The notes under the pieces were generated by a model. It was not told where the DNA came from. It saw nothing but the letters and a program-made list of their open reading frames with translations, and made no database searches. The position numbers and the translations under genes are program-made. DNA of 64,000 bases from Ottowia sp. SB7-C50 (GTDB lineage: Bacteria; Pseudomonadota; Gammaproteobacteria; Burkholderiales; Burkholderiaceae_C), in assembly GCF_033110285.1 (NCBI RefSeq), contig NZ_CP136995.1, positions 3,162,001 through 3,226,000 of the forward strand, in the 5' to 3' direction. This document shows, in pieces, positions 1 through 64,000 of this stretch (positions are counted from its first letter, which is position 1; each line of letters opens with the position of its first letter).

Positions 1-3000
1 GCAGCGGCCTTCGCCGGTGTTGAAACTGAATCGCCCCGGGCCGTAGCCGCGCGCCTTGGCCTCCAGCGTGTCGGCAAACAGCTTGCGCACCGTGTCCCAG
101 AAGCCGATGTAGGTCGCGGGGCAGGAGCGCGGTGTCTTCCCGATGGGGGTCTGGTCGACTTCGAGCACGCGGTCGATGGACTCGAAGCCTTGCAGGCCGG
201 TGCAACCGACCAGCGCCGGCGCCTTGCCCGCATCCATCGCGTCGCGCCCGGCCTTGGTGGCGCGCTGGCCGACCCAGGCCGCCACGTTGGCCAGTAGCAC
301 GTCGCGCGCCAGCGTCGATTTGCCCGAACCGCTGACGCCCGTCACCGCGACCAGGCGGTTCAACGGCACGGCCACGTCCACCTGCTGGAGGTTGTGCAGC
401 TGCGCGCCCAGCAGGTGCAGCCAGCGCGTGGTCACGGGCGCTGACTCTGCCGGTTCTTTTGGGGCTTTTCGAGCTGCAGCGCTTGTCCCACCTGCGCGAT
501 CAGCTTCAACTTCGATAGCGCGCCGCGCTTGCATGGGGTGCCGCATCGCATCGCGCAAATAACGGCCGGTGGCGGAATCCGCCGCCGCCTCCAGATCGGC
601 CGCTGTGCCCTCGGCCACCAGCCGCCCGCCGCGCACGCCAGCGCCGGGGCCGATGTCGATCCGGTGTTCGGCGCGGCGAATCGTCTCTTCATCGTGCTCC
701 ACCACCACCAGCGTGTTGCCTTTGCTGGAGAGCGTGTGCAGCGCGTCCAGCAAGATCTGGTTGTCGCGCGCGTGCAGGCCGATGGTGGGCTCGTCGAGCA
801 CGTAGCACACGCCTTGCAGGTTGCTGCCCAGTTGCGCGGCCAGGCGGATGCGCTGCGCCTCGCCGCCGCTCAGCGTGGGCGCGCCGCGGTCCAGCGTGAG
901 GTAGCCCAGGCCGACTTGTTCGAGGAAGTCGAGGCGGCTTTTGATCTCGGGTACCAGGTCGCGCGCGATGTCGGCGTCGCGGCCTTGGAGTTGCAGGCCG
1001 TCGAACCAGGCGCGCAGGTCGTGGACGCTCAGGTGGGCGAGTTGGGTGATGGCAACGCTGCTGCCCTCACCCCTACCCTCTCCCGCGAGCGGGAGAGGGA
1101 GTAAATCCTGCGCCGCGCCACGGGTATTGCTCCCTCGCCCCCCAGGGGAGAGGGTCGGGGTGAGGGGCTGCCGCGTATCCAGCAACACCGCCCGCGCTAC
1201 CGGATTCAGCCGCGTCCCCTGGCAAGCCGGGCACACCACGTCGCCCACGTCCTCCACCTCAGGCTCCGCAAACGTCTGCTCGCGCCCCTTCTGGTCGTCG
1301 GCCAGCACCGAATCGTCCAGCGCCTTGCGCTGCTCGCGCGTCAGTTTGACGCCCGTTCCCACGCAATCGGGACACCAGCCGTGCTTGCTGTTGTAGCTGA
1401 ACAGGCGCGGATCCAGTTCCGCATACGACGTGGCGCACACCGGACAGGCGCGTTTGGTCGAGAACACTTCGACCCGCCCGATACGCGCCGTCGGTTGCCC
1501 CGACTCCATCGCGTGGCGCAGCCCGGCGATGTCGTGCAGCACGTGCACCACACCCTTGCCGTGCTCCAGCGCGCGCGTCAGCGATTCGCGCAGCTGCGCC
1601 TCGTTGCCGGGCGTGACGGGCAGGCTCATCACGGGCAGCTCGATGGTGTGTTCCTTGAAGCGGTCGATGCGCGGGAAGTTCGTCGTCGGCAAAAACTCCC
1701 CATCCACCCGCAGGTGCGTGAAGCCGCGCGGCCGCGCCCAGTCGGCCAGTTCGGTGTACACGCCCTTGCGACCGACCACCAGCGGCGCCAGCAGGCCAAT
1801 CGTCTGGCCGCGATAGCGCGTCAGGATTTGCGCCGCGATGCGCTCGGGTGTTTGCGGCTGCACGGCGGCGCCGTCGTGTACACAGTGCTGCACGCCCAGC
1901 TTGACATACAGCAGGCGCAGGAAGTGCCACACCTCGGTGGTCGTGCCCACGGTGGATTTGCGGCCGCCGCGCGACAGGCGCTGTTCGATCGCCACGGTGG
2001 GCGGAATGCCATATACCGCATCCACCTCGGGCCGCCCCGCCGGCTGCACGATGCTGCGCGCATAGGCGTTGAGCGATTCCAGGTAACGCCGCTGCCCTTC
2101 GTTGAACAGGATGTCGAACGCCAGCGTGGATTTGCCCGAACCGCTGACGCCGGTGATGACGTTGAACTTGCCGCGTGGAATGTCGACACTCAGGTTCTTC
2201 AGGTTGTGTTCGCGCGCATGAACGATTTCGATGGCATTTTTGGGCGCTGGCGCTGATTCAGCAAGCGCAGACAGCTCTGTTTTATATAGCGATTGCTTTT
2301 CGTGCGCGACGTGGGCGCCGTGACCCAATGTGCGCAGATAGTCCCGCAGCGCAGCGCCGGTGTGCGATGTGGCGTGACGCGCCACGTCGTCTGGCGTGCC
2401 TTGCGCCACCAGTTCGCCGCCGCCCTCGCCGCCTTCCGGCCCCAGGTCGATCAGCCAGTCGCTGGCGCGCATCACGTCCAGGTTGTGCTCGATCACGATC
2501 AGGCTGTGGCCCGCGTCCAGCAGCTTGCGGAAGGCGCGCATCAGCTTGGCGATGTCGTCAAAGTGCAGGCCGGTGGTGGGCTCGTCGAACAGAAACAGTG
2601 TGCCCTTGCGCGCGGCGGGTTGGCGGCTGGCGGTGGCCGACTTGGCGGCCTGGGCCAGAAAGCCCGCGAGCTTGAGGCGCTGCGCCTCGCCGCCTGAGAG
2701 CGTGGGCACGGGCTGGCCGAGCTTCACATAGTCCAGGCCCACGTCCACGATGGGCTGCAATGCGCGGATGACGTCGCGGTCTTGCGCAAAAAGCTGCACC
2801 GCTTCGGCGACGGTGAGGTCGAGCACGTCGGCCACGTTGAGGTGGCGCGTCGCCCCGTGGCCCAGGAAATGGGGGTCAGAGTCCGATTTCCCGTCGACGG
2901 CAGCAGCCAGACGGTCGGCCGCGCCCTGGAAATCGGAATCCGACCCCAGTTTTCTTACCGGGCGCTCGATGGTCACTTCCAGAATCTCGGGGCGATAGCG

Positions 3001-5659
3001 CTTGCCATCGCAATCCGGGCAGCGCAGGTACACATCGCTCAGGAACTGCATCTCGACGTGCTCGAAGCCCGAGCCCCCGCAGGTCGGGCAGCGGCCGTCG
3101 CCGGAGTTGAAGCTGAACTTGGCGGCCGTGTAGCCGCGTTGCCGGGCCAGCGGCGCGCTCGCAAAAAGAGAGCGAATGGCGTCCCACGCGCCGACGTAGC
3201 TGACCGGGTTGGAGCGCGCCGTCTTGCCGATGGGCGACTGGTCGACGAACACCACACCGCTCAAATGGTCGGCGCCCAGCAGGCGATCGTGCGCGCCGGG
3301 CGATTCGGTCGCCTGACCGAAGTGGCGCATCAGCGCCGGCGCCAGCACGTCCTGAATCAGCGTGGATTTGCCCGAGCCGCTGACGCCTGTCACCGTGACC
3401 AGGCGCTGCAGCGGAAACTCGACGCTGATGTGCTTGAGGTTGTGATCGCTCGCGCCTTCAAGGATCAGGCGCGGCGTGTTCTCCGCGACGGCCCGACCGT
3501 AGCCGAGCCCGATGGACTTGCGCCCGCCCAGGTAGGCGCCGGTCAGCGTGTCGGCGGCGCGCAGGGCAGAAGGCGTGCCGTCGAACACGATGCGCCCGCC
3601 CGCCGCGCCGGGGCCGGGGCCGAAGTCGAGCACGCGGTCGGCCGCCAGCATCACAGCGGGGTCGTGCTCGACCACCACCAGTGTGTTGCCGGCGCGCTTC
3701 AGGCGCTGCATGGCCTCGGTGATGCGGTCCATGTCGCGCGGGTGCAGGCCGATGCTGGGCTCATCCAGCACGAACAGCGTGTTGACGAGCGAGGTGCCTA
3801 ATGCGGTGGTGAGGTTGATGCGCTGCACCTCGCCACCGCTCAGCGTGCGGCTCTGGCGATCGAGCGTGAGGTAGCCGATGCCGACGTCGGTGAGGTATTT
3901 CAGGCGGGTGGAGATCTCTTCGAGGATGAGTTTGAGCGCCTGGGCGTCGGCGCTCTTGACGCCTTCCCCCGCTGGGGGAAGGTTGGGATGGGGGCTGACC
4001 GCTTGCCCCGCGTTGGCGGGGTGGCCGTCACCCATGCCCTCTCCCAGAGGGAGAGGGAGTAAGTCCACGTCGGCGAACGCAGTCGCTGTTGCTCCCTCTC
4101 CCATTTGGGGAGAGGGCTGGGGTGAGGGGCCGGCGGCATCAACCGCTCGCGTGGACAACCCCCACCCCTGCCCTCCCCCAGCGGGGGAGGGAGACAATCC
4201 CCCATTCGTCGTCTCTGAATCGGCGCCGACAGCTACTGAATTAGAAGCGCCCAGCCGATCAAAAAACCGCCTCAACCGGTCCATCGGCAGCAGCATCAAG
4301 TCGTGCAGGCACAGCCCCGGCAGGCTTTCGAGTTGCGCGCGCGACCACGCCACGCCCTGGGGCATGAAGCGCTTTTCGGGCGGCAGCACCGCGTCGGCAT
4401 CGGCCTTGGAGCCCACGCGCCACAGCAGGCTTTCCGTCTTCAACCGCGCGCCCGCGCACACCGGGCACGGCGTGTAGCTGCGGTACTTGGACAGCAGCAC
4501 GCGGATGTGCATCTTGTACGCCTTGCTCTCCAGGTATTTGAAGAAGCGGGCAATGCCATACCACTGCTTGTTCCAGTTGCCTTCCTTGAAGCTGGGCGTG
4601 CCGTCGATCACCCACGCCTTCTGCTCGGGCGTGAGCTTGTTCCAGGCTGTGTCTCGCGGAATGCCGGCCGCTTCGGCGTAGCGCATCAAATCGTCCTGCG
4701 CTTCCTTCCAGGCGGGCGTCTGGATCGGCTTGACGGCACCTGCGCGCAGCGTGAGGCGCTCGTCCGGAATCACCAGCCCCCAGTCGACCCCGATCACGCG
4801 CCCGAAGCCGCGGCAGGCGTCGCACGCGCCCACGGCCGAGTTGAACGAGAACATCGACGGAATCGGATCGCTGTAGCGGATGTTGCTCTCGGGGCAGTGC
4901 AGGCCGGTGGAGAACTTCCATACCACCGCCTCGCCGCCCTCGTCCGCCGGCAGTGCGTGCACCGACATGCGACCACCGCCGCGCTTGAGCGCGACTTCAA
5001 TCGCCTCGATCACCCGCGCGCGCTCGGCGCCACCGATGCGAAAGCGGTCCGCGACTACGTCGAGGAGCTTCTTGCCATCGGCCTCGCGCTCCGCCTGCAC
5101 GCGCGTGAAGCCGCTGGCGGACAGCCACTGCGCCACTTCGTCGGCCGTCGCGCTCGCCGGCAACGACACGGCAAAGGTCACCACCAGACGCGGATCGCCC
5201 GCCTCCTGCGCGCGCCGTTGCAACTCGGCGTAAATGCTGTCGGCGTTGTCGTGCCGCACCGGCAGCGCGGTCTCGCGGTCGAACAACTGGCCCGCGCGGG
5301 CAAACAGCAGCTTCAGGTGGTCGTTCAATTCCGTCATCGTGCCGACGGTCGAGCGCGACGAACGCACCGGATTCGTCTGGTCGATGGCAATCGCCGGCGG
5401 CACGCCTTCCACCTTGTCGACCTGCGGCTTGTCCATGCGGTCGAGGAACTGGCGCGCGTAGGCGCTGAAGGTTTCCACATAGCGCCGCTGCCCTTCAGCG
5501 TAGAGCGTGTCGAACACCAGGCTGGACTTGCCCGAGCCGCTGGGCCCGGTGACCACCGTCATCTCGCCCGTGCGGATGTCAAGGTCCAGATGCTTCAGGT
5601 TGTGCTGGCGCGCACCACGAATGCGGATCAGGCCGGTTTTCTGGGGGGCTTTGGGTCAT
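1..5659 (-). CDS. uvrA: UvrA excinuclease ATPase, tandem double-length form (3' end outside window)
   Basis: DNA-damage recognition ATPase of nucleotide excision repair. One minus-strand frame stays open from about 5637 to base 1 (about 1,878 codons) and leaves the window. It encodes four Walker A motifs (GPSGSGKSS near 5545; TGVSGSGKST near 3385, 2145 and 335) and LSGGE signatures near 3835, 2695 and 875. Normal UvrA (about 940 aa) has two ABC modules, so this is a head-to-tail duplication. The second copy has a CPVC..CPDC zinc module near 1360-1460, and the window ends inside its last zinc region (RFSFNTGEGRC). The frame has no ATG ahead of the first Walker region. ATG 5659 would fit (MTQSPQKTGLIRIR) only if one C of the six-C run at 5643-5648 were absent. 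Repeat-derived segments lie in frame near 452-520, 1060-1180, 2237-2289, 2868-2960 and 3960-4255. Function is certain; start and integrity are not. Confidence 0.93.
1060..1180. repeat. Palindromic REP-like repeat pair inside uvrA
   Basis: Two copies of a CCCTCTCCC..GGGAGAGGG palindrome flanked by CCCTCACCCC / GGGGTGAGGG lie within the uvrA frame in the second copy, between the zinc module and the first LSGGE. Similar units occur at 3960-4200 and 38196-38240. They are translated in frame as low-complexity Pro/Arg/Ser-rich linker. Confidence 0.8.
2237..2289 (-). repeat. Dispersed repeat (ATAGCT/GCGCTTG family) forming a linker in uvrA
   Basis: Read on the minus strand, this copy runs from a tata/aaaa start through GCGCTTGCTGAATCAGCGCC to a C/A-rich end. 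It sits between the two tandem UvrA copies and is translated as an Ala/Ser/Pro-rich linker (about LYKTELSALAESAPAPKNA). A weaker member lies at 452-520 in the same gene. Confidence 0.7.
2868..2960. repeat. Short inverted-repeat element (GGGGTCAGAGTCCGATTTCC type) in uvrA
   Basis: Two imperfectly inverted 20-base arms, GGGGTCAGAGTCCGATTTCC and GGAAATCGGAATCCGACCCC, flank about 45 bases. The layout resembles a REP/BIME hairpin of the GGGGTCAG type. It lies in frame in the second ABC module of the first UvrA copy, upstream of LSGGE. No transposase is nearby. Confidence 0.7.
3960..4255. repeat. Cluster of palindromic REP-like repeats in uvrA
   Basis: About 300 bases hold successive palindromes (CCCCGCTGGGGG, CCCTCTCCCAGAGGGAGAGGG, CCCTCTCCCATTTGGGGAGAGGG, CCTCCCCCAGCGGGGGAGG) and end in a degenerate member of the GCGCTTG repeat family. 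They insert roughly 90-100 in-frame residues between FDRLGAS and the ADAQALKLILEEIS segment of the first UvrA copy. Confidence 0.8.
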
Positions 5660-5749
5660 GAATGGCGGGGGTCTGTGACAATGGACCGAGCCCCAGCCAT
5701 CGGACTGGGTTGCCGTGCGCGGCACGATCCTTCACCCAGAGTATCTGTG

Positions 5750-7672
5750 ATGCAAGTTTCGGAAATACAAGCCCTCATGGCCACGCAGCGGGTGTGGGGC
5801 CTGCTGCTCGAGGCCACGCGCCAGCGGCTGGCGCCGCAATGGCAGGCGCGCGACTTTCAGCGCGGCGACATCGTGCTGGCGCAAAGCGAGATGCCCGAGC
5901 GCCTGGGCTGGCTGCTGTCGGGCCAGGTGGCGCTGACCGACCCGGAGGCGGGCTGGAGTTTGCCCTTGCAGCCGGGTGAGCTGTTTGGCGCCGGCGCGCA
6001 GGCCGTCGATGCCACCGAAGCCGTGCACGCCACCGCCCAGGCCAACAGCCAGGTGCTGTTTCTGGATCGCGCCGCGCTGCTGCACGCCGCGCTGGCACAC
6101 CCCGCGCTGTTCATGCTGCTGCCGGCGCTGCCGCGCAATGCGCAGTCACCTGCATTGACCGCCCCCGCGCCATCGGGCAACGTGATGACGGCGCCCATCA
6201 GCCAGTTGGTGCAACGCCCGCCGGTGCAGATCGACCGCGCCGACAGCATCGCCAGCGCCGCGCGCCGCATGGCCGACGAGCGCGTGTCGTCCATCCTGCT
6301 CACACAGGACGACCAGCTGTTCGGCGTGGTCACCGACCGCGACCTGCGCAGCCGTGTGCTGGCCGCCGGCCTGGACCCGGCGCGGCCAGTGGCCGACATC
6401 GCCACGCTGGCGCCGCTGACGCTGCAAAAGAACCAGTCCATCTTCGAGGCCATGGTGCTGATGGCGCGGCAGAACATTCATCACCTGCCGGTGCTGGACG
6501 GCAACCGCGTCCTGGGCATGGTCACGGCGACCGACCTGAACCAGCACCAAAGCACCTCGGCCGTGTTCTTGACGGGCGAGATCTACCGCCAGCCCGACCT
6601 GGCCGGCCTGGTGGCGTGCAGCACGCGCGTGAAGGATCTGCAAAGCAGCCTGGCGCGGGCCGACACCAGCGCGTACAGCACCGGCATCATCATGACCTCG
6701 GTCACCGACGCCTTCACGGTGCGCCTGATCCAGCTGGCCGAGGCCGAGCTGGGCCCGCCGCCCGTGCCCTACGCCTGGGTGGCGGCCGGCTCGCAGGCCC
6801 GCATGGAGCAGACCGCGCGCACCGACCAGGACAACTGCCTGGTGCTGGCCGACGACTATCGTCCAGAGCAGCACGGCGCCTACTTCGAGCAATTCGCGCG
6901 CCGGGTGTGCGATGGGCTCAACGCGTGTGGCTACGTGCACTGCCCCGGCGACATCATGGCCATGACCGAGCGCTGGCGCCAGCCGCGCGCGCAGTGGGAC
7001 GCCTACTTCACCCAATGGACCAAGCGCCCCGACGCCATGGCGCTGATGCTGACCAGCGTCTTCTTCGACGCCCGCGCCGTGCACGGCGACGCCGGGCTGC
7101 TGCACAGCCTGCGCCGCGACATGCTGGCGCGCACCAAGGGCAACGGCCTGTTCCTGACGCACATGGTCGGCAACGCGCTGAAGCAGCGACCCGCGCTGGG
7201 CCTGTTCGGCCAGATCACCGTCAGCCGCGGCGGCGAACACCCCGGCACGGTGGACATGAAGCACAGCGCCATCGTGCCCATCGTCGACCTGGCGCGCATC
7301 TACGCGCTGGCTGGCGGGCTGGACGCCGTCAACACCCACGACCGGCTGGACGTGGCGGCCGAGGGCGGCGAAGTCAGCCCCCAGGCGGCGCGCGACCTGG
7401 CCGACGCGCTGGAGTTCATCAGCGCCCTGCGCATCGCCCACCAGACGCGCCAGATCGCGGCCGGCGAGGCGCCCGACAACTTCCTGCGGCTGGATGAGTT
7501 GTCCAGCTTCGAGCGCGGCACGCTGAAGGACGCCTTTGGCGTGGTGCACCAGCTGCAATCGGTACTGGGGCAGCGGTATTACGGGGGGGCGGGGGTGAGG
7601 GCTCGGCGCTGTTGGAATACCTTTGAACGCAAAGGGCGCAGAGGCTTCGCAAAAATCGCAGAAGTTTTTTGA
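5750..7672 (+). CDS. cNMP-binding-like / CBS / DUF294 nucleotidyltransferase-like signalling protein
   Basis: Predicted 640-aa cytoplasmic signal protein. Residues 1-130 look like a cyclic-nucleotide-binding fold (FQRGDIVLAQSEMPERLGWL). Residues about 150-270 form a CBS pair (VTDRDLRSRVLAAG, VLDGNRVLGMVTATDL). A DUF294/GlnD-like nucleotidyltransferase motif follows (GSQARMEQTARTDQDN) with a helical C-terminal domain. The ATG at 5750 is chosen because the fold begins there; the frame is open further upstream only as the antisense of uvrA. It is divergent from uvrA. A paralogue lies at 19896-21713. The match to the paralogue ends near RYYGG; the last ~25 residues read into a hairpin repeat. Removing one G from the seven-G run at 7583-7589 would end the protein at 7598, close to the paralogue's length. 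The ligand is unknown. Confidence 0.88.
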   Translation: MQVSEIQALMATQRVWGLLLEATRQRLAPQWQARDFQRGDIVLAQSEMPERLGWLLSGQVALTDPEAGWSLPLQPGELFGAGAQAVDATEAVHATAQANSQVLFLDRAALLHAALAHPALFMLLPALPRNAQSPALTAPAPSGNVMTAPISQLVQRPPVQIDRADSIASAARRMADERVSSILLTQDDQLFGVVTDRDLRSRVLAAGLDPARPVADIATLAPLTLQKNQSIFEAMVLMARQNIHHLPVLDGNRVLGMVTATDLNQHQSTSAVFLTGEIYRQPDLAGLVACSTRVKDLQSSLARADTSAYSTGIIMTSVTDAFTVRLIQLAEAELGPPPVPYAWVAAGSQARMEQTARTDQDNCLVLADDYRPEQHGAYFEQFARRVCDGLNACGYVHCPGDIMAMTERWRQPRAQWDAYFTQWTKRPDAMALMLTSVFFDARAVHGDAGLLHSLRRDMLARTKGNGLFLTHMVGNALKQRPALGLFGQITVSRGGEHPGTVDMKHSAIVPIVDLARIYALAGGLDAVNTHDRLDVAAEGGEVSPQAARDLADALEFISALRIAHQTRQIAAGEAPDNFLRLDELSSFERGTLKDAFGVVHQLQSVLGQRYYGGAGVRARRCWNTFERKGRRGFAKIAEVF

Positions 7673-7721
7673 AGTGTTCTTTTTGCGGTTTTTGCGTGGC
7701 CTTTGCGCCCTTTGCGTTCAA
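7623..7721. repeat. Long inverted repeat (GCAAAGGGCGCAGAGG family)
   Basis: The arms at 7623-7645 and 7699-7721 match as a 23-bp inverted repeat with one mismatch. The annotated stop of the upstream gene lies in the loop. A related element with GACGCGAAGGACGCAAAGG arms is at 33353-33465. It sits between convergent genes and may act as a terminator. Confidence 0.8.
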
Positions 7722-7731
7722 GAAAAACATC

Positions 7732-7790
7732 TAAAACCATAGCTTCCTGCGCTTGACAAAAAACGTTTTCAGGCACTTTTCTCTTGAAAT
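7732..7790 (+). repeat. Dispersed repeat (ATAGCT/GCGCTTG family)
   Basis: This intergenic copy has the core CCATAGCTTCCTGCGCTTGAC followed by an A/T-rich tail. It lies between the converging DUF294 and exonuclease genes. Confidence 0.6.
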
Positions 7791-7816
7791 CCTTGCAGAG
7801 CAAGCGCAAGCCACTA

Positions 7817-9973
7817 TCAATATTTAAGTCTCGCGTAATACGTCTCCCGCGCCGCCTCGCGCGCCTGCGCCAGCGTGACGATGCCCTTCTCGGCCAGCAG
7901 CGGGATCAATTGGAGCAGCACCTCGGCCGTGACCAGCGCGTCGCCCAGCGCGGTGTGGCGACCCAGCACGGCGATGCCGAAGCGCTCGGCGATGGCCTCC
8001 AGCCGGTGCGACGCTTGATGGGGGTGCACCAGTGCCGACAGCAGCAGCGTGTCCAGCACAGGCTGCTGAAAACGCAGGCCGGCGCGGCGCGCAGGCGCCT
8101 GCAAGAACTTCATGTCGAAGGCGGCGTTGTGCGCCACCAGCACCGTGTCCTGCGCGAACTGGTGGAAGGCGGGCAGCACCTCGTCGATGCGCGGCTGGCC
8201 GGCCACCATGTCGGCCGTGATGCCGTGGATGGCGATGCCCGCGGCCGGTATGGCTCGGCCCGGGTCCACCAGTTGCTCGAACGATTCCTGCCGCAGCAGC
8301 TTGCCATTGACGATGCGCGCGGCGCCGATCTGGATGATCTCGTCGCCGCCCGAGGGGTTCAGCCCCGTGGTCTCGGTATCGAACACGGTGTAGACCAAGT
8401 CGCATAAACGGCGTTCGTCGAGCGCGGTGTCGGCGCCAGCGGCGTCGAACAGGTCGAAGTCGAAGAACTCGGGCCGGCTGCCCACCGGATCGGCGCGCTC
8501 ATGCGCCTTTTCAGCGCTGCTGGCCAGCGGCAGCAGAAAGCGGAAGAAGGCCTGGTGCGACGCCCGGTCGCGCTCGAACCACATCTCGGCGTCGTGGCGC
8601 TCGATCACGTCGCGCACCGACAGCGGCAGCGTTTCGCCGCCGCTCTGCATGGGCTCCATTTCCCAACCCATCACGGTTTCGGTGCTCATGGCGTGTCCGG
8701 TCCAGACCAGGTCAAGCTGCGCGCGCGTGCCGTGCGTGGCCAGGCGCAGCATCAGCGCCCGCACGCCGAACTCATCGACCAGGCGCTGCCCCAGATGGGC
8801 CAGCGCCTGCAGCATCGAAAAACTGTCCAGCTTGAGCCACAGGGCCGCATCGACGGCGTCCGCCGCAACCGGCACCCGGCATTGCGTGCCCAGTTGGCGC
8901 ACGGCCACGTCCACGAACTCGGCACCCTGCATTTCCTCCAGCGGCCAGCGCGTGCGCAGGCTGTCGGCCGACTGCCGCGCGACGGCGTCCACGCGCTGCA
9001 CCATGGTGGCGGTCTCGTCGCGCAGCACGGCCAGAAAGCGCTCGCGCATGGCCGGCTCCAGGTCGTCGTAGCCCAGCATCTCCACCGCGGCGCGCAGGCT
9101 GGCCAGCGACGCGCGACTGCCCTCGGTCAGGCCGTGCAGCAGCCGCACGCGCGCGCTTTCTTCTTCGAAGCTGCGCGTGATGTTGTCCAGCATCAGCACG
9201 AAGCCGTCCAGCGCGGTGGCGCCGTCGCCCGGCTCGGTCACGGGCGCCACCTGCACGCGCAGCAGCTGGCCGCCGCGCGTGCCGGTGACGAACTGCGCCG
9301 ACGGCTGCGCGGCGCCGCGCGCCAGCCGCTGCTGGATGCTGTCCAGCGCGTGCGCCACCAGCTGCTGGTCGAACACGGCGTAGATGGAGCGGCCGATGCC
9401 GATCAGTTCGGCCCCGTCGGCCAGCTGTGGCGCATCCGACAGGGCGCGGAACTGCAGGCGCGCCCGCGAGTTGTACAGCAGGATGCGGCCATCGCGGTTG
9501 CACACCACCACGCTTTGCGTCAGCTCGGCCATCAGCGCGGCCAGGCGGTTGCGCTCCAGCCGCAGGCTGGCGTTGGCGCGCATCACTTCGGCGGTGACAT
9601 CGCCGCGCAGGGCATCGCGCTGCGCCGCCAGGGCGTTGATGGCGTCGGCCAGCGGCTGCTGGCCGGCCTGCCCGCGCGCCTGGATCTGCAAGGGCTGGCT
9701 CGCGGCCACGATGGCGCGCGTCTGCTCGGCCAGTTCGGGCAGCGCGACCACGCGCGGCAGCCACCAGCGGCGCAGCGCCAGCATCGCCAGCACCGCGGCG
9801 AACATCCAGGCGGCCGCCAGCAGCACGGCGCGCGAGGCCAGCCAGTGTGCAAACTGAGCGCGCCCGAGCGCGTCGAGCGAGATGTAGACCAAGCCCAGCG
9901 CCAGCGCCAGCCACGCGGCGAGCGCCAGCGCGATCCAGGCCAGCGGTTGGCGCAGCAGGCGTGCATCTCTCAA
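7817..9973 (-). CDS. Membrane-anchored degenerate histidine-kinase scaffold fused to a DEDDh 3'-5' exonuclease
   Basis: About 718 aa. The N-terminus has two membrane segments (about residues 10-35 and 45-70) and a PAS-like region (NRDGRILLYNSRARLQF). A helical stretch follows that resembles a kinase dimerisation domain (LLHGLTEGSRASLASLRAAVEML), where the usual SHELRTPL histidine motif is absent, then an ATPase-like region with no clear N or G boxes. Residues about 525-700 are a full DnaQ-type exonuclease: FDTETTG (Exo I), HNAAFD (Exo II), HTALGDALVTAE (Exo III). I chose the TTG at 9973, which overlaps the receiver's TGA; no ATG exists in this frame before the first membrane segment. It ends an operon of symporter-kinase, receiver and this gene. 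Exonuclease fold is sure; signalling role is inferred, and it may act on RNA or signal nucleotides rather than in replication. Confidence 0.85.
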   Translation of the reverse strand: MRDARLLRQPLAWIALALAAWLALALGLVYISLDALGRAQFAHWLASRAVLLAAAWMFAAVLAMLALRRWWLPRVVALPELAEQTRAIVAASQPLQIQARGQAGQQPLADAINALAAQRDALRGDVTAEVMRANASLRLERNRLAALMAELTQSVVVCNRDGRILLYNSRARLQFRALSDAPQLADGAELIGIGRSIYAVFDQQLVAHALDSIQQRLARGAAQPSAQFVTGTRGGQLLRVQVAPVTEPGDGATALDGFVLMLDNITRSFEEESARVRLLHGLTEGSRASLASLRAAVEMLGYDDLEPAMRERFLAVLRDETATMVQRVDAVARQSADSLRTRWPLEEMQGAEFVDVAVRQLGTQCRVPVAADAVDAALWLKLDSFSMLQALAHLGQRLVDEFGVRALMLRLATHGTRAQLDLVWTGHAMSTETVMGWEMEPMQSGGETLPLSVRDVIERHDAEMWFERDRASHQAFFRFLLPLASSAEKAHERADPVGSRPEFFDFDLFDAAGADTALDERRLCDLVYTVFDTETTGLNPSGGDEIIQIGAARIVNGKLLRQESFEQLVDPGRAIPAAGIAIHGITADMVAGQPRIDEVLPAFHQFAQDTVLVAHNAAFDMKFLQAPARRAGLRFQQPVLDTLLLSALVHPHQASHRLEAIAERFGIAVLGRHTALGDALVTAEVLLQLIPLLAEKGIVTLAQAREAARETYYARLKY

Positions 9974-10344
9974 GCCGCGCCCTCCAGCATCTCGGCCACT
10001 TTCTGCACCAGTTCGCGGGTTGAAAACGGCTTGATCATGTAGGCGTTGGCGCCCAGCGCCAGGCCCTTGCTGATGTCGGTGTCGCGCCCCTTGGCAGTCA
10101 GCATCAGGATGCGCACGCCGGCCAGGGCCGGGTCGGCGCGCACCGCCTGGCAGACCTCGAAGCCGGTCTTGCCCGGCATCATCACGTCCAGCAACACCAG
10201 TGCAGGCTGCTCGCGCTGGATGGTCTCCAGCGCCTGGTCGCCGTCGGTGGCCACCAGCACCTCGTAGCCTTCGCGCTTCATCAGGTATTCGAGCGAGATG
10301 ACGATGTTGGGCTCGTCGTCGGCCACCAGCAGTTTGTGCGTCAT
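9970..10344 (-). CDS. CheY-like single-domain response regulator
   Basis: A 124-aa receiver domain with no output domain. Conserved residues are visible: acidic pair D10/E11 (VADDEPN), phospho-acceptor D53 (LLDVMMPG), T83 (MLTAKG) and K105 (MIKPF). The start overlaps the stop of the symporter-kinase gene by 4 bases and the end overlaps the exonuclease-fusion start, so all three are translationally coupled. The kinase upstream is its likely phosphodonor. Having no DNA-binding domain, it probably acts by protein contact; the adjacent degenerate kinase/exonuclease is the obvious candidate partner (inference). Confidence 0.93.
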   Translation of the reverse strand: MTHKLLVADDEPNIVISLEYLMKREGYEVLVATDGDQALETIQREQPALVLLDVMMPGKTGFEVCQAVRADPALAGVRILMLTAKGRDTDISKGLALGANAYMIKPFSTRELVQKVAEMLEGAA

Positions 10345-13115
10345 GTCGGCTCCCCGTTCCCCGCCTGCTGCGCCAGCAGCGGCAGGCTGAAATGAAAGGT
10401 GGCGCCCTGCCCCAGGCGCGAGCGCACACCGATGCGGCCTCCGTAGTGTTCCACGATCTGGCGGCTGATGGGCAGGCCCAGGCCCGTGCCCTGGCGGCGC
10501 TCGCGCGGATCGCCCACCTGGCGGAACTTGTCGAAGGCGGCGCGCTGGTCGTCGTCCGACACGCCGGGGCCGTTGTCGGTCACCGACACCGTCAGTTCAT
10601 CCTTGCCCACCTGCAGCACCAACTGCACCCTTCCTGCCTGCGGGGGCACGAACTTGACCGCGTTGGCCAGCAGGTTGAGCATGACCTGCTGCAGCTTGTC
10701 GGGATCAGCGCACACGATGGGCGCCGGCCGCGCGTCCGGCGCGGGCAGCGTCAGCTCGATGGCGCAACCGTGCTCGCGCAGCAGTTCGCGCGTGACCTCC
10801 ACGGCCTGCAACACCAGCGCCCGCATGTCCACCGGGGCGTCGTGCCATTCGGCGCGGCCGGCTTCGATCTTGGCCAGATCGAGCACCTGGTTGACCAGGC
10901 GCGAGAGGCGCTCGGCCTCGGCCACCACGATGGCGATGAAAGGCTGGCGCTGCTCGGGCGGCATCTGTGGATCGTCCAGCATCATCTCGGCCAGCGCGCG
11001 GATCGAGGTGAGCGGCGTGCGCAACTCGTGCGTCACGGACGACATGAACTCGTCCTTCAGCACGTCCAGGCCCTTGAGCTGCTCGTTGGCCTCGCGCAGG
11101 CGCGCGGTGGCTTCTTCGAGCGAGCGTGACTTGTCCTCCAGCGCGCGCGAGTAGGCGCGCAGTTGCGAGGCTTCTTCCAGCATGCTGAGCACGTCTTCGG
11201 TGGTCAGCGATTCTTCCTTCGACACGGAAGACACCAGCACGCGTGCCGATGCGCCGCCCACGGCGCCCGCCAGCTTGGTTTCGATGAAGCTCACGAAGCG
11301 GGCGTCGGCCACGCTGGCCGCAGTCGCGCCCCAGCGCGCGGCGTACTCGTCGAACATGGCCTGCGCGCGCTCGGCGCCAAAGAAGCGCACACACAGCTGG
11401 CGCAGGTCTTCCACGCGCGCCTCGCCGCGCCAGAATACGGGCGTGGTGCCACCACTGACTCGGCCCGCATTCACGAACATCAGCGCCTGGCTGGTTTCGC
11501 GCGCCGACGGCTCGCGCGCCAGCGACAGCGCCACGTACACCGACACGTTGAGCAGCAGGCTCCAGAACAGGGAGTGCGTCAGCGCGTCGAGCCCGGTGAG
11601 ACCGAACAGCGCCTCGGGCTTGAGCCACGCCACGCCGCCCGGCCCTTCCTGCACGAAGGCGTCGCCCATCCAGCCCGACTTGGCAATGGAAGGCAGCATC
11701 AGCGTGTAGACCCAGATGCCAAAGCCCGCCATCAGCCCGCCCAGGGCGCCCAGTCGCGTGCCAGCGCGCCAGTACATGCCGATCAGCGCCGCCGGCGCGA
11801 ACTGCGCCACGGCAGCAAAGCTGATCAGGCCGATGCTGACCAGCGCGTACGCTTCGCTGGCGACGTGGAAATACGCGTAGCCCAGCAACAGCAGCAGCAG
11901 GATGGTGATGCGCCGGATGTTCAGCAGGATGCGCGTCAGGTCGGGCAACCCATCGCCCAGCGCGGTGCGCCAGCGCAGCAGCAGGGGCAGCACCAGTTCG
12001 TTGCTGACCATGATGGAGATGGCGATGCTTTCCACGATCACCATGCCCGTGGCCGCCGACAGGCCGCCCACGAAAACAAACAGCGCCAGCGCCTGCTGCC
12101 CCGCCGCCAGCGGCAGCGACAGCACGAAGTTGTCGGGATGGGTGGCCTGGCCGCCAAAGTACAGCAGCCCGCCCAACGCGATGGGCAGCACGAAGATGTT
12201 GATGGCCAGCAGGTAGGCCGGAAACACCCAGCTGGCGCGGCGCAGGTGGTCTTCGTGCACGTTCTCGACCACCATGATCTGGAACTGGCGCGGCAGCATC
12301 ACCACCGCCAGCATGGCCAGCACCGTCATGGTGAACCATTGCGGCCAGGCAAAGGCCGTGCCCTGCTCCAGCCGCAGCAGCGCGCGCAACTCAGGCTGCG
12401 CCTGCGCGCGCGCAAAGATGTCGGTAAAACCGTCGTACAGCCCGTAGGTGACGAACACGCCCACGGCGAGAAAGGCCACCAGCTTGACCAGCGACTCGAA
12501 GGCGATGGCCGCCACCATGCCCTCGTGGCGTTCCGTCGTATCCAGATGGCGGGCGCCGAAGATCATGGTGAAGCCAGCCAGCACCAGCGCGAGGTAGAAG
12601 GTGCCATCGCGGCTCCACGGCACCTGGGTCGTGCTCTCGGCCACGCCGGGCGAGGTCAGCAAGCCATAGGCGGCCGACACGCCCTTCAGCTGCAAGGCGA
12701 TGTACGGCACCACGCCGACGATGGCGATCAGCGTCACGCTCACGGCCAGCAGGCGGCTCTTGCCATAGCGGCTGGCGATGAAGTCGGCAATCGAGGTGAT
12801 GCGTTGTACCTTGGCAATGCGCACGATCTTGCGCAGCACCAGCCAGCCCAGCACCATGGCCATGGTGGGCCCCAGGTAGATCGGCAGGAACCACAGGCCG
12901 CCGCTGGCGGCGCGGCCCACGCTGCCGAAATAGGTCCACGCCGTGCAGTACACGCCCAGCGACAGCGCATAGGTCCAGGGGCTGCTGATGAGCGAAAGGC
13001 CGCGCGCCGCGCGCCGGTCGCCGGCGTACGCAATGACGAACAGCAGGGCCAGGTAGCCCAGCGACACCGCCAGGACCAGCGCCGTGCTCATGGCTTGGAC
13101 CGGTGGCGCCAGCAT
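10341..13115 (-). CDS. Sodium:solute symporter-histidine kinase fusion (CbrA/CrbS-like)
   Basis: 924 aa. Residues 1 to about 520 form a multi-spanning SSS (SLC5-type) transporter domain. A linker and coiled segment (LEEATARLREANEQLKGLD) lead to a histidine kinase with THELRTPLTSIRALAE (phospho-His near residue 696), N box NLLANAVKF, G1 DNGPGVS and G2 GTGLGLPIS. No PAS domain is evident. Known relatives (CbrA, CrbS/MxtR) sense or transport carbon compounds and control histidine or acetate use, usually with a DNA-binding regulator; here the partner is a bare receiver. The ATG at 13115 starts 3 bases after the stop of the small upstream gene; ATG 13091 is an alternative. Neither has a clear ribosome site, so coupling is likely. 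Confidence 0.93.
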   Translation of the reverse strand: MLAPPVQAMSTALVLAVSLGYLALLFVIAYAGDRRAARGLSLISSPWTYALSLGVYCTAWTYFGSVGRAASGGLWFLPIYLGPTMAMVLGWLVLRKIVRIAKVQRITSIADFIASRYGKSRLLAVSVTLIAIVGVVPYIALQLKGVSAAYGLLTSPGVAESTTQVPWSRDGTFYLALVLAGFTMIFGARHLDTTERHEGMVAAIAFESLVKLVAFLAVGVFVTYGLYDGFTDIFARAQAQPELRALLRLEQGTAFAWPQWFTMTVLAMLAVVMLPRQFQIMVVENVHEDHLRRASWVFPAYLLAINIFVLPIALGGLLYFGGQATHPDNFVLSLPLAAGQQALALFVFVGGLSAATGMVIVESIAISIMVSNELVLPLLLRWRTALGDGLPDLTRILLNIRRITILLLLLLGYAYFHVASEAYALVSIGLISFAAVAQFAPAALIGMYWRAGTRLGALGGLMAGFGIWVYTLMLPSIAKSGWMGDAFVQEGPGGVAWLKPEALFGLTGLDALTHSLFWSLLLNVSVYVALSLAREPSARETSQALMFVNAGRVSGGTTPVFWRGEARVEDLRQLCVRFFGAERAQAMFDEYAARWGATAASVADARFVSFIETKLAGAVGGASARVLVSSVSKEESLTTEDVLSMLEEASQLRAYSRALEDKSRSLEEATARLREANEQLKGLDVLKDEFMSSVTHELRTPLTSIRALAEMMLDDPQMPPEQRQPFIAIVVAEAERLSRLVNQVLDLAKIEAGRAEWHDAPVDMRALVLQAVEVTRELLREHGCAIELTLPAPDARPAPIVCADPDKLQQVMLNLLANAVKFVPPQAGRVQLVLQVGKDELTVSVTDNGPGVSDDDQRAAFDKFRQVGDPRERRQGTGLGLPISRQIVEHYGGRIGVRSRLGQGATFHFSLPLLAQQAGNGEPT

Positions 13116-13118
13116 GGC

Positions 13119-13370
13119 TCAGGGGTCCGGCGGCAGCTGGCGCCGCGCGTCGTCGGCCGACGCCTCGGCGGCGCCATCAACGCGCCATTCCATCAACACC
13201 GCCAGCGCCACGATCAGCAGGCCCCAGATCACGAAGGCCGCCGTCGGCAACAGGGGCCAGCCCAGCAGGAATTCGCCCTTGTCCCAGATGCTGAAGAGCG
13301 GAAAGTTCAGCAGCAACCAGCCCAGCGCGAACAGGCCGAGCAGCCGTTCCGTGAGCTTGATTTTTCCCAT
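13119..13370 (-). CDS. Small membrane protein upstream of the symporter-kinase
   Basis: 83 aa, unrecognised. Two hydrophobic segments (LLGLFALGWLLLNFPLF and a second around AAFVIWGLLIVALAVLM) suggest a two-span inner-membrane protein with a short polar tail. The start at 13370 is supported by AGGAGG seven bases upstream. The stop is three bases before the symporter-kinase start, so it is probably an accessory subunit or simply co-expressed. Its size and position recall the small partners (DUF485, DUF4212) of other SSS symporters in this window, although the sequence is not obviously of either family. Confidence 0.7.
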   Translation of the reverse strand: MGKIKLTERLLGLFALGWLLLNFPLFSIWDKGEFLLGWPLLPTAAFVIWGLLIVALAVLMEWRVDGAAEASADDARRQLPPDP

Positions 13371-13414
13371 GCCGGACCTCCTTTCAAGCTTCGATGTTGA
13401 TTGAACCGCCCGAA

Positions 13415-13918
13415 TCAGTGGCAGGCTTTCTGAAAAACCGGATGGTCTGCACTGATTTTCTGTACCGGCCCCGATACCTTGCCCTGCTGGCGGTCGAAGG
13501 GGACGCGCTCCAGCGTCTGGCAATTCAGTACGAAGGCCTGCGTGTCCAGCCCTTCGATCGGGTCCTGGCGAAAGGTGTATTCAAAATACTCCACCAGGCG
13601 CTGCCCGTCCTGCGGGCGAATTGAAAATTGGCCGTCCAGCACCGTAAAGGCGCTGACCGACGGATAGGCGTAGCTCCAGGGCCGAAAGAAAGAGGTTTTT
13701 CTATGCTCCTGGACCACGGTGCTGCCCTTGGGCAGCTGAGTTTGCTTGAATTCGTACCAGTGGTAGTCGTAATAGGCCAGATACCCGAGCATGCCGGCGG
13801 CGGCAAACACCGGAATCAGCCACTTGGGCAGTTTTTGGCGCGTCAGCCTTCGGAGGGCATAAGCCAACGCCCCCATGCACAAGCCCATGATGAATACGGC
13901 CAGAAGGTGCCAGATCAT
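13415..13918 (-). CDS. Hypothetical membrane-anchored protein
   Basis: 167 aa, not recognised. Two N-terminal hydrophobic stretches (LLAVFIMGLCMGALAYAL; WLIPVFAAAGMLGYLAYY) are followed by a soluble domain of about 110 residues (WYEFKQTQ ... SVSAFTVLDGQF ... DTQAFVLNCQTLERVPFDRQQG), probably periplasmic. It is less GC-rich than its neighbours. It is transcribed in the same direction as the symporter-kinase operon, 44 bases upstream of the next small gene's start. No catalytic motif is visible. Confidence 0.65.
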   Translation of the reverse strand: MIWHLLAVFIMGLCMGALAYALRRLTRQKLPKWLIPVFAAAGMLGYLAYYDYHWYEFKQTQLPKGSTVVQEHRKTSFFRPWSYAYPSVSAFTVLDGQFSIRPQDGQRLVEYFEYTFRQDPIEGLDTQAFVLNCQTLERVPFDRQQGKVSGPVQKISADHPVFQKACH

Positions 13919-13937
13919 ATTGTTTGGAATCCTGGGT

Positions 13938-13970
13938 AAAAAAGTGGGCCTTCAAGAGAAGGCCCACTCA
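13938..13970 (-). terminator. Rho-independent terminator of the DUF4212-symporter operon
   Basis: On the minus strand, GTGGGCCTTC-TCTT-GAAGGCCCAC forms a perfect 10-bp stem followed by TTTTTT. It lies just past the symporter stop at 14001. Confidence 0.9.
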
Positions 13971-14000
13971 CCTCAACGCGTGATCAGTGACGACCCGCCA

Positions 14001-15743
14001 TCACGGGTAACGCACGCGGCGCACCATGGCCCGCACCTCTTCACTGGGCCGCTCGGTCGCGTTGGACACGACGAGCGAAGTGATGATGTTGATCATCGCC
14101 CCGATGCACCCCACCGACAGCGGCGAGATGCCCAATACCCAATGCTCGGGCGTATTCGGGAACGAGTTGGTGCCAGGAATGAAGAACCAGCCCAGATACA
14201 GGAAGATATAGACCACGGTGAATAAGCCGCCGGCAATCATTCCTGCGATGGCCCCCTTGGCATTGATGCGGTCGACGAAGATCCCCAGCACCAGGGCCGG
14301 GAATATCGTCGCCGCCGCCATGCCAAAGGCCAGCGCCACCGTCTGGGCCGCAAAGCCTGGTGGATTAAGCCCCAGCCAGGTCGCGATGATGATGGCCCCC
14401 ACCATCGCTATGCGGGCGTTGAGCAGTTCCTGCTTCTCCGTCAGGTGGGGCATCAAGGTGTTCTTCAGCAGGTCGTGACTGACCGCCGAAGAAATCGCCA
14501 TGAGCAGCCCGGACGCCGTGGACAGCGCCGCGGCAATGCCGCCCGCCGCCATCAGGCCGATCAACCAGCCCGGCATGTTGGCCACCTCGGGCAGCGCCAG
14601 CACCAGGATGTCGTTGTTCACCGTCAATTCGTTGCCCTGCCAGGTCTTCGCCCATTCGGCCTTCTCGGTGAAATCCTTGGCGGCACCGTTGTAGAATTGG
14701 ACATATCCGTCCTTGTTCTTGTCCTCGAACTTGAGCAGGCCGGTGTGTTCCCAGTTCTTGACCCATTCCGGTCGATCGTCGTACTTCAGCGGCGCTGCGC
14801 GCGTGCCTTCGGGATAGAACGTCTCCAGCAGGTTCAGGCGCGACATGGCAGCCAGCGCCGGCACGGTGGTGTAGAACAGCGCGATGAACACCAGCGCCCA
14901 CGCCGCGGACCAGCGTGCGTCCTGGATGTTGGGCACGGTGAAGAAGCGGATGATGACGTGGGGCAGACCGGCGGTGCCCACCATCAGCGTGAGCGTGAAC
15001 AGGAACATGTTCCACTTGTTGCTGACATCCGCGGTGTAGTCCTGGAAGCCCAGGTCGCGCACCACCTGGTTCAGTTTCTGCAGCAATGGCTCGCCCGAGG
15101 CGAGGTGCTGACCGAACAGGCCCGATTGCGGCAGGACGTGCCCCGTCATCATCACCGACAGGTAGGCCGCCGGAATGGTGAAGGCGAGGATCAGCACGAT
15201 GTACTGCGCCACCTGGGTGTAGGTGACGCCCTTCATGCCGCCCAGCACCGCATACACGAACACCACGAAGGCCGAGATCAGCAGACCCGTGCTGCTGGAC
15301 ACCTCCAGAAAGCGCGCGAACGCGACGCCCGCGCCCGTCATCTGCCCAATCACGTAAGTCAGCGAAATGATCACCAGGCAGAGCACCGCCACCACGCGCG
15401 CGCCCTTGCTGGCATATCGCTTGCCCACGAAATCGGGCACCGTGTAGGCACCGAACCGACGCAGGTACGGCGCCAGCAGGGTGGCCAGCAGCACGTAGCC
15501 ACCCGTCCACCCCATGATGAACGATGAGTTGACGTAACCCACCGAAATCAGGCCTGCGACGGAGATGAAGGACGCCGCCGACAGCCAGTCCGCTGCCGTG
15601 GCCATGCCGTTGACCACGGGGTTGACTTCACCACCGGCGATATAAAACTCGCGCGTGGTTCGTGCGCGGGCCCAGATCGCAATCCAGGTGTAGATGATGA
15701 AGGAGCCGATGACGAAAATGAAGTTGATCCAGAATTGACTCAT
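14001..15743 (-). CDS. Sodium:solute symporter, DUF4212-associated (VC_2705-type) subfamily
   Basis: 580-aa SSS-family permease (IAGGEVNPVVNGMATAADWLSAASFISVAG is the typical family segment; longest motif is split across TM2). It has many hydrophobic spans and ends VRRVRYP. The large soluble insertion near residues 310-380 (YPEGTRAAPLKYDDRPEW ... DGYVQFYNG) is typical of this subfamily, which is always paired with a DUF4212 protein; that partner is immediately upstream (15746-16009, 2-base gap). Substrate is probably a short organic acid such as acetate, lactate or pyruvate (inference from family). A strong terminator follows. The gene is distinct from the ActP-type symporter at 17179. Confidence 0.93.
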   Translation of the reverse strand: MSQFWINFIFVIGSFIIYTWIAIWARARTTREFYIAGGEVNPVVNGMATAADWLSAASFISVAGLISVGYVNSSFIMGWTGGYVLLATLLAPYLRRFGAYTVPDFVGKRYASKGARVVAVLCLVIISLTYVIGQMTGAGVAFARFLEVSSSTGLLISAFVVFVYAVLGGMKGVTYTQVAQYIVLILAFTIPAAYLSVMMTGHVLPQSGLFGQHLASGEPLLQKLNQVVRDLGFQDYTADVSNKWNMFLFTLTLMVGTAGLPHVIIRFFTVPNIQDARWSAAWALVFIALFYTTVPALAAMSRLNLLETFYPEGTRAAPLKYDDRPEWVKNWEHTGLLKFEDKNKDGYVQFYNGAAKDFTEKAEWAKTWQGNELTVNNDILVLALPEVANMPGWLIGLMAAGGIAAALSTASGLLMAISSAVSHDLLKNTLMPHLTEKQELLNARIAMVGAIIIATWLGLNPPGFAAQTVALAFGMAAATIFPALVLGIFVDRINAKGAIAGMIAGGLFTVVYIFLYLGWFFIPGTNSFPNTPEHWVLGISPLSVGCIGAMINIITSLVVSNATERPSEEVRAMVRRVRYP

Positions 15744-15745
15744 GG

Positions 15746-16009
15746 TTATTCCTCCAGGCCAAATTCTTTGTCAAGCCGGTTCATTCTCCAGGAATAGAAG
15801 AACACCAAAGCCAGGAACGTCAGGATGGCGCCTTGCTGCGCAAACCAGAAACCCAGGTCGGCGCCACCAAACTGGATGCCCATCAACCAGGGGCGCAGCA
15901 ATATGCCGAAGCCATAAGACACCGTCGCCCAGACGATGAGGCAAAAAACAATCAATCGCACGTTGGCGCGCCAATAGGCGCGGTCTCGTTCCGAAATTTC
16001 CTTAGGCAT
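15746..16009 (-). CDS. DUF4212 small membrane subunit of the symporter
   Basis: 87-aa protein with two membrane spans (LIVFCLIVWATVSYGFGILL; AILTFLALVFFYSW) and a charged C-terminus (NRLDKEFGLEE). DUF4212 proteins occur next to VC_2705-type SSS symporters and are thought to be a small subunit. AGGAG lies 9 bases before the ATG. The stop is two bases from the symporter start, so the pair is one operon. Confidence 0.92.
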   Translation of the reverse strand: MPKEISERDRAYWRANVRLIVFCLIVWATVSYGFGILLRPWLMGIQFGGADLGFWFAQQGAILTFLALVFFYSWRMNRLDKEFGLEE

Positions 16010-16423
16010 GATGAACTCCTCATGTTGTCAATGCACAGCCCGATGGGGGTGGCCCGCGTAAAAATCGATGGTGGAATTAACCCGCTGCGGATGGCCTCCT
16101 TTCACGAAGGAAGCTGGGACGCGTGAATTGCGCACCGCGCCAGGCGGTGCAGGCAAGCGCCAAGCTGCCGCGCGCCCGTTGGGCGGCAGCCATCAACCAA
16201 GGAGGGGAAAGTTCAGCGCGAAGGCGCGCCAGGGAGATCGATCGCGGGAGACGCCGCCAGAACGTGCGGCCAGGAGACGGGGGCGGCCGGAGGAGCGGGG
16301 GGCAGCGCCTGACGGGACGGGGGCACCGGTCGTGCCCGGCACCGCTGCCGGCTGTGGCATTCAGCAGGCTCGGTCCGTCGTCCGCGTGCGGCGGGAAGTC
16401 CGGCGGATGGACGTGGGGATAGG
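16010..16423. other. Long leader/intergenic region upstream of the DUF4212 operon
   Basis: About 410 bases with no convincing gene. The frames open here in either direction lack recognisable protein character. The segment nearest DUF4212 holds its ribosome site. I see no clear promoter or riboswitch; it may be a long 5' leader, given that a small minus-strand frame ends at 16424. Confidence 0.4.
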
Positions 16424-16591
16424 TCACTGGCGCAGGAACCAGAAGCCCGGCGAATCGTCGGCCGGCTTGCGGTGGTTGAGCGCGCTGGCGACCGCACGGC
16501 CGCCATCCCTGTGCATCACGCGATGCGAGCGCAGCAGGCCGAGCATCGCGTACCCGTATGGGCCCGCCTGACGGTAAGCATGTGCTGTCAT
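16424..16591 (-). CDS. Candidate 55-aa small protein
   Basis: This frame begins with ATG 16591, preceded by GGAGA about nine bases upstream, and encodes MTAHAYRQAGPYGYAMLGLL followed by a basic, Gly/Ala-containing tail ending GFWFLRQ. Codon usage looks like the surrounding genes. It is upstream of and codirectional with the DUF4212 operon, 414 bases away. No family is recognised. It may be a real small protein or a chance frame in GC-rich DNA. Confidence 0.4.
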   Translation of the reverse strand: MTAHAYRQAGPYGYAMLGLLRSHRVMHRDGGRAVASALNHRKPADDSPGFWFLRQ

Positions 16592-16873
16592 GGCACTTGT
16601 CTCCAGTGTCGTTTAGTCCTTGTTCTGGACCACTGTAGAAACCGGGCTTGCGCAAGACTTACAACGAATGGCTGCGCCCTGAAAACCAAGGGCAATCACC
16701 TACCCCAAGCGCCTGGCGGGCGAATTGGAGGCGTTTTTATCGCGGCCGCATATGAAACAAAGTGGGTCTTACGTAAGGAGTTGGTCAGACCGGCTTCACA
16801 GAATCAGTTCAGCAGTGCGGGCGTCGTTCGCGCTGGGCAACAAGACCCGTCAACCCTTACGAGGAGACAAAGC
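16592..16873. promoter_or_regulatory. Divergent regulatory region for the DUF4212 and DUF485-ActP operons
   Basis: About 280 bases separate a minus-strand unit from the plus-strand DUF485-actP operon. The region is AT-richer than its flanks and contains the palindrome CTTACGTAAG near 16770-16780. The ribosome site GAGGAGACAAAGC precedes ATG 16874. I cannot assign -35/-10 boxes with confidence. Confidence 0.45.
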
Positions 16874-17182
16874 ATGACCGATCCCGTGGTCGAACGGATT
16901 CAGCGTGATCCGAAGTACCAGAAGCTCACCAGCACGCGCAACAAGTTCGGATGGACGCTGGCCATCCTGATGCTGGTCGTTTATTACGGCTACATCGCGC
17001 TGATCGCCTTCGACAAGGAATTCCTTGCCAGGCCCATGGGCGCCGGCGTGACCACCATCGGCATTCCGATCGGCATGGCCGTCATCGTCTTCACCATCAT
17101 CATCACCGGCATCTACGTGCGGCGCGCCAACAGCGAGTTTGATGCACTGACGCGCGAAATCCTCAAGGACGCCACCAAATGA
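16874..17182 (+). CDS. yjcH: DUF485 (YjcH-like) small membrane protein
   Basis: 102 aa with two membrane spans ([39 protein letters not shown]). DUF485 proteins are the small partners of ActP-type acetate permeases. The start at 16874 is chosen from a good GAGGAG ribosome site and the family start ([17 protein letters not shown]). Its stop overlaps the next start (ATGA), showing tight coupling to actP. Confidence 0.94.
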
Positions 17183-18903
17183 AAGCCCTTACCAAGATTT
17201 TCCTGACCGGTGCCGCGCTGACCGCGGGTGCCGCCTACGCCGCCGGTGGCGATGTGGGCCAGGCCGCCAAGCAGTCCACCAACTGGACGGCCATCATCAT
17301 GTTCACGGCCTTCGTCGTGCTCACGCTGTGGATCACCAAGTGGGCCGCAGGCCGCACCAAGTCGGCGGCCGACTTCTACACCGCCGGCGGCGGCATCACG
17401 GGCTTCCAGAACGGCCTGGCCATTGCGGGCGACTACATGTCGGCGGCCTCATTCCTGGGCATTTCGGCGGCCGTGATGGCCACCGGCTATGACGGCCTGA
17501 TCTACTCCATCGGCTTCCTGGTCGGCTGGCCCATCCTCACCTTCCTGCTGGCCGAGCGCCTGCGCAACCTGGGCAAGTTCACCTTCGCCGACGTGGCCGG
17601 CTACCGCTTCCAGCAGACGCCGATCCGCGCCTTTGCCGCCAGCGGCACGCTGGTGGTGGTGGCGTTCTACCTGATCGCGCAGATGGTCGGCGCCGGCCAG
17701 CTCATCAAGCTGCTGTTCGGCCTGGACTACTGGGTCGCCGTGGTGCTGGTGGGCGCACTGATGATGATCTACGTGCTGTTCGGCGGCATGACGGCCACCA
17801 CCTGGGTGCAGATCATCAAGGCCGTGATGCTGCTGTCGGGCGTGACCTTCATGGGGTTCATGGTCATGGCCAAGTACGGCTTCAGCCCCGAAGCGCTGTT
17901 CGCCGAAGGCGTGAAGGTGCGCACGCAGCTCGCCGCCAACACCGGCAAGACGCCGGAAGAAGCCGCCAAGCTGGGCCTGTCCATCATGGGCCCGGGCGGT
18001 TTCATCAAGGACCCGATCTCCGCCATCTCCTTCGGCATGGCGCTGATGTTCGGCACGCTGGGCCTGCCGCACATCCTGATGCGCTTCTTCACCGTGCCTG
18101 ATGCGAAAGAGGCGCGCAAGAGCGTGTTCTGGGCCACCACCTGGATCGGCTACTTCTACATCCTGATCTTCATCATCGGCTTCGGCGCCATCACCCTGGT
18201 GCTGACGAACCCCGAGTTCGCCGACACGACCAAAGGCGTGATCCACGGCGGCGCCGGCACGGCCAACATGGCGGCGGTGCTGGTGGCCAAGGCGGTGGGC
18301 GGCAACGTGTTCTACGGCTTCATCTCGGCCGTGGCCTTCGCCACCATCCTGGCGGTGGTCGCCGGCCTGACGCTGTCGGGCGCCTCGGCCGTGTCGCACG
18401 ACCTGTACGCCACGGTGTTCAAGAAGGGCAAGGCTGACAGCGCCAGCGAACTGAAGGTTTCTCGCATCACCACGTTGTGCCTGGGCGTCATCGCCGTGGC
18501 CCTGGGCATCCTGTTCGAGAAGCAGAACATCGCGTTCATGGTGTCGCTGGCGTTCGCCATCGCGGCGTCGGCCAACTTCCCGGTGCTGCTGCTGTCGGTG
18601 CTGTGGAAGGATTGCACCACCAAGGGCGCGGTCATCGGCGGCTTCATGGGCCTGATCTCGTCGGTGGCGCTGACCATCGTGTCGCCGTCGGTGTGGGAAG
18701 CCACGTTCGGCAACCCGAAGGGTTCGGCACTGTTCCCCTACACCTCGCCGGCGCTGTTCTCCATGACCATCGGCTTCGTGGGCATCTGGCTGTTCTCGAT
18801 CCTCGACAAGAGCAAGAACGCCGAAGCCGAGCGCGCCGCCTACCCGGCACAGCGCGTGCGCTCCGAAACCGGCTTCGGTGCCGCCAAGGCCTCGTCGCAC
18901 TGA
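17179..18903 (+). CDS. actP: Cation/acetate symporter ActP
   Basis: 574-aa SSS-family permease with a cleavable-looking N-terminus ([12 protein letters not shown]), then the ActP core ([27 protein letters not shown]) and many spans to [10 protein letters not shown]. ActP takes up acetate and other short monocarboxylates with Na+ or H+. It follows DUF485 with a 4-base overlap, matching the yjcH-actP order of enterobacteria, though no acs gene is present. A terminator follows. Nearby on the opposite strand are a DnaQ-type exonuclease and a DUF294/CBS protein, an association also seen around the other symporter genes in this window. Confidence 0.95.
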
Positions 18904-18952
18904 GGGCGTTGATTCCCTGAGACAACAAGAAGAACGCCAAGAAGAAGACAGA

Positions 18953-19008
18953 CGCGAAGCCCACGGGCTTCGCCCTTACAAAAACCGGGCCCTGTGCCCG
19001 GTTTTTTC
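18953..19008 (+). terminator. Terminator after actP
   Basis: The hairpin GCGAAGCCC-AC-GGGCTTCGC at 18953-18972 is followed by ACCGGGCCC-TGT-GCCCGGTTTTTTC at 18986-19008. The second is a classic intrinsic terminator. Confidence 0.88.
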
Positions 19009-19140
19009 ATGGGGCAAGCGCAGGCGCGAAAAAGGGCAGGTCCACCGCGGCGAACCCGCGCCGGTACTCAGTCAAAAGGGTCTTTCGCGCTTATTCAACG
19101 CGATTTGTTTGCTACAAAATGCGCAGCAAAAACCACGAAG

Positions 19141-19776
19141 TCAAGCCTGCAGCTGCTTGAGCTTGATGAAGGCCAGCGCGGCCATCATGGCGTCATTCAG
19201 TGCGTCGTGGGCGTCGCGCACGGGCAGGCCCAGGTCGGCCATGATGGTGGCAAAGCGCAGGTCGATGTCGACGTTGCCCTGCTGGTGCGAGGGCGGCAGT
19301 TGCCTGAACTTGTAGTCGTGGTAGAGCGCCGATACCTCGATCTTGGGCTGCGGCAACCCAATGCCGATGAGCGGCTTGACCGCGCGGTTCAGCATGGCGA
19401 CGTCGAATTCCAGGTAATAGCCCACCAGCGGACGCGCGCCGATGAAATGCAGCAGGCGGCGCATGGCCTCGGGCGCCGGCAGGCCGCCCTGCACGTCCTG
19501 CACGCGCAGCCGGTGCACGCGAATGCTCTCGGCCGACACGCCTTTTTCAGGCCGCACCAGAAATTCGAGCCGCTCGCTGCTCATGATGCGCTGGCCGCGG
19601 ATCTTCACTGCGCCGACGGAAATGATTTCGTCGGTGCGCGTGTTCAGGCCGGTGGTTTCGCAGTCCAGCGACACCCATTCGTTGGGCGGCGGCGGCTCGA
19701 ACAGAAAACTCCACTCGGGGTCCTTCAAAAGCCGCTGCTGCCAGCCTGAGCGCAATCGATCGATCAGTCCAGCCAT
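19141..19776 (-). CDS. Stand-alone DEDDh 3'-5' exonuclease (DnaQ-like)
   Basis: 211 aa. The exonuclease motifs are intact: SLDCETTG (Exo I Asp/Glu), YYLEFDVAML (Exo II Asp) and HDALNDAMMAAL (Exo III His/Asp). A short N-terminal helix (MAGLIDRLRSGWQQRLLKDP) precedes the domain and marks the start at 19776; the frame is open further upstream only as an antisense of the DUF294 gene. It is much shorter than typical replicative epsilon subunits and lacks their C-terminal polymerase-binding tail, so a role in signalling or RNA turnover is as likely as proofreading. It is downstream of and codirectional with the DUF294/CBS gene. Similar nuclease/DUF294/ActP neighbours are, as I recall, also found in pseudomonads. 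Confidence 0.88.
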   Translation of the reverse strand: MAGLIDRLRSGWQQRLLKDPEWSFLFEPPPPNEWVSLDCETTGLNTRTDEIISVGAVKIRGQRIMSSERLEFLVRPEKGVSAESIRVHRLRVQDVQGGLPAPEAMRRLLHFIGARPLVGYYLEFDVAMLNRAVKPLIGIGLPQPKIEVSALYHDYKFRQLPPSHQQGNVDIDLRFATIMADLGLPVRDAHDALNDAMMAALAFIKLKQLQA

Positions 19777-19895
19777 GCCGTCCTCGCATACCGCGTGAAG
19801 AGAGCCCGTTGAACCCCGCCCACCCGCTGAGCGGGCTGGGCCCGGCCACGGGGTGCGCCTTCCGGGGGGGAGGCGCCGAAGGCGCTGCGGGCGGG

Positions 19896-21713
19896 TCACA
19901 GGTTGCCCAGCTTGAACCGGTGCCGCAGCTGCACCTTGAAGCGCTTGACCACGCCCAGCGCGTCCTTGAGCAGGTCGCGGTCCAGCGATGACAGTTGCGG
20001 CACATCGACCGCACCCGACACGGGCTGGCCCTTGTCCATTTCGGACAGGGCCGCCTTGAGCTTGAGGCCCATGAAGAAGTGCAGCGCGTCGGTCAGTTCC
20101 TTGCCCATCTCGGGGCTGAGCGCGTGCGCCGACACCAGCGCGGCGATGCGTTCGGCCGTGCCGGTGTTGGGCAGGCGGTGCGCCAGCGCCAGGCTGCGCA
20201 CGCCGTGCACCAGCGGGAAGATGCCTTCCTTCTTCAGGTTCATGCGGTTGTCGGCGTCGCCCAGCAGGCGGTTCCACCAGCCGGTGGTGTTGCCGAAGGC
20301 GTCGATGGCGGCGGCGAAGCGGGCCAGCATGCCGTCGTTGTCGGTGGCCAGTTCGGTCAGGCTGGCGCGCACGTCGTCCAGCAGGCGCGCATCGCCGCTC
20401 ACGGCGTGGGCGTCCATGAAGATGGCCAGGTTCATCAGGCTGTCGCCATCGGGCTGCACCAGCCACTGGCGCGCCGTCTGGCTGAATTCGGTGACCGTCT
20501 TGCGCCACGCCGGGTTGCTGAGCATGATGCGGCCGGGGCATTCGGGGTAGCCAAAGCGCGCCAGCGCGTCCGAAAAGCGCTGGCAGATGTCGGCCAGGTC
20601 GTCCGGCGGCACATAGCCGTCGCGCAGGATCAGCCCGTTGTCCTGGTCGGTCTTCAGCAGCTGCTCGCCACGCCCTTCGCTGCCCATGACGAACAGGCAG
20701 CTGTTGGCCACCAGTTCCTCGGGCGCGATGAGGTGCCAGGCGCGGTCAAACAGGCGCGCGTTCAGATCGCGCACCAGCTGCGCGATCAGCGGCACGCGCG
20801 TGCCCGACCGGTACTGCCGGGCGATCATGCCGGTGATCTGGCCGGCGGCTTTTTCCAGTTCGTCGATGTGCGCGGCGCCGTTGATCTGCATGGTGATCAG
20901 CAGCGAGTGGTTCGACAGGAAGCTGAACACGTCCAGCGCTTCCAGCACGCCCAGCACGTGGTCGCCGTCGGCCACCACCACGCGGTGGATGTGGTGCCGC
21001 AGCATGGTGGCCAGGGCGTCGCCCACCTGGTCGGACGGCCGCACGCTGATGAGCGACCAGGCCGCCAGGTCGCCCACCGGCAGCTTGTCCAGCGGACGGC
21101 CGGACAGGATGGCGCGCTGCAGCGCATTGGTGGTGAACATGCCCAGGCGCGGCGGCTGGCTTTGCGCGTCGCGCACCAGCACGTTGGTGGTGTGCTCTTT
21201 CTGGAACACCTTGACGACCGAGACGATGTCGGTCGTCGCGTCCACGATGTGCGCGGGCCGCACGAAGGCCTCGTCCACGCGCGACAGGTTGAGCGACTGC
21301 AGCTCGTTGCCGGTCTGCAGGTCGCTCATGGCGCTCAGCTTGGCGCCCAGGTCAGAGAACAGCAGCGCGCCGAACGTGGCATTGGCGGCGATCAGGTCGT
21401 TCACCGCCTGGCGGGCCAGTTCGTAAGTGACCACTTCCTCGCTGGCGACGAACCGGCTGGACGCCTTGCCCGCCACCAGGCCGCGGCCGTCGAAGCAGTC
21501 GTCGGGGCCGTAGATGGCCACCACCTCGTCGCCGTCCAGCTGCGTGACCTGCCCCTTGATCAGCACGAACAGGTCGGTCGGCGTGTCGCCCACGTCCAGG
21601 ATGACGGCGTCGCGCGGGAAATACGCCACGTCCACGCTGGCCTGCACCAGGCGCTGCTGCTCCTGGGTCAGGCAATCAAAGGGCGAAGCAGAAAAATTGA
21701 AGGCGTTGGGCAT
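19896..21713 (-). CDS. cNMP-binding-like / CBS / DUF294 nucleotidyltransferase-like protein (second copy)
   Basis: 605 aa with the same architecture as the protein at 5750. There is an N-terminal cNMP-binding-like region (LVQASVDVAYFPRDAVILDVGD), a CBS pair (PPRLGMFTTNALQRAI; VVVADGDHVLGVLEALDV), the nucleotidyltransferase motif GSEGRGEQLLKTDQDNGLIL with Gly-Ser and two Asp, and a helical C-terminal domain ending RHRFKLGNL. DUF294 proteins resemble GlnD uridylyltransferases but targets are mostly unknown. It is followed 119 bases later by the exonuclease gene on the same strand, and the two probably form an operon beside actP. Start at 21713 is supported by the fold; ribosome site is weak. 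Confidence 0.92.
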   Translation of the reverse strand: MPNAFNFSASPFDCLTQEQQRLVQASVDVAYFPRDAVILDVGDTPTDLFVLIKGQVTQLDGDEVVAIYGPDDCFDGRGLVAGKASSRFVASEEVVTYELARQAVNDLIAANATFGALLFSDLGAKLSAMSDLQTGNELQSLNLSRVDEAFVRPAHIVDATTDIVSVVKVFQKEHTTNVLVRDAQSQPPRLGMFTTNALQRAILSGRPLDKLPVGDLAAWSLISVRPSDQVGDALATMLRHHIHRVVVADGDHVLGVLEALDVFSFLSNHSLLITMQINGAAHIDELEKAAGQITGMIARQYRSGTRVPLIAQLVRDLNARLFDRAWHLIAPEELVANSCLFVMGSEGRGEQLLKTDQDNGLILRDGYVPPDDLADICQRFSDALARFGYPECPGRIMLSNPAWRKTVTEFSQTARQWLVQPDGDSLMNLAIFMDAHAVSGDARLLDDVRASLTELATDNDGMLARFAAAIDAFGNTTGWWNRLLGDADNRMNLKKEGIFPLVHGVRSLALAHRLPNTGTAERIAALVSAHALSPEMGKELTDALHFFMGLKLKAALSEMDKGQPVSGAVDVPQLSSLDRDLLKDALGVVKRFKVQLRHRFKLGNL

Positions 21714-21846
21714 GCCACAAAGGTGCCGGCGCCGGCACTGAATTTTGAATCAAATCGCACGCCAGCCCTTATGGGGCAAGCGCTGGCCGCTCATTAAAAG
21801 AGAGCAACCAGGGCGCCGCCAACGCGCCGCCGTGCGCACCCCTCAT

Positions 21847-22479
21847 TCAGCGCCGCACGCCTTGCGCCACGCTTGCAGCGCCCGCCCACACGGCGTCCAG
21901 GCGCGTGGCGTCTTCCAGCTGCGCGCGCAGCATGGGCAAGGCGTCCAGGCCCCAGAACACGCGCCCGTCCACCACCGCCGTGGGCACGCCAAACACGCCG
22001 GCGGCCAGCGCCGCGTCGGTGGCGTGCTTCAGCTCGGCCTTCACCGCGTCGCTGGCCGGGTCGCGCGGCGGCGCCAGCTGCGCGGTCAACGCCGCCAGCC
22101 GCCCGGCGTCGTCGGCCGGCGCGCCGCCTTGCCAGACGTGGCGAAAGATCGTTTCGCACACCCAGCGGTTGGGCGTGCCCTGGCGCGCGCAGGCCCAGGC
22201 CAGCCGCAGCAAGGCCAGCGGGTTGAAGGGGTGCGCGGCGGGCAGGTCGAGCGGCACGTCCAGCGTCTGCGCCAGCCACAGCACCTGGCGGTAAGTCCAG
22301 TCGCGCTTGGGCGCGATCTCGGCCGGGCCCAGCTGCCCGTGGTGCTTGAGCAGCCCGGCAAACAGGATCGGGCGGTACGTCACCTCGTAGCCCAGCCCAT
22401 CCAGCGCGCGCGGCAGGCGCTCGAAGGCCAGATAGGCGTACGGCGAGATGAAGTCCAGGTAGAAATCGATGCGCTTCAT
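21847..22479 (-). CDS. DsbA-fold 2-hydroxychromene-2-carboxylate isomerase family protein
   Basis: 210 aa, thioredoxin/DsbA-like kappa-class fold (IDFYLDFISPYAYLAFERLP at the N-terminus; GVFGVPTAVVDGRVFWGLD near the end). Members isomerise 2-hydroxychromene-2-carboxylate in naphthalene degradation or are glutathione-dependent enzymes of unknown substrate. No other naphthalene genes are here, so the substrate is open. The start at 22479 overlaps the DUF1289 stop by 4 bases (ATGA), indicating coupling. Confidence 0.87.
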   Translation of the reverse strand: MKRIDFYLDFISPYAYLAFERLPRALDGLGYEVTYRPILFAGLLKHHGQLGPAEIAPKRDWTYRQVLWLAQTLDVPLDLPAAHPFNPLALLRLAWACARQGTPNRWVCETIFRHVWQGGAPADDAGRLAALTAQLAPPRDPASDAVKAELKHATDAALAAGVFGVPTAVVDGRVFWGLDALPMLRAQLEDATRLDAVWAGAASVAQGVRR

Positions 22480-22718
22480 GGCTTCGGCCCCTGATCGGCG
22501 CGGCGCGCCCGGATGCGCCGCCACACCTCGCGGCGGGCGTCGTCGCTGGCGCTGCCCCAGCCGCCGATTTCTTCCAGCCGCCGCTGGCAGCCTTCGCACC
22601 AGCCCGTGACGGGGCTGATGCGGCACACGTTGATGCAGGGCGACGGCACCGGCCCCGGGCCGGAATCTGGATCAAAATCGATCCAGGCGCTTGCCACGCC
22701 TGCGTCTTCAGATATCAT
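22476..22718 (-). CDS. DUF1289 domain protein
   Basis: About 80 aa with the DUF1289 cysteine pattern (PSPCINVCRISPVTGWCEGCQRR), a small putative metal-binding domain, then a Trp/Arg-rich helix (REVWRRIRARR). The start is uncertain: ATG 22718 lies within a dispersed-repeat remnant, so translation may begin later. It is coupled to the DsbA-fold isomerase gene by a 4-base overlap. Function unknown. Confidence 0.78.
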   Translation of the reverse strand: MISEDAGVASAWIDFDPDSGPGPVPSPCINVCRISPVTGWCEGCQRRLEEIGGWGSASDDARREVWRRIRARRADQGPKP

Positions 22719-22797
22719 TTCAATAGCATCCTGCGGCACGCACCGCAGGGCTGAATCCCGGCTGGCGCGCCCTGGTGAACGCCCGTCACGCGCGGCC

Positions 22798-23307
22798 TCA
22801 TGCCACCACGTCCGCCACCGGCGCACCGGTCAGGTGTTCCAGGTCGGCCGGCGTCAGCTTGAACACGCCGTGCGGGTGGCCGGCGGCGGCCCAGATCTCG
22901 GCAAAGCGGAACAGCTCGCGGTCGATCAGCGTCACCGACGGCATGGCGTGCGCCACCGGCGACACGCCGCCGATGGAAAACCCGGTCTTGGCCTTCACGA
23001 ACTCGGCGTCGGCGCGGCCCAGCTTGCCGCCGCCCTCGGCGCACACCAGCGCCTCGACCTTTTTTTCGTCCACCCGGCGGTCGCCGCTGGTGATGACCAG
23101 CACCGCCGCGTCGTCGGCCTTGCGGCGAAAGATGATGCTCTTGGCGATCTGGCCGACGTCAATGCCCAGCGCGTCGGCGGCCTGCTGCGCGGTGCGCGCG
23201 GCGTCGTCCAGCATGACCGGCATGTGGGCGTGGCCGGCCTGCCGCAGCGCCTGGGCCACGCGCTGCACGCCGTCGGGAAGCGGTTTTTCAGTGTTCATCG
23301 TCGTCAT
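22798..23307 (-). CDS. YbaK/EbsC-family aminoacyl-tRNA deacylase-like protein
   Basis: 169 aa with the YbaK fold (VGQIAKSIIFRRKADDAAVLVITSGDRR in its centre; FSIGGVSPVAH with the conserved Gly-Gly-Val-Ser-Pro). The conserved lysine in AKSIIF is present. The family removes mischarged amino acids from tRNA (Cys-tRNA-Pro or Ala-tRNA-Pro). The start is ATG 23307; ATG 23298 is also possible. It begins six bases after the LysE-family gene ends, so the two are cotranscribed. Confidence 0.88.
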   Translation of the reverse strand: MTTMNTEKPLPDGVQRVAQALRQAGHAHMPVMLDDAARTAQQAADALGIDVGQIAKSIIFRRKADDAAVLVITSGDRRVDEKKVEALVCAEGGGKLGRADAEFVKAKTGFSIGGVSPVAHAMPSVTLIDRELFRFAEIWAAAGHPHGVFKLTPADLEHLTGAPVADVVA

Positions 23308-23313
23308 GTCACC

Positions 23314-23961
23314 TCAGCCGGTGCGCGCCACGCGCCCCACCATCAGCAGGCTGGCGCCCATGCCCATCAGCACGCCGCCAAACACGCGGTTCTGCGCCCG
23401 CCGCGCGCTGGCCGAACGCAGCGCCGCCCGCAGGCGCGCAGCGATGAAGGCGTAGCCGTGCATCACCACCGTGTCCACGGCCAGCGTGGTGACCAGCAGA
23501 ATGGCCAGTTGCAGCGCCAGCGGGCGCCTGGGGTCGATGAACTGCGGCAGCACCGCCACCATGAAGACGATGCCCTTGGGGTTGGTGGCATTGGTCAGCG
23601 CGCCGGTCACCACGCGCTGGCGCAGGCTCAGGGCCGGCGCCGCGGCCGGCATGCCGTCCAGCGCCTGGCCGCCATGCACCGGCGCGCGCCATTGCCTGAC
23701 GCCCAGCCACACCAGATAGGCCGCGCCCAGCACCTTGACCACGGTGAACGCGGTGGCCGAAGCCACCAGCAGCGCGCCCACCCCGACGCCCGCCACCAGC
23801 AGGATGAACGCCAGCCCGATTTGCAGCCCGGCGATGGTGGCGCTGGTCTGGCGCACGCCGTATTGCAGGCCGTGGCTCATCGACAGCACCGCGCCCGAGC
23901 CGGGCGACAGCGCGATCAGCCACGACGCCACGAAATACGCCAGCCAGACACGAGCATCCAT
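23314..23961 (-). CDS. LysE/RhtB-family amino-acid exporter
   Basis: 215 aa with about six hydrophobic segments and the LysE-family start (SPGSGAVLSMSHGLQYGVR; TNATNPKGIVFMVAVLPQFI). The NPKG motif is the family hallmark. Likely an inner-membrane efflux carrier for an amino acid or related metabolite; the substrate cannot be told. It is upstream of the YbaK gene with a 6-base gap. Confidence 0.9.
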   Translation of the reverse strand: MDARVWLAYFVASWLIALSPGSGAVLSMSHGLQYGVRQTSATIAGLQIGLAFILLVAGVGVGALLVASATAFTVVKVLGAAYLVWLGVRQWRAPVHGGQALDGMPAAAPALSLRQRVVTGALTNATNPKGIVFMVAVLPQFIDPRRPLALQLAILLVTTLAVDTVVMHGYAFIAARLRAALRSASARRAQNRVFGGVLMGMGASLLMVGRVARTG

Positions 23962-24034
23962 TTCAAAAAACCTTCAGCGTCCCCGACGGCAGCCCCACGC
24001 CATCAAGACAGGCGGTCGCGGCGCAGGCCATGGC

Positions 24035-24955
24035 TTACCCCGCGCGCTTGTTCAGCACCGCCGTCGCCACGCGCGAATTCGATTTGCGGCCCAGGAAGTC
24101 GCTGATGTACTGCCCGGCGTCGATCAGCTGGTCGAGGTCGATGCCGGTGTCGATGCCCATGCCGTGCAGCATGTACACCACGTCTTCGGTTGCTACGTTT
24201 CCGGTAGCGCCCTTGGCATACGGGCAGCCACCCAGGCCGGCCACCGACGTGTCGTACTGCCACACGCCCAGCTCCAGCGCGGCCAGCGTGTTGGCCAGCG
24301 CCTGGCCGTAGGTGTCGTGGAAGTGGCCCGACACGTCGTCGACGGCGTAGTGCCGCAACGTCGCCTCGATGGCCGCCTGCACCTTGCGCGGCGTGCCGAC
24401 GCCAATGGTGTCGGCCACGCCCACGTGCTGCACGCCGATGCCCTTCATCAGGCCCGCCAGGTAGCCGACGCGCTCGGGCGCGATGTCGCCTTCATACGGG
24501 CAACCCACGGTGCAGCTCATGGCGCCGCGCACGTAGATGCCCTGATCGCGCGCGGCCTCCGCCACTGGGGCGAAGCGCTCGATGCTTTCGGCGATGCTGC
24601 AGTTGATGTTCTTCTGGCTGAAGGCCTCGCTGGCGGCGCCGAAGACCACGATCTCGTCGGGCCAGGTGGCGCGCGGGCCGGCAATGGCGGCCTCGAAGCC
24701 CTTCAGGTTGGGCGTCAGCACGCTGTAGCGCACGCCGGGCTGGCGGCGGATGCCGGCCATGACCTCGGCGTTGTCGCCCATCTGCGGCACCCACTTGGGT
24801 GACACATAGCTGGTGACCTCGATCTCCTTCAGGCCCGCATCCTGCAGGCGATGGACCAGCTCGATCTTGACGGCGGCGGGCACCGCCTGTTTTTCATTCT
24901 GCAGGCCGTCGCGCGGGCCGACGTCGACGATCTTGACACGGGAGGGCAAAGGCAT
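24035..24955 (-). CDS. mvaB: Hydroxymethylglutaryl-CoA lyase
   Basis: About 306 aa. It cleaves HMG-CoA to acetyl-CoA and acetoacetate, the last step of leucine degradation. Motifs include VDVGPRDGLQNE (metal/catalytic Asp-Arg), SGHFHDTYGQALAN (His ligands) and GLGGCPYAKGATGN with the catalytic Cys. The start MPLPSRVKIVDVG fits the family; the frame is open further upstream but without homology. It lies 290 bases after the mccA stop and belongs functionally with the methylcrotonyl-CoA carboxylase genes. Confidence 0.95.
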   Translation of the reverse strand: MPLPSRVKIVDVGPRDGLQNEKQAVPAAVKIELVHRLQDAGLKEIEVTSYVSPKWVPQMGDNAEVMAGIRRQPGVRYSVLTPNLKGFEAAIAGPRATWPDEIVVFGAASEAFSQKNINCSIAESIERFAPVAEAARDQGIYVRGAMSCTVGCPYEGDIAPERVGYLAGLMKGIGVQHVGVADTIGVGTPRKVQAAIEATLRHYAVDDVSGHFHDTYGQALANTLAALELGVWQYDTSVAGLGGCPYAKGATGNVATEDVVYMLHGMGIDTGIDLDQLIDAGQYISDFLGRKSNSRVATAVLNKRAG

Positions 24956-25245
24956 GGCGGTTCTCGCTGTGGGCGACTGAAAAGTGAGGCAATGCGCGCT
25001 CGTCGCAGTGTAGCGGCAGGCGCCGCGCCGCGTGCGGGCGGAATGCGGGTGAAGGGACGCATCCACGGCAGGCAGCGGGTGGCATCTGCGCGCCGGCCGG
25101 ACGACTTCAATTCAAAGAAAAAATGCTTGCAGCGCTGACCCATAAAGCGCAACGCGCTGCGTAATTAATAGCAAGCAGGGCAGACACTCGTGCCCGCGAG
25201 CAGCGCGCGCCACATGCGCGCGGGCACAAGTGCCCGCCCGACACC
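24956..25245. other. Intergenic region between mccA and mvaB
   Basis: About 290 bases without a gene. It contains a degenerate dispersed-repeat remnant near 25120-25180 (taattaatagcaagcagg) and a GC palindrome CGTGCCCGCGAGC..GCGCGGGCACAAGTGCCCG at 25190-25240, which could terminate mccA transcription. Confidence 0.5.
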
Positions 25246-27258
<2,013 letters not shown>

Positions 27259-27401
27259 GGTGCCCTCCGTGGCTCATCGCCTGATGCACGCTGCGCGTGC
27301 CCGGCAATTTGGCAAGCCCGCGCTGCGCGCGAACACCACGGTTGGCGATCAGGATTTTTTTAAACAAGCGAGTCTCCTCAACAAATTGGGACGGGGCGCG
27401 G

Positions 27402-28163
27402 CTACGCGCCGCTGGGCGCCGGCGCGCCGCCGGCGAAGAACGCCTTCAGCTTCCGGATCACGATCTTCAAAAACTTCCACAACACGACCAGCAGCAGCAC
27501 CGACACCACCAGCATTACCGCCAGCGCCACGCCAAAGGCCAGCGGGTGCTGCGTCGCCAGCCACATCACGCCCACGGCCAGGCCGTCCTCGAAGAACGAG
27601 GCCAGCCAGTTGCTGAACGGCTCGGGGCTGGTGTTGATGGCCGCGCGCGTGGTGGCCTTGGTGGCAAACGAAGTGGCCGCCAGCGAACCGCCCAGCAGGC
27701 CGGCCACCAGGCCCATGGCGCCGCTGTCGGCGCCGAACACGCTGGCCGCCAGCAGCGCGCCGCCGGGGATGCGGATGACGCTGTTGATCGAGTCCCACAC
27801 GCTGTCGAGCCAGGGAATCTTGTCGGCAAAGAATTCGACCAGCAGCATGAAGCCGCTGGCGCCCAGCACGGCCGGGTGCATCAGCAGCTTCAGCCCCTCG
27901 GGCAGCGGAATCCACCCCGCGTAGCCCATGGCGCCGGTCAGAAACACCACCGCGTACAACCGGAACCCGCTGGCCCAGCCCAGCGCCGCCGCCAGCGCCA
28001 TGAGCGAGGGCATGTCCATCTTGGCCACGGCGGGCGCGATGGCGCCGCCCACGGCCACGCCCGCCTGTCCCACGGCATTGCCCACCGCGGCGGCGGTTTC
28101 GCCATTGGGGTGGATGCCCATGCCGTGCAACCACTGGACGACGGATTGAATGAGTTCCTGCAT
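27402..28163 (-). CDS. DUF4126 membrane protein
   Basis: 253 aa with several hydrophobic segments (ALAAALGWASGFRLYAVVFL; GLVAGLLGGSLAATSFATKA; LAVMLVVSVLLLVVLW). The GWASGFRLY and KATTRAAINTSPEP signatures are typical of DUF4126 integral membrane proteins of unknown function. The start at 28163 is chosen over upstream frame extension because it begins a conserved helix (MQELIQSVVQWL). It sits between mccA and the enoyl-CoA hydratase gene but has no obvious role in leucine breakdown. Confidence 0.87.
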   Translation of the reverse strand: MQELIQSVVQWLHGMGIHPNGETAAAVGNAVGQAGVAVGGAIAPAVAKMDMPSLMALAAALGWASGFRLYAVVFLTGAMGYAGWIPLPEGLKLLMHPAVLGASGFMLLVEFFADKIPWLDSVWDSINSVIRIPGGALLAASVFGADSGAMGLVAGLLGGSLAATSFATKATTRAAINTSPEPFSNWLASFFEDGLAVGVMWLATQHPLAFGVALAVMLVVSVLLLVVLWKFLKIVIRKLKAFFAGGAPAPSGA

Positions 28164-28302
28164 GTGCGCGACCTCGCCTGGTGTCAGTGGCAGGCGCCCC
28201 GCGCCCGCCCGCGCACGCACAACGCGCGCGCCAGAGGCAAGGCTGACGCGTTGGCCGGCCGGTGGGCGTAGGACGCCGCCGCCATCCGGACACTGAAAGC
28301 TA

Positions 28303-28352
28303 CATTATTCATAGCTGGCTGCGCTTGACTGGTGTGCGGCAAAGGCCAAAAA
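28303..28352 (+). repeat. Dispersed repeat (ATAGCT/GCGCTTG family)
   Basis: An intergenic copy, TTCATAGCTGGCTGCGCTTG through GGCCAAAAAC. It lies between the DUF4126 and enoyl-CoA hydratase genes. Confidence 0.75.
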
Positions 28353-28367
28353 CACATCAAAACCGCC

Positions 28368-29153
28368 TCATCCCGCCAGCCACGCCGGCTTGCGCTTTTG
28401 CAGGAAGGACTGCACGCCTTCCTTGCCTTCGTCCGACGCGCGGATGTCGGCGATGCCTTCCACGGTGCGCTCGATCAGCAGGCGCGTGATGTCGCGCTCG
28501 GCCACGTCCTGCACCAGCTTCTTGCATTCGCGCACGGCGTTGGGGCTGGCGCTGGTGAGCGCGCTGACCAGCTCGCCCACCTTGGCGTCCAGCGCGTCGG
28601 CCGCCACCACCTCGTGCACGAAGCCGATGCGGTGCGCCTCTTGCGCACTGAAGCGCTCGGCCGTCAGAAAGTAGCGGTGCGCCGCGCGCGGGCCCATGGC
28701 GCGGATGACGTAGGGGCTGATGGTGGCAGGGATCAGGCCCAGCTTCACTTCGCTCAGGCAGTAATTCGCCGTGTCCACGCTCACCGCCATGTCGCACGCC
28801 GCCACCAGGCCCATGCCGCCGGCGTAGACGTCGCCCTGCACGCGCGCGATGGTCGGCTTGGGGCATTCGTAGATGGCGCGCAGCATGAAGGCCAGCTTGC
28901 CGGCGTCCTCCAGGTTCTGCTCGCGCGTGTAATCGGCCATGCGGCGCATCCAGTTCAGGTCGGCGCCGGCGCAGAAGGCGGGGCCTTCGGCCATCAGCAC
29001 GACGGCGCGCACGTCGGGGGCGTCGCCCAGTTGCACAAAGGCCTGCGACAGCTCGGCAATCACCTCGTCGTTGAAGGCGTTGCGCACTTCGGGGCGGCTC
29101 AGCACCACGGTGGCGACGTGGCCCTGGGTGGCGATGCGGATGGCGTTGGTCAT
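28368..29153 (-). CDS. Enoyl-CoA hydratase/isomerase, probable methylglutaconyl-CoA hydratase
   Basis: 261-aa crotonase-fold enzyme (VVLSRPEVRNAFNDEV; FCAGADLNWMR oxyanion-hole segment; QGDVYAGGMGLVAACDMAV). The glutamate in SEVKLGLIP is the expected catalytic position. Placed among mccA, mccB and mvaB it most likely hydrates 3-methylglutaconyl-CoA to HMG-CoA. Start MTNAIRI at 29153; it follows the alpha/beta hydrolase stop by eight bases. Confidence 0.9.
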   Translation of the reverse strand: MTNAIRIATQGHVATVVLSRPEVRNAFNDEVIAELSQAFVQLGDAPDVRAVVLMAEGPAFCAGADLNWMRRMADYTREQNLEDAGKLAFMLRAIYECPKPTIARVQGDVYAGGMGLVAACDMAVSVDTANYCLSEVKLGLIPATISPYVIRAMGPRAAHRYFLTAERFSAQEAHRIGFVHEVVAADALDAKVGELVSALTSASPNAVRECKKLVQDVAERDITRLLIERTVEGIADIRASDEGKEGVQSFLQKRKPAWLAG

Positions 29154-29161
29154 GTTCGGGT

Positions 29162-30316
29162 TCACTCCTTCCAGACGACCTGGTCGTCCACGGCGTACAG
29201 CTTGCAGTCGGTCTTGGCGTGGCGCTGGCAATTGGCCAGCGCGCGCGCCAGCGGGTCGTCGCCCATCTCGGCCCAGGCCCAGGCGCCGCTGGGGCCGACG
29301 GCGAAGGCGCGCGGCAACTGCTTGGCCAGGAAGGCCTTGTAGCCGTCGCGCCCGCTGGGCTTGAGGTAGGGCACCTTGTCCACGTCATCCAATGCGGCAA
29401 AACCGCTGGCGGGCGGAACCGGTGGCTGTCCGGCGCGCAGCAGATCAGGAAAGCGCACCGCCGTCGGCAAGCCGGCGGCGGCCATGAAGTCGTTTACCTT
29501 GGGCTGCCACACCCGCTCTGCCGCGCGTGCGCCGAATAAAAAATGCGAATCGGTGCCAAATGACCCGGTGTTGACGACGTCGACCGGCGCACCCCCGGCG
29601 GCATAGGCATCGGCCATGGCCTTCCACACGCGTTCGGGGAAGAAGCTGTCGTTTTCGCCGTAGAACCACAGCGAGGGCACGCGCACCTGCTTGCCGTAGC
29701 TGCCGGCGGCGCGCGCCAGCGTGCCTTCCCAGCCCGAACAGTCGGTGTTGCGCAAGCCGCCGGCAAAGTTCACCAGGCCCTTGACGCCTTCCACGCCCGC
29801 GGCGCCCGCCGCCAGCGTGGTCCAGCCGCCGTGTGACTGGCCGACCAGCAGCACCTGGCGCCGATCGGCCCAGGCCTGCTCGCCCAGCCAGTCGATCACG
29901 GCCTTCACGTCCTCGGCCTGCACGCGGCCGTTGCTTTCGACATTGCAGCCGCCGCCGATGTAGCTGCCGGACGACTTGGAGAAGCCCGTGCGCATGGGCA
30001 CCACCACGGCATAGCCGCGCGCCAGAAAGAAGCGCGCCGCACTCACGGGCTGATAGCGCGCCTGAAAGCGCACGTCGCCGGCCATCTTGCCGTGATTGAT
30101 GACGACGACCGGAAACGGCCCCTGGCCCGGCGGGCGGTAGATGGTGGTTTCCAGTTCCGGGTTGAACAGCTTGCCGCGGTGCGGCACCATCACCACCTGC
30201 TCGCCCAAGCCGGCATTCAACTGCGGCGCACCGGCATTGACCTGCGCCCGCGCCACGCCCGCCAGCGCCAGCAGCGCGGCGAGCAACGCGGCTTTACTGC
30301 TGAACCATGGCTTCAT
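29162..30316 (-). CDS. Secreted alpha/beta hydrolase
   Basis: 384 aa with a signal peptide (LLAALLALAGVARAQ). The alpha/beta-hydrolase nucleophile elbow is VGQSHGGW, with later Asp and His candidates (YGENDSFF; DSHFLFG). The oxyanion strand VVVINHGKM precedes it. Probably a periplasmic esterase or peptidase-like hydrolase; substrate unknown. Start at 30316 overlaps the DinB-like stop by 4 bases. It interrupts the leucine-degradation set and may simply be cotranscribed. Confidence 0.82.
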   Translation of the reverse strand: MKPWFSSKAALLAALLALAGVARAQVNAGAPQLNAGLGEQVVMVPHRGKLFNPELETTIYRPPGQGPFPVVVINHGKMAGDVRFQARYQPVSAARFFLARGYAVVVPMRTGFSKSSGSYIGGGCNVESNGRVQAEDVKAVIDWLGEQAWADRRQVLLVGQSHGGWTTLAAGAAGVEGVKGLVNFAGGLRNTDCSGWEGTLARAAGSYGKQVRVPSLWFYGENDSFFPERVWKAMADAYAAGGAPVDVVNTGSFGTDSHFLFGARAAERVWQPKVNDFMAAAGLPTAVRFPDLLRAGQPPVPPASGFAALDDVDKVPYLKPSGRDGYKAFLAKQLPRAFAVGPSGAWAWAEMGDDPLARALANCQRHAKTDCKLYAVDDQVVWKE

Positions 30317-30819
30317 CGCGCCTCCTGCTGCAGCATGTAGACCAGATCGAGTTCCGGGCACGGCTGGCCCAGCTGCGTCAGCGCGGCGGTGATCTGCCCG
30401 CGGTGGTGCGTGCTGTGGTTGAAGACGTGGGTCAGCGTAGCGGCAAAAGGCAGCGTCGCCGGCTGGCCGCGCGTGGTGGTGTAGCGCAGCACATCGTCGA
30501 AGCGCTCGGCCGGCCAGCTTTCGACCAGCGGCTGCCAGCGCGCCGCACCCTGCAACAGGCGCTCGGCGACGCGCGCGCGATCGGGCTCTGCCTCGTCATC
30601 CAGCGCCAGCCTGGGCGAGACGCCTTCGGCGAAGCGGCGGAACCACAGCAGCTGCTCGCCCACCAGCAGGTGGTTGAGCGTGCCGTGGATGCTCTTGAAA
30701 AACAGGCCGATGTCGCGCCGGTAGTCGTCATCGTCCACCGCCGCCACCGCATCCAGCAGGCGTGCCGTGGCCCAGGCGTTGTAGCGGGCCAGGGTGACGA
30801 AATGGCGTGTCGGGTTCAT
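30313..30819 (-). CDS. DinB-family protein
   Basis: 168-aa four-helix protein with three conserved His-type positions (HGTLNHLLVGEQLLW; HVFNHSTHHRGQ), the usual metal-binding pattern of the DinB/YfiT superfamily. Such proteins are often thiol-dependent transferases of unknown substrate. The start MNPTRHFVTLARYNAW fits the family and is 4 bases after the upstream hydrolase gene ends. It is translationally coupled to the secreted hydrolase downstream. Confidence 0.88.
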   Translation of the reverse strand: MNPTRHFVTLARYNAWATARLLDAVAAVDDDDYRRDIGLFFKSIHGTLNHLLVGEQLLWFRRFAEGVSPRLALDDEAEPDRARVAERLLQGAARWQPLVESWPAERFDDVLRYTTTRGQPATLPFAATLTHVFNHSTHHRGQITAALTQLGQPCPELDLVYMLQQEAR

Positions 30820-30823
30820 GGCG

Positions 30824-31705
30824 TCAATGGCCTTGGGCGCCCAGCACCCGGGCCAGAAAGCGCTCCAGTTCGGCCAGCGCCTGCGCACGCGCCGCGGGGT
30901 CGCCACCCTGGTGCACGCCGGCACGGTTGACGCCGTTGGGCACGTCGGCCCGAAAGCGCACCGGCGCCGTGCTGTCGAAGCCGTGGTAGGCGCCTTCGTA
31001 GGCGCGCAGCGTCACATCGGCGTGGCCCCTGGCCTGCTGCGCGGCGACAAAGCGCTGGCACGGCTCGGGGGGCGTCCAGTCGTCGGCGGCGCCCAGTTGC
31101 ACGAGCAGCGGCACCTGCGGCGCCAGCACCGCGTTGCGCTTCACGAACGCGCCGCAGCCGGGGTAGAACACCGCCGCGCCGGCCAGCGCGGGCACGTCGC
31201 CCTGCGCGGGGTCGAGCACGGTGAGCGCGGTGGTGGCGCCGTTCGACCAGCCCAGCAGCGCCACACGCGAAGCGTCCACCTGCTGCGCCTTCAGCCAGGC
31301 CAGCGCGGCCAGCACGTCCTGGCGGCGCGTGGACACGCCGATCTGCCGGTCGCCATAACGCGTGCCGCACTGGCTGCCCAAGCCGCGTGAGCCAAAGCTG
31401 TCGGGCATCAGCACCTGGTAGCCGCGCTGGCCCAGCCACCGCACATAGTCGCGGTCGCGTGCCGACAGCCGCCCCTGGGGGTTGTGCAGGCCGCCGCAAC
31501 CGTGCAGCGCCAGCACCACGGGCTGCGCAGCGCCAGATCCATTCGTGGCGGGAAACCAGTGCGCCCGGAGCGCCAGGCCATCCGGCCCCGGTAGCACGAC
31601 GTCGGCCGCGTGCGCGGTCAGCGCGCCGGCGGCCAGCAGCGCGGCCGCGCCCCCGCGCAACACGCGGGCGCACGCCAGGCGCAGTCGGGCCAGCACCGCT
31701 GTCAC
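30824..31705 (-). CDS. Secreted dienelactone-hydrolase-like alpha/beta hydrolase
   Basis: 293 aa with an N-terminal signal (GGAAALLAAGALTAHAAD). Motifs include VVLALHGCGGLHN, nucleophile elbow LLGWSNGAT, and the late AYEGAYHGFD histidine. The shape matches dienelactone-hydrolase-type enzymes, here exported. It starts one base after the mccB stop, so it is cotranscribed with mccB; substrate unknown. Confidence 0.85.
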   Translation of the reverse strand: MTAVLARLRLACARVLRGGAAALLAAGALTAHAADVVLPGPDGLALRAHWFPATNGSGAAQPVVLALHGCGGLHNPQGRLSARDRDYVRWLGQRGYQVLMPDSFGSRGLGSQCGTRYGDRQIGVSTRRQDVLAALAWLKAQQVDASRVALLGWSNGATTALTVLDPAQGDVPALAGAAVFYPGCGAFVKRNAVLAPQVPLLVQLGAADDWTPPEPCQRFVAAQQARGHADVTLRAYEGAYHGFDSTAPVRFRADVPNGVNRAGVHQGGDPAARAQALAELERFLARVLGAQGH

Positions 31706-31706
31706 C

Positions 31707-33329
31707 TCACATCCGGAACACGCCGAACTTCACGTCCGGCACCGGCGCGTTCTGCGCCGCCGACAGGCCCAGCGCCAGCACGCGGCGCGTGTCGGCGGGG
31801 TCGATCACGCCGTCGTCCCACAGGCGGGCGGTGGCGTAGTAGGGGTGGCCCTGCACTTCGTACTGCTGGCGGATGGGTGCCTTGAAGGCTTCTTCCTCGT
31901 CGGCAGACCACTGGCCGCCCTTGGACTCGATGCCGTCGCGCCGCACCGTGGCCAGCACGCTGGCCGCCTGCTCGCCGCCCATCACGCTGATGCGCGCGTT
32001 GGGCCACATCCACAGGAAGCGCGGCGAATACGCGCGGCCGCACATGCCGTAGTTGCCGGCGCCGAAGCTGCCGCCAATGATGATGGTGAACTTGGGCACG
32101 TTGGCGGTGGCCACGGCCGTCACCATCTTGGCGCCGTCGCGGGCGATGCCTTCGTTCTCGTACTTGCGGCCGACCATGAAGCCGGTGATGTTCTGCAGGA
32201 AGACGAGCGGAATCTTGCGCTGGCAGCACAGTTCGATGAAGTGCGCGCCCTTGCGCGCGGACTCGGCAAACAGGATGCCGTTGTTGGCGATGATGCCGAC
32301 GGGCATGCCTTCGATGTGCGCGAAGCCGCACACCAGCGTGGTGCCGTAGCGCGACTTGAATTCGTGCATCTCGGAGTTGTCGACAATGCGGGCGATGATC
32401 TCGCGCACGTCGAAGGGCTTGCGCGTGTCGGTGGGGATCACGCCGTACAGCTCGTCTGCTGCATATTTAGGAGCTGCCGGCGCTTGGAGGGCGCCGGCAT
32501 AGGCCTTTTTGGCATTGAGCCGCGCGACGGCTTCACGCGCCAGCGCCAGCGCGTGCATGTCGTTCTGCGCCAGGTGGTCGGCCACGCCCGACAGGCGCGT
32601 GTGCACGTCGCCGCCGCCCAGGTCTTCGGCGCTGACGACCTCGCCCGTGGCGGCCTTCACCAGCGGCGGGCCGCCGAGGAAGATGGTGCCCTGGTTCTTG
32701 ACGATGATGGTTTCGTCACTCATGGCCGGCACGTAGGCGCCGCCGGCCGTGCAGCTGCCCATGACCACCGCGATCTGCGCGATGCCCTTGGCGCTCATGT
32801 TGGCCTGGTTGAAGAAGATACGGCCAAAGTGGTCGCGGTCGGGGAACACGTCGTCCTGGTTGGGCAGGTTGGCGCCGCCCGAATCGACCAGGTAGATGCA
32901 GGGCAGGCGGTTGGCTTCAGCGATTTCCTGCGCGCGCAGGTGCTTCTTGACGGTGAGCGGGTAGTAGGTGCCGCCCTTCACCGTGGCGTCGTTGCACACG
33001 ATCATGCAGTCGACGCCCGACACGCGCCCGATGCCGGTGATGACGCCGGCGGCGGGCGCGGCGTCGTTGCCGTCCTTTTCCTTGTACATGCCCAATGCGG
33101 CGAGCGGCGCCACTTCGAGAAAGGGCGTGCCGGGGTCGAGCAGCATCTGCACGCGCACGCGCGGCAGCAGCTTGCCGCGGTCCATGTGCTTCTTGCGCGC
33201 GGCCTCGCCGCCACCCAGGCCGACCTTGTCGACCTGGGCCTTCAGGTCATCGACCAGCGCGCGCATGGCGGCAGCGTTGGCCTGGAAGTCCGCCGAGCGG
33301 GCGTTGAGTTTGGTTTCGATGGTGGGCAT
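31707..33329 (-). CDS. mccB: Methylcrotonyl-CoA carboxylase beta (carboxyltransferase) subunit
   Basis: 540 aa, carboxyltransferase domain pair ([18 protein letters not shown] segment with [47 protein letters not shown]). It transfers CO2 from biotin to methylcrotonyl-CoA. A short insertion around residues 272-290 ([20 protein letters not shown]) is encoded by a dispersed-repeat copy (32458-32512) that keeps the frame. It is upstream of the hydrolase/DinB genes; its alpha subunit is encoded 4.4 kb downstream rather than adjacent. Confidence 0.95.
32458..32512 (+). repeat. Dispersed repeat in frame within mccB
   Basis: The copy runs TATTTAGGAGCTGCCGGCGC through GGCCTTTTTGG. It is in frame with mccB on the opposite strand and replaces a short variable loop. 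Confidence 0.65.
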
Positions 33330-33352
33330 GGCGTAGTCTCAAAAATTTCAAA

Positions 33353-33465
33353 TACAGGACGCGAAGGACGCAAAGGTTTCGCCAAGGGCGCGAAGGAAAA
33401 CCTTTAAAAATCTGCTGGTTGTTCTTTTTGCGTCCTTGGCGTTCTTTCGCGTTCTTCGCGTCCGG
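33353..33465. repeat. Inverted repeat of the GACGCGAAGGACGCAAAGG family
   Basis: The left arm (GGACGCGAAGGACGCAAAGG) and right arm (TTTTTGCGTCC..TTCGCGTCCGG) are imperfectly inverted across about 110 bases between mccB and the acyl-CoA synthetase gene. It is related to the element at 7623-7721. Confidence 0.75.
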
Positions 33466-33478
33466 TCAAGCTCCAGAT

Positions 33479-35191
33479 TCAGGCGGTCTTGACTTCCTGC
33501 AGCCCCAACTCCTGCTGCATCTGCTCGCGAATCTTGAACTTCTGGATCTTGCCGGTCACCGTCATGGGGAACTCGGTGACGAAGCGCAGGTACTTGGGCA
33601 CCTTGTAGTGCGCGATCTTGCCCTTGCAGAAATCGCGCACCTCGTCTTCGGTGAGCGTGTGGCCGGGCTTGACGACGATCCAGGCGCACAGTTCTTCACC
33701 GAAGCGCTGGTCGGGCACGCCGACCACCTGCACGTCCTGGATCTTGGGGTGGCGGTAGAGAAATTCCTCGATCTCGCGGGGGTAAACGTTCTCGCCGCCG
33801 CGGATCACCATGTCCTTGCTGCGGCCGACGATGTTGACGTAGCCTTCTTCGTCCATGGTGGCCAGGTCGCCCGTGTGCATGAAGCCTTCGGCGTCGATGG
33901 CTTCGCGCGTGCGCGCATCGTCGCCCCAGTAGCCCTGCATCACCGAATAGCCCTTGGTGCACAGCTCGCCGGTGGCGCCGCGCGGCACGGTTTCGCCGGT
34001 TTCGGGGTCGATGATCTTCACCTCCAGGTGCGGCTGCACCAGGCCGACGGTGGACACGCGCTTGTCCAGCGGCGTGGAGGTAGAGCTCTGGCAGCTGACG
34101 GGCGAGGTCTCGGTCATGCCATAGGCAATCGTCACCTCGCCCATGTTCATGTCGCGCTGCACGCGCTTCATCACCTCTATGGGGCACGGGCTGCCGGCCA
34201 TGATGCCGGTGCGCAGGGTGCTGAGGTCGTACTTGGCGAAATCCGGGTGGTCCAGCTCCGCGATGAACATGGTGGGCACGCCGTGCAGGCCGGTGCATTT
34301 TTCCTTCTGGACCGTTTCCAGCACGGTGAGCGGGTCGAACGCATCGTTGGGGTAGACGATGCAGCCGCCGTGCGTCAGTACCGCCAGGTTGCCCAGCACC
34401 ATGCCGAAGCAGTGGTACAGCGGCACGGGAATGCACAGCCGGTCTTCCTGCGTCAGCTTCATGGCTTCGCCGATGAAGAAACCGTTGTTGAGGATGTTGC
34501 GGTGCGTCAGCGTGGCGCCCTTGGGAAAGCCCGTGGTGCCGCTGGTGAACTGGATGTTGATCGGGTCGGTGTTGTGCAGCAGCCGCGCCACCTGGGCCAG
34601 GCGCGCGTCCTGCGGGTCGCCGGTCTTCATCAGGTCGGAAAAGCGCGTGAACCCCGGTTCGTCGGCGCCCTCACCTGCCACGTCGATCCAGATCGCGTGC
34701 TGCAGGTGCGGCAGCGTCTGCGATTCGAGCGGCTCGCCGGGCCGCGCGTGCGCCCATTCGGGCGCCAGCTCGCGCAGCATGCCCAGGTAGTCGCTGGTCT
34801 TGAAGCGCGGCATGACGACCAGCGCCTTGCAGTCGACCTTGTTCAGCGCGTATTCGACCTCGGCCGTGCGGTAGGCCGGGTTGATATTGACCAGCACCAG
34901 CCCGGTCATCGCCGTGGCCAGCTGCATCAGCACCCATTCGGCGTTGTTGTGCGACCAGATGCCGATGCGGTCGCCGGGCTTGAGCCCCAGGCCCAGCAGC
35001 GCGCTGGCCAGGCGGCGGCTTTCCGTCTGCAGCTGGCGGTAGGTGTAGCGGCGCTGCTGGTGCGCCACCACCAGCGCCTCGCGCTCGGGCACCCGCTCGA
35101 CCATGGCGTCGAAAAAGGCGCCCAGCGTCTGTTCGATCAGCGGCGGCGTGGTGGCGCCACGGGCGTGGCTGGCGGCGAGTGCGGTGCTCAT
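33479..35191 (-). CDS. AMP-binding acyl-CoA synthetase
   Basis: 570-aa ANL-superfamily ligase. The P-loop is [16 protein letters not shown], then YGMTETSP, a hinge [16 protein letters not shown], and the C-terminal catalytic lysine in [12 protein letters not shown]. It activates a fatty or branched acid to its CoA ester; the neighbourhood suggests an acid feeding the leucine/isovalerate or acyclic-terpene route (inference). The start at 35191 has GAGGAG about ten bases upstream. It heads the mccB cluster and is divergent from an AraC-type regulator, which may control it. Confidence 0.93.
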
Positions 35192-35332
35192 CGCGCTTGT
35201 CTCCTCGGGTCTTTGTTCAGGGTGCGCCAGCGGCATCCTACCGCGCGCATCGCAGCGAGCATAGGCGCAAGCCGTGTGCAAGGGGCGACACCCCGGTTGC
35301 AAATTGCGCCACACTGGCCTAGGCTGTCACCC

Positions 35333-36439
35333 ATGCCTGCCCGCACCCTGCCGCGCTCCCCCGCCACCGGCCCTGCCCACACGCCGGGCGCCTTTGTCGG
35401 GGCCATCGTCCACGCCTATGCGCAGCGCGGGCTGGCGCCCGACGGTGCCCTGGCCAAGGCACAAATCAGGCCATACGAGCTGGCCGACCCGCAGCACCGC
35501 GTCACCGCCCAGCAGTTCGAGCGCCTGTGCGCCGCCGCCATGCAGGAGCTGGACGACGAAGCGCCTGGCTGGTTCAGCCGCCGCCTGCCCTGGGGCAGCT
35601 ACGGCATGCTGGCGCGGGCGTCCACCGGCGCGCCGACGCTGGGCGTGGCACTGCGGCGCTGGTGCCGCCACCACGGCCTGCTGACCGACGATGTGAAGCT
35701 GAGCCTGCGCGTGGCCGGCGCCCAGGCGCGCATCGAAATCGCCGAGCACCGCGCCGTGCCCGAACTGCGCGAATTCGCCCTGCTGTCGCTGCTGCGCAAC
35801 CTGCACGGCCTGGCCTGCTGGTGGATCGACGCCCCCATCGCCCTGCACGGCGTGCAGTTTCCGTTTGACGCGCCGCCGCACGCCGACGTCCACGCGCGGC
35901 TGTTTGCCAGCCCGGTGCGCTTTGGCGCGCCGCAGGCGGCGCTGCACTTCGACGCCAGTGTGCTGAACCTGCCGCTGCGCCGCGACGCCGCCGCGCTGGA
36001 CCAGATGCTGCGCCGTGCGCTGCCCATTCTGGTTTGGCCGTACCGGCGCGAAGCCTCGCTGGCGCGCCGGGTGCGTCAGCTGCTGCAAAAACCGCAGGCC
36101 GCGCACACCGCGCAGACGCTGGCCGCGCAACTGGCCTTGTCGCCCCGCACGCTGCACCGCCAGCTGCGCAGCGAAGGCACCACCCTGCAGGCGCTGAAGG
36201 ACGAGGTGCGGCGCGCCCAGGCCGCCGACCTGCTGCTGCGCACGCGCCAGCCGCTGGCGCGCGTGGCGCGCGCGGTGGGCTTCCAGAACGACAAGAGCTT
36301 CATCCGCGCCTTCCGCCACTGGACGGGGCGCACGCCAGAGCAGTTTCGCGCCCCGTCGGGCAAGGCCGCCCGCCCCCACGCCGCCGACGCCGCGCCGCCG
36401 GCCATCCCGCATTCGAGCGATCCGGCCGGCAAGCGCTGA
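35333..36439 (+). CDS. AraC-family transcriptional regulator
   Basis: 368 aa. The N-terminal half is an arabinose-binding-like effector domain (FSRRLPWGSYGMLARAS; WWIDAPIALHGVQFPFDAP). The C-terminal half is a double helix-turn-helix (TLAAQLALSPRTLHRQLRSE; VARAVGFQNDKSFIRAFRHW; GRTPEQFR). The start at 35333 follows a short divergent spacer from the acyl-CoA synthetase gene. It probably regulates the flanking acyl-CoA genes. The frame is open far upstream, but only as antisense of the ligase gene. Confidence 0.9.
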   Translation: MPARTLPRSPATGPAHTPGAFVGAIVHAYAQRGLAPDGALAKAQIRPYELADPQHRVTAQQFERLCAAAMQELDDEAPGWFSRRLPWGSYGMLARASTGAPTLGVALRRWCRHHGLLTDDVKLSLRVAGAQARIEIAEHRAVPELREFALLSLLRNLHGLACWWIDAPIALHGVQFPFDAPPHADVHARLFASPVRFGAPQAALHFDASVLNLPLRRDAAALDQMLRRALPILVWPYRREASLARRVRQLLQKPQAAHTAQTLAAQLALSPRTLHRQLRSEGTTLQALKDEVRRAQAADLLLRTRQPLARVARAVGFQNDKSFIRAFRHWTGRTPEQFRAPSGKAARPHAADAAPPAIPHSSDPAGKR

Positions 36440-36490
36440 GCCCCGCCACACCACCCCCTGCGCGACGGTCGCCTTGCTACAGTGCGCAGC

Positions 36491-37651
36491 ATGAAGCCCG
36501 CCCCCCGCCTCCTTTTCAGCCCCGAGCACGACGCCTTCCGCGAACAGGTGCGGCGCTTCTGCGAACGCGAAATCGCCCCGCACCACGCCGCCTGGGAAGG
36601 CGCCCACGGCGTGCCGCGCGCGGTGTGGCGGCAGGCGGGCGACAACGGGCTGCTGTGCTGCTGGCTGCCCGAACACCTGGGCGGCCCGGGCGCCGACCTG
36701 CTGTTCGACTTCATCGTGGCCGAGGAGCTGGGCCGCATCGGCGCCACCGGGCCGGGTTTTGCGCTGCACTCCGTCATCGTCGCGCCCTATCTGGTGGCGC
36801 ACGGCACGCCGGCGCTGCAGCAGGCGCTGCTGCCCGCCATGGTGCGCGGCGAAAAGATCGCCGCCATCGCCATGACCGAGCCCGGCACCGGCAGCGACGT
36901 GGCCGCCATCCGCACGCAGGCGCGGCACGACGGTGACCACTACGTGCTGAACGGCCAGAAGACCTTCATCACCAACGGCCACAACGCCGACGTCGTGGTG
37001 GTGGCCTGCAAGACCGAGCCCGACAAGGGCGCGCACGGCGTGTCGCTGCTGGTGGTCGAAGAGGGCATGCCCGGCTTCACGCGCGGGCGCAACCTGCGCA
37101 AGATCGGCCAGCACGCGCAGGACACCGCCGAGCTGTTCTTCGACAACGTGCGCGTGCCCGCCACGCACCTGCTGGGCAGCGAAGGCCAGGGCTTCAAGTA
37201 CCTGATGCAGAAGCTGGCGCAGGAGCGCCTGCTGGTCAGCGTGGGCTGCCAGGCGCGCGCCGAAGCCGCCCTGCAGTGGACGGTGGACTACGTGCAGCAG
37301 CGCCACGCCTTCCGCCAGCGCGTGGCCGACTTCCAGAACACCCGCTTCAAGCTGGCCGCCCTGGCCACCGACATCGCTGCCGGCCGCGCCTACTGCGACC
37401 AGCTGATCGCGCGGCACCTGGTGGGCGAACTGGACGCCGTGGGCGCCGCCGCCGGCAAGCTGTGGCACAGCGAGCTGCTGGGCCGCGTCACCGACGAGTG
37501 CCTGCAACTGTTCGGCGGCTATGGCTACATGGCCGAATACCCCATCGCCCGCGCCTACACCGACGCGCGCATCGAGCGCATCTATGCGGGTACGTCGGAG
37601 ATCATGAAAGAAATTGTCGCCCGCGATCTGCTCGACGCTCCCAAATCATGA
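36491..37651 (+). CDS. Acyl-CoA dehydrogenase
   Basis: 386-aa FAD-dependent dehydrogenase (AIAMTEPGTGSDVAAIRT; NGQKTFITNGHNAD; C-terminal GGYGYMAEYPIARAYTDARI and YAGTSEIMKEI). It introduces the alpha-beta double bond in an acyl-CoA; the exact chain is not predictable, and it is not clearly an isovaleryl-CoA dehydrogenase. ATG 36491 is chosen; a GTG three codons earlier is possible. Its stop overlaps the thioesterase start (ATGA). Confidence 0.93.
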   Translation: MKPAPRLLFSPEHDAFREQVRRFCEREIAPHHAAWEGAHGVPRAVWRQAGDNGLLCCWLPEHLGGPGADLLFDFIVAEELGRIGATGPGFALHSVIVAPYLVAHGTPALQQALLPAMVRGEKIAAIAMTEPGTGSDVAAIRTQARHDGDHYVLNGQKTFITNGHNADVVVVACKTEPDKGAHGVSLLVVEEGMPGFTRGRNLRKIGQHAQDTAELFFDNVRVPATHLLGSEGQGFKYLMQKLAQERLLVSVGCQARAEAALQWTVDYVQQRHAFRQRVADFQNTRFKLAALATDIAAGRAYCDQLIARHLVGELDAVGAAAGKLWHSELLGRVTDECLQLFGGYGYMAEYPIARAYTDARIERIYAGTSEIMKEIVARDLLDAPKS

Positions 37652-38118
37652 GCACGCTGCGCTTTGCCAACCCCGACCAGGCGCTGATTCACCGCTTTAT
37701 CGACGGCGGCGCGCGGCCGATCCCGTTCGATGCCAACCCGATGGCGCGCGCGCTGGGTGCCGAGCTGCGCGCGGCCGACCTGCAGGCCGGCCGGGTGGAA
37801 CTGGCCTTCGCGCCCGACCCGCTGTTCATCCAGGGCACCGGCGTGCTGCAGGGCGGGGCGGTGACGGCGATGCTGGACTTCGCCATGGCTTTTGCCACGC
37901 TGGCGCACCTGCCAGTGGGCGCCTCGTGCGCCACCGTGAACCTGAACACCGCCTTCCTGCGCCCCGCGCCGCAGGGCCACTACCTGGCCACCGGCGAAGT
38001 GGAGCGGCGCGGCAGGCAACTGGCCTTCACCCACGCGCGCCTGATGCGCCTGGAAGACCGCGTCGTCGTTGCCACCGCCACGTCGACATTGGCCGTGATG
38101 CTGCCCGAACCGACGTAA
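37648..38118 (+). CDS. PaaI-type hotdog-fold thioesterase
   Basis: 156 aa, hotdog fold with GTGVLQGGAVTAMLDFAMAFA and a closing strand VVVATATSTLAVM. It likely hydrolyses an acyl-CoA. It overlaps the acyl-CoA dehydrogenase stop by four bases, so the pair is translationally coupled. Confidence 0.88.
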   Translation: MSTLRFANPDQALIHRFIDGGARPIPFDANPMARALGAELRAADLQAGRVELAFAPDPLFIQGTGVLQGGAVTAMLDFAMAFATLAHLPVGASCATVNLNTAFLRPAPQGHYLATGEVERRGRQLAFTHARLMRLEDRVVVATATSTLAVMLPEPT

Positions 38119-38369
38119 AAATCGCCCCCAGCGCTTGCTGGACAAGCGCAAGCAGCTCACATTTACATAGCATAAAGTGAGGGGGCAGCCACCACCCTCA
38201 CCCCAGCCCTCTCCCGCCAGCGGGAGAGGGAGCAAGGCCCAGGGCTGCGCAGCAAGCCCACCCGAAGGCCGCGAAGCAGGCCACGCGCGAACGCCGCGGA
38301 GCGGGCTTGGCCCGACCGCTGGCGTTGTCCCCCTCAGGGGGAAGGCGCGTCAGCGCCACAGGGGGGAAC
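38119..38369. repeat. Repeat-filled convergent intergenic region
   Basis: Between convergent genes lie three repeat types: a GCGCTTG-family copy (38117-38171), a CCCTCTCCCGCC..GGGAGAGGG palindrome (38196-38240), and a GTCCCCCTCAGGGGGAAGGCGCGTCAGCGCC unit (38325-38370) that recurs near 42560 and 56870. No gene is seen; the palindromes may terminate both transcripts. Confidence 0.75.
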
Positions 38370-41061
38370 CTATAACGGGTGGGTCACCAACCGGAAGTCC
38401 GGATCGTCCGGATACGCCTTCACCTCGAAGCCCAGGCTGCGCATCAGCTTGAGCATGCCGTTGTTCTGCGTCAGCACCAGGCCGATGATTTCCTGCAGGC
38501 CTTTTTCGCGCGCCACGTCCATGATGCTGAGCATCAGGCGCGTGCCCAGGCCCTGGCCGCCGTAGGCGTCGTCCACCACCAGCGAGAACTCGCAGCTGTT
38601 CTGGTCGGGGTTGGTGATGTAGCGCGACACGCCGATGATTTTTTCCTTGGTCTGCTTTTCGCCGGTCTCGCTCACGCTTTCTTCCTGCACCACGGCGCAC
38701 AGCGCCATCTCGCGGTCGTAGTCGATCAGCGTGAAGCGCGACAGCATGCCCGGCGGCAGTTCGGCCATGTTGGAGACGAAGCGGAAGTAGCGGCTTTCGG
38801 GCGACAGGCGCTTCATCAGGTCCTGCAGCATCTGCGCGTCGTCGGGGTGGATCGGGCGCACGGTGTATTCGCCGCCGCCGCGCAGCGGCCACAGCTGCTC
38901 GTAGCGCTGCGGGTACGGCAGGATCGACAGGTGGCCATACTTGCCCGCGCGGCCGGGCGAGGTCTGCGCCGCCGGGCCGATGACGATGCGCGCGTCCACG
39001 GCCAGCGCGCCGCGCTCATCCACGATGATGGGGTTGATGTCCATCTCGCGCAGCTGCGGCAGCTCGCACACCATTTCGGACACGCGCAGCAGCACCTGCT
39101 CCAGCGCCGCCATGTCGACCGGCGGCGCGCCGCGCCAGGCGCCCAGGGTTTCGTGCACGCGCGACCGCTCAATGAGGCGCCGCGCCAGGAACTGGTTGAG
39201 CGGCGGCAGCTCCATGGCGTGGTCGTTCATCAGCTCGATCATGGTGCCGCCGGCGCCGAAGGCGATCACCGGGCCGAACGGCTCGTCGGTGACCACGCCG
39301 ATGTACAGCTCGCGCCCGCGCGCCTTGCGCGCCATGGCCTGCACCGTCACGCCGTTGATCTGCGCGTCGGGCTGCTTGGCGCGCACGGCCTCCATCATGT
39401 CCTGCCAGATGTCGCGCACGGCGGTGGCGTTCATCACGTTCAGCGCCACGCCGCCGACATCGCTCTTGTGGCTGATGTCGGGCGAATCGATCTTGAGCGC
39501 CACCGGAAAGCCGATCTGCGCCGCGATCATCATGGCCTCGTTGGCGCTGCGCGCCAGCAGCGTCTGCGTCACCGGGATGTGGAAGGCCGACAGCAGCGCC
39601 TTGGATTCCATCTCGGTCAGCACCTTGCGGCGCTCGGTCAGCACGCTTTCGATCAGCAGGCGCGCGCCTTCCACGTCGGGCGGCGCGCCGGGCGACAGCG
39701 GCGGCGGCGTCTGCTGCAGCAGCTGCTGGTTCTGATAGAAGCTGGCGATGTTGCCGAACGCGCCCACCGCCGCCTCGGGCGTGCGGAAGCTGGGAATCGT
39801 CGCGTCGGCCAGCACGTGGCGCGCCGCGCCGACCGACGAATCGCCCATCCAGCAGGCCACCAGCGGCTTGCTCATGTGCGGGCGCACCTGCTCCAGCTGG
39901 CGCGCCACGGCTTCGGCGTCGCCGCCGAACTTGGGCGAATAGATGACCAGCACGCCGTCGACCGATCGGTCCTTGGCGGCCACGTCGAGCGCGGCGCGGT
40001 AGTGTTCGGCGGTGGCGTCCTCGCTCAGGTCCACCAGGTCGCCCAGCGACGCGGACTTGGGCAGCAGCGGGGCCAGCGCGCGCTGGCTTTCTTCGCTGAG
40101 CGCGCCCAGCTGCAGGCCCAGCTCGTTCACATAGTCGGCCGCCAGCACGCCGGGGCCGCCGCCGTTGGTGATGATGCCCAGCCGCCGCCCCACCGGGCGG
40201 TAGCGCGAGGCCAGGCACTTGGCGGCCGAAAACAGTTCGACAAACGAGCGCACGCGCACCGCGCCGGCGCGGCGCAGCACGGCGTCGAACACCTCGTCGC
40301 TGCCCACGATGGCGCCCGAATGCGTCTGGGCGGCCACGTTGCCGTCCTGCCGGCGGCCGGCCTTCAGCACCACCACCGGCTTGCTGTTGGCGGCCGCGCG
40401 CAACGCGCTGGTAAAGCGCCGAGCGTTGGCAATGCCTTCCATGTAGACCACGATGCCCTGCGTGTGGCGGTCATTGGCCAGGTAGTCCAGCACACCGGCC
40501 AGCCCCACCTGCGTGTGCGGCCCCAGCGCGATGACGGTGGAAAAGCCGACGCGGTTCTGCTGCGCCCAGTCCAGGATCGAGGCCGTCAGCGCGCCCGACT
40601 GCGACACCAGCGCCAGTTGACCCTGGGAGGCCAGTTCGCCGGCCGAGCTGGCGTTCAGCTGCAGCATGGGGCGCTGGAAGCCCTGGCTGTTGGGCCCCAG
40701 CAGCCACATGCCGTGGCGCTTGGCCACGCGGTGCATTTCCTGCGCGCGCGCCAGGTCGATGCCGCTGGACAGCACCAGCGCGGCGCGCACCTTGATGCGG
40801 CCGGCCAGTTCCAGCGCGGGCAGGATTTCGTCGTCGGCCAGCGCGATGATGGCCAGGTCGGCGCGCGCCTGCGCCAGGTCGCCCAGCGTGCCGGTGGTGT
40901 GGATGTCGAGCGGCAGCACCTGGCCCTTGAAGGGCTGCTCCTGCATGTGCGCCAGTAGGGCGCGCGCCTGCGGCGTCTGGCGTTCGGGCTGGCCCTGCGG
41001 GCCGGTGAACAGCACGATGGACTTGGGCTCGAACAGGGGGGGTCAGGTAATGCTGGTCCAT
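38370..41061 (-). CDS. CoA ligase (ADP-forming) / ATP-grasp / GNAT fusion, Pat-like, with apparent frameshift near start
   Basis: About 896 aa once one base is removed. Order: CoA-binding domain, succinyl-CoA-ligase-like flavodoxin domain, ATP-grasp (IGFPVALKIDSPDISHKSDVGGV), and C-terminal GNAT acetyltransferase (VVDDAYGGQGLGTRLMLSIM). Such proteins (Pat/YfiQ) acetylate lysines, notably in acetyl-CoA synthetase. The natural start MDQHYLTP at 41061 and the rest (VLFTGPQGQ...) are in different frames; a seven-G run at 41036-41042 is one base longer than the frame needs. Removing one gives LTPLFEPKSIVLFTG. With that correction the length (2691 bases) is a whole number of codons. Without it, translation would have to start at GTG 41015. 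Confidence 0.9.
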
Positions 41062-41228
41062 GAGGCAGTGTGGGCGCCGAGGCGCCGCAAGACAAGGGTT
41101 AACCCGTATTCTGACCGCGATTTCCCTACCGGGAATCGGGTCTTGGCCCTAAAGCCGCGCGATCCGTGCAATTCGACCGGCCTGCGGGCCGGCGGCGATG
41201 CGCCATGGCAACAGCGGCCCCGGTGTCG

Positions 41229-41281
41229 TTTGCTATGGTCAATGTAGCTGACTGCGCTTGTCCGGCCAGCGCTGGCGGCCG
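41229..41281 (+). repeat. Dispersed repeat (TAGCT/GCGCTTG family)
   Basis: CTATGGTCAATGTAGCTGAC through TGCGCTTG..CAGCGCTGGCGGCC lies in the spacer before the CoA-binding-protein gene. Confidence 0.65.
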
Positions 41282-41340
41282 ATTTTGCTGGAAATCGACG
41301 CCCCCTCGCGCACGCCGCCCACGCTGCGTACACTGCGCCC

Positions 41341-41856
41341 ATGCCCCGCACGCCCGACACCATCTCGACCCTGCGCCGCGTGCTGGCCGAATGCCGCACG
41401 CTGGCGGTGGTCGGCCTGTCGCCGCAGTGGCACCGGCCCAGCTTCTTTGCCGCCAGCTACATGCAGTCGCACGGCTACCGCATCGTGCCGGTCAACCCGG
41501 TGGTGGCCGCCAGCGGCGGGCAGATCCTGGGCGAGCGCGCCTTTGCCAGCGTGCGCGAGGCCGACGCCGCGATCCGCGCCGAAGGCGGGCGCATCGACAT
41601 GGTGGACTGCTTTCGGCGCAGCGAAGACATCCCGCCGCTGGCCGAGGACGCCATCGCCATCGGCGCGCGCTGCCTGTGGCTGCAACTGGGCGTGGCGCAC
41701 GAAGCCGCCGCGCGGCAGGCCGAGGACGCGGGGCTGGACGTGATCCAGAACCGCTGCGTCAAGATCGAGCATGCGCGCCTGTTCGGCGGCCTGGGCTGGG
41801 CCGGGGTGAACACGCGCGTGATCTCGGCGCGACGGCCCACCGTGCTTCCGTATTGA
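41341..41856 (+). CDS. CoA-binding protein (YccU-like)
   Basis: 171 aa, Rossmann-like CoA-binding domain (LAVVGLSPQWHRPSFFAASYM; HGYRIVPVNPVV; IDMVDCFRRSEDIPPLAEDA; CLWLQLGV). The family binds CoA, and the exact function is unknown. The stop codon TGA lies at the edge of a dispersed-repeat copy. It is divergent from the Pat-like gene; start has no strong ribosome site. Confidence 0.88.
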   Translation: MPRTPDTISTLRRVLAECRTLAVVGLSPQWHRPSFFAASYMQSHGYRIVPVNPVVAASGGQILGERAFASVREADAAIRAEGGRIDMVDCFRRSEDIPPLAEDAIAIGARCLWLQLGVAHEAAARQAEDAGLDVIQNRCVKIEHARLFGGLGWAGVNTRVISARRPTVLPY

Positions 41857-41898
41857 TAGCTACCTGCGCTTGCCAGTAAAGCGCTGGCGCCCGAAATG
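41853..41898 (+). repeat. Dispersed repeat supplying a stop codon
   Basis: TTGATAGCTACCTGCGCTTGC..AAAGCGCTGGCGCCC. The TGA at 41854-41856 that ends the upstream gene is inside the repeat. Confidence 0.72.
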
Positions 41899-41930
41899 AA
41901 CACCCATCAACCGCCTGGAGACTGACCGCC

Positions 41931-42716
41931 ATGCCCCTGATGCACCGCCGCACCGCCCTGGCCGCCGCCGCTTGGCTGGCGCTGGCCGCGCACCTGCCCG
42001 CGCACGCCGCCCGCGTGGGCCAGCCCGCGCCCGACTTTGCGCTGCCCGACACCGCCGGCAAGACCGTGCGCCTGGCCGACTTCCGCGGCCGCTACGTGGT
42101 GCTGGAATGGACCAACCCCGGCTGCCCGTTCGTGCGCAAGCACTACGAAAGCGGCCACATGGGCGCCACGCAAATGCTGGCGCGCGATCAGGGCGTGGTG
42201 TGGCTGGCCATCAATTCGACCGAGACCGCCAGCAGCGACTACCTGGAGCCGGCGCGCCTGGCCGACTGGCTGAAGCAGCACCAGGGCACGCCCAGCGCGG
42301 TGCTGATGGACCCGGAAGGCACCACCGGCCGCGCCTACGACGCCAAGGTCACGCCCCACATGTACATCGTCGACCCGCAGGGCCAACTGATGTATGCCGG
42401 CGGCATCGACAGCATCGCCTCGGCCCGGGTGGCCGACATCGAGCGCGCCACGCCCTACATCAAGACGGCGCTGGCGGACATCGCGGCCAAGCGGCCGATT
42501 GGGCAGCCGGTGACGAAGCCGTATGGTTGCACGATCAAGTACAAAACCCCCCTGAGTCGGCCTGCGGCCGCCTTCCCCCAAGGGGGACAACGCCAGTCGC
42601 CGGCACAGGTCCGGCGACGGCGTTCTGGCATGGCCTGCTCCGCGGCCACTCGATTGGAATGCTGCAATTTTTATAGCTGTTCGCGCTTGCTAAATAAGCG
42701 CCGAGGGCCAGAATGA
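41931..42716 (+). CDS. Exported redoxin (thioredoxin-fold), with apparent 3' extension
   Basis: 261 aa as read. Signal peptide (ALAAAAWLALAAHLPAHAARV), then an AhpC/TlpA-like redoxin fold (APDFALPDTAGKTVRLADF; WTNPGCPFVRKHYESG with a single Cys; TPHMYIVDPQGQLMYAGG). The fold ends at PVTKPYGCTIKY. The last ~55 residues are read from repeats. A six-C run at 42547-42552 lies just after KYK; with one C fewer the frame would end at TGA 42553-42555 (207 aa). As drawn, the stop overlaps the start of the next gene. Confidence 0.85.
   Translation: MPLMHRRTALAAAAWLALAAHLPAHAARVGQPAPDFALPDTAGKTVRLADFRGRYVVLEWTNPGCPFVRKHYESGHMGATQMLARDQGVVWLAINSTETASSDYLEPARLADWLKQHQGTPSAVLMDPEGTTGRAYDAKVTPHMYIVDPQGQLMYAGGIDSIASARVADIERATPYIKTALADIAAKRPIGQPVTKPYGCTIKYKTPLSRPAAAFPQGGQRQSPAQVRRRRSGMACSAATRLECCNFYSCSRLLNKRRGPE
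42553..42713. repeat. Repeat block between redoxin and sulfhydrylase genes
   Basis: A GTCGGCCTGCGGCCGCCTTCCCCCAAGGGGGACAACGCC-type unit (first 20 bases shown in part) is followed by a GCGCTTG-family copy at 42667-42713 (TTATAGCTGTTCGCGCTTGC). The second ends at the ATG of the next gene. Confidence 0.7.
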
Positions 42717-44062
42717 CCGATAAAGACAAGCTTTCCGGCGACCGCGCCTTTGGCTTTGCCACCCGCGCGGTGCATGCGGCGGCGGTGCCCGACGCGGTGA
42801 CGGGCGCGCGCGCCACGCCGATCCACCAGAGCACCAGCTTCGTGTTCGACAGCGCCGACCACGCGGCCAGCCTGTTCAACCTGCAGACCTTTGGCCATGT
42901 TTACAGCCGCATCGGCAACCCCACGGTGGCCGTGTTCGAAGAGCGCATGGCGGCGCTGGAAAACGGTCGCGCCGCGCTGGCCTGCGCCAGCGGCATGGCG
43001 GCGCAGATGACGGCGCTGCTGGCCATCCTGAAGGCCGGCGACCACATCGTGGCGGCCAGCACGCTGTATGGCGGCACGGTGGGACAACTGGGCGTGGGCT
43101 TTTCGCGGCTGGGCATCGAAACCACCTTCGTCGACCCGTCGCGCCCCGAGCACTTTGCCGCCGCCATCCGCCCCAACACCCGCGCGGTCTACGGCGAAAC
43201 CATCGGCAACCCGCTGGTCAACGTGCTCGACATTGTTTCAATAGCCGACGTGGCGCACGCGCATGGCCTGCCGCTGGTGATCGACAACACCGTCGCCAGC
43301 CCCTACCTGTGCAACCCGTGCGACCTGGGCGCCGACATCGTGGTGCACAGCGCCACCAAGTACATCGGCGGCCATGGCACCACCATGGGCGGCGTCATCG
43401 TCGAAGGCGGCAAGTTCCCGTGGGACAACGGCAAATTCCCCGAAATGGTGGAGCCCAGCCGCGCCTACCACGGCGTGAAGTTCTACGAGACCTTCGGCGA
43501 CTTCGGCTACACCATGAAGGCGCGCATGGAAGTCAACCGCACCTTCGGCGCCGTGCTGTCGCCGCTGTCGGCCTGGTTGCTGCTGCAGGGCAGCGAGACG
43601 CTGCACCTGCGCATGCGCGAGCACTGCCGCAACGCGCGCCGCGTGGCACGCTTTCTGCAGCAGCACCCGCGCGTGAAGTGGGTCAACTACCCCGGCCTGC
43701 CCGATTCGCCGTACTATGCATTGGCGAGCAAGCAATTCAGGCCCGTGGCGGGCGACGGTGGTGAAACGCAGGCCGCGCCGGGTGCCTCCGGCATACTAAC
43801 CTTCGGCATCGAGGGCGGCGCGGCAGCCGGCGAACGCTTCATCGACGCCTGCGAATTCCTGAGCCACCTGGCCAACATCGGCGACGCCAAGACGCTGGTC
43901 ATCCACCCCGCCTCGACCACGCACCGGCAGCTGAACGACGAGGAACTGCAGCGCGCCGGCGTCAGCGCCGACATGATCCGCCTGTCGGTGGGCATCGAGG
44001 ACATCGACGACATCCTGTGGGACATTGACCAGGCGCTGCAACGCAGCGGCGCCGCGCGGTGA
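42713..44062 (+). CDS. metY: O-acetylhomoserine sulfhydrylase / Cys-Met metabolism PLP enzyme
   Basis: 449 aa, PLP-dependent gamma-family enzyme. The PLP lysine is in HSATKYIGGHGTT; other family segments are SGMAAQMTALLAILKAGDHI, YGGTVGQL and NYPGLPDSPYY. The length and the ~50-residue insertion near the C-terminus (QFRPVAGDGG..) fit MetY (O-acetylhomoserine aminocarboxypropyltransferase) making homocysteine or methionine. The start lies right at the end of a dispersed repeat. The stop overlaps the next gene (GTGA). Confidence 0.92.
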   Translation: MTDKDKLSGDRAFGFATRAVHAAAVPDAVTGARATPIHQSTSFVFDSADHAASLFNLQTFGHVYSRIGNPTVAVFEERMAALENGRAALACASGMAAQMTALLAILKAGDHIVAASTLYGGTVGQLGVGFSRLGIETTFVDPSRPEHFAAAIRPNTRAVYGETIGNPLVNVLDIVSIADVAHAHGLPLVIDNTVASPYLCNPCDLGADIVVHSATKYIGGHGTTMGGVIVEGGKFPWDNGKFPEMVEPSRAYHGVKFYETFGDFGYTMKARMEVNRTFGAVLSPLSAWLLLQGSETLHLRMREHCRNARRVARFLQQHPRVKWVNYPGLPDSPYYALASKQFRPVAGDGGETQAAPGASGILTFGIEGGAAAGERFIDACEFLSHLANIGDAKTLVIHPASTTHRQLNDEELQRAGVSADMIRLSVGIEDIDDILWDIDQALQRSGAAR

Positions 44063-44628
44063 CAGCCCGCATGGCACGCCGGCGTGTGCTGGCCCTGGTT
44101 TCGCTGGCACTGCTGGCCGCGCCCGCCCACGCGCGCCGCAGCGGGCCGCCGCGCGCGCAGCCGGTCGATCTGGTCGTCATCCACTCCACCGGCGGGCCGA
44201 CCTGTGATGCGCAGGGTCGGCCGATCTGGGTGCCGGCGGGCGAGCTGAACGAGAACCTGCGCCAGATCGAGGCGCACCCGCGGCTGGGCATTCACTGGAT
44301 GATCGACAAAGGCGGCACGGTGCGCGCCAGCGTGCCCGAGTCGCAGGTGGCGCACCATGTGCTGACGCACAGCCGCCGCTCCATCGCCATCGAGCTGATC
44401 AACGACGGCGATGGGCGCGACCCGTTTCCGCCGGCGCAGGTCGACGCGCTGGTGGCGCTGCTGAAGGACATCGCGCGCCGCCACCCCGCGGTGACGCGCG
44501 CGGGCGTGCGGCGCCATTCCGACCTGGACCGCGGCCGCATGCCCTGCGCGCCCGAGCGCCGCCGCAAGGTGGACCCGGGCGACGCCTACCCGCACGCGGC
44601 GGTGCTGGCGCGGGTGTTCGGCCCCTAG
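44059..44628 (+). CDS. Secreted N-acetylmuramoyl-L-alanine amidase (AmpD-like fold)
   Basis: 189 aa beginning with a signal-like stretch (VLALVSLALLAAPAHARR). Amidase_2 motifs: VVIHSTGG (first zinc His), HHVLTHSRRSIAIELIND, and RHSDLDRGR with a later His and Asp. The GTG start at 44059 overlaps the MetY stop (GTGA); ATG 44071 is an alternative. It probably acts on peptidoglycan in the periplasm. Its TAG stop lies within a long inverted-repeat element. Confidence 0.86.
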   Translation: MTARMARRRVLALVSLALLAAPAHARRSGPPRAQPVDLVVIHSTGGPTCDAQGRPIWVPAGELNENLRQIEAHPRLGIHWMIDKGGTVRASVPESQVAHHVLTHSRRSIAIELINDGDGRDPFPPAQVDALVALLKDIARRHPAVTRAGVRRHSDLDRGRMPCAPERRRKVDPGDAYPHAAVLARVFGP

Positions 44629-44793
44629 GAGTCTGCGCGGCAGAAGGAGGGTCGGCTGCAACGCGCGAGAAAACGGTCCATCGCGGCGCTACCTCCGGCG
44701 CCCATAGCCCGGCAATGGGCTTGTCGGTACACCGAAGCTGTCCTCGTTTTTCGCGCGTTTCGCTTCGACGCCTTCTACCGCGCAGACTCCTAG
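44625..44793. mobile_element. MITE-like element with 23-bp terminal inverted repeats
   Basis: Left arm CTAGGAGTCTGCGCGGCAGA at 44625 and right arm ending CCGCGCAGACTCCTAG at 44793 are inverted (one mismatch over 23 bp). Inner sequences are also partly inverted (AACGCGCGAGAAAACG / CGTTTTTCGCGCGTTT), so the whole 169 bases can fold. It has no coding frame. The amidase stop is in the left arm. Confidence 0.75.
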
Positions 44794-44912
44794 CGCGGAT
44801 ACCCCCTATCCGGGGGGGGTCGGCGGCGGCGCGATTTCAGTGTTTCCCCGCCGGGTCGGCCAGCCCGTTCCATCGCAGAATGGGCGGGTTCCACCACTGA
44901 CCCACCCGATCC
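44794..44912. promoter_or_regulatory. Upstream region of the periplasmic binding protein gene
   Basis: No gene is seen. It contains ATACCCCCTATCCGGGGGGGGT, an imperfect palindrome around 44798-44820. No promoter boxes are clear. Confidence 0.35.
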
Positions 44913-45719
44913 ATGCGCTCCATTTCCACCGCACTCACCTTGGCCGCCGCGCTGTCGCTGACGGCCTGCGCCACCGCGCCCAGTGCGCAGCGCCCGTCAA
45001 CCGCAGGCGCCTCGGCACTCGACACCGTCCTGCAGCGCGGCGTGCTCAAGGCCTGCATGCCGGGTGACTACAAGCCGTTCGGCTTTCTCAAGGCCGACGG
45101 CGCGTACGAGGGCATCGACGTCGACCTGACGCAATCGCTGGCCAAGGCCATCGGGCCGAATGTGAAGGTTGAATACGTCAAGACGACGTGGGCCAAGCTG
45201 ATGGACGACTTCACGGGCGGCGCCTGCGACATCGGCGTGGGCGGCATTTCGGTGACGACCGACCGGCAGAAGCGCGCGTTCTTCAGCGCGCCCTACATGG
45301 TCAACGGCAAGACGCCCATCGTGCGCTGCGCCGACGTGGGCAAGTTCCAGACCCTGGCGGCCATCGACCAGCCGACGACGCGTGCCATCGCCAACCCCGG
45401 CGGCAGCAACGAGCGCTTTGCCAAGTCGAGCTACAAGCAGGCCAGGCTGACCATCCACACCGAAAACCTGACCATCTTTGACGAGATCCTGGCGGGGCGT
45501 CAGGACGTGTTCGTCACCGAAGCCGCCGAGGCAATGGTGCAGCAGCGCCAGAAGCCGGGCCTGTGCGCGGTCAACCCCGACAAGCCGCTGCAATACGGCG
45601 AAATCGCCTTCCTGCTGCCGCGCGGCGACACGGTGTTCAAGGCCTTCGTCGACCAGTGGCTGCACCTGTCGAAAGCCACCGGCGAATACGCCGCCATCGA
45701 AAGCCGCTGGCTGCGCTGA
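44913..45719 (+). CDS. Periplasmic solute-binding-type lipoprotein, cyclohexadienyl-dehydratase-like
   Basis: 268 aa. A lipobox (LSLTAC) suggests a lipoprotein. The bilobal family-3 binding fold follows (RGVLKACMPGDYKPFGFLKA; GIDVDLTQSLAKAIGP; GGISVTTDRQKRAFFSAPYM). Proteins of this type in Burkholderiales are often named cyclohexadienyl dehydratase (PheC-like), which makes phenylalanine precursors in the periplasm, or are amino-acid-binding proteins. No ABC permease genes are adjacent, which favours an enzyme or orphan receptor. I cannot decide between these. Confidence 0.8.
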   Translation: MRSISTALTLAAALSLTACATAPSAQRPSTAGASALDTVLQRGVLKACMPGDYKPFGFLKADGAYEGIDVDLTQSLAKAIGPNVKVEYVKTTWAKLMDDFTGGACDIGVGGISVTTDRQKRAFFSAPYMVNGKTPIVRCADVGKFQTLAAIDQPTTRAIANPGGSNERFAKSSYKQARLTIHTENLTIFDEILAGRQDVFVTEAAEAMVQQRQKPGLCAVNPDKPLQYGEIAFLLPRGDTVFKAFVDQWLHLSKATGEYAAIESRWLR

Positions 45720-45851
45720 CCGCTGCCCGGCGTGCGGCGCCGGCCAACCGCCGCGCGGCATGCTTGATCGGCCCGTTGGCGAACGGCCCCGCACCCGGGG
45801 CGTTCGCGACGGCAAGCCACCCATTTCACACCACCCGGAGGAACCCCACCC

Positions 45852-46835
45852 ATGACCACCCGCCGCCAACTGCTGGCCGCCTCGATCGCCATCACCAGCG
45901 CGCTTGCCGCATCGCCCGCGGCGGTCCACGCCCAAGGCGCCGACTGGCCGGCTGGCCGCCCGATCAAGATCGTGGTGCCGTTTCCGGCCGGGGGCAGTTC
46001 GGACGCCGCCGGGCGCCTGGTGGCCGACAAGCTGTCGCAGGTGCTCAAGACCAGCGTGGTGATCGACAACAAGGGCGGCGCGGGCGGCATGATCGGCACC
46101 GACATGGTGGCCCGCTCGGCACCGGACGGCTACACGCTGGTGCTGGTGGACGTGTTCCACACCAGCACGCCGATCTACACGTCAAAGATGCCCTACCACG
46201 CGGTGAACGACTTCACACCGATCGCGATGGTGGGCAAAACGCCCGGCTTTCTGGTGACGCACCCGGGCTTTCCGGCCAAGACGGTTCAGGAGCTGCTGCG
46301 CTGGGGCCGCGCCAACCCGGAGCGGCTGTCGGTGGCCATCGCGGGCACCGGGTCGGTCGTGGTCGATCTGTTTCGCGCGCGCAGCGGCGTCAAGTTCGTC
46401 ACGGTGCCCTACCCCGGCAGTTCGCGCGCCATGGTGGACCTGATGAGCGGGCAGGTCAACGCCTTCATCACCACCATGACCAGCGCCGGCAGCAACGTGC
46501 GCAGCGGCAAGATGATTCCGCTGGCGGTGACCGGCCCGCGCCGTCACCCGGACTTCCCCAACGTGCCGACCTTTGCCGAGGCCGGCGTGCCGGGCATGGA
46601 CTACGAACAGTGGTTCGGCCTGCTCGGGCCGGCCAACATGCCGCGCGCGGTGGTCAACCGCCTGTCGGCCGCGCTGGTCGAGGTGCTGGCCATGCCCGAC
46701 ACCCGGCAGCGCCTGAACGCGCTGGAGCTGGAACCCGGCAACGGCAGCGTGGCCGAGATGAAGGCGCAGCTCGAAGGCGACTACGAGCGCTGGCAGAAGC
46801 TGGCGCAGGAGCTGAACATCAAGCCCGTGAACTGA
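45852..46835 (+). CDS. Bug/TctC-family tripartite tricarboxylate binding protein
   Basis: 327 aa with a signal peptide (AITSALAASPAAVHAQ). Typical Bug motifs: IKIVVPFPAGGSSDAAGRLV, VVIDNKGGAGGMIGTD, GYTLVLVDVFHTS, and EQWFGLLGPANMPRAVVNRL. It likely binds a carboxylate in the periplasm. As in most Burkholderiales, no TctA/TctB membrane genes are next to it. A weak GGAGG precedes the start. Confidence 0.92.
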   Translation: MTTRRQLLAASIAITSALAASPAAVHAQGADWPAGRPIKIVVPFPAGGSSDAAGRLVADKLSQVLKTSVVIDNKGGAGGMIGTDMVARSAPDGYTLVLVDVFHTSTPIYTSKMPYHAVNDFTPIAMVGKTPGFLVTHPGFPAKTVQELLRWGRANPERLSVAIAGTGSVVVDLFRARSGVKFVTVPYPGSSRAMVDLMSGQVNAFITTMTSAGSNVRSGKMIPLAVTGPRRHPDFPNVPTFAEAGVPGMDYEQWFGLLGPANMPRAVVNRLSAALVEVLAMPDTRQRLNALELEPGNGSVAEMKAQLEGDYERWQKLAQELNIKPVN

Positions 46836-46929
46836 CGGCCCGGCGCGCGCGCGTGTCGTCCGCCCGCGCGGCCCGAACGTTAGGCTGTGCAGCAATCTGT
46901 CACACGCTCACCCAGGAAGGATTCGCCCC

Positions 46930-47307
46930 ATGCGCCGCTCCACCGCCACCCTGACCGCCACGCTGGCCCTGGCCGCGGGCCTGACCAGCCTGCCCGCGCA
47001 CGCCGCGCCGGGTGATTCGCTGGAGCGCCTGCTGGACGGCGGCGTGGTCGAGGCACTGGTGGCGCGCGCCCTGGCAGGCATGGATTTCGACGCCCTGCTG
47101 GGCGGCTTCGAGCAGTCGGCGCGCGCCGCCGCCGAAGGCCGCGCGCCGGACCCGGGCGTGCTGGCGCAGTCGCAGGCCCGCATCGAACAGCGCATGGCGC
47201 AGGTCGGCCCCGCCCTGGGCCGCGATGCGGCCGGCGTGCTGGTGCCAGTGCTGCAGCAACTGCGGATGGAGCTGATGCGCGAACTGGCCACGCCCAGCGG
47301 CGATTGA
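46930..47307 (+). CDS. Hypothetical secreted protein
   Basis: 125 aa with a signal peptide (ATLTATLALAAGLTSLPAHAA) and an Ala/Leu-rich helical body (LERLLDGGVVEALVARALAG; MAQVGPALGRDAAGVLVPVL). No family is recognised. It is preceded by AGGAAGG. A terminator follows immediately, so it is a single-gene unit. Confidence 0.7.
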   Translation: MRRSTATLTATLALAAGLTSLPAHAAPGDSLERLLDGGVVEALVARALAGMDFDALLGGFEQSARAAAEGRAPDPGVLAQSQARIEQRMAQVGPALGRDAAGVLVPVLQQLRMELMRELATPSGD

Positions 47308-47342
47308 CGCCGCCGGGCCGTCCTGGCGCCGAATTGCCCCCA

Positions 47343-47367
47343 CGCCCGCACCCGCGGGCGTTTTTCA
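47343..47367 (+). terminator. Intrinsic terminator
   Basis: ACGCCCGC-ACCC-GCGGGCGTTTTT follows the small secreted protein gene. Confidence 0.85.
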
Positions 47368-47454
47368 TGGGACTTGCGGCCTTGCCTGCGCGCCAACCGC
47401 CGCCCGTGCGATGGCGCGCTGGCCAGCGGGCGCCAGCCTGAGACAATGGAGCCC

Positions 47455-48640
47455 ATGAGCTTCGCCCCCCTGCAAAACGACACCTTTCTTCGCGCCTGCC
47501 TGGGTCAGGCCACCGACCACACGCCCGTCTGGCTGATGCGCCAGGCCGGCCGCTATCTGCCGGAGTACTGCGCCACGCGTGCACAGGCCGGCAGCTTCAT
47601 GGGGTTGGCGACCAACGTCGACTACGCGACCGAGGTCACCCTGCAGCCGCTGGCGCGCTACCCGCTGGATGCGTCGATCCTGTTCTCCGACATCCTCACC
47701 GTGCCGGACGCGATGGGGCTGGGCCTGTCGTTCCAGCAGGGAGAAGGCCCCAAGTTCGAGCGCGTGGTGCGCGATGAACCGGCTGTGGCCGCGTTGGCCG
47801 TGCCCGACATGAACAAGCTGCGCTACGTGTTCGACGCCGTCGCGTCGATCCGCCAGGCGCTGAACGGCCGCGTGCCGCTGATCGGCTTTTCGGGCAGCCC
47901 GTGGACGCTGGCGTGCTACATGGTCGAAGGCGGCGGCAGTTCGGACTACCGCCACGTCAAGTCGCTGATGTACGCGCGACCCGACCTGATGCACCGGGTG
48001 CTGGCCGTCAACGCCGACGCGGTGGCGCGATACCTCAACGCGCAGATCGACGCCGGGGCGCAGGCCGCGATGATCTTCGACAGCTGGGGCGGCGTGCTGG
48101 CCGATGGCGCCTTCCAGGATTTCAGCCTGGCCTACACGCGCCGCGTGCTGTCGCAGCTGAAGCGCACCGGCGCCGACGGCGCCGTGGTGCCGCGCATCGT
48201 GTTCACCAAGGGTGGCGGGCTGTGGCTGCCCGAGATGACGTCGCTCGACTGCGACGTGCTGGGGCTGGACTGGACCATGAACCTCGGCGCGGCGCGCCGC
48301 ATCGTGGTGGAAGCCGCCGGACGAAATACTCCTGAATTCATAGCTTCCGGCGCAGATGCAGCAAGCGCTGGAGGCCAAAAAAGAGCCTTTGGCAGCACCC
48401 CGAAGGCCTTGCAGGGCAACATCGACCCGAACGTGCTGTTCGCCCCGCCCGAGGCGATCCGCACCGAAGTCCGGCGGGTGCTCGACAGCTTTGGGCGCCC
48501 CCCACGTCGACGCGGCCGCGCCGGGCAGCACCCACATCTTCAACCTGGGCCATGGCATCAGCCAGTTCACCCCGCCCGAGCATGTCGAACACCTGGTGGA
48601 TGAGGTCCACCAGCACTCGCGCCGCCTGCGCGCGGCCTGA
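47455..48640 (+). CDS. hemE: Uroporphyrinogen decarboxylase with repeat insertion and apparent frameshift near the 3' end
   Basis: Decarboxylates uroporphyrinogen III to coproporphyrinogen III in haem synthesis. Family motifs: [10 protein letters not shown] (catalytic Arg), [15 protein letters not shown] with the catalytic Asp, and [20 protein letters not shown]. About 20-25 extra residues ([20 protein letters not shown]) from residue 292 onward are encoded by a dispersed repeat. Near 48493-48503 the frame shifts: upstream codons give [11 protein letters not shown] and stop at 48603, while the +1 frame continues [24 protein letters not shown] to 48640. One C fewer in the six-C run at 48498-48503 restores 394 aa. 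Start ATG 47455. Confidence 0.9.
48331..48386 (+). repeat. Dispersed repeat in frame within hemE
   Basis: CCTGAATTCATAGCTTCCGG through GCAAGCGCTGGAGGCCAAAA; same family as the copies at 28303, 42667 and 55682. It is translated within HemE. Confidence 0.85.
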
Positions 48641-49029
48641 ACGGGGCCGCGCGTAGGACGGTGCTTACGCGCAGCGCCGGGCGGCGTCAAGGGGCTGCGA
48701 CGTTTTTTTTGCGCTTTCCGACGCATTCAGGGCTTGACTTATGCACAAATGCCGACGCTGTCCGCCCGCGGCACGTGTTGCAAAACGATGCGCGCTACAA
48801 AACGCGAAGCGCTCGTAAGTGATTGATTTTATTGAGTTTCAAGTTCTGCTCTTTTGGTGGGCAGCCTAACTAAAGCCTTGATGGACAAGGGCTCCCGGCC
48901 CGCGGCGGGGAAATGTCAACAAAGTTATCCACAGAAATTGGGCATGACTCGGGTTCGACTTTCAAAACAACGACTTAGCATCGTTAGTGCAAGTGAATTA
49001 CATGCTTTTGCCTACAAGGGCGACAAGGC
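48641..49029. promoter_or_regulatory. hemE-priA intergenic region with two DnaA-box-like sites
   Basis: About 390 bases, less GC-rich than the rest, without a gene. TTATGCACA (near 48738) and TTATCCACA (near 48925) match the DnaA box TTATNCACA in the same orientation. The region may be the promoter of priA. No origin-like cluster or AT-rich unwinding repeats are seen. Confidence 0.55.
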
Positions 49030-51135
49030 ATGACCCACTGGCTGTCGGTGGCTGTCCCCACGCCCGCCCACAGCGGGCTGGGCGAGCCCCTGACCTACCG
49101 CGCGGACGCGCCCTTGCCCGCCGGCAGCATCGTGCGCGTGCCGCTGGGCGCGCGCGAGGTGCTGGGCGTCGTCTGGGGCGAAGCGCCTGCGCCGTCGGCT
49201 GAGCTCGCGCCCCAGGTGCGCGCCATCGCCGGCGGCTTTGACGGCCTGCCGCCGCTCACCGACGACTGGCGGGCGCTGATCGGCTTCACAGCGCGCTATT
49301 ACCAGCGCGCACTGGGCGAAGTGGCACTGGCCGCGCTGCCGCCCCAGTTGCGCACGCTGACCGGCGTGCAGCTGGCGCGGCGCCTGAAGCGGCTGGCGGG
49401 CGCGGCGCCACCAGAAGATGCCCCGGCCGACGACTGTCGCACCTTGACCGGCGAGCAGGCCGCGGCGCTGGCGCGCGTCGATGAAGGCGGCGGGCCGTTT
49501 CTGCTGTTCGGCGCCACCGGCAGTGGCAAGACCGAGGTGTACCTGCGCGCGGCGGCACGTGCCCTGGCGCAGCACGCATCGGCCCAGGTGCTGGTGCTGG
49601 TGCCCGAGATCAACCTCACGCCCCAGCTGCTGGCCCGCTTTGCCGAGCGCTTTGGCACCGGCGCCGTGGTGGCGATGCACAGCGGGCTGACACCCGCGCA
49701 GCGCCTGGCGGCCTGGCTGAGCGCGCACCTGGGCCAGGCGCGCATCGTGCTGGGCACGCGCGTGGCCGTGCTGGCCTCGCTGCCGGGGCTGCGGCTGATC
49801 GTGGTCGACGAAGAGCACGACCCCAGCTACAAGCAGCAGGAAGGGGCGCGCTATTCGGCACGCGACCTGGCCGTGTACCGCGGCAAGCTGACCGGCGCCA
49901 CGGTGGTGCTGGGCTCGGCCACGCCGTCGCTCGAAAGTTGGCACGCCAGCACGCCCGCGCCCGACGGGCCGGGGCGCTACGTGCGCCTGGCCATGCCGCG
50001 CCGCGTGGGGCTGGGGCCGGACGACGACCCTGCGCTGGGCCTGCCCCGCGTGCGCCGCGTCGACATGGGCCGACAGCCGCGCGACGCGCTGATCGCGCCG
50101 CCGCTGATGGCGGCCATTGCCGAGCGCGCGGCGCGCGGCGAACAGTCGCTGCTGCTGCTGAACCGCCGCGGCTGGGCGCCGGTGCTGCACTGCGCCGACT
50201 GCGGCTGGCACAGCGAGTGTCCCCACTGCAGCGCCTTCCGCGTCTTCCACAAGATCGACCGCACCCTGCGCTGCCACCACTGCGGCCTGACCGAGCGCGT
50301 GCCGCGCGCCTGCCCGGCCTGCGGCAACCTGGACATCGGCACGCGCGGGCGCGGCACCGAGCAACTGGAGGAGCGCCTCGTCGAATGGCTGGCGGACGCC
50401 ACGCGGCCGGATGGCGAGCGCGTGCGCGTGGCCCGCGTCGACGCCGATTCCACGCGCGGCGCAGGGCAGCTCGAAGCCAGCCTGGCGCGCGTGCATGCGG
50501 GCGAGGTCGATGTGCTGGTGGGCACGCAGATGATCGCCAAGGGACACGACTTTCGGCGCGTCACGCTGGTGGCCGCCGTCAACCCCGATGCGGCGCTGTT
50601 TTCGAGCGACTTCCGCGCACCGGAGCGGTTGTTTGCGCTGCTGATGCAGGCCGCAGGGCGCGCCGGGCGCGACACGCGCACGGGCCAGGCCGAGATGTGG
50701 GTGCAGACGCATCACCCGCAGCACCCCTTGTTCGGATCGCTCAAGGCGCACGACTACCCCGGTTTTGCGGCGCGCGAACTGGCCGAGCGCGCGCAGGCCG
50801 GCCTGCCGCCGCATGCGCACCTGGCATTGCTGCGCGCCGAAGCGCGCACCCAGGACGCGGCGCAGGCCTTTCTGACGGCCGTGGCCGAGGCCGCCCGTGA
50901 CGCCACGCGCGCCGACCCGGCAGCGGCGCACGTGCATTGGTACCCGGCGGTGCCGCTGGCCGTGCAGCGCGTGGCCGGCATCGAGCGCGCCCAGATGCTG
51001 CTGGAAAGCTCGAGCCGCGCGGCCTTGCAGCGCGTGCTGGCGGCGTGCCAGCCCTGCCTGCACGCCTTGCGCGCGCAGCCGGCACACCGCGGCGTCGTCC
51101 GCTGGGCGGTGGACGTGGACCCGCTGGCGGTCTGA
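49030..51135 (+). CDS. priA: Primosomal helicase PriA
   Basis: 701 aa. N-terminal DNA-binding domain, then Walker A FGATGSGKTEVYL, DEEHDPSYKQ, the eight-Cys zinc region (CADCGWHSECPHCSAF .. CHHCGLTERVPRACPACGN), and helicase motifs VLVGTQMIAKGHDFRRVTLV and QAAGRAGR. PriA reloads the replisome at stalled forks. Length matches the family. The region upstream holds two DnaA-box-like sites. Confidence 0.95.
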   Translation: MTHWLSVAVPTPAHSGLGEPLTYRADAPLPAGSIVRVPLGAREVLGVVWGEAPAPSAELAPQVRAIAGGFDGLPPLTDDWRALIGFTARYYQRALGEVALAALPPQLRTLTGVQLARRLKRLAGAAPPEDAPADDCRTLTGEQAAALARVDEGGGPFLLFGATGSGKTEVYLRAAARALAQHASAQVLVLVPEINLTPQLLARFAERFGTGAVVAMHSGLTPAQRLAAWLSAHLGQARIVLGTRVAVLASLPGLRLIVVDEEHDPSYKQQEGARYSARDLAVYRGKLTGATVVLGSATPSLESWHASTPAPDGPGRYVRLAMPRRVGLGPDDDPALGLPRVRRVDMGRQPRDALIAPPLMAAIAERAARGEQSLLLLNRRGWAPVLHCADCGWHSECPHCSAFRVFHKIDRTLRCHHCGLTERVPRACPACGNLDIGTRGRGTEQLEERLVEWLADATRPDGERVRVARVDADSTRGAGQLEASLARVHAGEVDVLVGTQMIAKGHDFRRVTLVAAVNPDAALFSSDFRAPERLFALLMQAAGRAGRDTRTGQAEMWVQTHHPQHPLFGSLKAHDYPGFAARELAERAQAGLPPHAHLALLRAEARTQDAAQAFLTAVAEAARDATRADPAAAHVHWYPAVPLAVQRVAGIERAQMLLESSSRAALQRVLAACQPCLHALRAQPAHRGVVRWAVDVDPLAV

Positions 51136-51305
51136 TCGACGCGCCGCCCGCGCTGTCCCGGACTTGAGGCCTTGTCCGACAGGGCCGGCCCACACCCGTG
51201 GCTAGAGTCGGTCGCTACCGAGCGGGCCTTGCCCTGGCGCCAGGCCCGATGACAGCGGCAGCCACCGTGGCGGCTGCCGCCCCCCCGATCAGAAAGGAAT
51301 CGACC

Positions 51306-51674
51306 ATGAAGAAACTGCTGACCCTGCTGGCGCTGTCTGGCGCCGTCGCCCTGCCCGCGCTGGCGCAGATGAGCCCCGCCCAGACCAACCTGGACCCGAA
51401 CGCAGCCCGCAAGGAAGCACGCAATGCGCGTGGCGGCCAGCTGGCGGCGGTGTCGTCCGACCAGGCCATGGCCAACGCCCTGGCGCGCTGCGCCAACCTG
51501 CCCGCTTTCTACAAGACCGACTGCGAAGCGCGCGTGCGCGGCCAGGGCGAAGTGTCGGGCAGCGTGATCGGTGGCGGCCTGGTGCGCGAAAGCGTGACCA
51601 CCATGCCCCAGACCGAGCTGGACGCCGCCATTCGCGCGCAGCAGCCCATGACCCTGCCGCCCGCCAGCCGTTAA
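51306..51674 (+). CDS. Hypothetical periplasmic protein
   Basis: 122 aa, signal peptide KKLLTLLALSGAVALPALAQ. The body has two Cys (ARCANLPAFYKTDCEARVRG) that could form a disulfide, and a Thr/Gln-rich end. AAGGAA lies before the start at 51306. Unrecognised; similar small proteins are common in Comamonadaceae as far as I recall. Confidence 0.72.
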   Translation: MKKLLTLLALSGAVALPALAQMSPAQTNLDPNAARKEARNARGGQLAAVSSDQAMANALARCANLPAFYKTDCEARVRGQGEVSGSVIGGGLVRESVTTMPQTELDAAIRAQQPMTLPPASR

Positions 51675-51693
51675 GCGAGCGATTCGCTGCGCT

Positions 51694-52692
51694 TCAGCGC
51701 AGCAAAGCCACCGCGCCCGCGAAGGTAAAGAACGCCAGCGCGGTGGACCAGAGGATGATGCGCGCCACGCGCCCGTTGTCGGCGCCATAGCGTTCGGCCA
51801 GCAGCGACACGTTGCTGGCCGATGGCAAAGCGGCCGTCAGCACCAGCGGCACCAGCGCCGCAGGCGGTAACGCGCCTGTCGTGGCTGCCAGCGTGCCCAG
51901 GCCCCACACCAACATCGGATGGAGCAGCAGCTTGGCCGCGGTGACGGCGCCGACGTCGTTCAGGCGCGCCTGGACGGGCGCGGCTTTCACCTGCATCTGT
52001 GAGCGCGCCAGCACGGCACCGATGGTGAACAAGGCCACGGGCGATGCGGCGTCGGCCAGCAGTTCAACAGCGCGACCCAACGGCGCCCACAAGGCCAACC
52101 CGAGCGCGCCCGACAAGGCGCCCAGCAGAATCGACCACGGCATCGGGTTGCGCAGTACGCCTTTCAACGTGCGCGCCACGGCCTGCAGGGGGCCTTGCCC
52201 GTCCGCCGCACCTGCGCCCAGATGGGCCAGCCCGATGCACAGCGAGGTCGTCACCACCAGGTCCACCAGCAGCGTCGCCATCACCGGCCCCACCGCCTGC
52301 GCACCCAGCAGGGCCAGAATGAGCGGCACCCCCATGAAGCCCGAGTTGGGAAATGCCGCGACCAGCGCGCCCAGTGCGGCGTCGGGCCAGCCGGCGCCCT
52401 GGCGCCGCGCGAGCCATGTGGTGCTGGCGATCAGCACCGCCGCCGCCGCCAGCCACACCGCGGCGATCATCGGGTCGAACAGCTGCAGCAGGGGCGTCGT
52501 GCTGCCGAACCGCCACAACATGCACGGCAGCGCGAAATACAGCACGAACATGTTCAGCCCCGGCACCGCGTCGATCGGCAGCAGGCGCGAGCGCGCGGCC
52601 AGGTAGCCGCACAGCACGAGGGCGAAGAACGGAAAGGTGACGGCGAGGATTTCGGCCAAGGCGAGCGGTCGAGGCGACAAAACGCCTTGCAC
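51694..52692 (-). CDS. AEC-family (auxin efflux carrier-like) transporter
   Basis: About 332 aa with ten or so hydrophobic spans (AVTFPFFALVLCGYLAARSR; AAFPNSGFMGVPLILALLG; TAALPSASNVSLLAERYG). PNSGFMGVP and ASNVSLLAERYG are AEC-family signatures. Substrate unknown, often malonate or other carboxylates. The start is uncertain: no ATG lies before the first span, so GTG 52692 or TTG 52677 are possible. It is convergent with the small periplasmic gene. Confidence 0.85.
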   Translation of the reverse strand: MQGVLSPRPLALAEILAVTFPFFALVLCGYLAARSRLLPIDAVPGLNMFVLYFALPCMLWRFGSTTPLLQLFDPMIAAVWLAAAAVLIASTTWLARRQGAGWPDAALGALVAAFPNSGFMGVPLILALLGAQAVGPVMATLLVDLVVTTSLCIGLAHLGAGAADGQGPLQAVARTLKGVLRNPMPWSILLGALSGALGLALWAPLGRAVELLADAASPVALFTIGAVLARSQMQVKAAPVQARLNDVGAVTAAKLLLHPMLVWGLGTLAATTGALPPAALVPLVLTAALPSASNVSLLAERYGADNGRVARIILWSTALAFFTFAGAVALLR

Positions 52693-52748
52693 GATATCAA
52701 ATCGTCGGCTGAGCCGCCCCGCGCCCGGCCTTTGCCGCGCGGCGCGCG

Positions 52749-53353
52749 TCAGCCCTGGTGCAGCGTGTCGGTCGACTTGGGCGGCGCACCCAGCAACGCA
52801 TCCTTCAAACGGCTGTCCACCGGCCTGGGCCAACCCAGATGCGCAACATGGCTTCGATGAAGCCGGCGTCGGTGACGGTTTCGCCCTTCTGCACGTTGTC
52901 CACGTAGAACGTGGTGCCCTTGCCCGGCACATAGTCCAGCCGGAAGGTCTGCCCTGGGCCCACTTTCGTCACGGTGCTGAAGACGCGCGACAGCTTGTCC
53001 ATGAAGCCGGCGATCACGGCGTGCCGGGAAGGGTCGGCGTTTTCACGCATCCCGCGCACCATCGCAATGCCAAGCTGGTCGGTGGCAATATCGCGCAATG
53101 CGATGAAGCTCACGCGCTTGGCACCGGGCAGCGCCAGCAGTTGCTCCGCGGTCGTAGCCTTGGAAGTCGTGTAGAAAGCGATTTCGTAGACTGGGATGAC
53201 TGCGCGGTAGCGTGTCCCGTGCCCGTTGATCTGAAGGCTTTGGCCGGCGACCTGCGCCGTGGGCTCGAATTTCTTGCTTTGGGCCTGAACCAAGGGGGTC
53301 GACACCAGCGCCGCAGCGAGCAACACGCTTTTGACCCAGATTCCAATCGTCAT
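52749..53353 (-). CDS. Chalcone-isomerase-like periplasmic protein with apparent frameshift
   Basis: About 201 aa if one base is restored. Signal peptide (VKSVLLAAALVSTPLVQAQ) and the chalcone-isomerase-like fold (YEIAFYTTSKATTAEQLLAL; DIATDQLGIAMVRGMRENAD; TTFYVDNVQKGETVTDAGFI). As written the frame ends early (IWVGPGRWTAV, stop at 52805). In the next frame VDSRLKDALLGAPPKSTDTL continues the family C-terminus to a TGA at 52749. Adding one base to the GG at 52822-52823 joins them. Possible starts are 53353, 53362 and 53383. The family's function in bacteria is unclear. Confidence 0.78.
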
Positions 53354-53592
53354 GTAGTTCATCTCCCTGAAGTTGTGCGGCATGATCGCCTCTCGCGTCG
53401 CTTTGGAAATTAGAACCTGCGTATCGGCTTTTGGGGCGCGCGGCGCTGCTTTTGACCTTGAACAAACCCATGAGATGTGCGTTTGTTCCGCACCGCGATT
53501 AGCCCGATTTTTTAGACCGTGACCTCTCACCATTTCAGGCCCTCAATACGCCGCGTTGAGATCGCACGACCCGCGCGTTGCCCAGCCTCTTC

Positions 53593-55638
53593 ATGACCGC
53601 ATCCCTCAACCTGGCCCAGCAAGACGCGGTCAACCACCTGCGCGGGCCGTGCCTGGTGCTGGCCGGCGCGGGCTCGGGCAAGACGCGCGTCATCACCCAC
53701 AAGATTGCCCGCCTGATCCAGACCGGCGTCGACGGCAAGCGCATCGCCGCCATCACCTTCACCAACAAGGCCGCCGCCGAGATGCGCGAGCGCGCGCGCG
53801 GCCTGGTGGGCAAGGCGGCGGGCGAGGTGCTGATCTGCACCTTCCACGCCCTGGGCGTGCGCCTGTTGCGTGAAGACGGGGCGGCGCTGGGGCTGAAGCC
53901 GCACTTCAGCATCCTCGACAGCGACGACGTGCTCAGCCTGCTCAAGGACTGCGGCACCACCACCGACGCCGCCACCGCGCGCCAGTGGCAATGGACCATC
54001 AGCGGCTGGAAGAACGCGGGCCTGAACGCCGCGGCCGCGCTGGCGCAGGCCACCAGCGAGGGCGAGCGCCAGACCGCGCAACTGATGGCGCGCTATGAAG
54101 AGCGCCTGTCGGCCTACCAGAGCGTCGATTTCGACGACCTGATTGGCCTGCCCCTGCGCTTGCTACAACAAAATGAGCAGGTGACCGAGAAGTGGCAAGC
54201 GCGGCTGGCCCATGTGCTGGTGGATGAGTACCAGGACACCAACGCCACGCAGTACGAGCTGATGAAGCGGCTGGTCGGCGCGCGCGGCAGTTTCACCGCG
54301 GTGGGCGACGACGACCAGAGCATCTACGGCTGGCGCGGCGCGACGCTGGACAACCTGCGGCGCCTGCCGCTGGACTTTCCGCAGCTGAAGGTCATCAAGC
54401 TGGAGCAGAACTACCGCTCCACCGGCGCCATCCTGCGCGCCGCCAACAACGTGATCGGGCCCAACCCCAAGCTGTTTCCGAAGCGGCTCTATTCCGAGCT
54501 GGGCGAAGGCGAGCCGGTGCGCGTCGTCGCCTGCGACCACGAGGCCCACGAGGCCGACCGCGCCGTCGCGCGCATCCAGTCCTTGCGGCAGACGTCGACG
54601 CACAAGGACTGGCGCGACTTTGCCATCCTCTACCGCGCCAACCACCAGGCCAAGGTGTTCGAGCAGGCGCTGCGGCGCGCGCAGATTCCGTACAAGGTTT
54701 CGGGCGGGCAGAGCTTCTTCGACCGGGCCGAGATCAAGGACCTGTGCGCCTGGCTGCGCCTGTGGGTCAACGAGGACGACGACCCCGCCTTCCTGCGCGC
54801 CGTCACGACGCCGAAGCGCGGCATCGGTCACCAGACCCTCGCGCAGCTGAGCGAGTTTGCGGCCAAGGCGCACCTGTCGCTGTTCGGCGCGCTGTATGCG
54901 CATTCGCTGGGCGCGGCGTTGCCGGCGCGCGCGGTGGGCAGTCTGCAGGAGTTCGGGCGCGAACTGAACGACCTGCGGTATCGCGCGCGCCACGCCGTCG
55001 GCCGCGACGCTGCGCGCACCTTGCTGGACGATTGGCTGGCGGCCATCCATTACGAAAAGCATCTGCACGACACCAGCGACAGCCCGGGGCAGGCGGCGGC
55101 GCGCTGGAGCAACGTGATCGACTTCCGCGACTGGATGGCCGATCGATGTGGCGGCCAGGTGGCCGACGCCGCTGGTGTGTCGCGCCCCGAGGAGCCGCGA
55201 ACCCTGCTCGACGTGGCGCAGACGATTTCGCTCATCTCGACGCTGAACGAGCGCGAGCAGGACCCGAACGTGGTCACGCTGTCCACCCTGCACGCGGCCA
55301 AGGGCCTGGAATGGCCGCACGTGGTGCTGGCGGGCGTCAACGAGGGTCTGCTACCCTTTCGTCCCGACGAGGACGCGGGCGCCGCCGCACAGGCCGCGCG
55401 CATCGAGGAAGAGCGCCGCCTGATGTACGTGGGCATCACGCGCGCGCAGCGCACGCTGGTCGTCAGCTGGACGCGCCGCCGCAAGCGGGGCCGCGAGATC
55501 GTGGCGGCGCAACCCAGCCGCTTCATCGCCGAAATGGCCCTGGACCAGGCCACGGTGCGCGAAGACCCGCGCGAAAAGCTGAAGGCGCTGCGCGCCGAGT
55601 TTGCGCAGCGTGCGGCCAGCCAGCCGACCGGCGCCTGA
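53593..55638 (+). CDS. rep: ATP-dependent DNA helicase Rep (UvrD family)
   Basis: 681-aa SF1 helicase (LAGAGSGKTRVITHKIA Walker A; FTNKAAAEMRERAR; HVLVDEYQDTN; DDDQSIYGWRGA; YRSTGAILRAANNVI; STLHAAKGLEWPHVVLAGV; LMYVGITRAQRTL). It unwinds DNA 3'-5' and helps replication past proteins. Start ATG 53593 is chosen; TTG 53578 is in frame. It is divergent from the chalcone-isomerase-like gene and followed by a small lipoprotein gene. Confidence 0.93.
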   Translation: MTASLNLAQQDAVNHLRGPCLVLAGAGSGKTRVITHKIARLIQTGVDGKRIAAITFTNKAAAEMRERARGLVGKAAGEVLICTFHALGVRLLREDGAALGLKPHFSILDSDDVLSLLKDCGTTTDAATARQWQWTISGWKNAGLNAAAALAQATSEGERQTAQLMARYEERLSAYQSVDFDDLIGLPLRLLQQNEQVTEKWQARLAHVLVDEYQDTNATQYELMKRLVGARGSFTAVGDDDQSIYGWRGATLDNLRRLPLDFPQLKVIKLEQNYRSTGAILRAANNVIGPNPKLFPKRLYSELGEGEPVRVVACDHEAHEADRAVARIQSLRQTSTHKDWRDFAILYRANHQAKVFEQALRRAQIPYKVSGGQSFFDRAEIKDLCAWLRLWVNEDDDPAFLRAVTTPKRGIGHQTLAQLSEFAAKAHLSLFGALYAHSLGAALPARAVGSLQEFGRELNDLRYRARHAVGRDAARTLLDDWLAAIHYEKHLHDTSDSPGQAAARWSNVIDFRDWMADRCGGQVADAAGVSRPEEPRTLLDVAQTISLISTLNEREQDPNVVTLSTLHAAKGLEWPHVVLAGVNEGLLPFRPDEDAGAAAQAARIEEERRLMYVGITRAQRTLVVSWTRRRKRGREIVAAQPSRFIAEMALDQATVREDPREKLKALRAEFAQRAASQPTGA

Positions 55639-55652
55639 CAGGAGACCACCCG

Positions 55653-56141
55653 ATGAACGCCGCAACGCTCCGGATTACTTCGTTTTTGATAGCTGCATGC
55701 GCTTTATGCGCCTGCGCTGGAAGCCAAATGACCACGAATCCATCGTCACCTGACGGCGATGCGTTGGTGGCCTGCCCCGACGTGACGCGCCTGCACGCCG
55801 CGCAGCTGCACGGCAGCTGGGAACTGCTGCTGGTGCAATCCGGCCAGCGCGGCCAGCTCACGCTGTCGCAGCACCCGGAATTCAACGCCAGCCTGCGCGG
55901 TGAACTGCGCTACGGCGGCCAGCGCTCCATCGCGTCCGGCGATGTGGAAGACGGCGAATTCAACCTGGACGAGTCGCGCGATGGCAAGACGCTGTTCGCG
56001 TTCTGGAGCGGCCATCTCGTGCCCGCAGCGTGCGGCGCGGAAATCCGCGGCAAATGGCAGCCGTTGGCCAAGGAGGGCCAGCCCGTACCGGTCGAGAGCG
56101 ACTTCGTCCTGCGGCGTCAGGCCGCTGCGCCGGCCTGGTAG
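55653..56141 (+). CDS. Putative lipoprotein (META/HslJ-like) whose signal peptide is a dispersed repeat
   Basis: 162 aa. The N-terminus SFLIAACALCACAGSQMTTN looks like a lipoprotein signal with a Cys in ALCAC or LIAAC. The mature part (LHGSWELLLVQSGQRGQLTL; SGHLVPAACGAEIRGKW) has the GSWEL start seen in some META-like or small secreted proteins; I do not claim a family firmly. A GCGCTTG-family repeat copy (55682-55729) encodes nearly the whole signal region. The gene begins 14 bases after rep with GGAGA upstream. Confidence 0.72.
   Translation: MNAATLRITSFLIAACALCACAGSQMTTNPSSPDGDALVACPDVTRLHAAQLHGSWELLLVQSGQRGQLTLSQHPEFNASLRGELRYGGQRSIASGDVEDGEFNLDESRDGKTLFAFWSGHLVPAACGAEIRGKWQPLAKEGQPVPVESDFVLRRQAAAPAW
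55682..55729 (+). repeat. Dispersed repeat encoding the lipoprotein signal region
   Basis: TTTTTGATAGCTGCATGCGC..CTGCGCTGGAAGCCAAATG; this is the same family as the hemE, metY and DUF4126-region copies, but here in frame at the protein's start. Confidence 0.8.
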
Positions 56142-56168
56142 CTTCGCCGAAATCCATCACACCAAGAA

Positions 56169-56196
56169 AAAAGCCCGCTGCAAGAGCGGGCTTTTT
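56169..56196. terminator. Bidirectional intrinsic terminator
   Basis: AAAAAGCCCGCT-GCAAG-AGCGGGCTTTTT has A- and T-runs on both sides. It lies between the lipoprotein gene and tRNA-fMet on the opposite strand, so it can terminate both. Confidence 0.9.
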
Positions 56197-56203
56197 GGCT
56201 ATT

Positions 56204-56280
<77 letters not shown>

Positions 56281-56302
56281 GTAAGCCTCAAATTATAGCC
56301 GA

Positions 56303-56692
56303 TTATTCAGCGGCTTGCTCGCCGTCTGCAGCCACCGGACGATCGACCAGCTCCACGAAGGCCATGGGGGCGTTGTCGCCCACGCGGAAGCCCATCTTCA
56401 GGATGCGGGTGTAGCCACCCGGACGCGCGTTGTAGCGCGGGCCCAGGTCGGTGAACAGCTTGGTCACGCTGGCGTCGTCGCGCAGGCGGGCGAAGGCCAG
56501 GCGGCGGTTGGCCACGCTGTCTTTCTTGGCCAGGGTGATCATGGGCTCGACGACGCGGCGCAGTTCCTTGGCCTTGGGGACCGTGGTCTTGATCGCTTCG
56601 TGTTCGATCAGCGAGTTCATCATGTTGCGCAGCATCGCCTGACGGTGGGCGCTGGTGCGGTTGAGTTTGCGAAGGCCGTTGCCGTGACGCAT
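56303..56692 (-). CDS. rplQ: Ribosomal protein L17
   Basis: 129 aa ([20 protein letters not shown]), the usual length. Last gene of the alpha operon after rpoA, with a 214-base spacer full of a GC-rich repeat (56780-56905) in between. Large-subunit protein at the exit tunnel. Confidence 0.97.
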
Positions 56693-56779
56693 GGTGCTTT
56701 TCCTTTCAAAGGTTTCTTTATTAACAGGACCGCCGGATCAGGTACGGCCCTTGCACGGGGTGCCCCAACAAAGGGCGGT

Positions 56780-56905
56780 ACTACTTCAAAAACAGTTGGC
56801 TCCGGCGCAAGCCATGCGCGGGTGCCGTGGAAACGGGCTTGCCTTGGCCCGGTCACTGGTGCTATCCCCCGCAAGGGGAAGGCGCACCAGCGCCTGAGGG
56901 CAAGA
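56780..56905. repeat. GC-rich dispersed repeat in the rpoA-rplQ spacer
   Basis: This contains CCCGGTCACTGGTGCTATCC, CCCCGCAAGGGG and GGCGCACCAGCGCCTGAGGG. Related units are at 38325-38370 and 42553-42640. It interrupts the otherwise tight ribosomal operon. Confidence 0.7.
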
Positions 56906-56906
56906 C

Positions 56907-57902
56907 TTACCTTTTATCCAGGCCGGACGGCGGCCAGTTCTCGAGCTTCATGCCGAGGGTTAGGCCGCGCGACGCCAGCACTTCCTTGATCTCGTTGAGC
57001 GACTTGCGACCCAGGTTGGGGGTCTTCAGCAGTTCGTTCTCGGTACGCTGGATCAGGTCGCCGATGTAATAGATGTTCTCGGCCTTCAGGCAGTTGGCCG
57101 AGCGCACGGTCAGTTCGAGTTCGTCCACCGGACGCAGCAGGATCGGGTCGAAGCTGGCGGCCCCGCCACGCTGGGAGGCCTGCGCACCGAACACTTCTTC
57201 GACGCTGCCCTCAAGCTGCGCGAACACGGCCAGCTGCTCCACCAGAATCTTGGCGGAAGCGCGCACGGCGTCTTCGGCGTTGACGGCGCCGTTGGTCTCG
57301 ATCTCCATGACCAGCTTGTCCAGGTCGGTACGCTGCTCGACGCGCGCGTTCTCGACGGCGTAGCTGACGCGCTTGACGGGCGCGAACGACGCGTCCAGCA
57401 CGATGCGGCCAATGGACTTGGTCGGCTCGTCAGCGTAGCGGCGCAGCGTGCCCGGCACGTAGCCACGGCCCTTCTCGACCTTGATCTGCATGTCGAGCTT
57501 GCCGCCTTGCGACAGGTTGGCAATGACGTGCTCGGGGTTGATGATCTCGACGTCGTGCGGAGTCTGGATGTCAGCGGCGGTGACCACGCCTTCGCCGTCC
57601 TTGCGCAGGCTCAACGTGACTTCGTCGCGGTTGTGCAGCTTGAACACCACGCCCTTGAGATTGAGCAGGATGTTGACCACGTCTTCCTGCACGCCGTCGA
57701 TGGACGAGTATTCGTGCAGCACGCCGGCAATCGTCACCTCGGTCGGCGCATAGCCGATCATGGACGACAGCAGCACGCGACGCAGCGCGTTGCCCAGGGT
57801 GTGGCCATAGCCGCGCTCGAACGGCTCGAGCGTGACCTTCGCCTTGTTGTGGCCCAGGGGCTCGACGTTGATCGCTTTGGGTTTCAGCAGTTGGGTTTGC
57901 AT
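56907..57902 (-). CDS. rpoA: RNA polymerase alpha subunit
   Basis: 331 aa. The N-terminal assembly domain ([20 protein letters not shown]) and C-terminal activator/UP-element domain ([39 protein letters not shown]) are complete. Start MQTQLLKPK at 57902. It is in the alpha operon between rpsD and rplQ. Confidence 0.97.
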
Positions 57903-58014
57903 TTTTCCTAGACTTCCTCTCAATACCCCCGGCTCGTTACACCGGTAAGGCTGGTGAAGCGCCAAACCCGCCAGGGCGGCGGGTCGGATGAGATGGCGCG
58001 CTGAAATTCAAGGA

Positions 58015-58638
58015 TCAGCGCGAATACAGTTCGACGATCAGCGATTCGTTGATATCGGCACCGAATTCATCGCGATCAGGCACTTTCTTGAACGTGCCTT
58101 CGGCCTTGTCGGCATTGACTTCGACCCATGCCGGGAAGCCCACCTGGCCGGCCAGCTGCAGCGCTTCCTGCACGCGGGTCTGCTTCTTGGACTTTTCGCG
58201 CACGGCCACCACGTCGCCGGTCTTGACCATGTACGACGGGATGTTGACCGGCTGGCCATTCACGGTGACGGCCTTGTGCGACACCAGCTGACGCGCTTCG
58301 GCGCGCGTCGAGCCGAAGCCCATGCGGTACACGACGTTGTCCAGGCGAGACTCGAGCAGGAACAACAGGTTGGCGCCGGTGTTGCCACGGCGGCGGTCGG
58401 CCTCGGCAAAGTAGCGGCGGAACTGCTTTTCGAGCACGCCGTACATGCGCTTGACCTTCTGCTTCTCGCGCAGTTGCAGACCGTAGTCGGAGGTGCGCTG
58501 GCCCGAAGTGCGGCCGTGCTGGCCGGGCTTGACGTCGAATTTGGCCTTGTCGCTGATCGAGCGGCGTGCGCTCTTCAGGAACAGGTCGGTGCCTTCACGG
58601 CGGGAGAGTTTGGCCTTGGGGCCGAGGTAACGTGCCAC
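58015..58638 (-). CDS. rpsD: Ribosomal protein S4
   Basis: 207 aa from a GTG start at 58638 ([19 protein letters not shown]). The frame continues upstream of it, but the standard N-terminus begins here. It binds 16S rRNA early in 30S assembly and, in other bacteria, represses the alpha operon. A hairpin lies upstream between rpsK and rpsD. Confidence 0.97.
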
Positions 58639-58744
58639 TTGGATTTTCCTTGGTTTGATCTGCCCCGGCCAGATTACCGGGGGAGCCAGCAATCGCGTGC
58701 GATGCCGGCGGTGGGCTTAACAAAAACGAGAAAACCGACAAAAG

Positions 58745-58772
58745 AACAAGGCGTGCGCAGCAACGCCTTGTT
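58745..58772 (-). promoter_or_regulatory. Hairpin between rpsK and rpsD
   Basis: AACAAGGCGT-TGCTGCGC-ACGCCTTGTT, a perfect 10-bp stem on the transcribed strand, is followed by CTTTTGTC. It may be an attenuator, RNA-processing site or weak terminator inside the operon. Confidence 0.7.
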
Positions 58773-58784
58773 GGTCCGTCGTTA

Positions 58785-59189
58785 TCAGATCCTGCGGCGC
58801 TTCTGCGGACGGCAGCCGTTGTGCGGCACCGGGGTCACGTCAGAAATCGACGTGATGCGGATGCCCAGCGCGGCCAGTGCACGCACCGACGACTCGCGAC
58901 CGGGGCCAGGGCCCTTGATCTCGACGTCCAGGTTCTTGATGCCCTGTTCCATCGCGGCACGGCCGGCCACCTCGGACGCAACCTGCGCCGCGAACGGCGT
59001 GGACTTGCGCGAGCCCTTGAAGCCCTGGCCACCCGACGACGCCCACGACAGGGCGTTGCCCTGGCGGTCGCTGATGGTGATGATGGTGTTGTTGAACGAC
59101 GCGTGCACGTGGGCAATGCCGTCCGAAATGTTCTTGCGGACTTTCTTGCGCACGCGCTGGGCGGCGTTGCTGGCGGGAGATTTGGCCAT
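58785..59189 (-). CDS. rpsK: Ribosomal protein S11
   Basis: 134 aa ending CRPQKRRRI. Contains [20 protein letters not shown], the usual S11 core, which contacts mRNA in the 30S platform. It lies 18 bases after rpsM. Confidence 0.97.
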
Positions 59190-59207
59190 GTCTTTACCGT
59201 TCCTTGA

Positions 59208-59573
59208 TTACTTCTTCAACGCCTGCGCGGCCTTGCGCGGGCCCTTGCGGGTGCGGGCGTTGGTGCGCGTGCGCTGACCGCGCATCGGCAGACCGCGGCG
59301 ATGACGGAAACCGCGGTAGCAGCCGATGTCCATCAGGCGCTTGATGTTCATCGTGGTCTCGCGGCGCAGGTCGCCCTCGATGATGAACTGTGCGATCGCA
59401 TCGCGGATCTTTTCCTGATCGGCGTCCGTCAGGTCCTTGACCTTCTTGGAATACGGAATGCCACAGGCTTCGCAGATCTTGCGTGCGCGCGTGCGGCCAA
59501 TGCCGTAGATCGCCGTCAGGCCGATTTCGGCGTGCTTGTGCGGCGGAATGTTGATACCAGCAATACGTGCCAT
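59208..59573 (-). CDS. rpsM: Ribosomal protein S13
   Basis: 121 aa ([40 protein letters not shown]). It forms bridges to the 50S subunit. It directly follows rpmJ in the alpha operon. Confidence 0.97.
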
Positions 59574-59613
59574 GGTCTTCTAGTCCTCTGAACTCTTTGG
59601 CCAGCGCTGGCGA

Positions 59614-59727
59614 TCAGCCCTGGCGCTGCTTGTGGCGCGGGTCGGTGCAGATCACGCGCACCACGCCCTTGCGGCGAATGATCTTGCAGTTGCGGCAGAT
59701 CTTCTTGACCGAAGCTGAAACTCTCAT
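59614..59727 (-). CDS. rpmJ: Ribosomal protein L36
   Basis: 37 aa ([20 protein letters not shown] .. [11 protein letters not shown]) with the Cys/His zinc set CxxC..C..H, i.e. the zinc-binding form. It is 67 bases after secY; there is no infA between secY and rpmJ. Confidence 0.97.
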
Positions 59728-59793
59728 TTCACTCTCCTAAAACTCTCTCGTTACGACCGTGGACCGGACCCCGCCAACCACGGCCAATGCGCA

Positions 59794-61107
59794 TCACAGC
59801 GCAGTCTTGAAATTGGCCTTCTTGAGCAATGACTCGTACTGCTGGCTCATCAGGTAGTTCTGCACCTGCGCCATGAAGTCCATCGTCACCACCACCAGGA
59901 TCAGCAGCGACGTGCCACCGAAATAGAACGGCACGTTGTAGCGCAGGATCAGGAATTCCGGCAGCAGGCACACGGCCGTGATGTAGATGGCGCCCGCCAG
60001 CGTCAGCCGCATCAGGATCTTGTCGATGTACCGCGCCGTCTGATCGCCCGGACGAATGCCCGGAATGAACGCACCGCTCTTCTTCAGGTTGTCGGCCGTC
60101 TCACGACTGTTGAACACCAGGCCCGTGTAGAAGAAGCAGAAGAAGATGATGGCCGCCGCATACAGCATGACGTAAATGGGTTGCCCCGGCGTCAGCGTCG
60201 ATGCGATGTCCTTCAGCCAGCGCATCGAATCGCCCGCGCTGAACCAGCCCACGATGGTGGCCGGCAGCAGGATGATCGACGACGCGAAGATCGGCGGAAT
60301 CACGCCAGCCATGTTCAGCTTGAGCGGCAGGTGCGACGACTGGCCGCCATACACCTTGTTGCCCACCTGACGGCGTGCGTAGTTCACCAGGATCTTGCGC
60401 TGGCCGCGCTCGACGAACACGACGAAGTAGGTCACCAGGCACACCAGGGCCACGATGAACAGCGCCACGATGATGCTCATCGCGCCGGTGCGCACCAGCT
60501 CCAGCAGCCCGCCCACGGCATTCGGCAGACCGGCAGCAATGCCGGCGAAGATCAGGATCGAAATGCCGTTGCCCAGACCGCGCTCGGTGATCTGTTCGCC
60601 CAGCCACATCAGGAACATGGTGCCGGCCGTCAGGCTGACCACCGCGGTCAGGCGGAAGCCCCAGCCCGGAGCGATGACCAGGCCTTGCGATGCTTCCAGC
60701 GCCACGGCGATGCCGAACGACTGGAACAGCGCCAGGGCCAGCGTGCCATAGCGGGTGTACTGCGTGATCCTGCGACGTCCCGCCTCGCCTTCCTTCTTCA
60801 TCTGCTCGAAGGTCGGCACGACGTAGGTCATCAACTGCATGATGATCGACGCCGAGATGTACGGCATGATGCCCAGCGCGAACACCGTGAACCGCGACAG
60901 CGCACCACCCGAGAACATGTTGAACAGGTTCAGGATGCCGCCCTGCTGGCCCTGGAACAGCTGACGCAGCTGGTCCGGGTTGATGCCAGGCACGGGAATG
61001 TGCGCGCCGATGCGGTACACGACCAGCGCGAGCAGCAGAAACACCAGCCGGCGACGCAGGTCGCCGTACTTGCCGGTTTTCGCGATTTGCGGTCCGCTGG
61101 TGGCCAC
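59794..61107 (-). CDS. secY: Preprotein translocase subunit SecY
   Basis: 437-aa, ten-span channel of the Sec translocon ([59 protein letters not shown]). It follows rplO by 30 bases in the spc operon. Confidence 0.97.
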
Positions 61108-61137
61108 TACTCAATCACTTTCAACAATCTGGATGCT

Positions 61138-61569
61138 TCAGGCCAACGCACCACCGGCGGCCTCGATGGCAGCCTTGGCACCGGCGGTCGCGCCGACGCC
61201 CGTCAGCTTGACGGCCTTGGTCAGTTCGCCGGACTTGATGACCTTCACCACCTTGACGATCTCGCGCACGAGCCCGGCCTTCTTGAGGGCGAGCACGTCC
61301 ACTTCGGCAGCGCCCAGGCGCTCCAGGTCGGACAGGGTCACTTCGGCGTTGTACTTGAGCGAGGCCGACTTGAAGCCACGCTTGGGCAGGCGACGCTGCA
61401 GCGGCATCTGGCCGCCTTCGAAGCCGACCTTGTGGTAGCCACCGGCACGCGATTTCTGGCCCTTGTGGCCGCGACCGGCCGTCTTGCCCAGGCCGGAGCC
61501 GATGCCGCGACCCACGCGGCGGCGCGCCTTCTTGGCGCCGTCGGCGGGCTTGATGCTGTTGAGTTCCAT
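61138..61569 (-). CDS. rplO: Ribosomal protein L15
   Basis: 143 aa with [20 protein letters not shown] and [15 protein letters not shown]. Late-assembly 50S protein; 11 bases after rpmD. Confidence 0.97.
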
Positions 61570-61580
61570 GATCGGGTTCC

Positions 61581-61766
61581 TCAGACGATCTTGACCAGAT
61601 AGTCGATCTTGTTGATCATGCCGCGCACCGCAGGCGTGTCCTGCAGTTCGCGCACGCTGTTCAGTTTGCGCAGGCCCAGGCCGCGCACGGTGGCGCGGTG
61701 CGATTCCTTGCAGCCGATGGGGCTGCGAACCAGCTGAACCTTGACGGTTTTCTGCTCGGTTGCCAT
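61581..61766 (-). CDS. rpmD: Ribosomal protein L30
   Basis: 61 aa ([40 protein letters not shown]). Normal bacterial L30 size; between rpsE and rplO. Confidence 0.96.
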
Positions 61767-61781
61767 GTCTTGACTCCTGCT

Positions 61782-62303
61782 TTAGGCGGCGAAGATGTCT
61801 TCGACCGACTTGCCGCGCTTGGCCGCCACTTCGGCCGGCGTGGTGCTGTGGCGCAGCGCATCCAGCGTCGCGCGCACCATGTTGTAGGGGTTCGACGTGC
61901 CGTGGCTCTTGGCCACGATGTCGGTGATGCCCAGCACCTCAAACACGGCGCGCATCGGGCCGCCGGCGATGATGCCGGTACCGCGCGGGGCGGGCGCCAT
62001 CATCACGACAGCGGCGCCATGGTGGCCGGTCACGTTGTGGTGGATGGTGCCATCCTTGAGCGACACCTTCAGCATGTTGCGGCGGGCCTCTTCCATGGCC
62101 TTCTGCACGGCGGCGGGCACTTCCTTGGACTTGCCCTTGCCCATGCCGACGCGGCCGTCGCCGTCGCCCACCACGGTCAGCGCGGCGAAACCGAGGATAC
62201 GGCCACCCTTGACCACCTTGGTCACGCGGTTGACCGCGATCATCTTCTCGCGCAGGCCGTCCTCCGGACCGTCACCCTGCGTTCTTGCCTGAAACTTTGC
62301 CAT
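61782..62303 (-). CDS. rpsE: Ribosomal protein S5
   Basis: 173 aa ([60 protein letters not shown]). A translation-fidelity protein. 18 bases after rplR. Confidence 0.97.
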
Positions 62304-62320
62304 TTGTCTGTCCTGCCTTC

Positions 62321-62686
62321 TTAGAACTGCAGACCCGCTTCACGGGCGGCGTCGGCCAGGGCCTTGACGCGGCCGTGATACGCGAAACCCGCGCGATCGA
62401 AAGCCACTTTTTCGACACCGGCGGCCTTGGCACGCTCGGCGATGCGCTTGCCGATCTGCTGCGCGGCAGCGACGTTGCCGCCCTTGCCAGCCGCGCCCAG
62501 CTCCTTGCGCATGTCGGCCTCGGCGGTGGAGGCGCTGGCCAGCACGCGGCAGCCGTCCTCGGACACCACGGTGGCGTAGATGTGCAGGTTGGTGCGGTTC
62601 ACGCTCAGACGGGCAACGCCCTTGTCTGCGATGCGGATGCGCGTCTGACGTGCACGACGAAGACGCTGCTCTTTCTTGGTCATCAT
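62321..62686 (-). CDS. rplR: Ribosomal protein L18
   Basis: 121 aa ([60 protein letters not shown]). Binds 5S rRNA with L5. It follows rplF by 11 bases. Confidence 0.97.
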
Positions 62687-62697
62687 GATGCAGGTCC

Positions 62698-63231
62698 TTA
62701 TTTCTTCTTGGTTTCCTTGATGACGACGCGTTCGTCGGCATACCGGATACCCTTGCCCTTGTAGGGCTCGGGCGGACGGGCGTCGCGGATGTTGGCGGCC
62801 AGCTGGCCCACCACCTGGCGATCGGCGCCCTTGACGATGATTTCGGTCGGCGTCGGCGTGGTCACGGTGACGCCCGCCGGCATTTCGAAGTTGACCGGGT
62901 GCGAATAACCGATGGCCAGGTTCAGCTTGTTGCCTTGAGCCTGGGCACGGAAGCCTACGCCCACCAGCGTCAGCTTCTTCTCGAAGCCCTTGCTGACACC
63001 CACCACCATGTTGTTCACCAGCTGGCGCATGGTGCCGCTCATGGCATTGGCTTCGCGCGACTCGTTGGCCGGCTCGAACGACAGCTTGCCGTCCTTGGCC
63101 ACCACGTTCACCAGGTCGTTGGCGGCGAGCTTGAGCTCACCACCGCTGCCCTTGACGGTGATCTGGTCTTCCTTGATCTGAACGTCGACGCCCTGAGGAA
63201 CGGCGACGCCCATCTTTGCAATGCGGGACAT
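62698..63231 (-). CDS. rplF: Ribosomal protein L6
   Basis: 177 aa ([40 protein letters not shown]), full length with both L6 repeats. Between rpsH and rplR. Confidence 0.97.
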
Positions 63232-63243
63232 GTTCGCTTCTCC

Positions 63244-63639
63244 TTACGCGACGTAGCAGAGCACTTCGCCGCCGACACCGGTGGCACGCGCCTTGCGATC
63301 GGTCATCACGCCCTTGGGCGTGGTCACGATGGCCACGCCCAGGCCGTTCATGACCTGGGGAATGGCGTCGCGGCCCTTGTACACGCGCAGGCCGGGGCGG
63401 CTGACGCGCTCGATGCGCTCGATGACCGGGCGACCGGCGTAGTACTTGAGGGCAATTTCCAGCTCGGACTTGCCGCCGTCGGACTTGACTTCGAAACCGT
63501 CGATGTAGCCCTCGTCCTTCAGGACCTGGGCAATGGCCACCTTGACCTTGGACGACGGCACCGACACGGTCTGCTTGGCCACCATCTGCGCGTTGCGGAT
63601 GCGGGTCAACAGATCGGCGATGGGATCACTCATGCTCAT
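63244..63639 (-). CDS. rpsH: Ribosomal protein S8
   Basis: 131 aa ([53 protein letters not shown]). In E. coli S8 represses the spc operon by binding the rplE leader; whether that holds here cannot be seen. Confidence 0.97.
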
Positions 63640-63657
63640 GTTGTTCTCTCCTGCCGA

Positions 63658-63963
63658 TTACCAGCTGGCCTTGGTGATGCCGGGAATCTGGCCTTCGAAG
63701 GCGAGTTCGCGGATCTTGGCGCGGCCGAGGCCGAACTGGCGGAACGTGCCGCGCGGGCGGCCGGTCATCTCGCAGCGGTTGCGCTGGCGAGTCGGGTTGG
63801 CGTTGCGCGGGAGCTTCTGCAGCGCCAGGCGGGCCTGCGCGCGCTCGTCGTCGCTGCGCTTGGCGTCGTTGGCGATGCTTTTCAGCTCGGCGTGTTTCTT
63901 GGCGAATTTGGCGACGAGCTGCTCGCGCTTGAGCTCGCGTTCGATCAAAGCTTTCTTGGCCAC
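63658..63963 (-). CDS. rpsN: Ribosomal protein S14
   Basis: 101 aa, the long zinc-free form ([40 protein letters not shown]). It is nine bases after the rplE stop. Confidence 0.96.
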
Positions 63964-63972
63964 GTCGCTACC

Positions 63973-64000
63973 TCAGTTCTTGAACGGGAAACGGAAGGCC
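63973..64000 (-). CDS. rplE: Ribosomal protein L5, last residues (5' part outside window)
   Basis: Only the C-terminal AFRFPFKN and the TGA stop are in the window. The ending matches L5 and the position before rpsN fits the spc operon. Confidence 0.85.

Follow-up and report, generated by a model that had tools for sequence, protein, structure and literature searches.

A pseudokinase-exonuclease fusion behind a stand-alone receiver in an Ottowia operon, and a proposed two-component route to a nuclease

A link between the kinase family discussed here and a DEDDh exonuclease is already in print, and it runs through transcription (available text of PMC9927547). In Pseudomonas putida, PP_0354 and the exonuclease gene PP_0353 form one operon, and ErdR binds the PP_0354 promoter; according to the same portion of that paper, deletion of PP_0353 impaired growth on pyruvate, while deletion of PP_0354 had no effect on growth on succinate, acetate or pyruvate. 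The latter counts against a strict nucleotidyltransferase-exonuclease link. Another described system that resembles the present locus is DivL, a pseudokinase that senses the single-domain receiver DivK (PMC5361649, in the part available). A literature search of partial coverage returned no two-component system in which a receiver-reading pseudokinase makes a nuclease the direct effector, and no paper on the fusion protein described below. The first-pass annotation of this DNA had stated that no such pathway was known to it; within that search this stood for direct control of a nuclease, but not for the link between the kinase family and a DEDDh enzyme, which the P. putida work provides. The window analysed here is a stretch of 64,000 nucleotides from Ottowia sp. 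SB7-C50.

Gene organisation and domain content of the locus

Three genes on the minus strand form the core of the locus, with no intervening gene: an SLC5-type histidine kinase gene (10341..13115), a stand-alone receiver gene (9970..10344) and a fusion gene (7817..9973) whose 718-aa product joins two transmembrane segments, a PAS domain, a pseudo-histidine kinase and a DEDDh exonuclease. Neighbouring genes of the trio share overlaps of 4 bp each, the TTG start of the fusion overlapping the receiver stop. Upstream of the kinase, a small protein of 83 aa with two hydrophobic stretches (13119..13370, minus strand) occupies a place that it also holds in many other loci. It is followed by a 167-aa ORF (13415..13918, minus strand), which lies between the symporter and kinase genes and for which no Pfam or NCBIfam match was found; weak relatives of this ORF adjoin VC_2705-type symporters elsewhere, e.g. 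in L135 and L143. Further upstream and in the same direction lies a VC_2705-family sodium:solute symporter (14001..15743, minus strand; TIGR03648, 769.9 bits). On the other side, a cNMP-CBS-DUF294 nucleotidyltransferase gene (5735..7672, plus strand; start codon uncertain) is convergent with the fusion.

Residues 10-478 of the kinase match the solved 'histidine kinase' 10ed (2.2e-70), and HisKA and HATPase_c domains are also present, so that the gene product joins an SLC5 symporter domain to a kinase, as in SLC5/STAC kinases; Pfam SSF was not among its domain matches. Its H696, N and G boxes are intact, and the His, N, D-G-G and G-box residues of the HisKA/HATPase active site are kept in 82 of 82 kinases. 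After the symporter part there is a conserved stretch, RF.G...A, which recalls the LGPx(x)A motif of STAC given in the available part of PMC4834066; no STAC profile match was obtained, and the match to 10ed does not extend past residue 478. The kinase stops after the HATPase domain with no receiver fused at its C-terminus, and the MxtR/ErdR-type arrangement, with a receiver on the kinase C-terminus and a LuxR-type partner, was not found within the operon. The receiver has nothing beyond the receiver domain in its 124 aa, and its phospho-acceptor D53 and K105 are kept in 94 of 94 aligned receivers.

The fusion begins with a membrane part (residues 8-75, 9749..9952; this and the following segments are all on the minus strand), in which hydropathy marks two segments, 11-29 and 49-67, that are helices in the model. 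A PAS domain (residues 150-265, 9179..9526) is suggested by a PAS_4 match below cut-off and by the alpha/beta pattern in the AF2 model. It is followed by a DHp-like helical hairpin (residues 266-336, 8966..9178), a CA (HATPase-like) domain without N box and G boxes (residues 344-485, 8519..8944), a conserved linker around SRPEFFDFDLF (residues 499-510, 8444..8479) and the DEDDh exonuclease domain (residues 526-717, 7823..8398) with D532, E534, D620, H673 and D678. In a profile-profile alignment (hhalign, probability 97.8), E284 (9122..9124) was aligned on H696 of the neighbouring kinase, the phospho-His place, and R287 on a conserved Arg of that kinase. Position 284 in 72 aligned fusions is E in 53, D in 14, G in 2, Q in 2 and L in 1 (Glu or Asp in 67 of 72), and His in none, nor did His occur at the acceptor site in a wider set of 114 fusions. 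The protein thus lacks the phospho-His, N box and G boxes of a true histidine kinase. The D-E-D-D-H residues within its RNase_T fold, which mark a DEDDh exonuclease, are invariant in the 72 aligned fusions and in 114/114 of the wider set, and linker residues R500, P501, E502, D505, F506 and L508 are likewise invariant in the 72 aligned rows. AlphaFold/Foldseek comparison, made with a separate model of residues 128-515 since the whole-model alignment spanned residues 516-709 only, supports a kinase-like fold and the reading of this core as a pseudokinase. The pTM of the whole model was 0.39, and the arrangement of the domains is therefore not predicted.

These results agree with the first-pass annotation, which had described three overlapping genes, a symporter-histidine kinase, a CheY-like receiver without output, and a kinase-like core that lacks the phospho-His motif and carries an intact DnaQ-type active site; the kinase-like fold, which it had named as a check, was recovered.

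That the fusion might be a broken or chance ORF was rejected, as the frame reaches the conserved C-terminus in 80/80 named loci, some of which end at contig ends. Separately, two interrupted copies were observed in the same genus. In Ottowia testudinis (L008 / L147, G014, P0003) the frame breaks off about where the exonuclease domain begins, and the stretch showed no linked DUF294 gene of the first type; in G003 (L013 / L148) several interruptions are spread throughout the operon, fusion included.

Spread of the fusion and its gene company

When residues 1-525 served as query of a protein search, 6157 of the 7997 candidates scored were matches. Among the matches listed, 119 of 120 carry RNase_T, own protein counted, the exception being the truncated O. 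testudinis protein P0003. The front part was detected by profile in 13 of 200 genomes in the census of the order and in 44 of 398 in that of the phylum, both counts including the Ottowia genome itself. Of 583 confirmed stretches, the best 80 serve as the named loci, and by record title most of these come from Burkholderiales and Rhodocyclales; to these we added loci from all 12 other matching genomes of the order census and from 22 of 43 of the phylum census, picked for spread. The set, in which near-copies such as L052 and L138 were both retained, comprised 118 loci, of which L168 (no exonuclease match) and L068, L069, L073 and L112 (<700 bp upstream) were dropped. The interrupted fusions L147 and L148 stand outside the counts, with the receiver present in both. 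Neighbours were mapped with tblastn of the window proteins, by which a kinase needs >44% identity, so that more distant kinases escape the mapping.

In 93 of the 113 loci with enough flank, the gene directly upstream of the fusion on its strand is the receiver, and the co-occurrence that the annotation had put forward as a check is thereby confirmed; 58 of these 93 loci offer a possible start codon of the fusion that overlaps the stop of the receiver gene by 4 bp. Thauera linaloolentis and Azonexus hydrophilus are among the relatives with the operon. Within the 68 long-flank loci (>4.5 kb up and 3.5 kb down), the kinase was found in 54 (48 upstream of the fusion), all with the receiver, a DUF294 nucleotidyltransferase in 55, and a symporter of VC_2705 or ActP type in 48. 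The annotation had taken the nuclease for the only visible output, but it is not the only visible partner, the DUF294 nucleotidyltransferase being a frequent neighbour. Close kinship alone was rejected as the reason for this co-occurrence, since receiver and fusion remain neighbours at ~50% identity and even at 22-29% N-terminal identity, the level of a deeper group in which the kinase, if linked, is downstream. In the tree, the Colwellia and Wenzhouxiangella copies (L104, L105, L110, L095, L100) nest among Burkholderiales sequences of one clade, a placement suggestive of horizontal transfer of a kinase-receiver-fusion cassette. The small protein, kinase, receiver and fusion are present in the three Colwellia loci, with no nucleotidyltransferase or symporter match there.

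Several Rhodocyclales loci have one or two DUF294 genes after the fusion in the same direction; in L086, a short DUF294 gene without CBS/cNMP (12081-13145) directly follows the fusion and precedes a full-length one. Of the 13 long-flank loci without a linked nucleotidyltransferase, 10 genomes were searched, and a DUF294 match was found elsewhere in 9, the remaining one being a Colwellia genome with no match. Our own genome has three DUF294 matches, two of them in the window; the third is weak (25.8 bits, in a 957-aa frame) and is probably GlnD-like. DUF294_C has been grouped with GlnD-type C-terminal domains (available part of PMC3710099), and protein nucleotidylation has been predicted for a Pseudomonas homologue (available part of PMC5715377). 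The nucleotidyltransferase partner suggests a target shared with the exonuclease.

The second DUF294 gene of the window belongs to a second set of genes, with a DUF485 protein and an ActP-type symporter (within 16472-21713, plus strand), a cNMP-CBS-DUF294 nucleotidyltransferase (19896-21713, minus strand) and a separate PRK09145-type DEDDh exonuclease (19141-19797, minus strand). One window thus holds two DEDDh types, each beside DUF294 genes. The DUF294 gene and exonuclease of the second set resemble the PP_0354-PP_0353 pair, and PP_0353 may correspond to the PRK09145-type copy at 19141-19797.

Divergence of the DHp-like hairpin in fusions without a receiver

The DHp domain provides the helices on which a receiver docks, and the 20 of 113 loci in which the adjacent receiver is absent can be used as natural knock-outs. 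With identities taken against the nearest receiver-bearing relative, the median DHp/PAS identity ratio was 0.55 in the 20, compared with 0.87 in 40 matched controls (p 7.5e-7), the controls being the receiver-bearing rows, out of 94, with exonuclease identity 0.45-0.85. The CA domain in the same comparison gave 0.88 vs 0.92 (p 0.07).

Genome searches divided the 20 further. In 11 of the genomes there was no such kinase at E 1e-60, and receivers were distant only (best E 7.9e-21 to 1.8e-25). Another 3 genomes, all from one distant clade, keep a kinase of 41-42% identity that is accompanied by its own receiver. For the remaining 6 fusions (four from Accumulibacter, and those of G065 and G117) a receiver of 55-67% identity is encoded elsewhere in the genome; in the four Accumulibacter genomes and G065 a second fusion adjoins kinase and receiver, and only G117 is a true split. 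The four Accumulibacter genomes each hold two copies of the fusion (L203-L206; L090, L093, L111, L114), one behind kinase and receiver and one unlinked.

The 11 and the 3 together make a receiver-less set of 14 fusions, several of them from genomes without stated completeness; fusions of Comamonas denitrificans (L097) and Tibeticola sediminis (L115) are among those without a receiver. When DHp identity was regressed on PAS and exonuclease divergence, all 14 ranked 0-1 of 94, with residuals of -0.10 to -0.36, while the 6 fusions with a receiver elsewhere were all normal (rank 34-86 against the 94 receiver-bearing rows). The CA domain of the 14 moved in the same direction, more weakly (rank 6-61 of 94, 9/14 at <=10, residuals to -0.10). 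Median identities to the nearest receiver-bearing row were 0.58 for PAS, 0.29 for DHp, 0.49 for CA and 0.79 for the exonuclease in the 14 receiver-less fusions, against 0.80, 0.76, 0.80 and 0.90 in receiver-bearing ones. The lower PAS and CA identities mean that the receiver-less lineages are more diverged overall, and the DHp result rests on the divergence correction. A general speeding-up as the cause of DHp decay was rejected by the PAS and exonuclease correction and by the CA control, in which CA was slightly affected.

On a FastTree tree built without DHp columns, receiver state changed at least 6 times, and 6/6 independent pairs were concordant (sign test p 0.031; FastTree gave long-branch warnings) with a cut of -0.10 that was chosen after the residuals were seen. 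The receiver-bearing L064 (-0.105), which overlaps the weakest receiver-less fusion, L097 (-0.103), was scored as low.

The distant clade is the only one to separate the loss of kinase from that of receiver, all other receiver-less lineages having lost both together. Its three genomes (G434/G531/G462) keep an SLC5-type kinase (41-42%) and that kinase's own receiver, and genome checks did not find the fusion-side receiver in them, while in the sisters G497 and G600 both kinase-side and fusion-side receivers are present. The kinase-adjacent receiver of the three is 57-64% identical to the sisters' kinase-side receiver and 41-47% to their fusion-side one; the assignment of the clade depends on taking 39-44% receivers as the kinase's own; the kinase of G434, one of the three, has an internal stop. 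DHp length is 36-47 residues in these genomes vs 68-74 in 100 rows outside the receiver-less set. With the kinase kept, the fusion receiver lost and the DHp shortened, the DHp follows the fusion's own receiver and not the kinase. In L208-L210, L213 and L214 a single pathway thus has, or once had, two single-domain receivers that are paralogues.

Both the PAS part and an intact DEDDh nuclease persist in receiver-less fusions. Since the nuclease is kept without the receiver, the receiver would be a modulator and not a requirement, and the nuclease would have a basal job independent of it.

Proposed pathway, alternatives and known systems

The interaction of receiver and fusion, on which the annotation had also made its reading depend, has indirect support in the decay of the DHp helices upon receiver loss. 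The docking helices are kept where a receiver exists, although phosphotransfer from them is impossible; as an enzyme is attached to this pseudokinase, direct control of the nuclease is the simplest reading. We propose that the SLC5-type kinase, probably sensing small-carboxylate supply, phosphorylates the single-domain receiver, which would not relay the signal to DNA and would instead dock on the DHp-like helices of the membrane-anchored pseudokinase. Having lost its phospho-His and ATP-site motifs, the pseudokinase would serve to sense the receiver, and docking together with the PAS domain would alter the activity or access of the predicted DEDDh 3'-5' exonuclease. Its target may be RNA, DNA or a nucleotide-modified target linked to carboxylate use, and it would probably act together with the DUF294 nucleotidyltransferase. 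The neighbouring genes, and in P. putida the growth defect of the PP_0353 deletion on pyruvate, point to small-carboxylate use. The receiver probably docks on the pseudokinase and so controls the nuclease, much as DivK acts on DivL. We put the probability of the whole kinase-receiver-pseudokinase-exonuclease explanation, with the signal bypassing DNA, at about 0.64. A more specific version, which we consider doubtful, would make the receiver, the pseudokinase-exonuclease and the DUF294 enzyme a membrane writer/eraser pair, in which the nucleotidyltransferase, responding to cNMP/CBS ligands, would attach nucleotides to a transporter, an enzyme or an RNA 3' end and the receiver-switched exonuclease would take them off again. 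If so, a two-component system would end in nucleotide modification, not in transcription.

The evidence from receiver loss bears on two other explanations. The DHp of the fusion could be kept for heterodimers with the neighbouring kinase, the fusion being a kinase accessory and the receiver incidental. A profile of the fusion's DHp-CA part found only the fusion itself and the neighbouring kinase in our own genome (9.9e-7; E up to 10, 14 candidates scored), and the joint loss of kinase and receiver in every receiver-less lineage but one would also be expected from such heterodimers; the match pattern also fits descent from, or mimicry of, the kinase's receiver-docking surface. The exceptional lineage, however, is the distant clade described above, in which the DHp is shortened with a kinase still present, and receiver-fusion adjacency holds in 5 enough-flank loci without a kinase in the locus; a kinase match lay elsewhere in all 6 genomes intended, that of G484 covering only residues 13-659 and probably belonging to another kinase. 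We regard heterodimers as an unlikely explanation. The preferential decay of DHp upon receiver loss, together with the uninterrupted order of kinase, receiver and fusion in the window, also speaks against a receiver that signals to a DNA-binding regulator or is a phosphate sink, with the fusion merely co-transcribed and the nuclease controlled by PAS alone. Such onward signalling would agree with the characterised SLC5/STAC systems, which use DNA-binding regulators (available parts of PMC9100948 and PMC5715377), with the PAS part being kept without the receiver, and with opposite-strand OmpR-type regulators near some loci (10 matches in our own genome at E 1e-20), and we hold it to be quite improbable. 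The OmpR-type regulator of L157 (Response_reg and Trans_reg_C, 12055-12726) lies between the DUF294 and symporter genes, and opposite-strand receiver matches occur also in L082 and L158-L160.

The fusion could also be an ordinary repair or replication exonuclease, like DNA polymerase III epsilon, with a redox- or metabolite-sensing front end. Its exonuclease fold is nearest to PolC, DinG and epsilon, and some members are named 'DNA polymerase III subunit epsilon' in the source. It scores, however, 113.2 bits against the curated cut-off of 222.7 of dnaQ_proteo (NCBIfam), outside DNA polymerase III epsilon, it has membrane segments and the company of transporter, kinase and nucleotidyltransferase genes, and, the fusion and the copy near 19 kb aside, RNase_T is matched three more times in the genome. 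We consider this explanation very unlikely.

The family is spread over the phylum, under names such as DNA polymerase III epsilon that mislead. The pathway proposed for it would add to DivK-DivL a further testable example in which signalling runs in reverse, from receiver to pseudokinase, and here the output is an enzyme open to assay. It may also explain the company of DUF294 nucleotidyltransferases and DEDDh exonucleases near acetate/pyruvate-type symporters.

Compared with known systems, the locus shares with MxtR/ErdR (CrbS/CrbR) an SLC5-type kinase, the company of ActP in some species, and a cNMP/CBS/nucleotidyltransferase protein (PP_0354) paired with an RNase_T exonuclease (PP_0353). 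There, ErdR makes the link by transcription and the exonuclease is a protein by itself; in the present operon it shares one chain with a pseudokinase and is encoded behind a stand-alone receiver. CbrA, CrbS and RpuS likewise have a symporter domain fused to a kinase; in the present locus the kinase is without a receiver and its partner is a receiver without output. PolC, DnaQ and DinG exonucleases share the fold and the five catalytic residues with the fusion, which differs in being membrane anchored and pseudokinase-fused, without a polymerase or helicase part. In architecture the fusion is like DivL of Caulobacter: it has a kinase fold, a lost acceptor and an adjacent single-domain receiver. 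DivL relays its signal to the kinase CckA, whereas the pseudokinase of the window carries its own nuclease.
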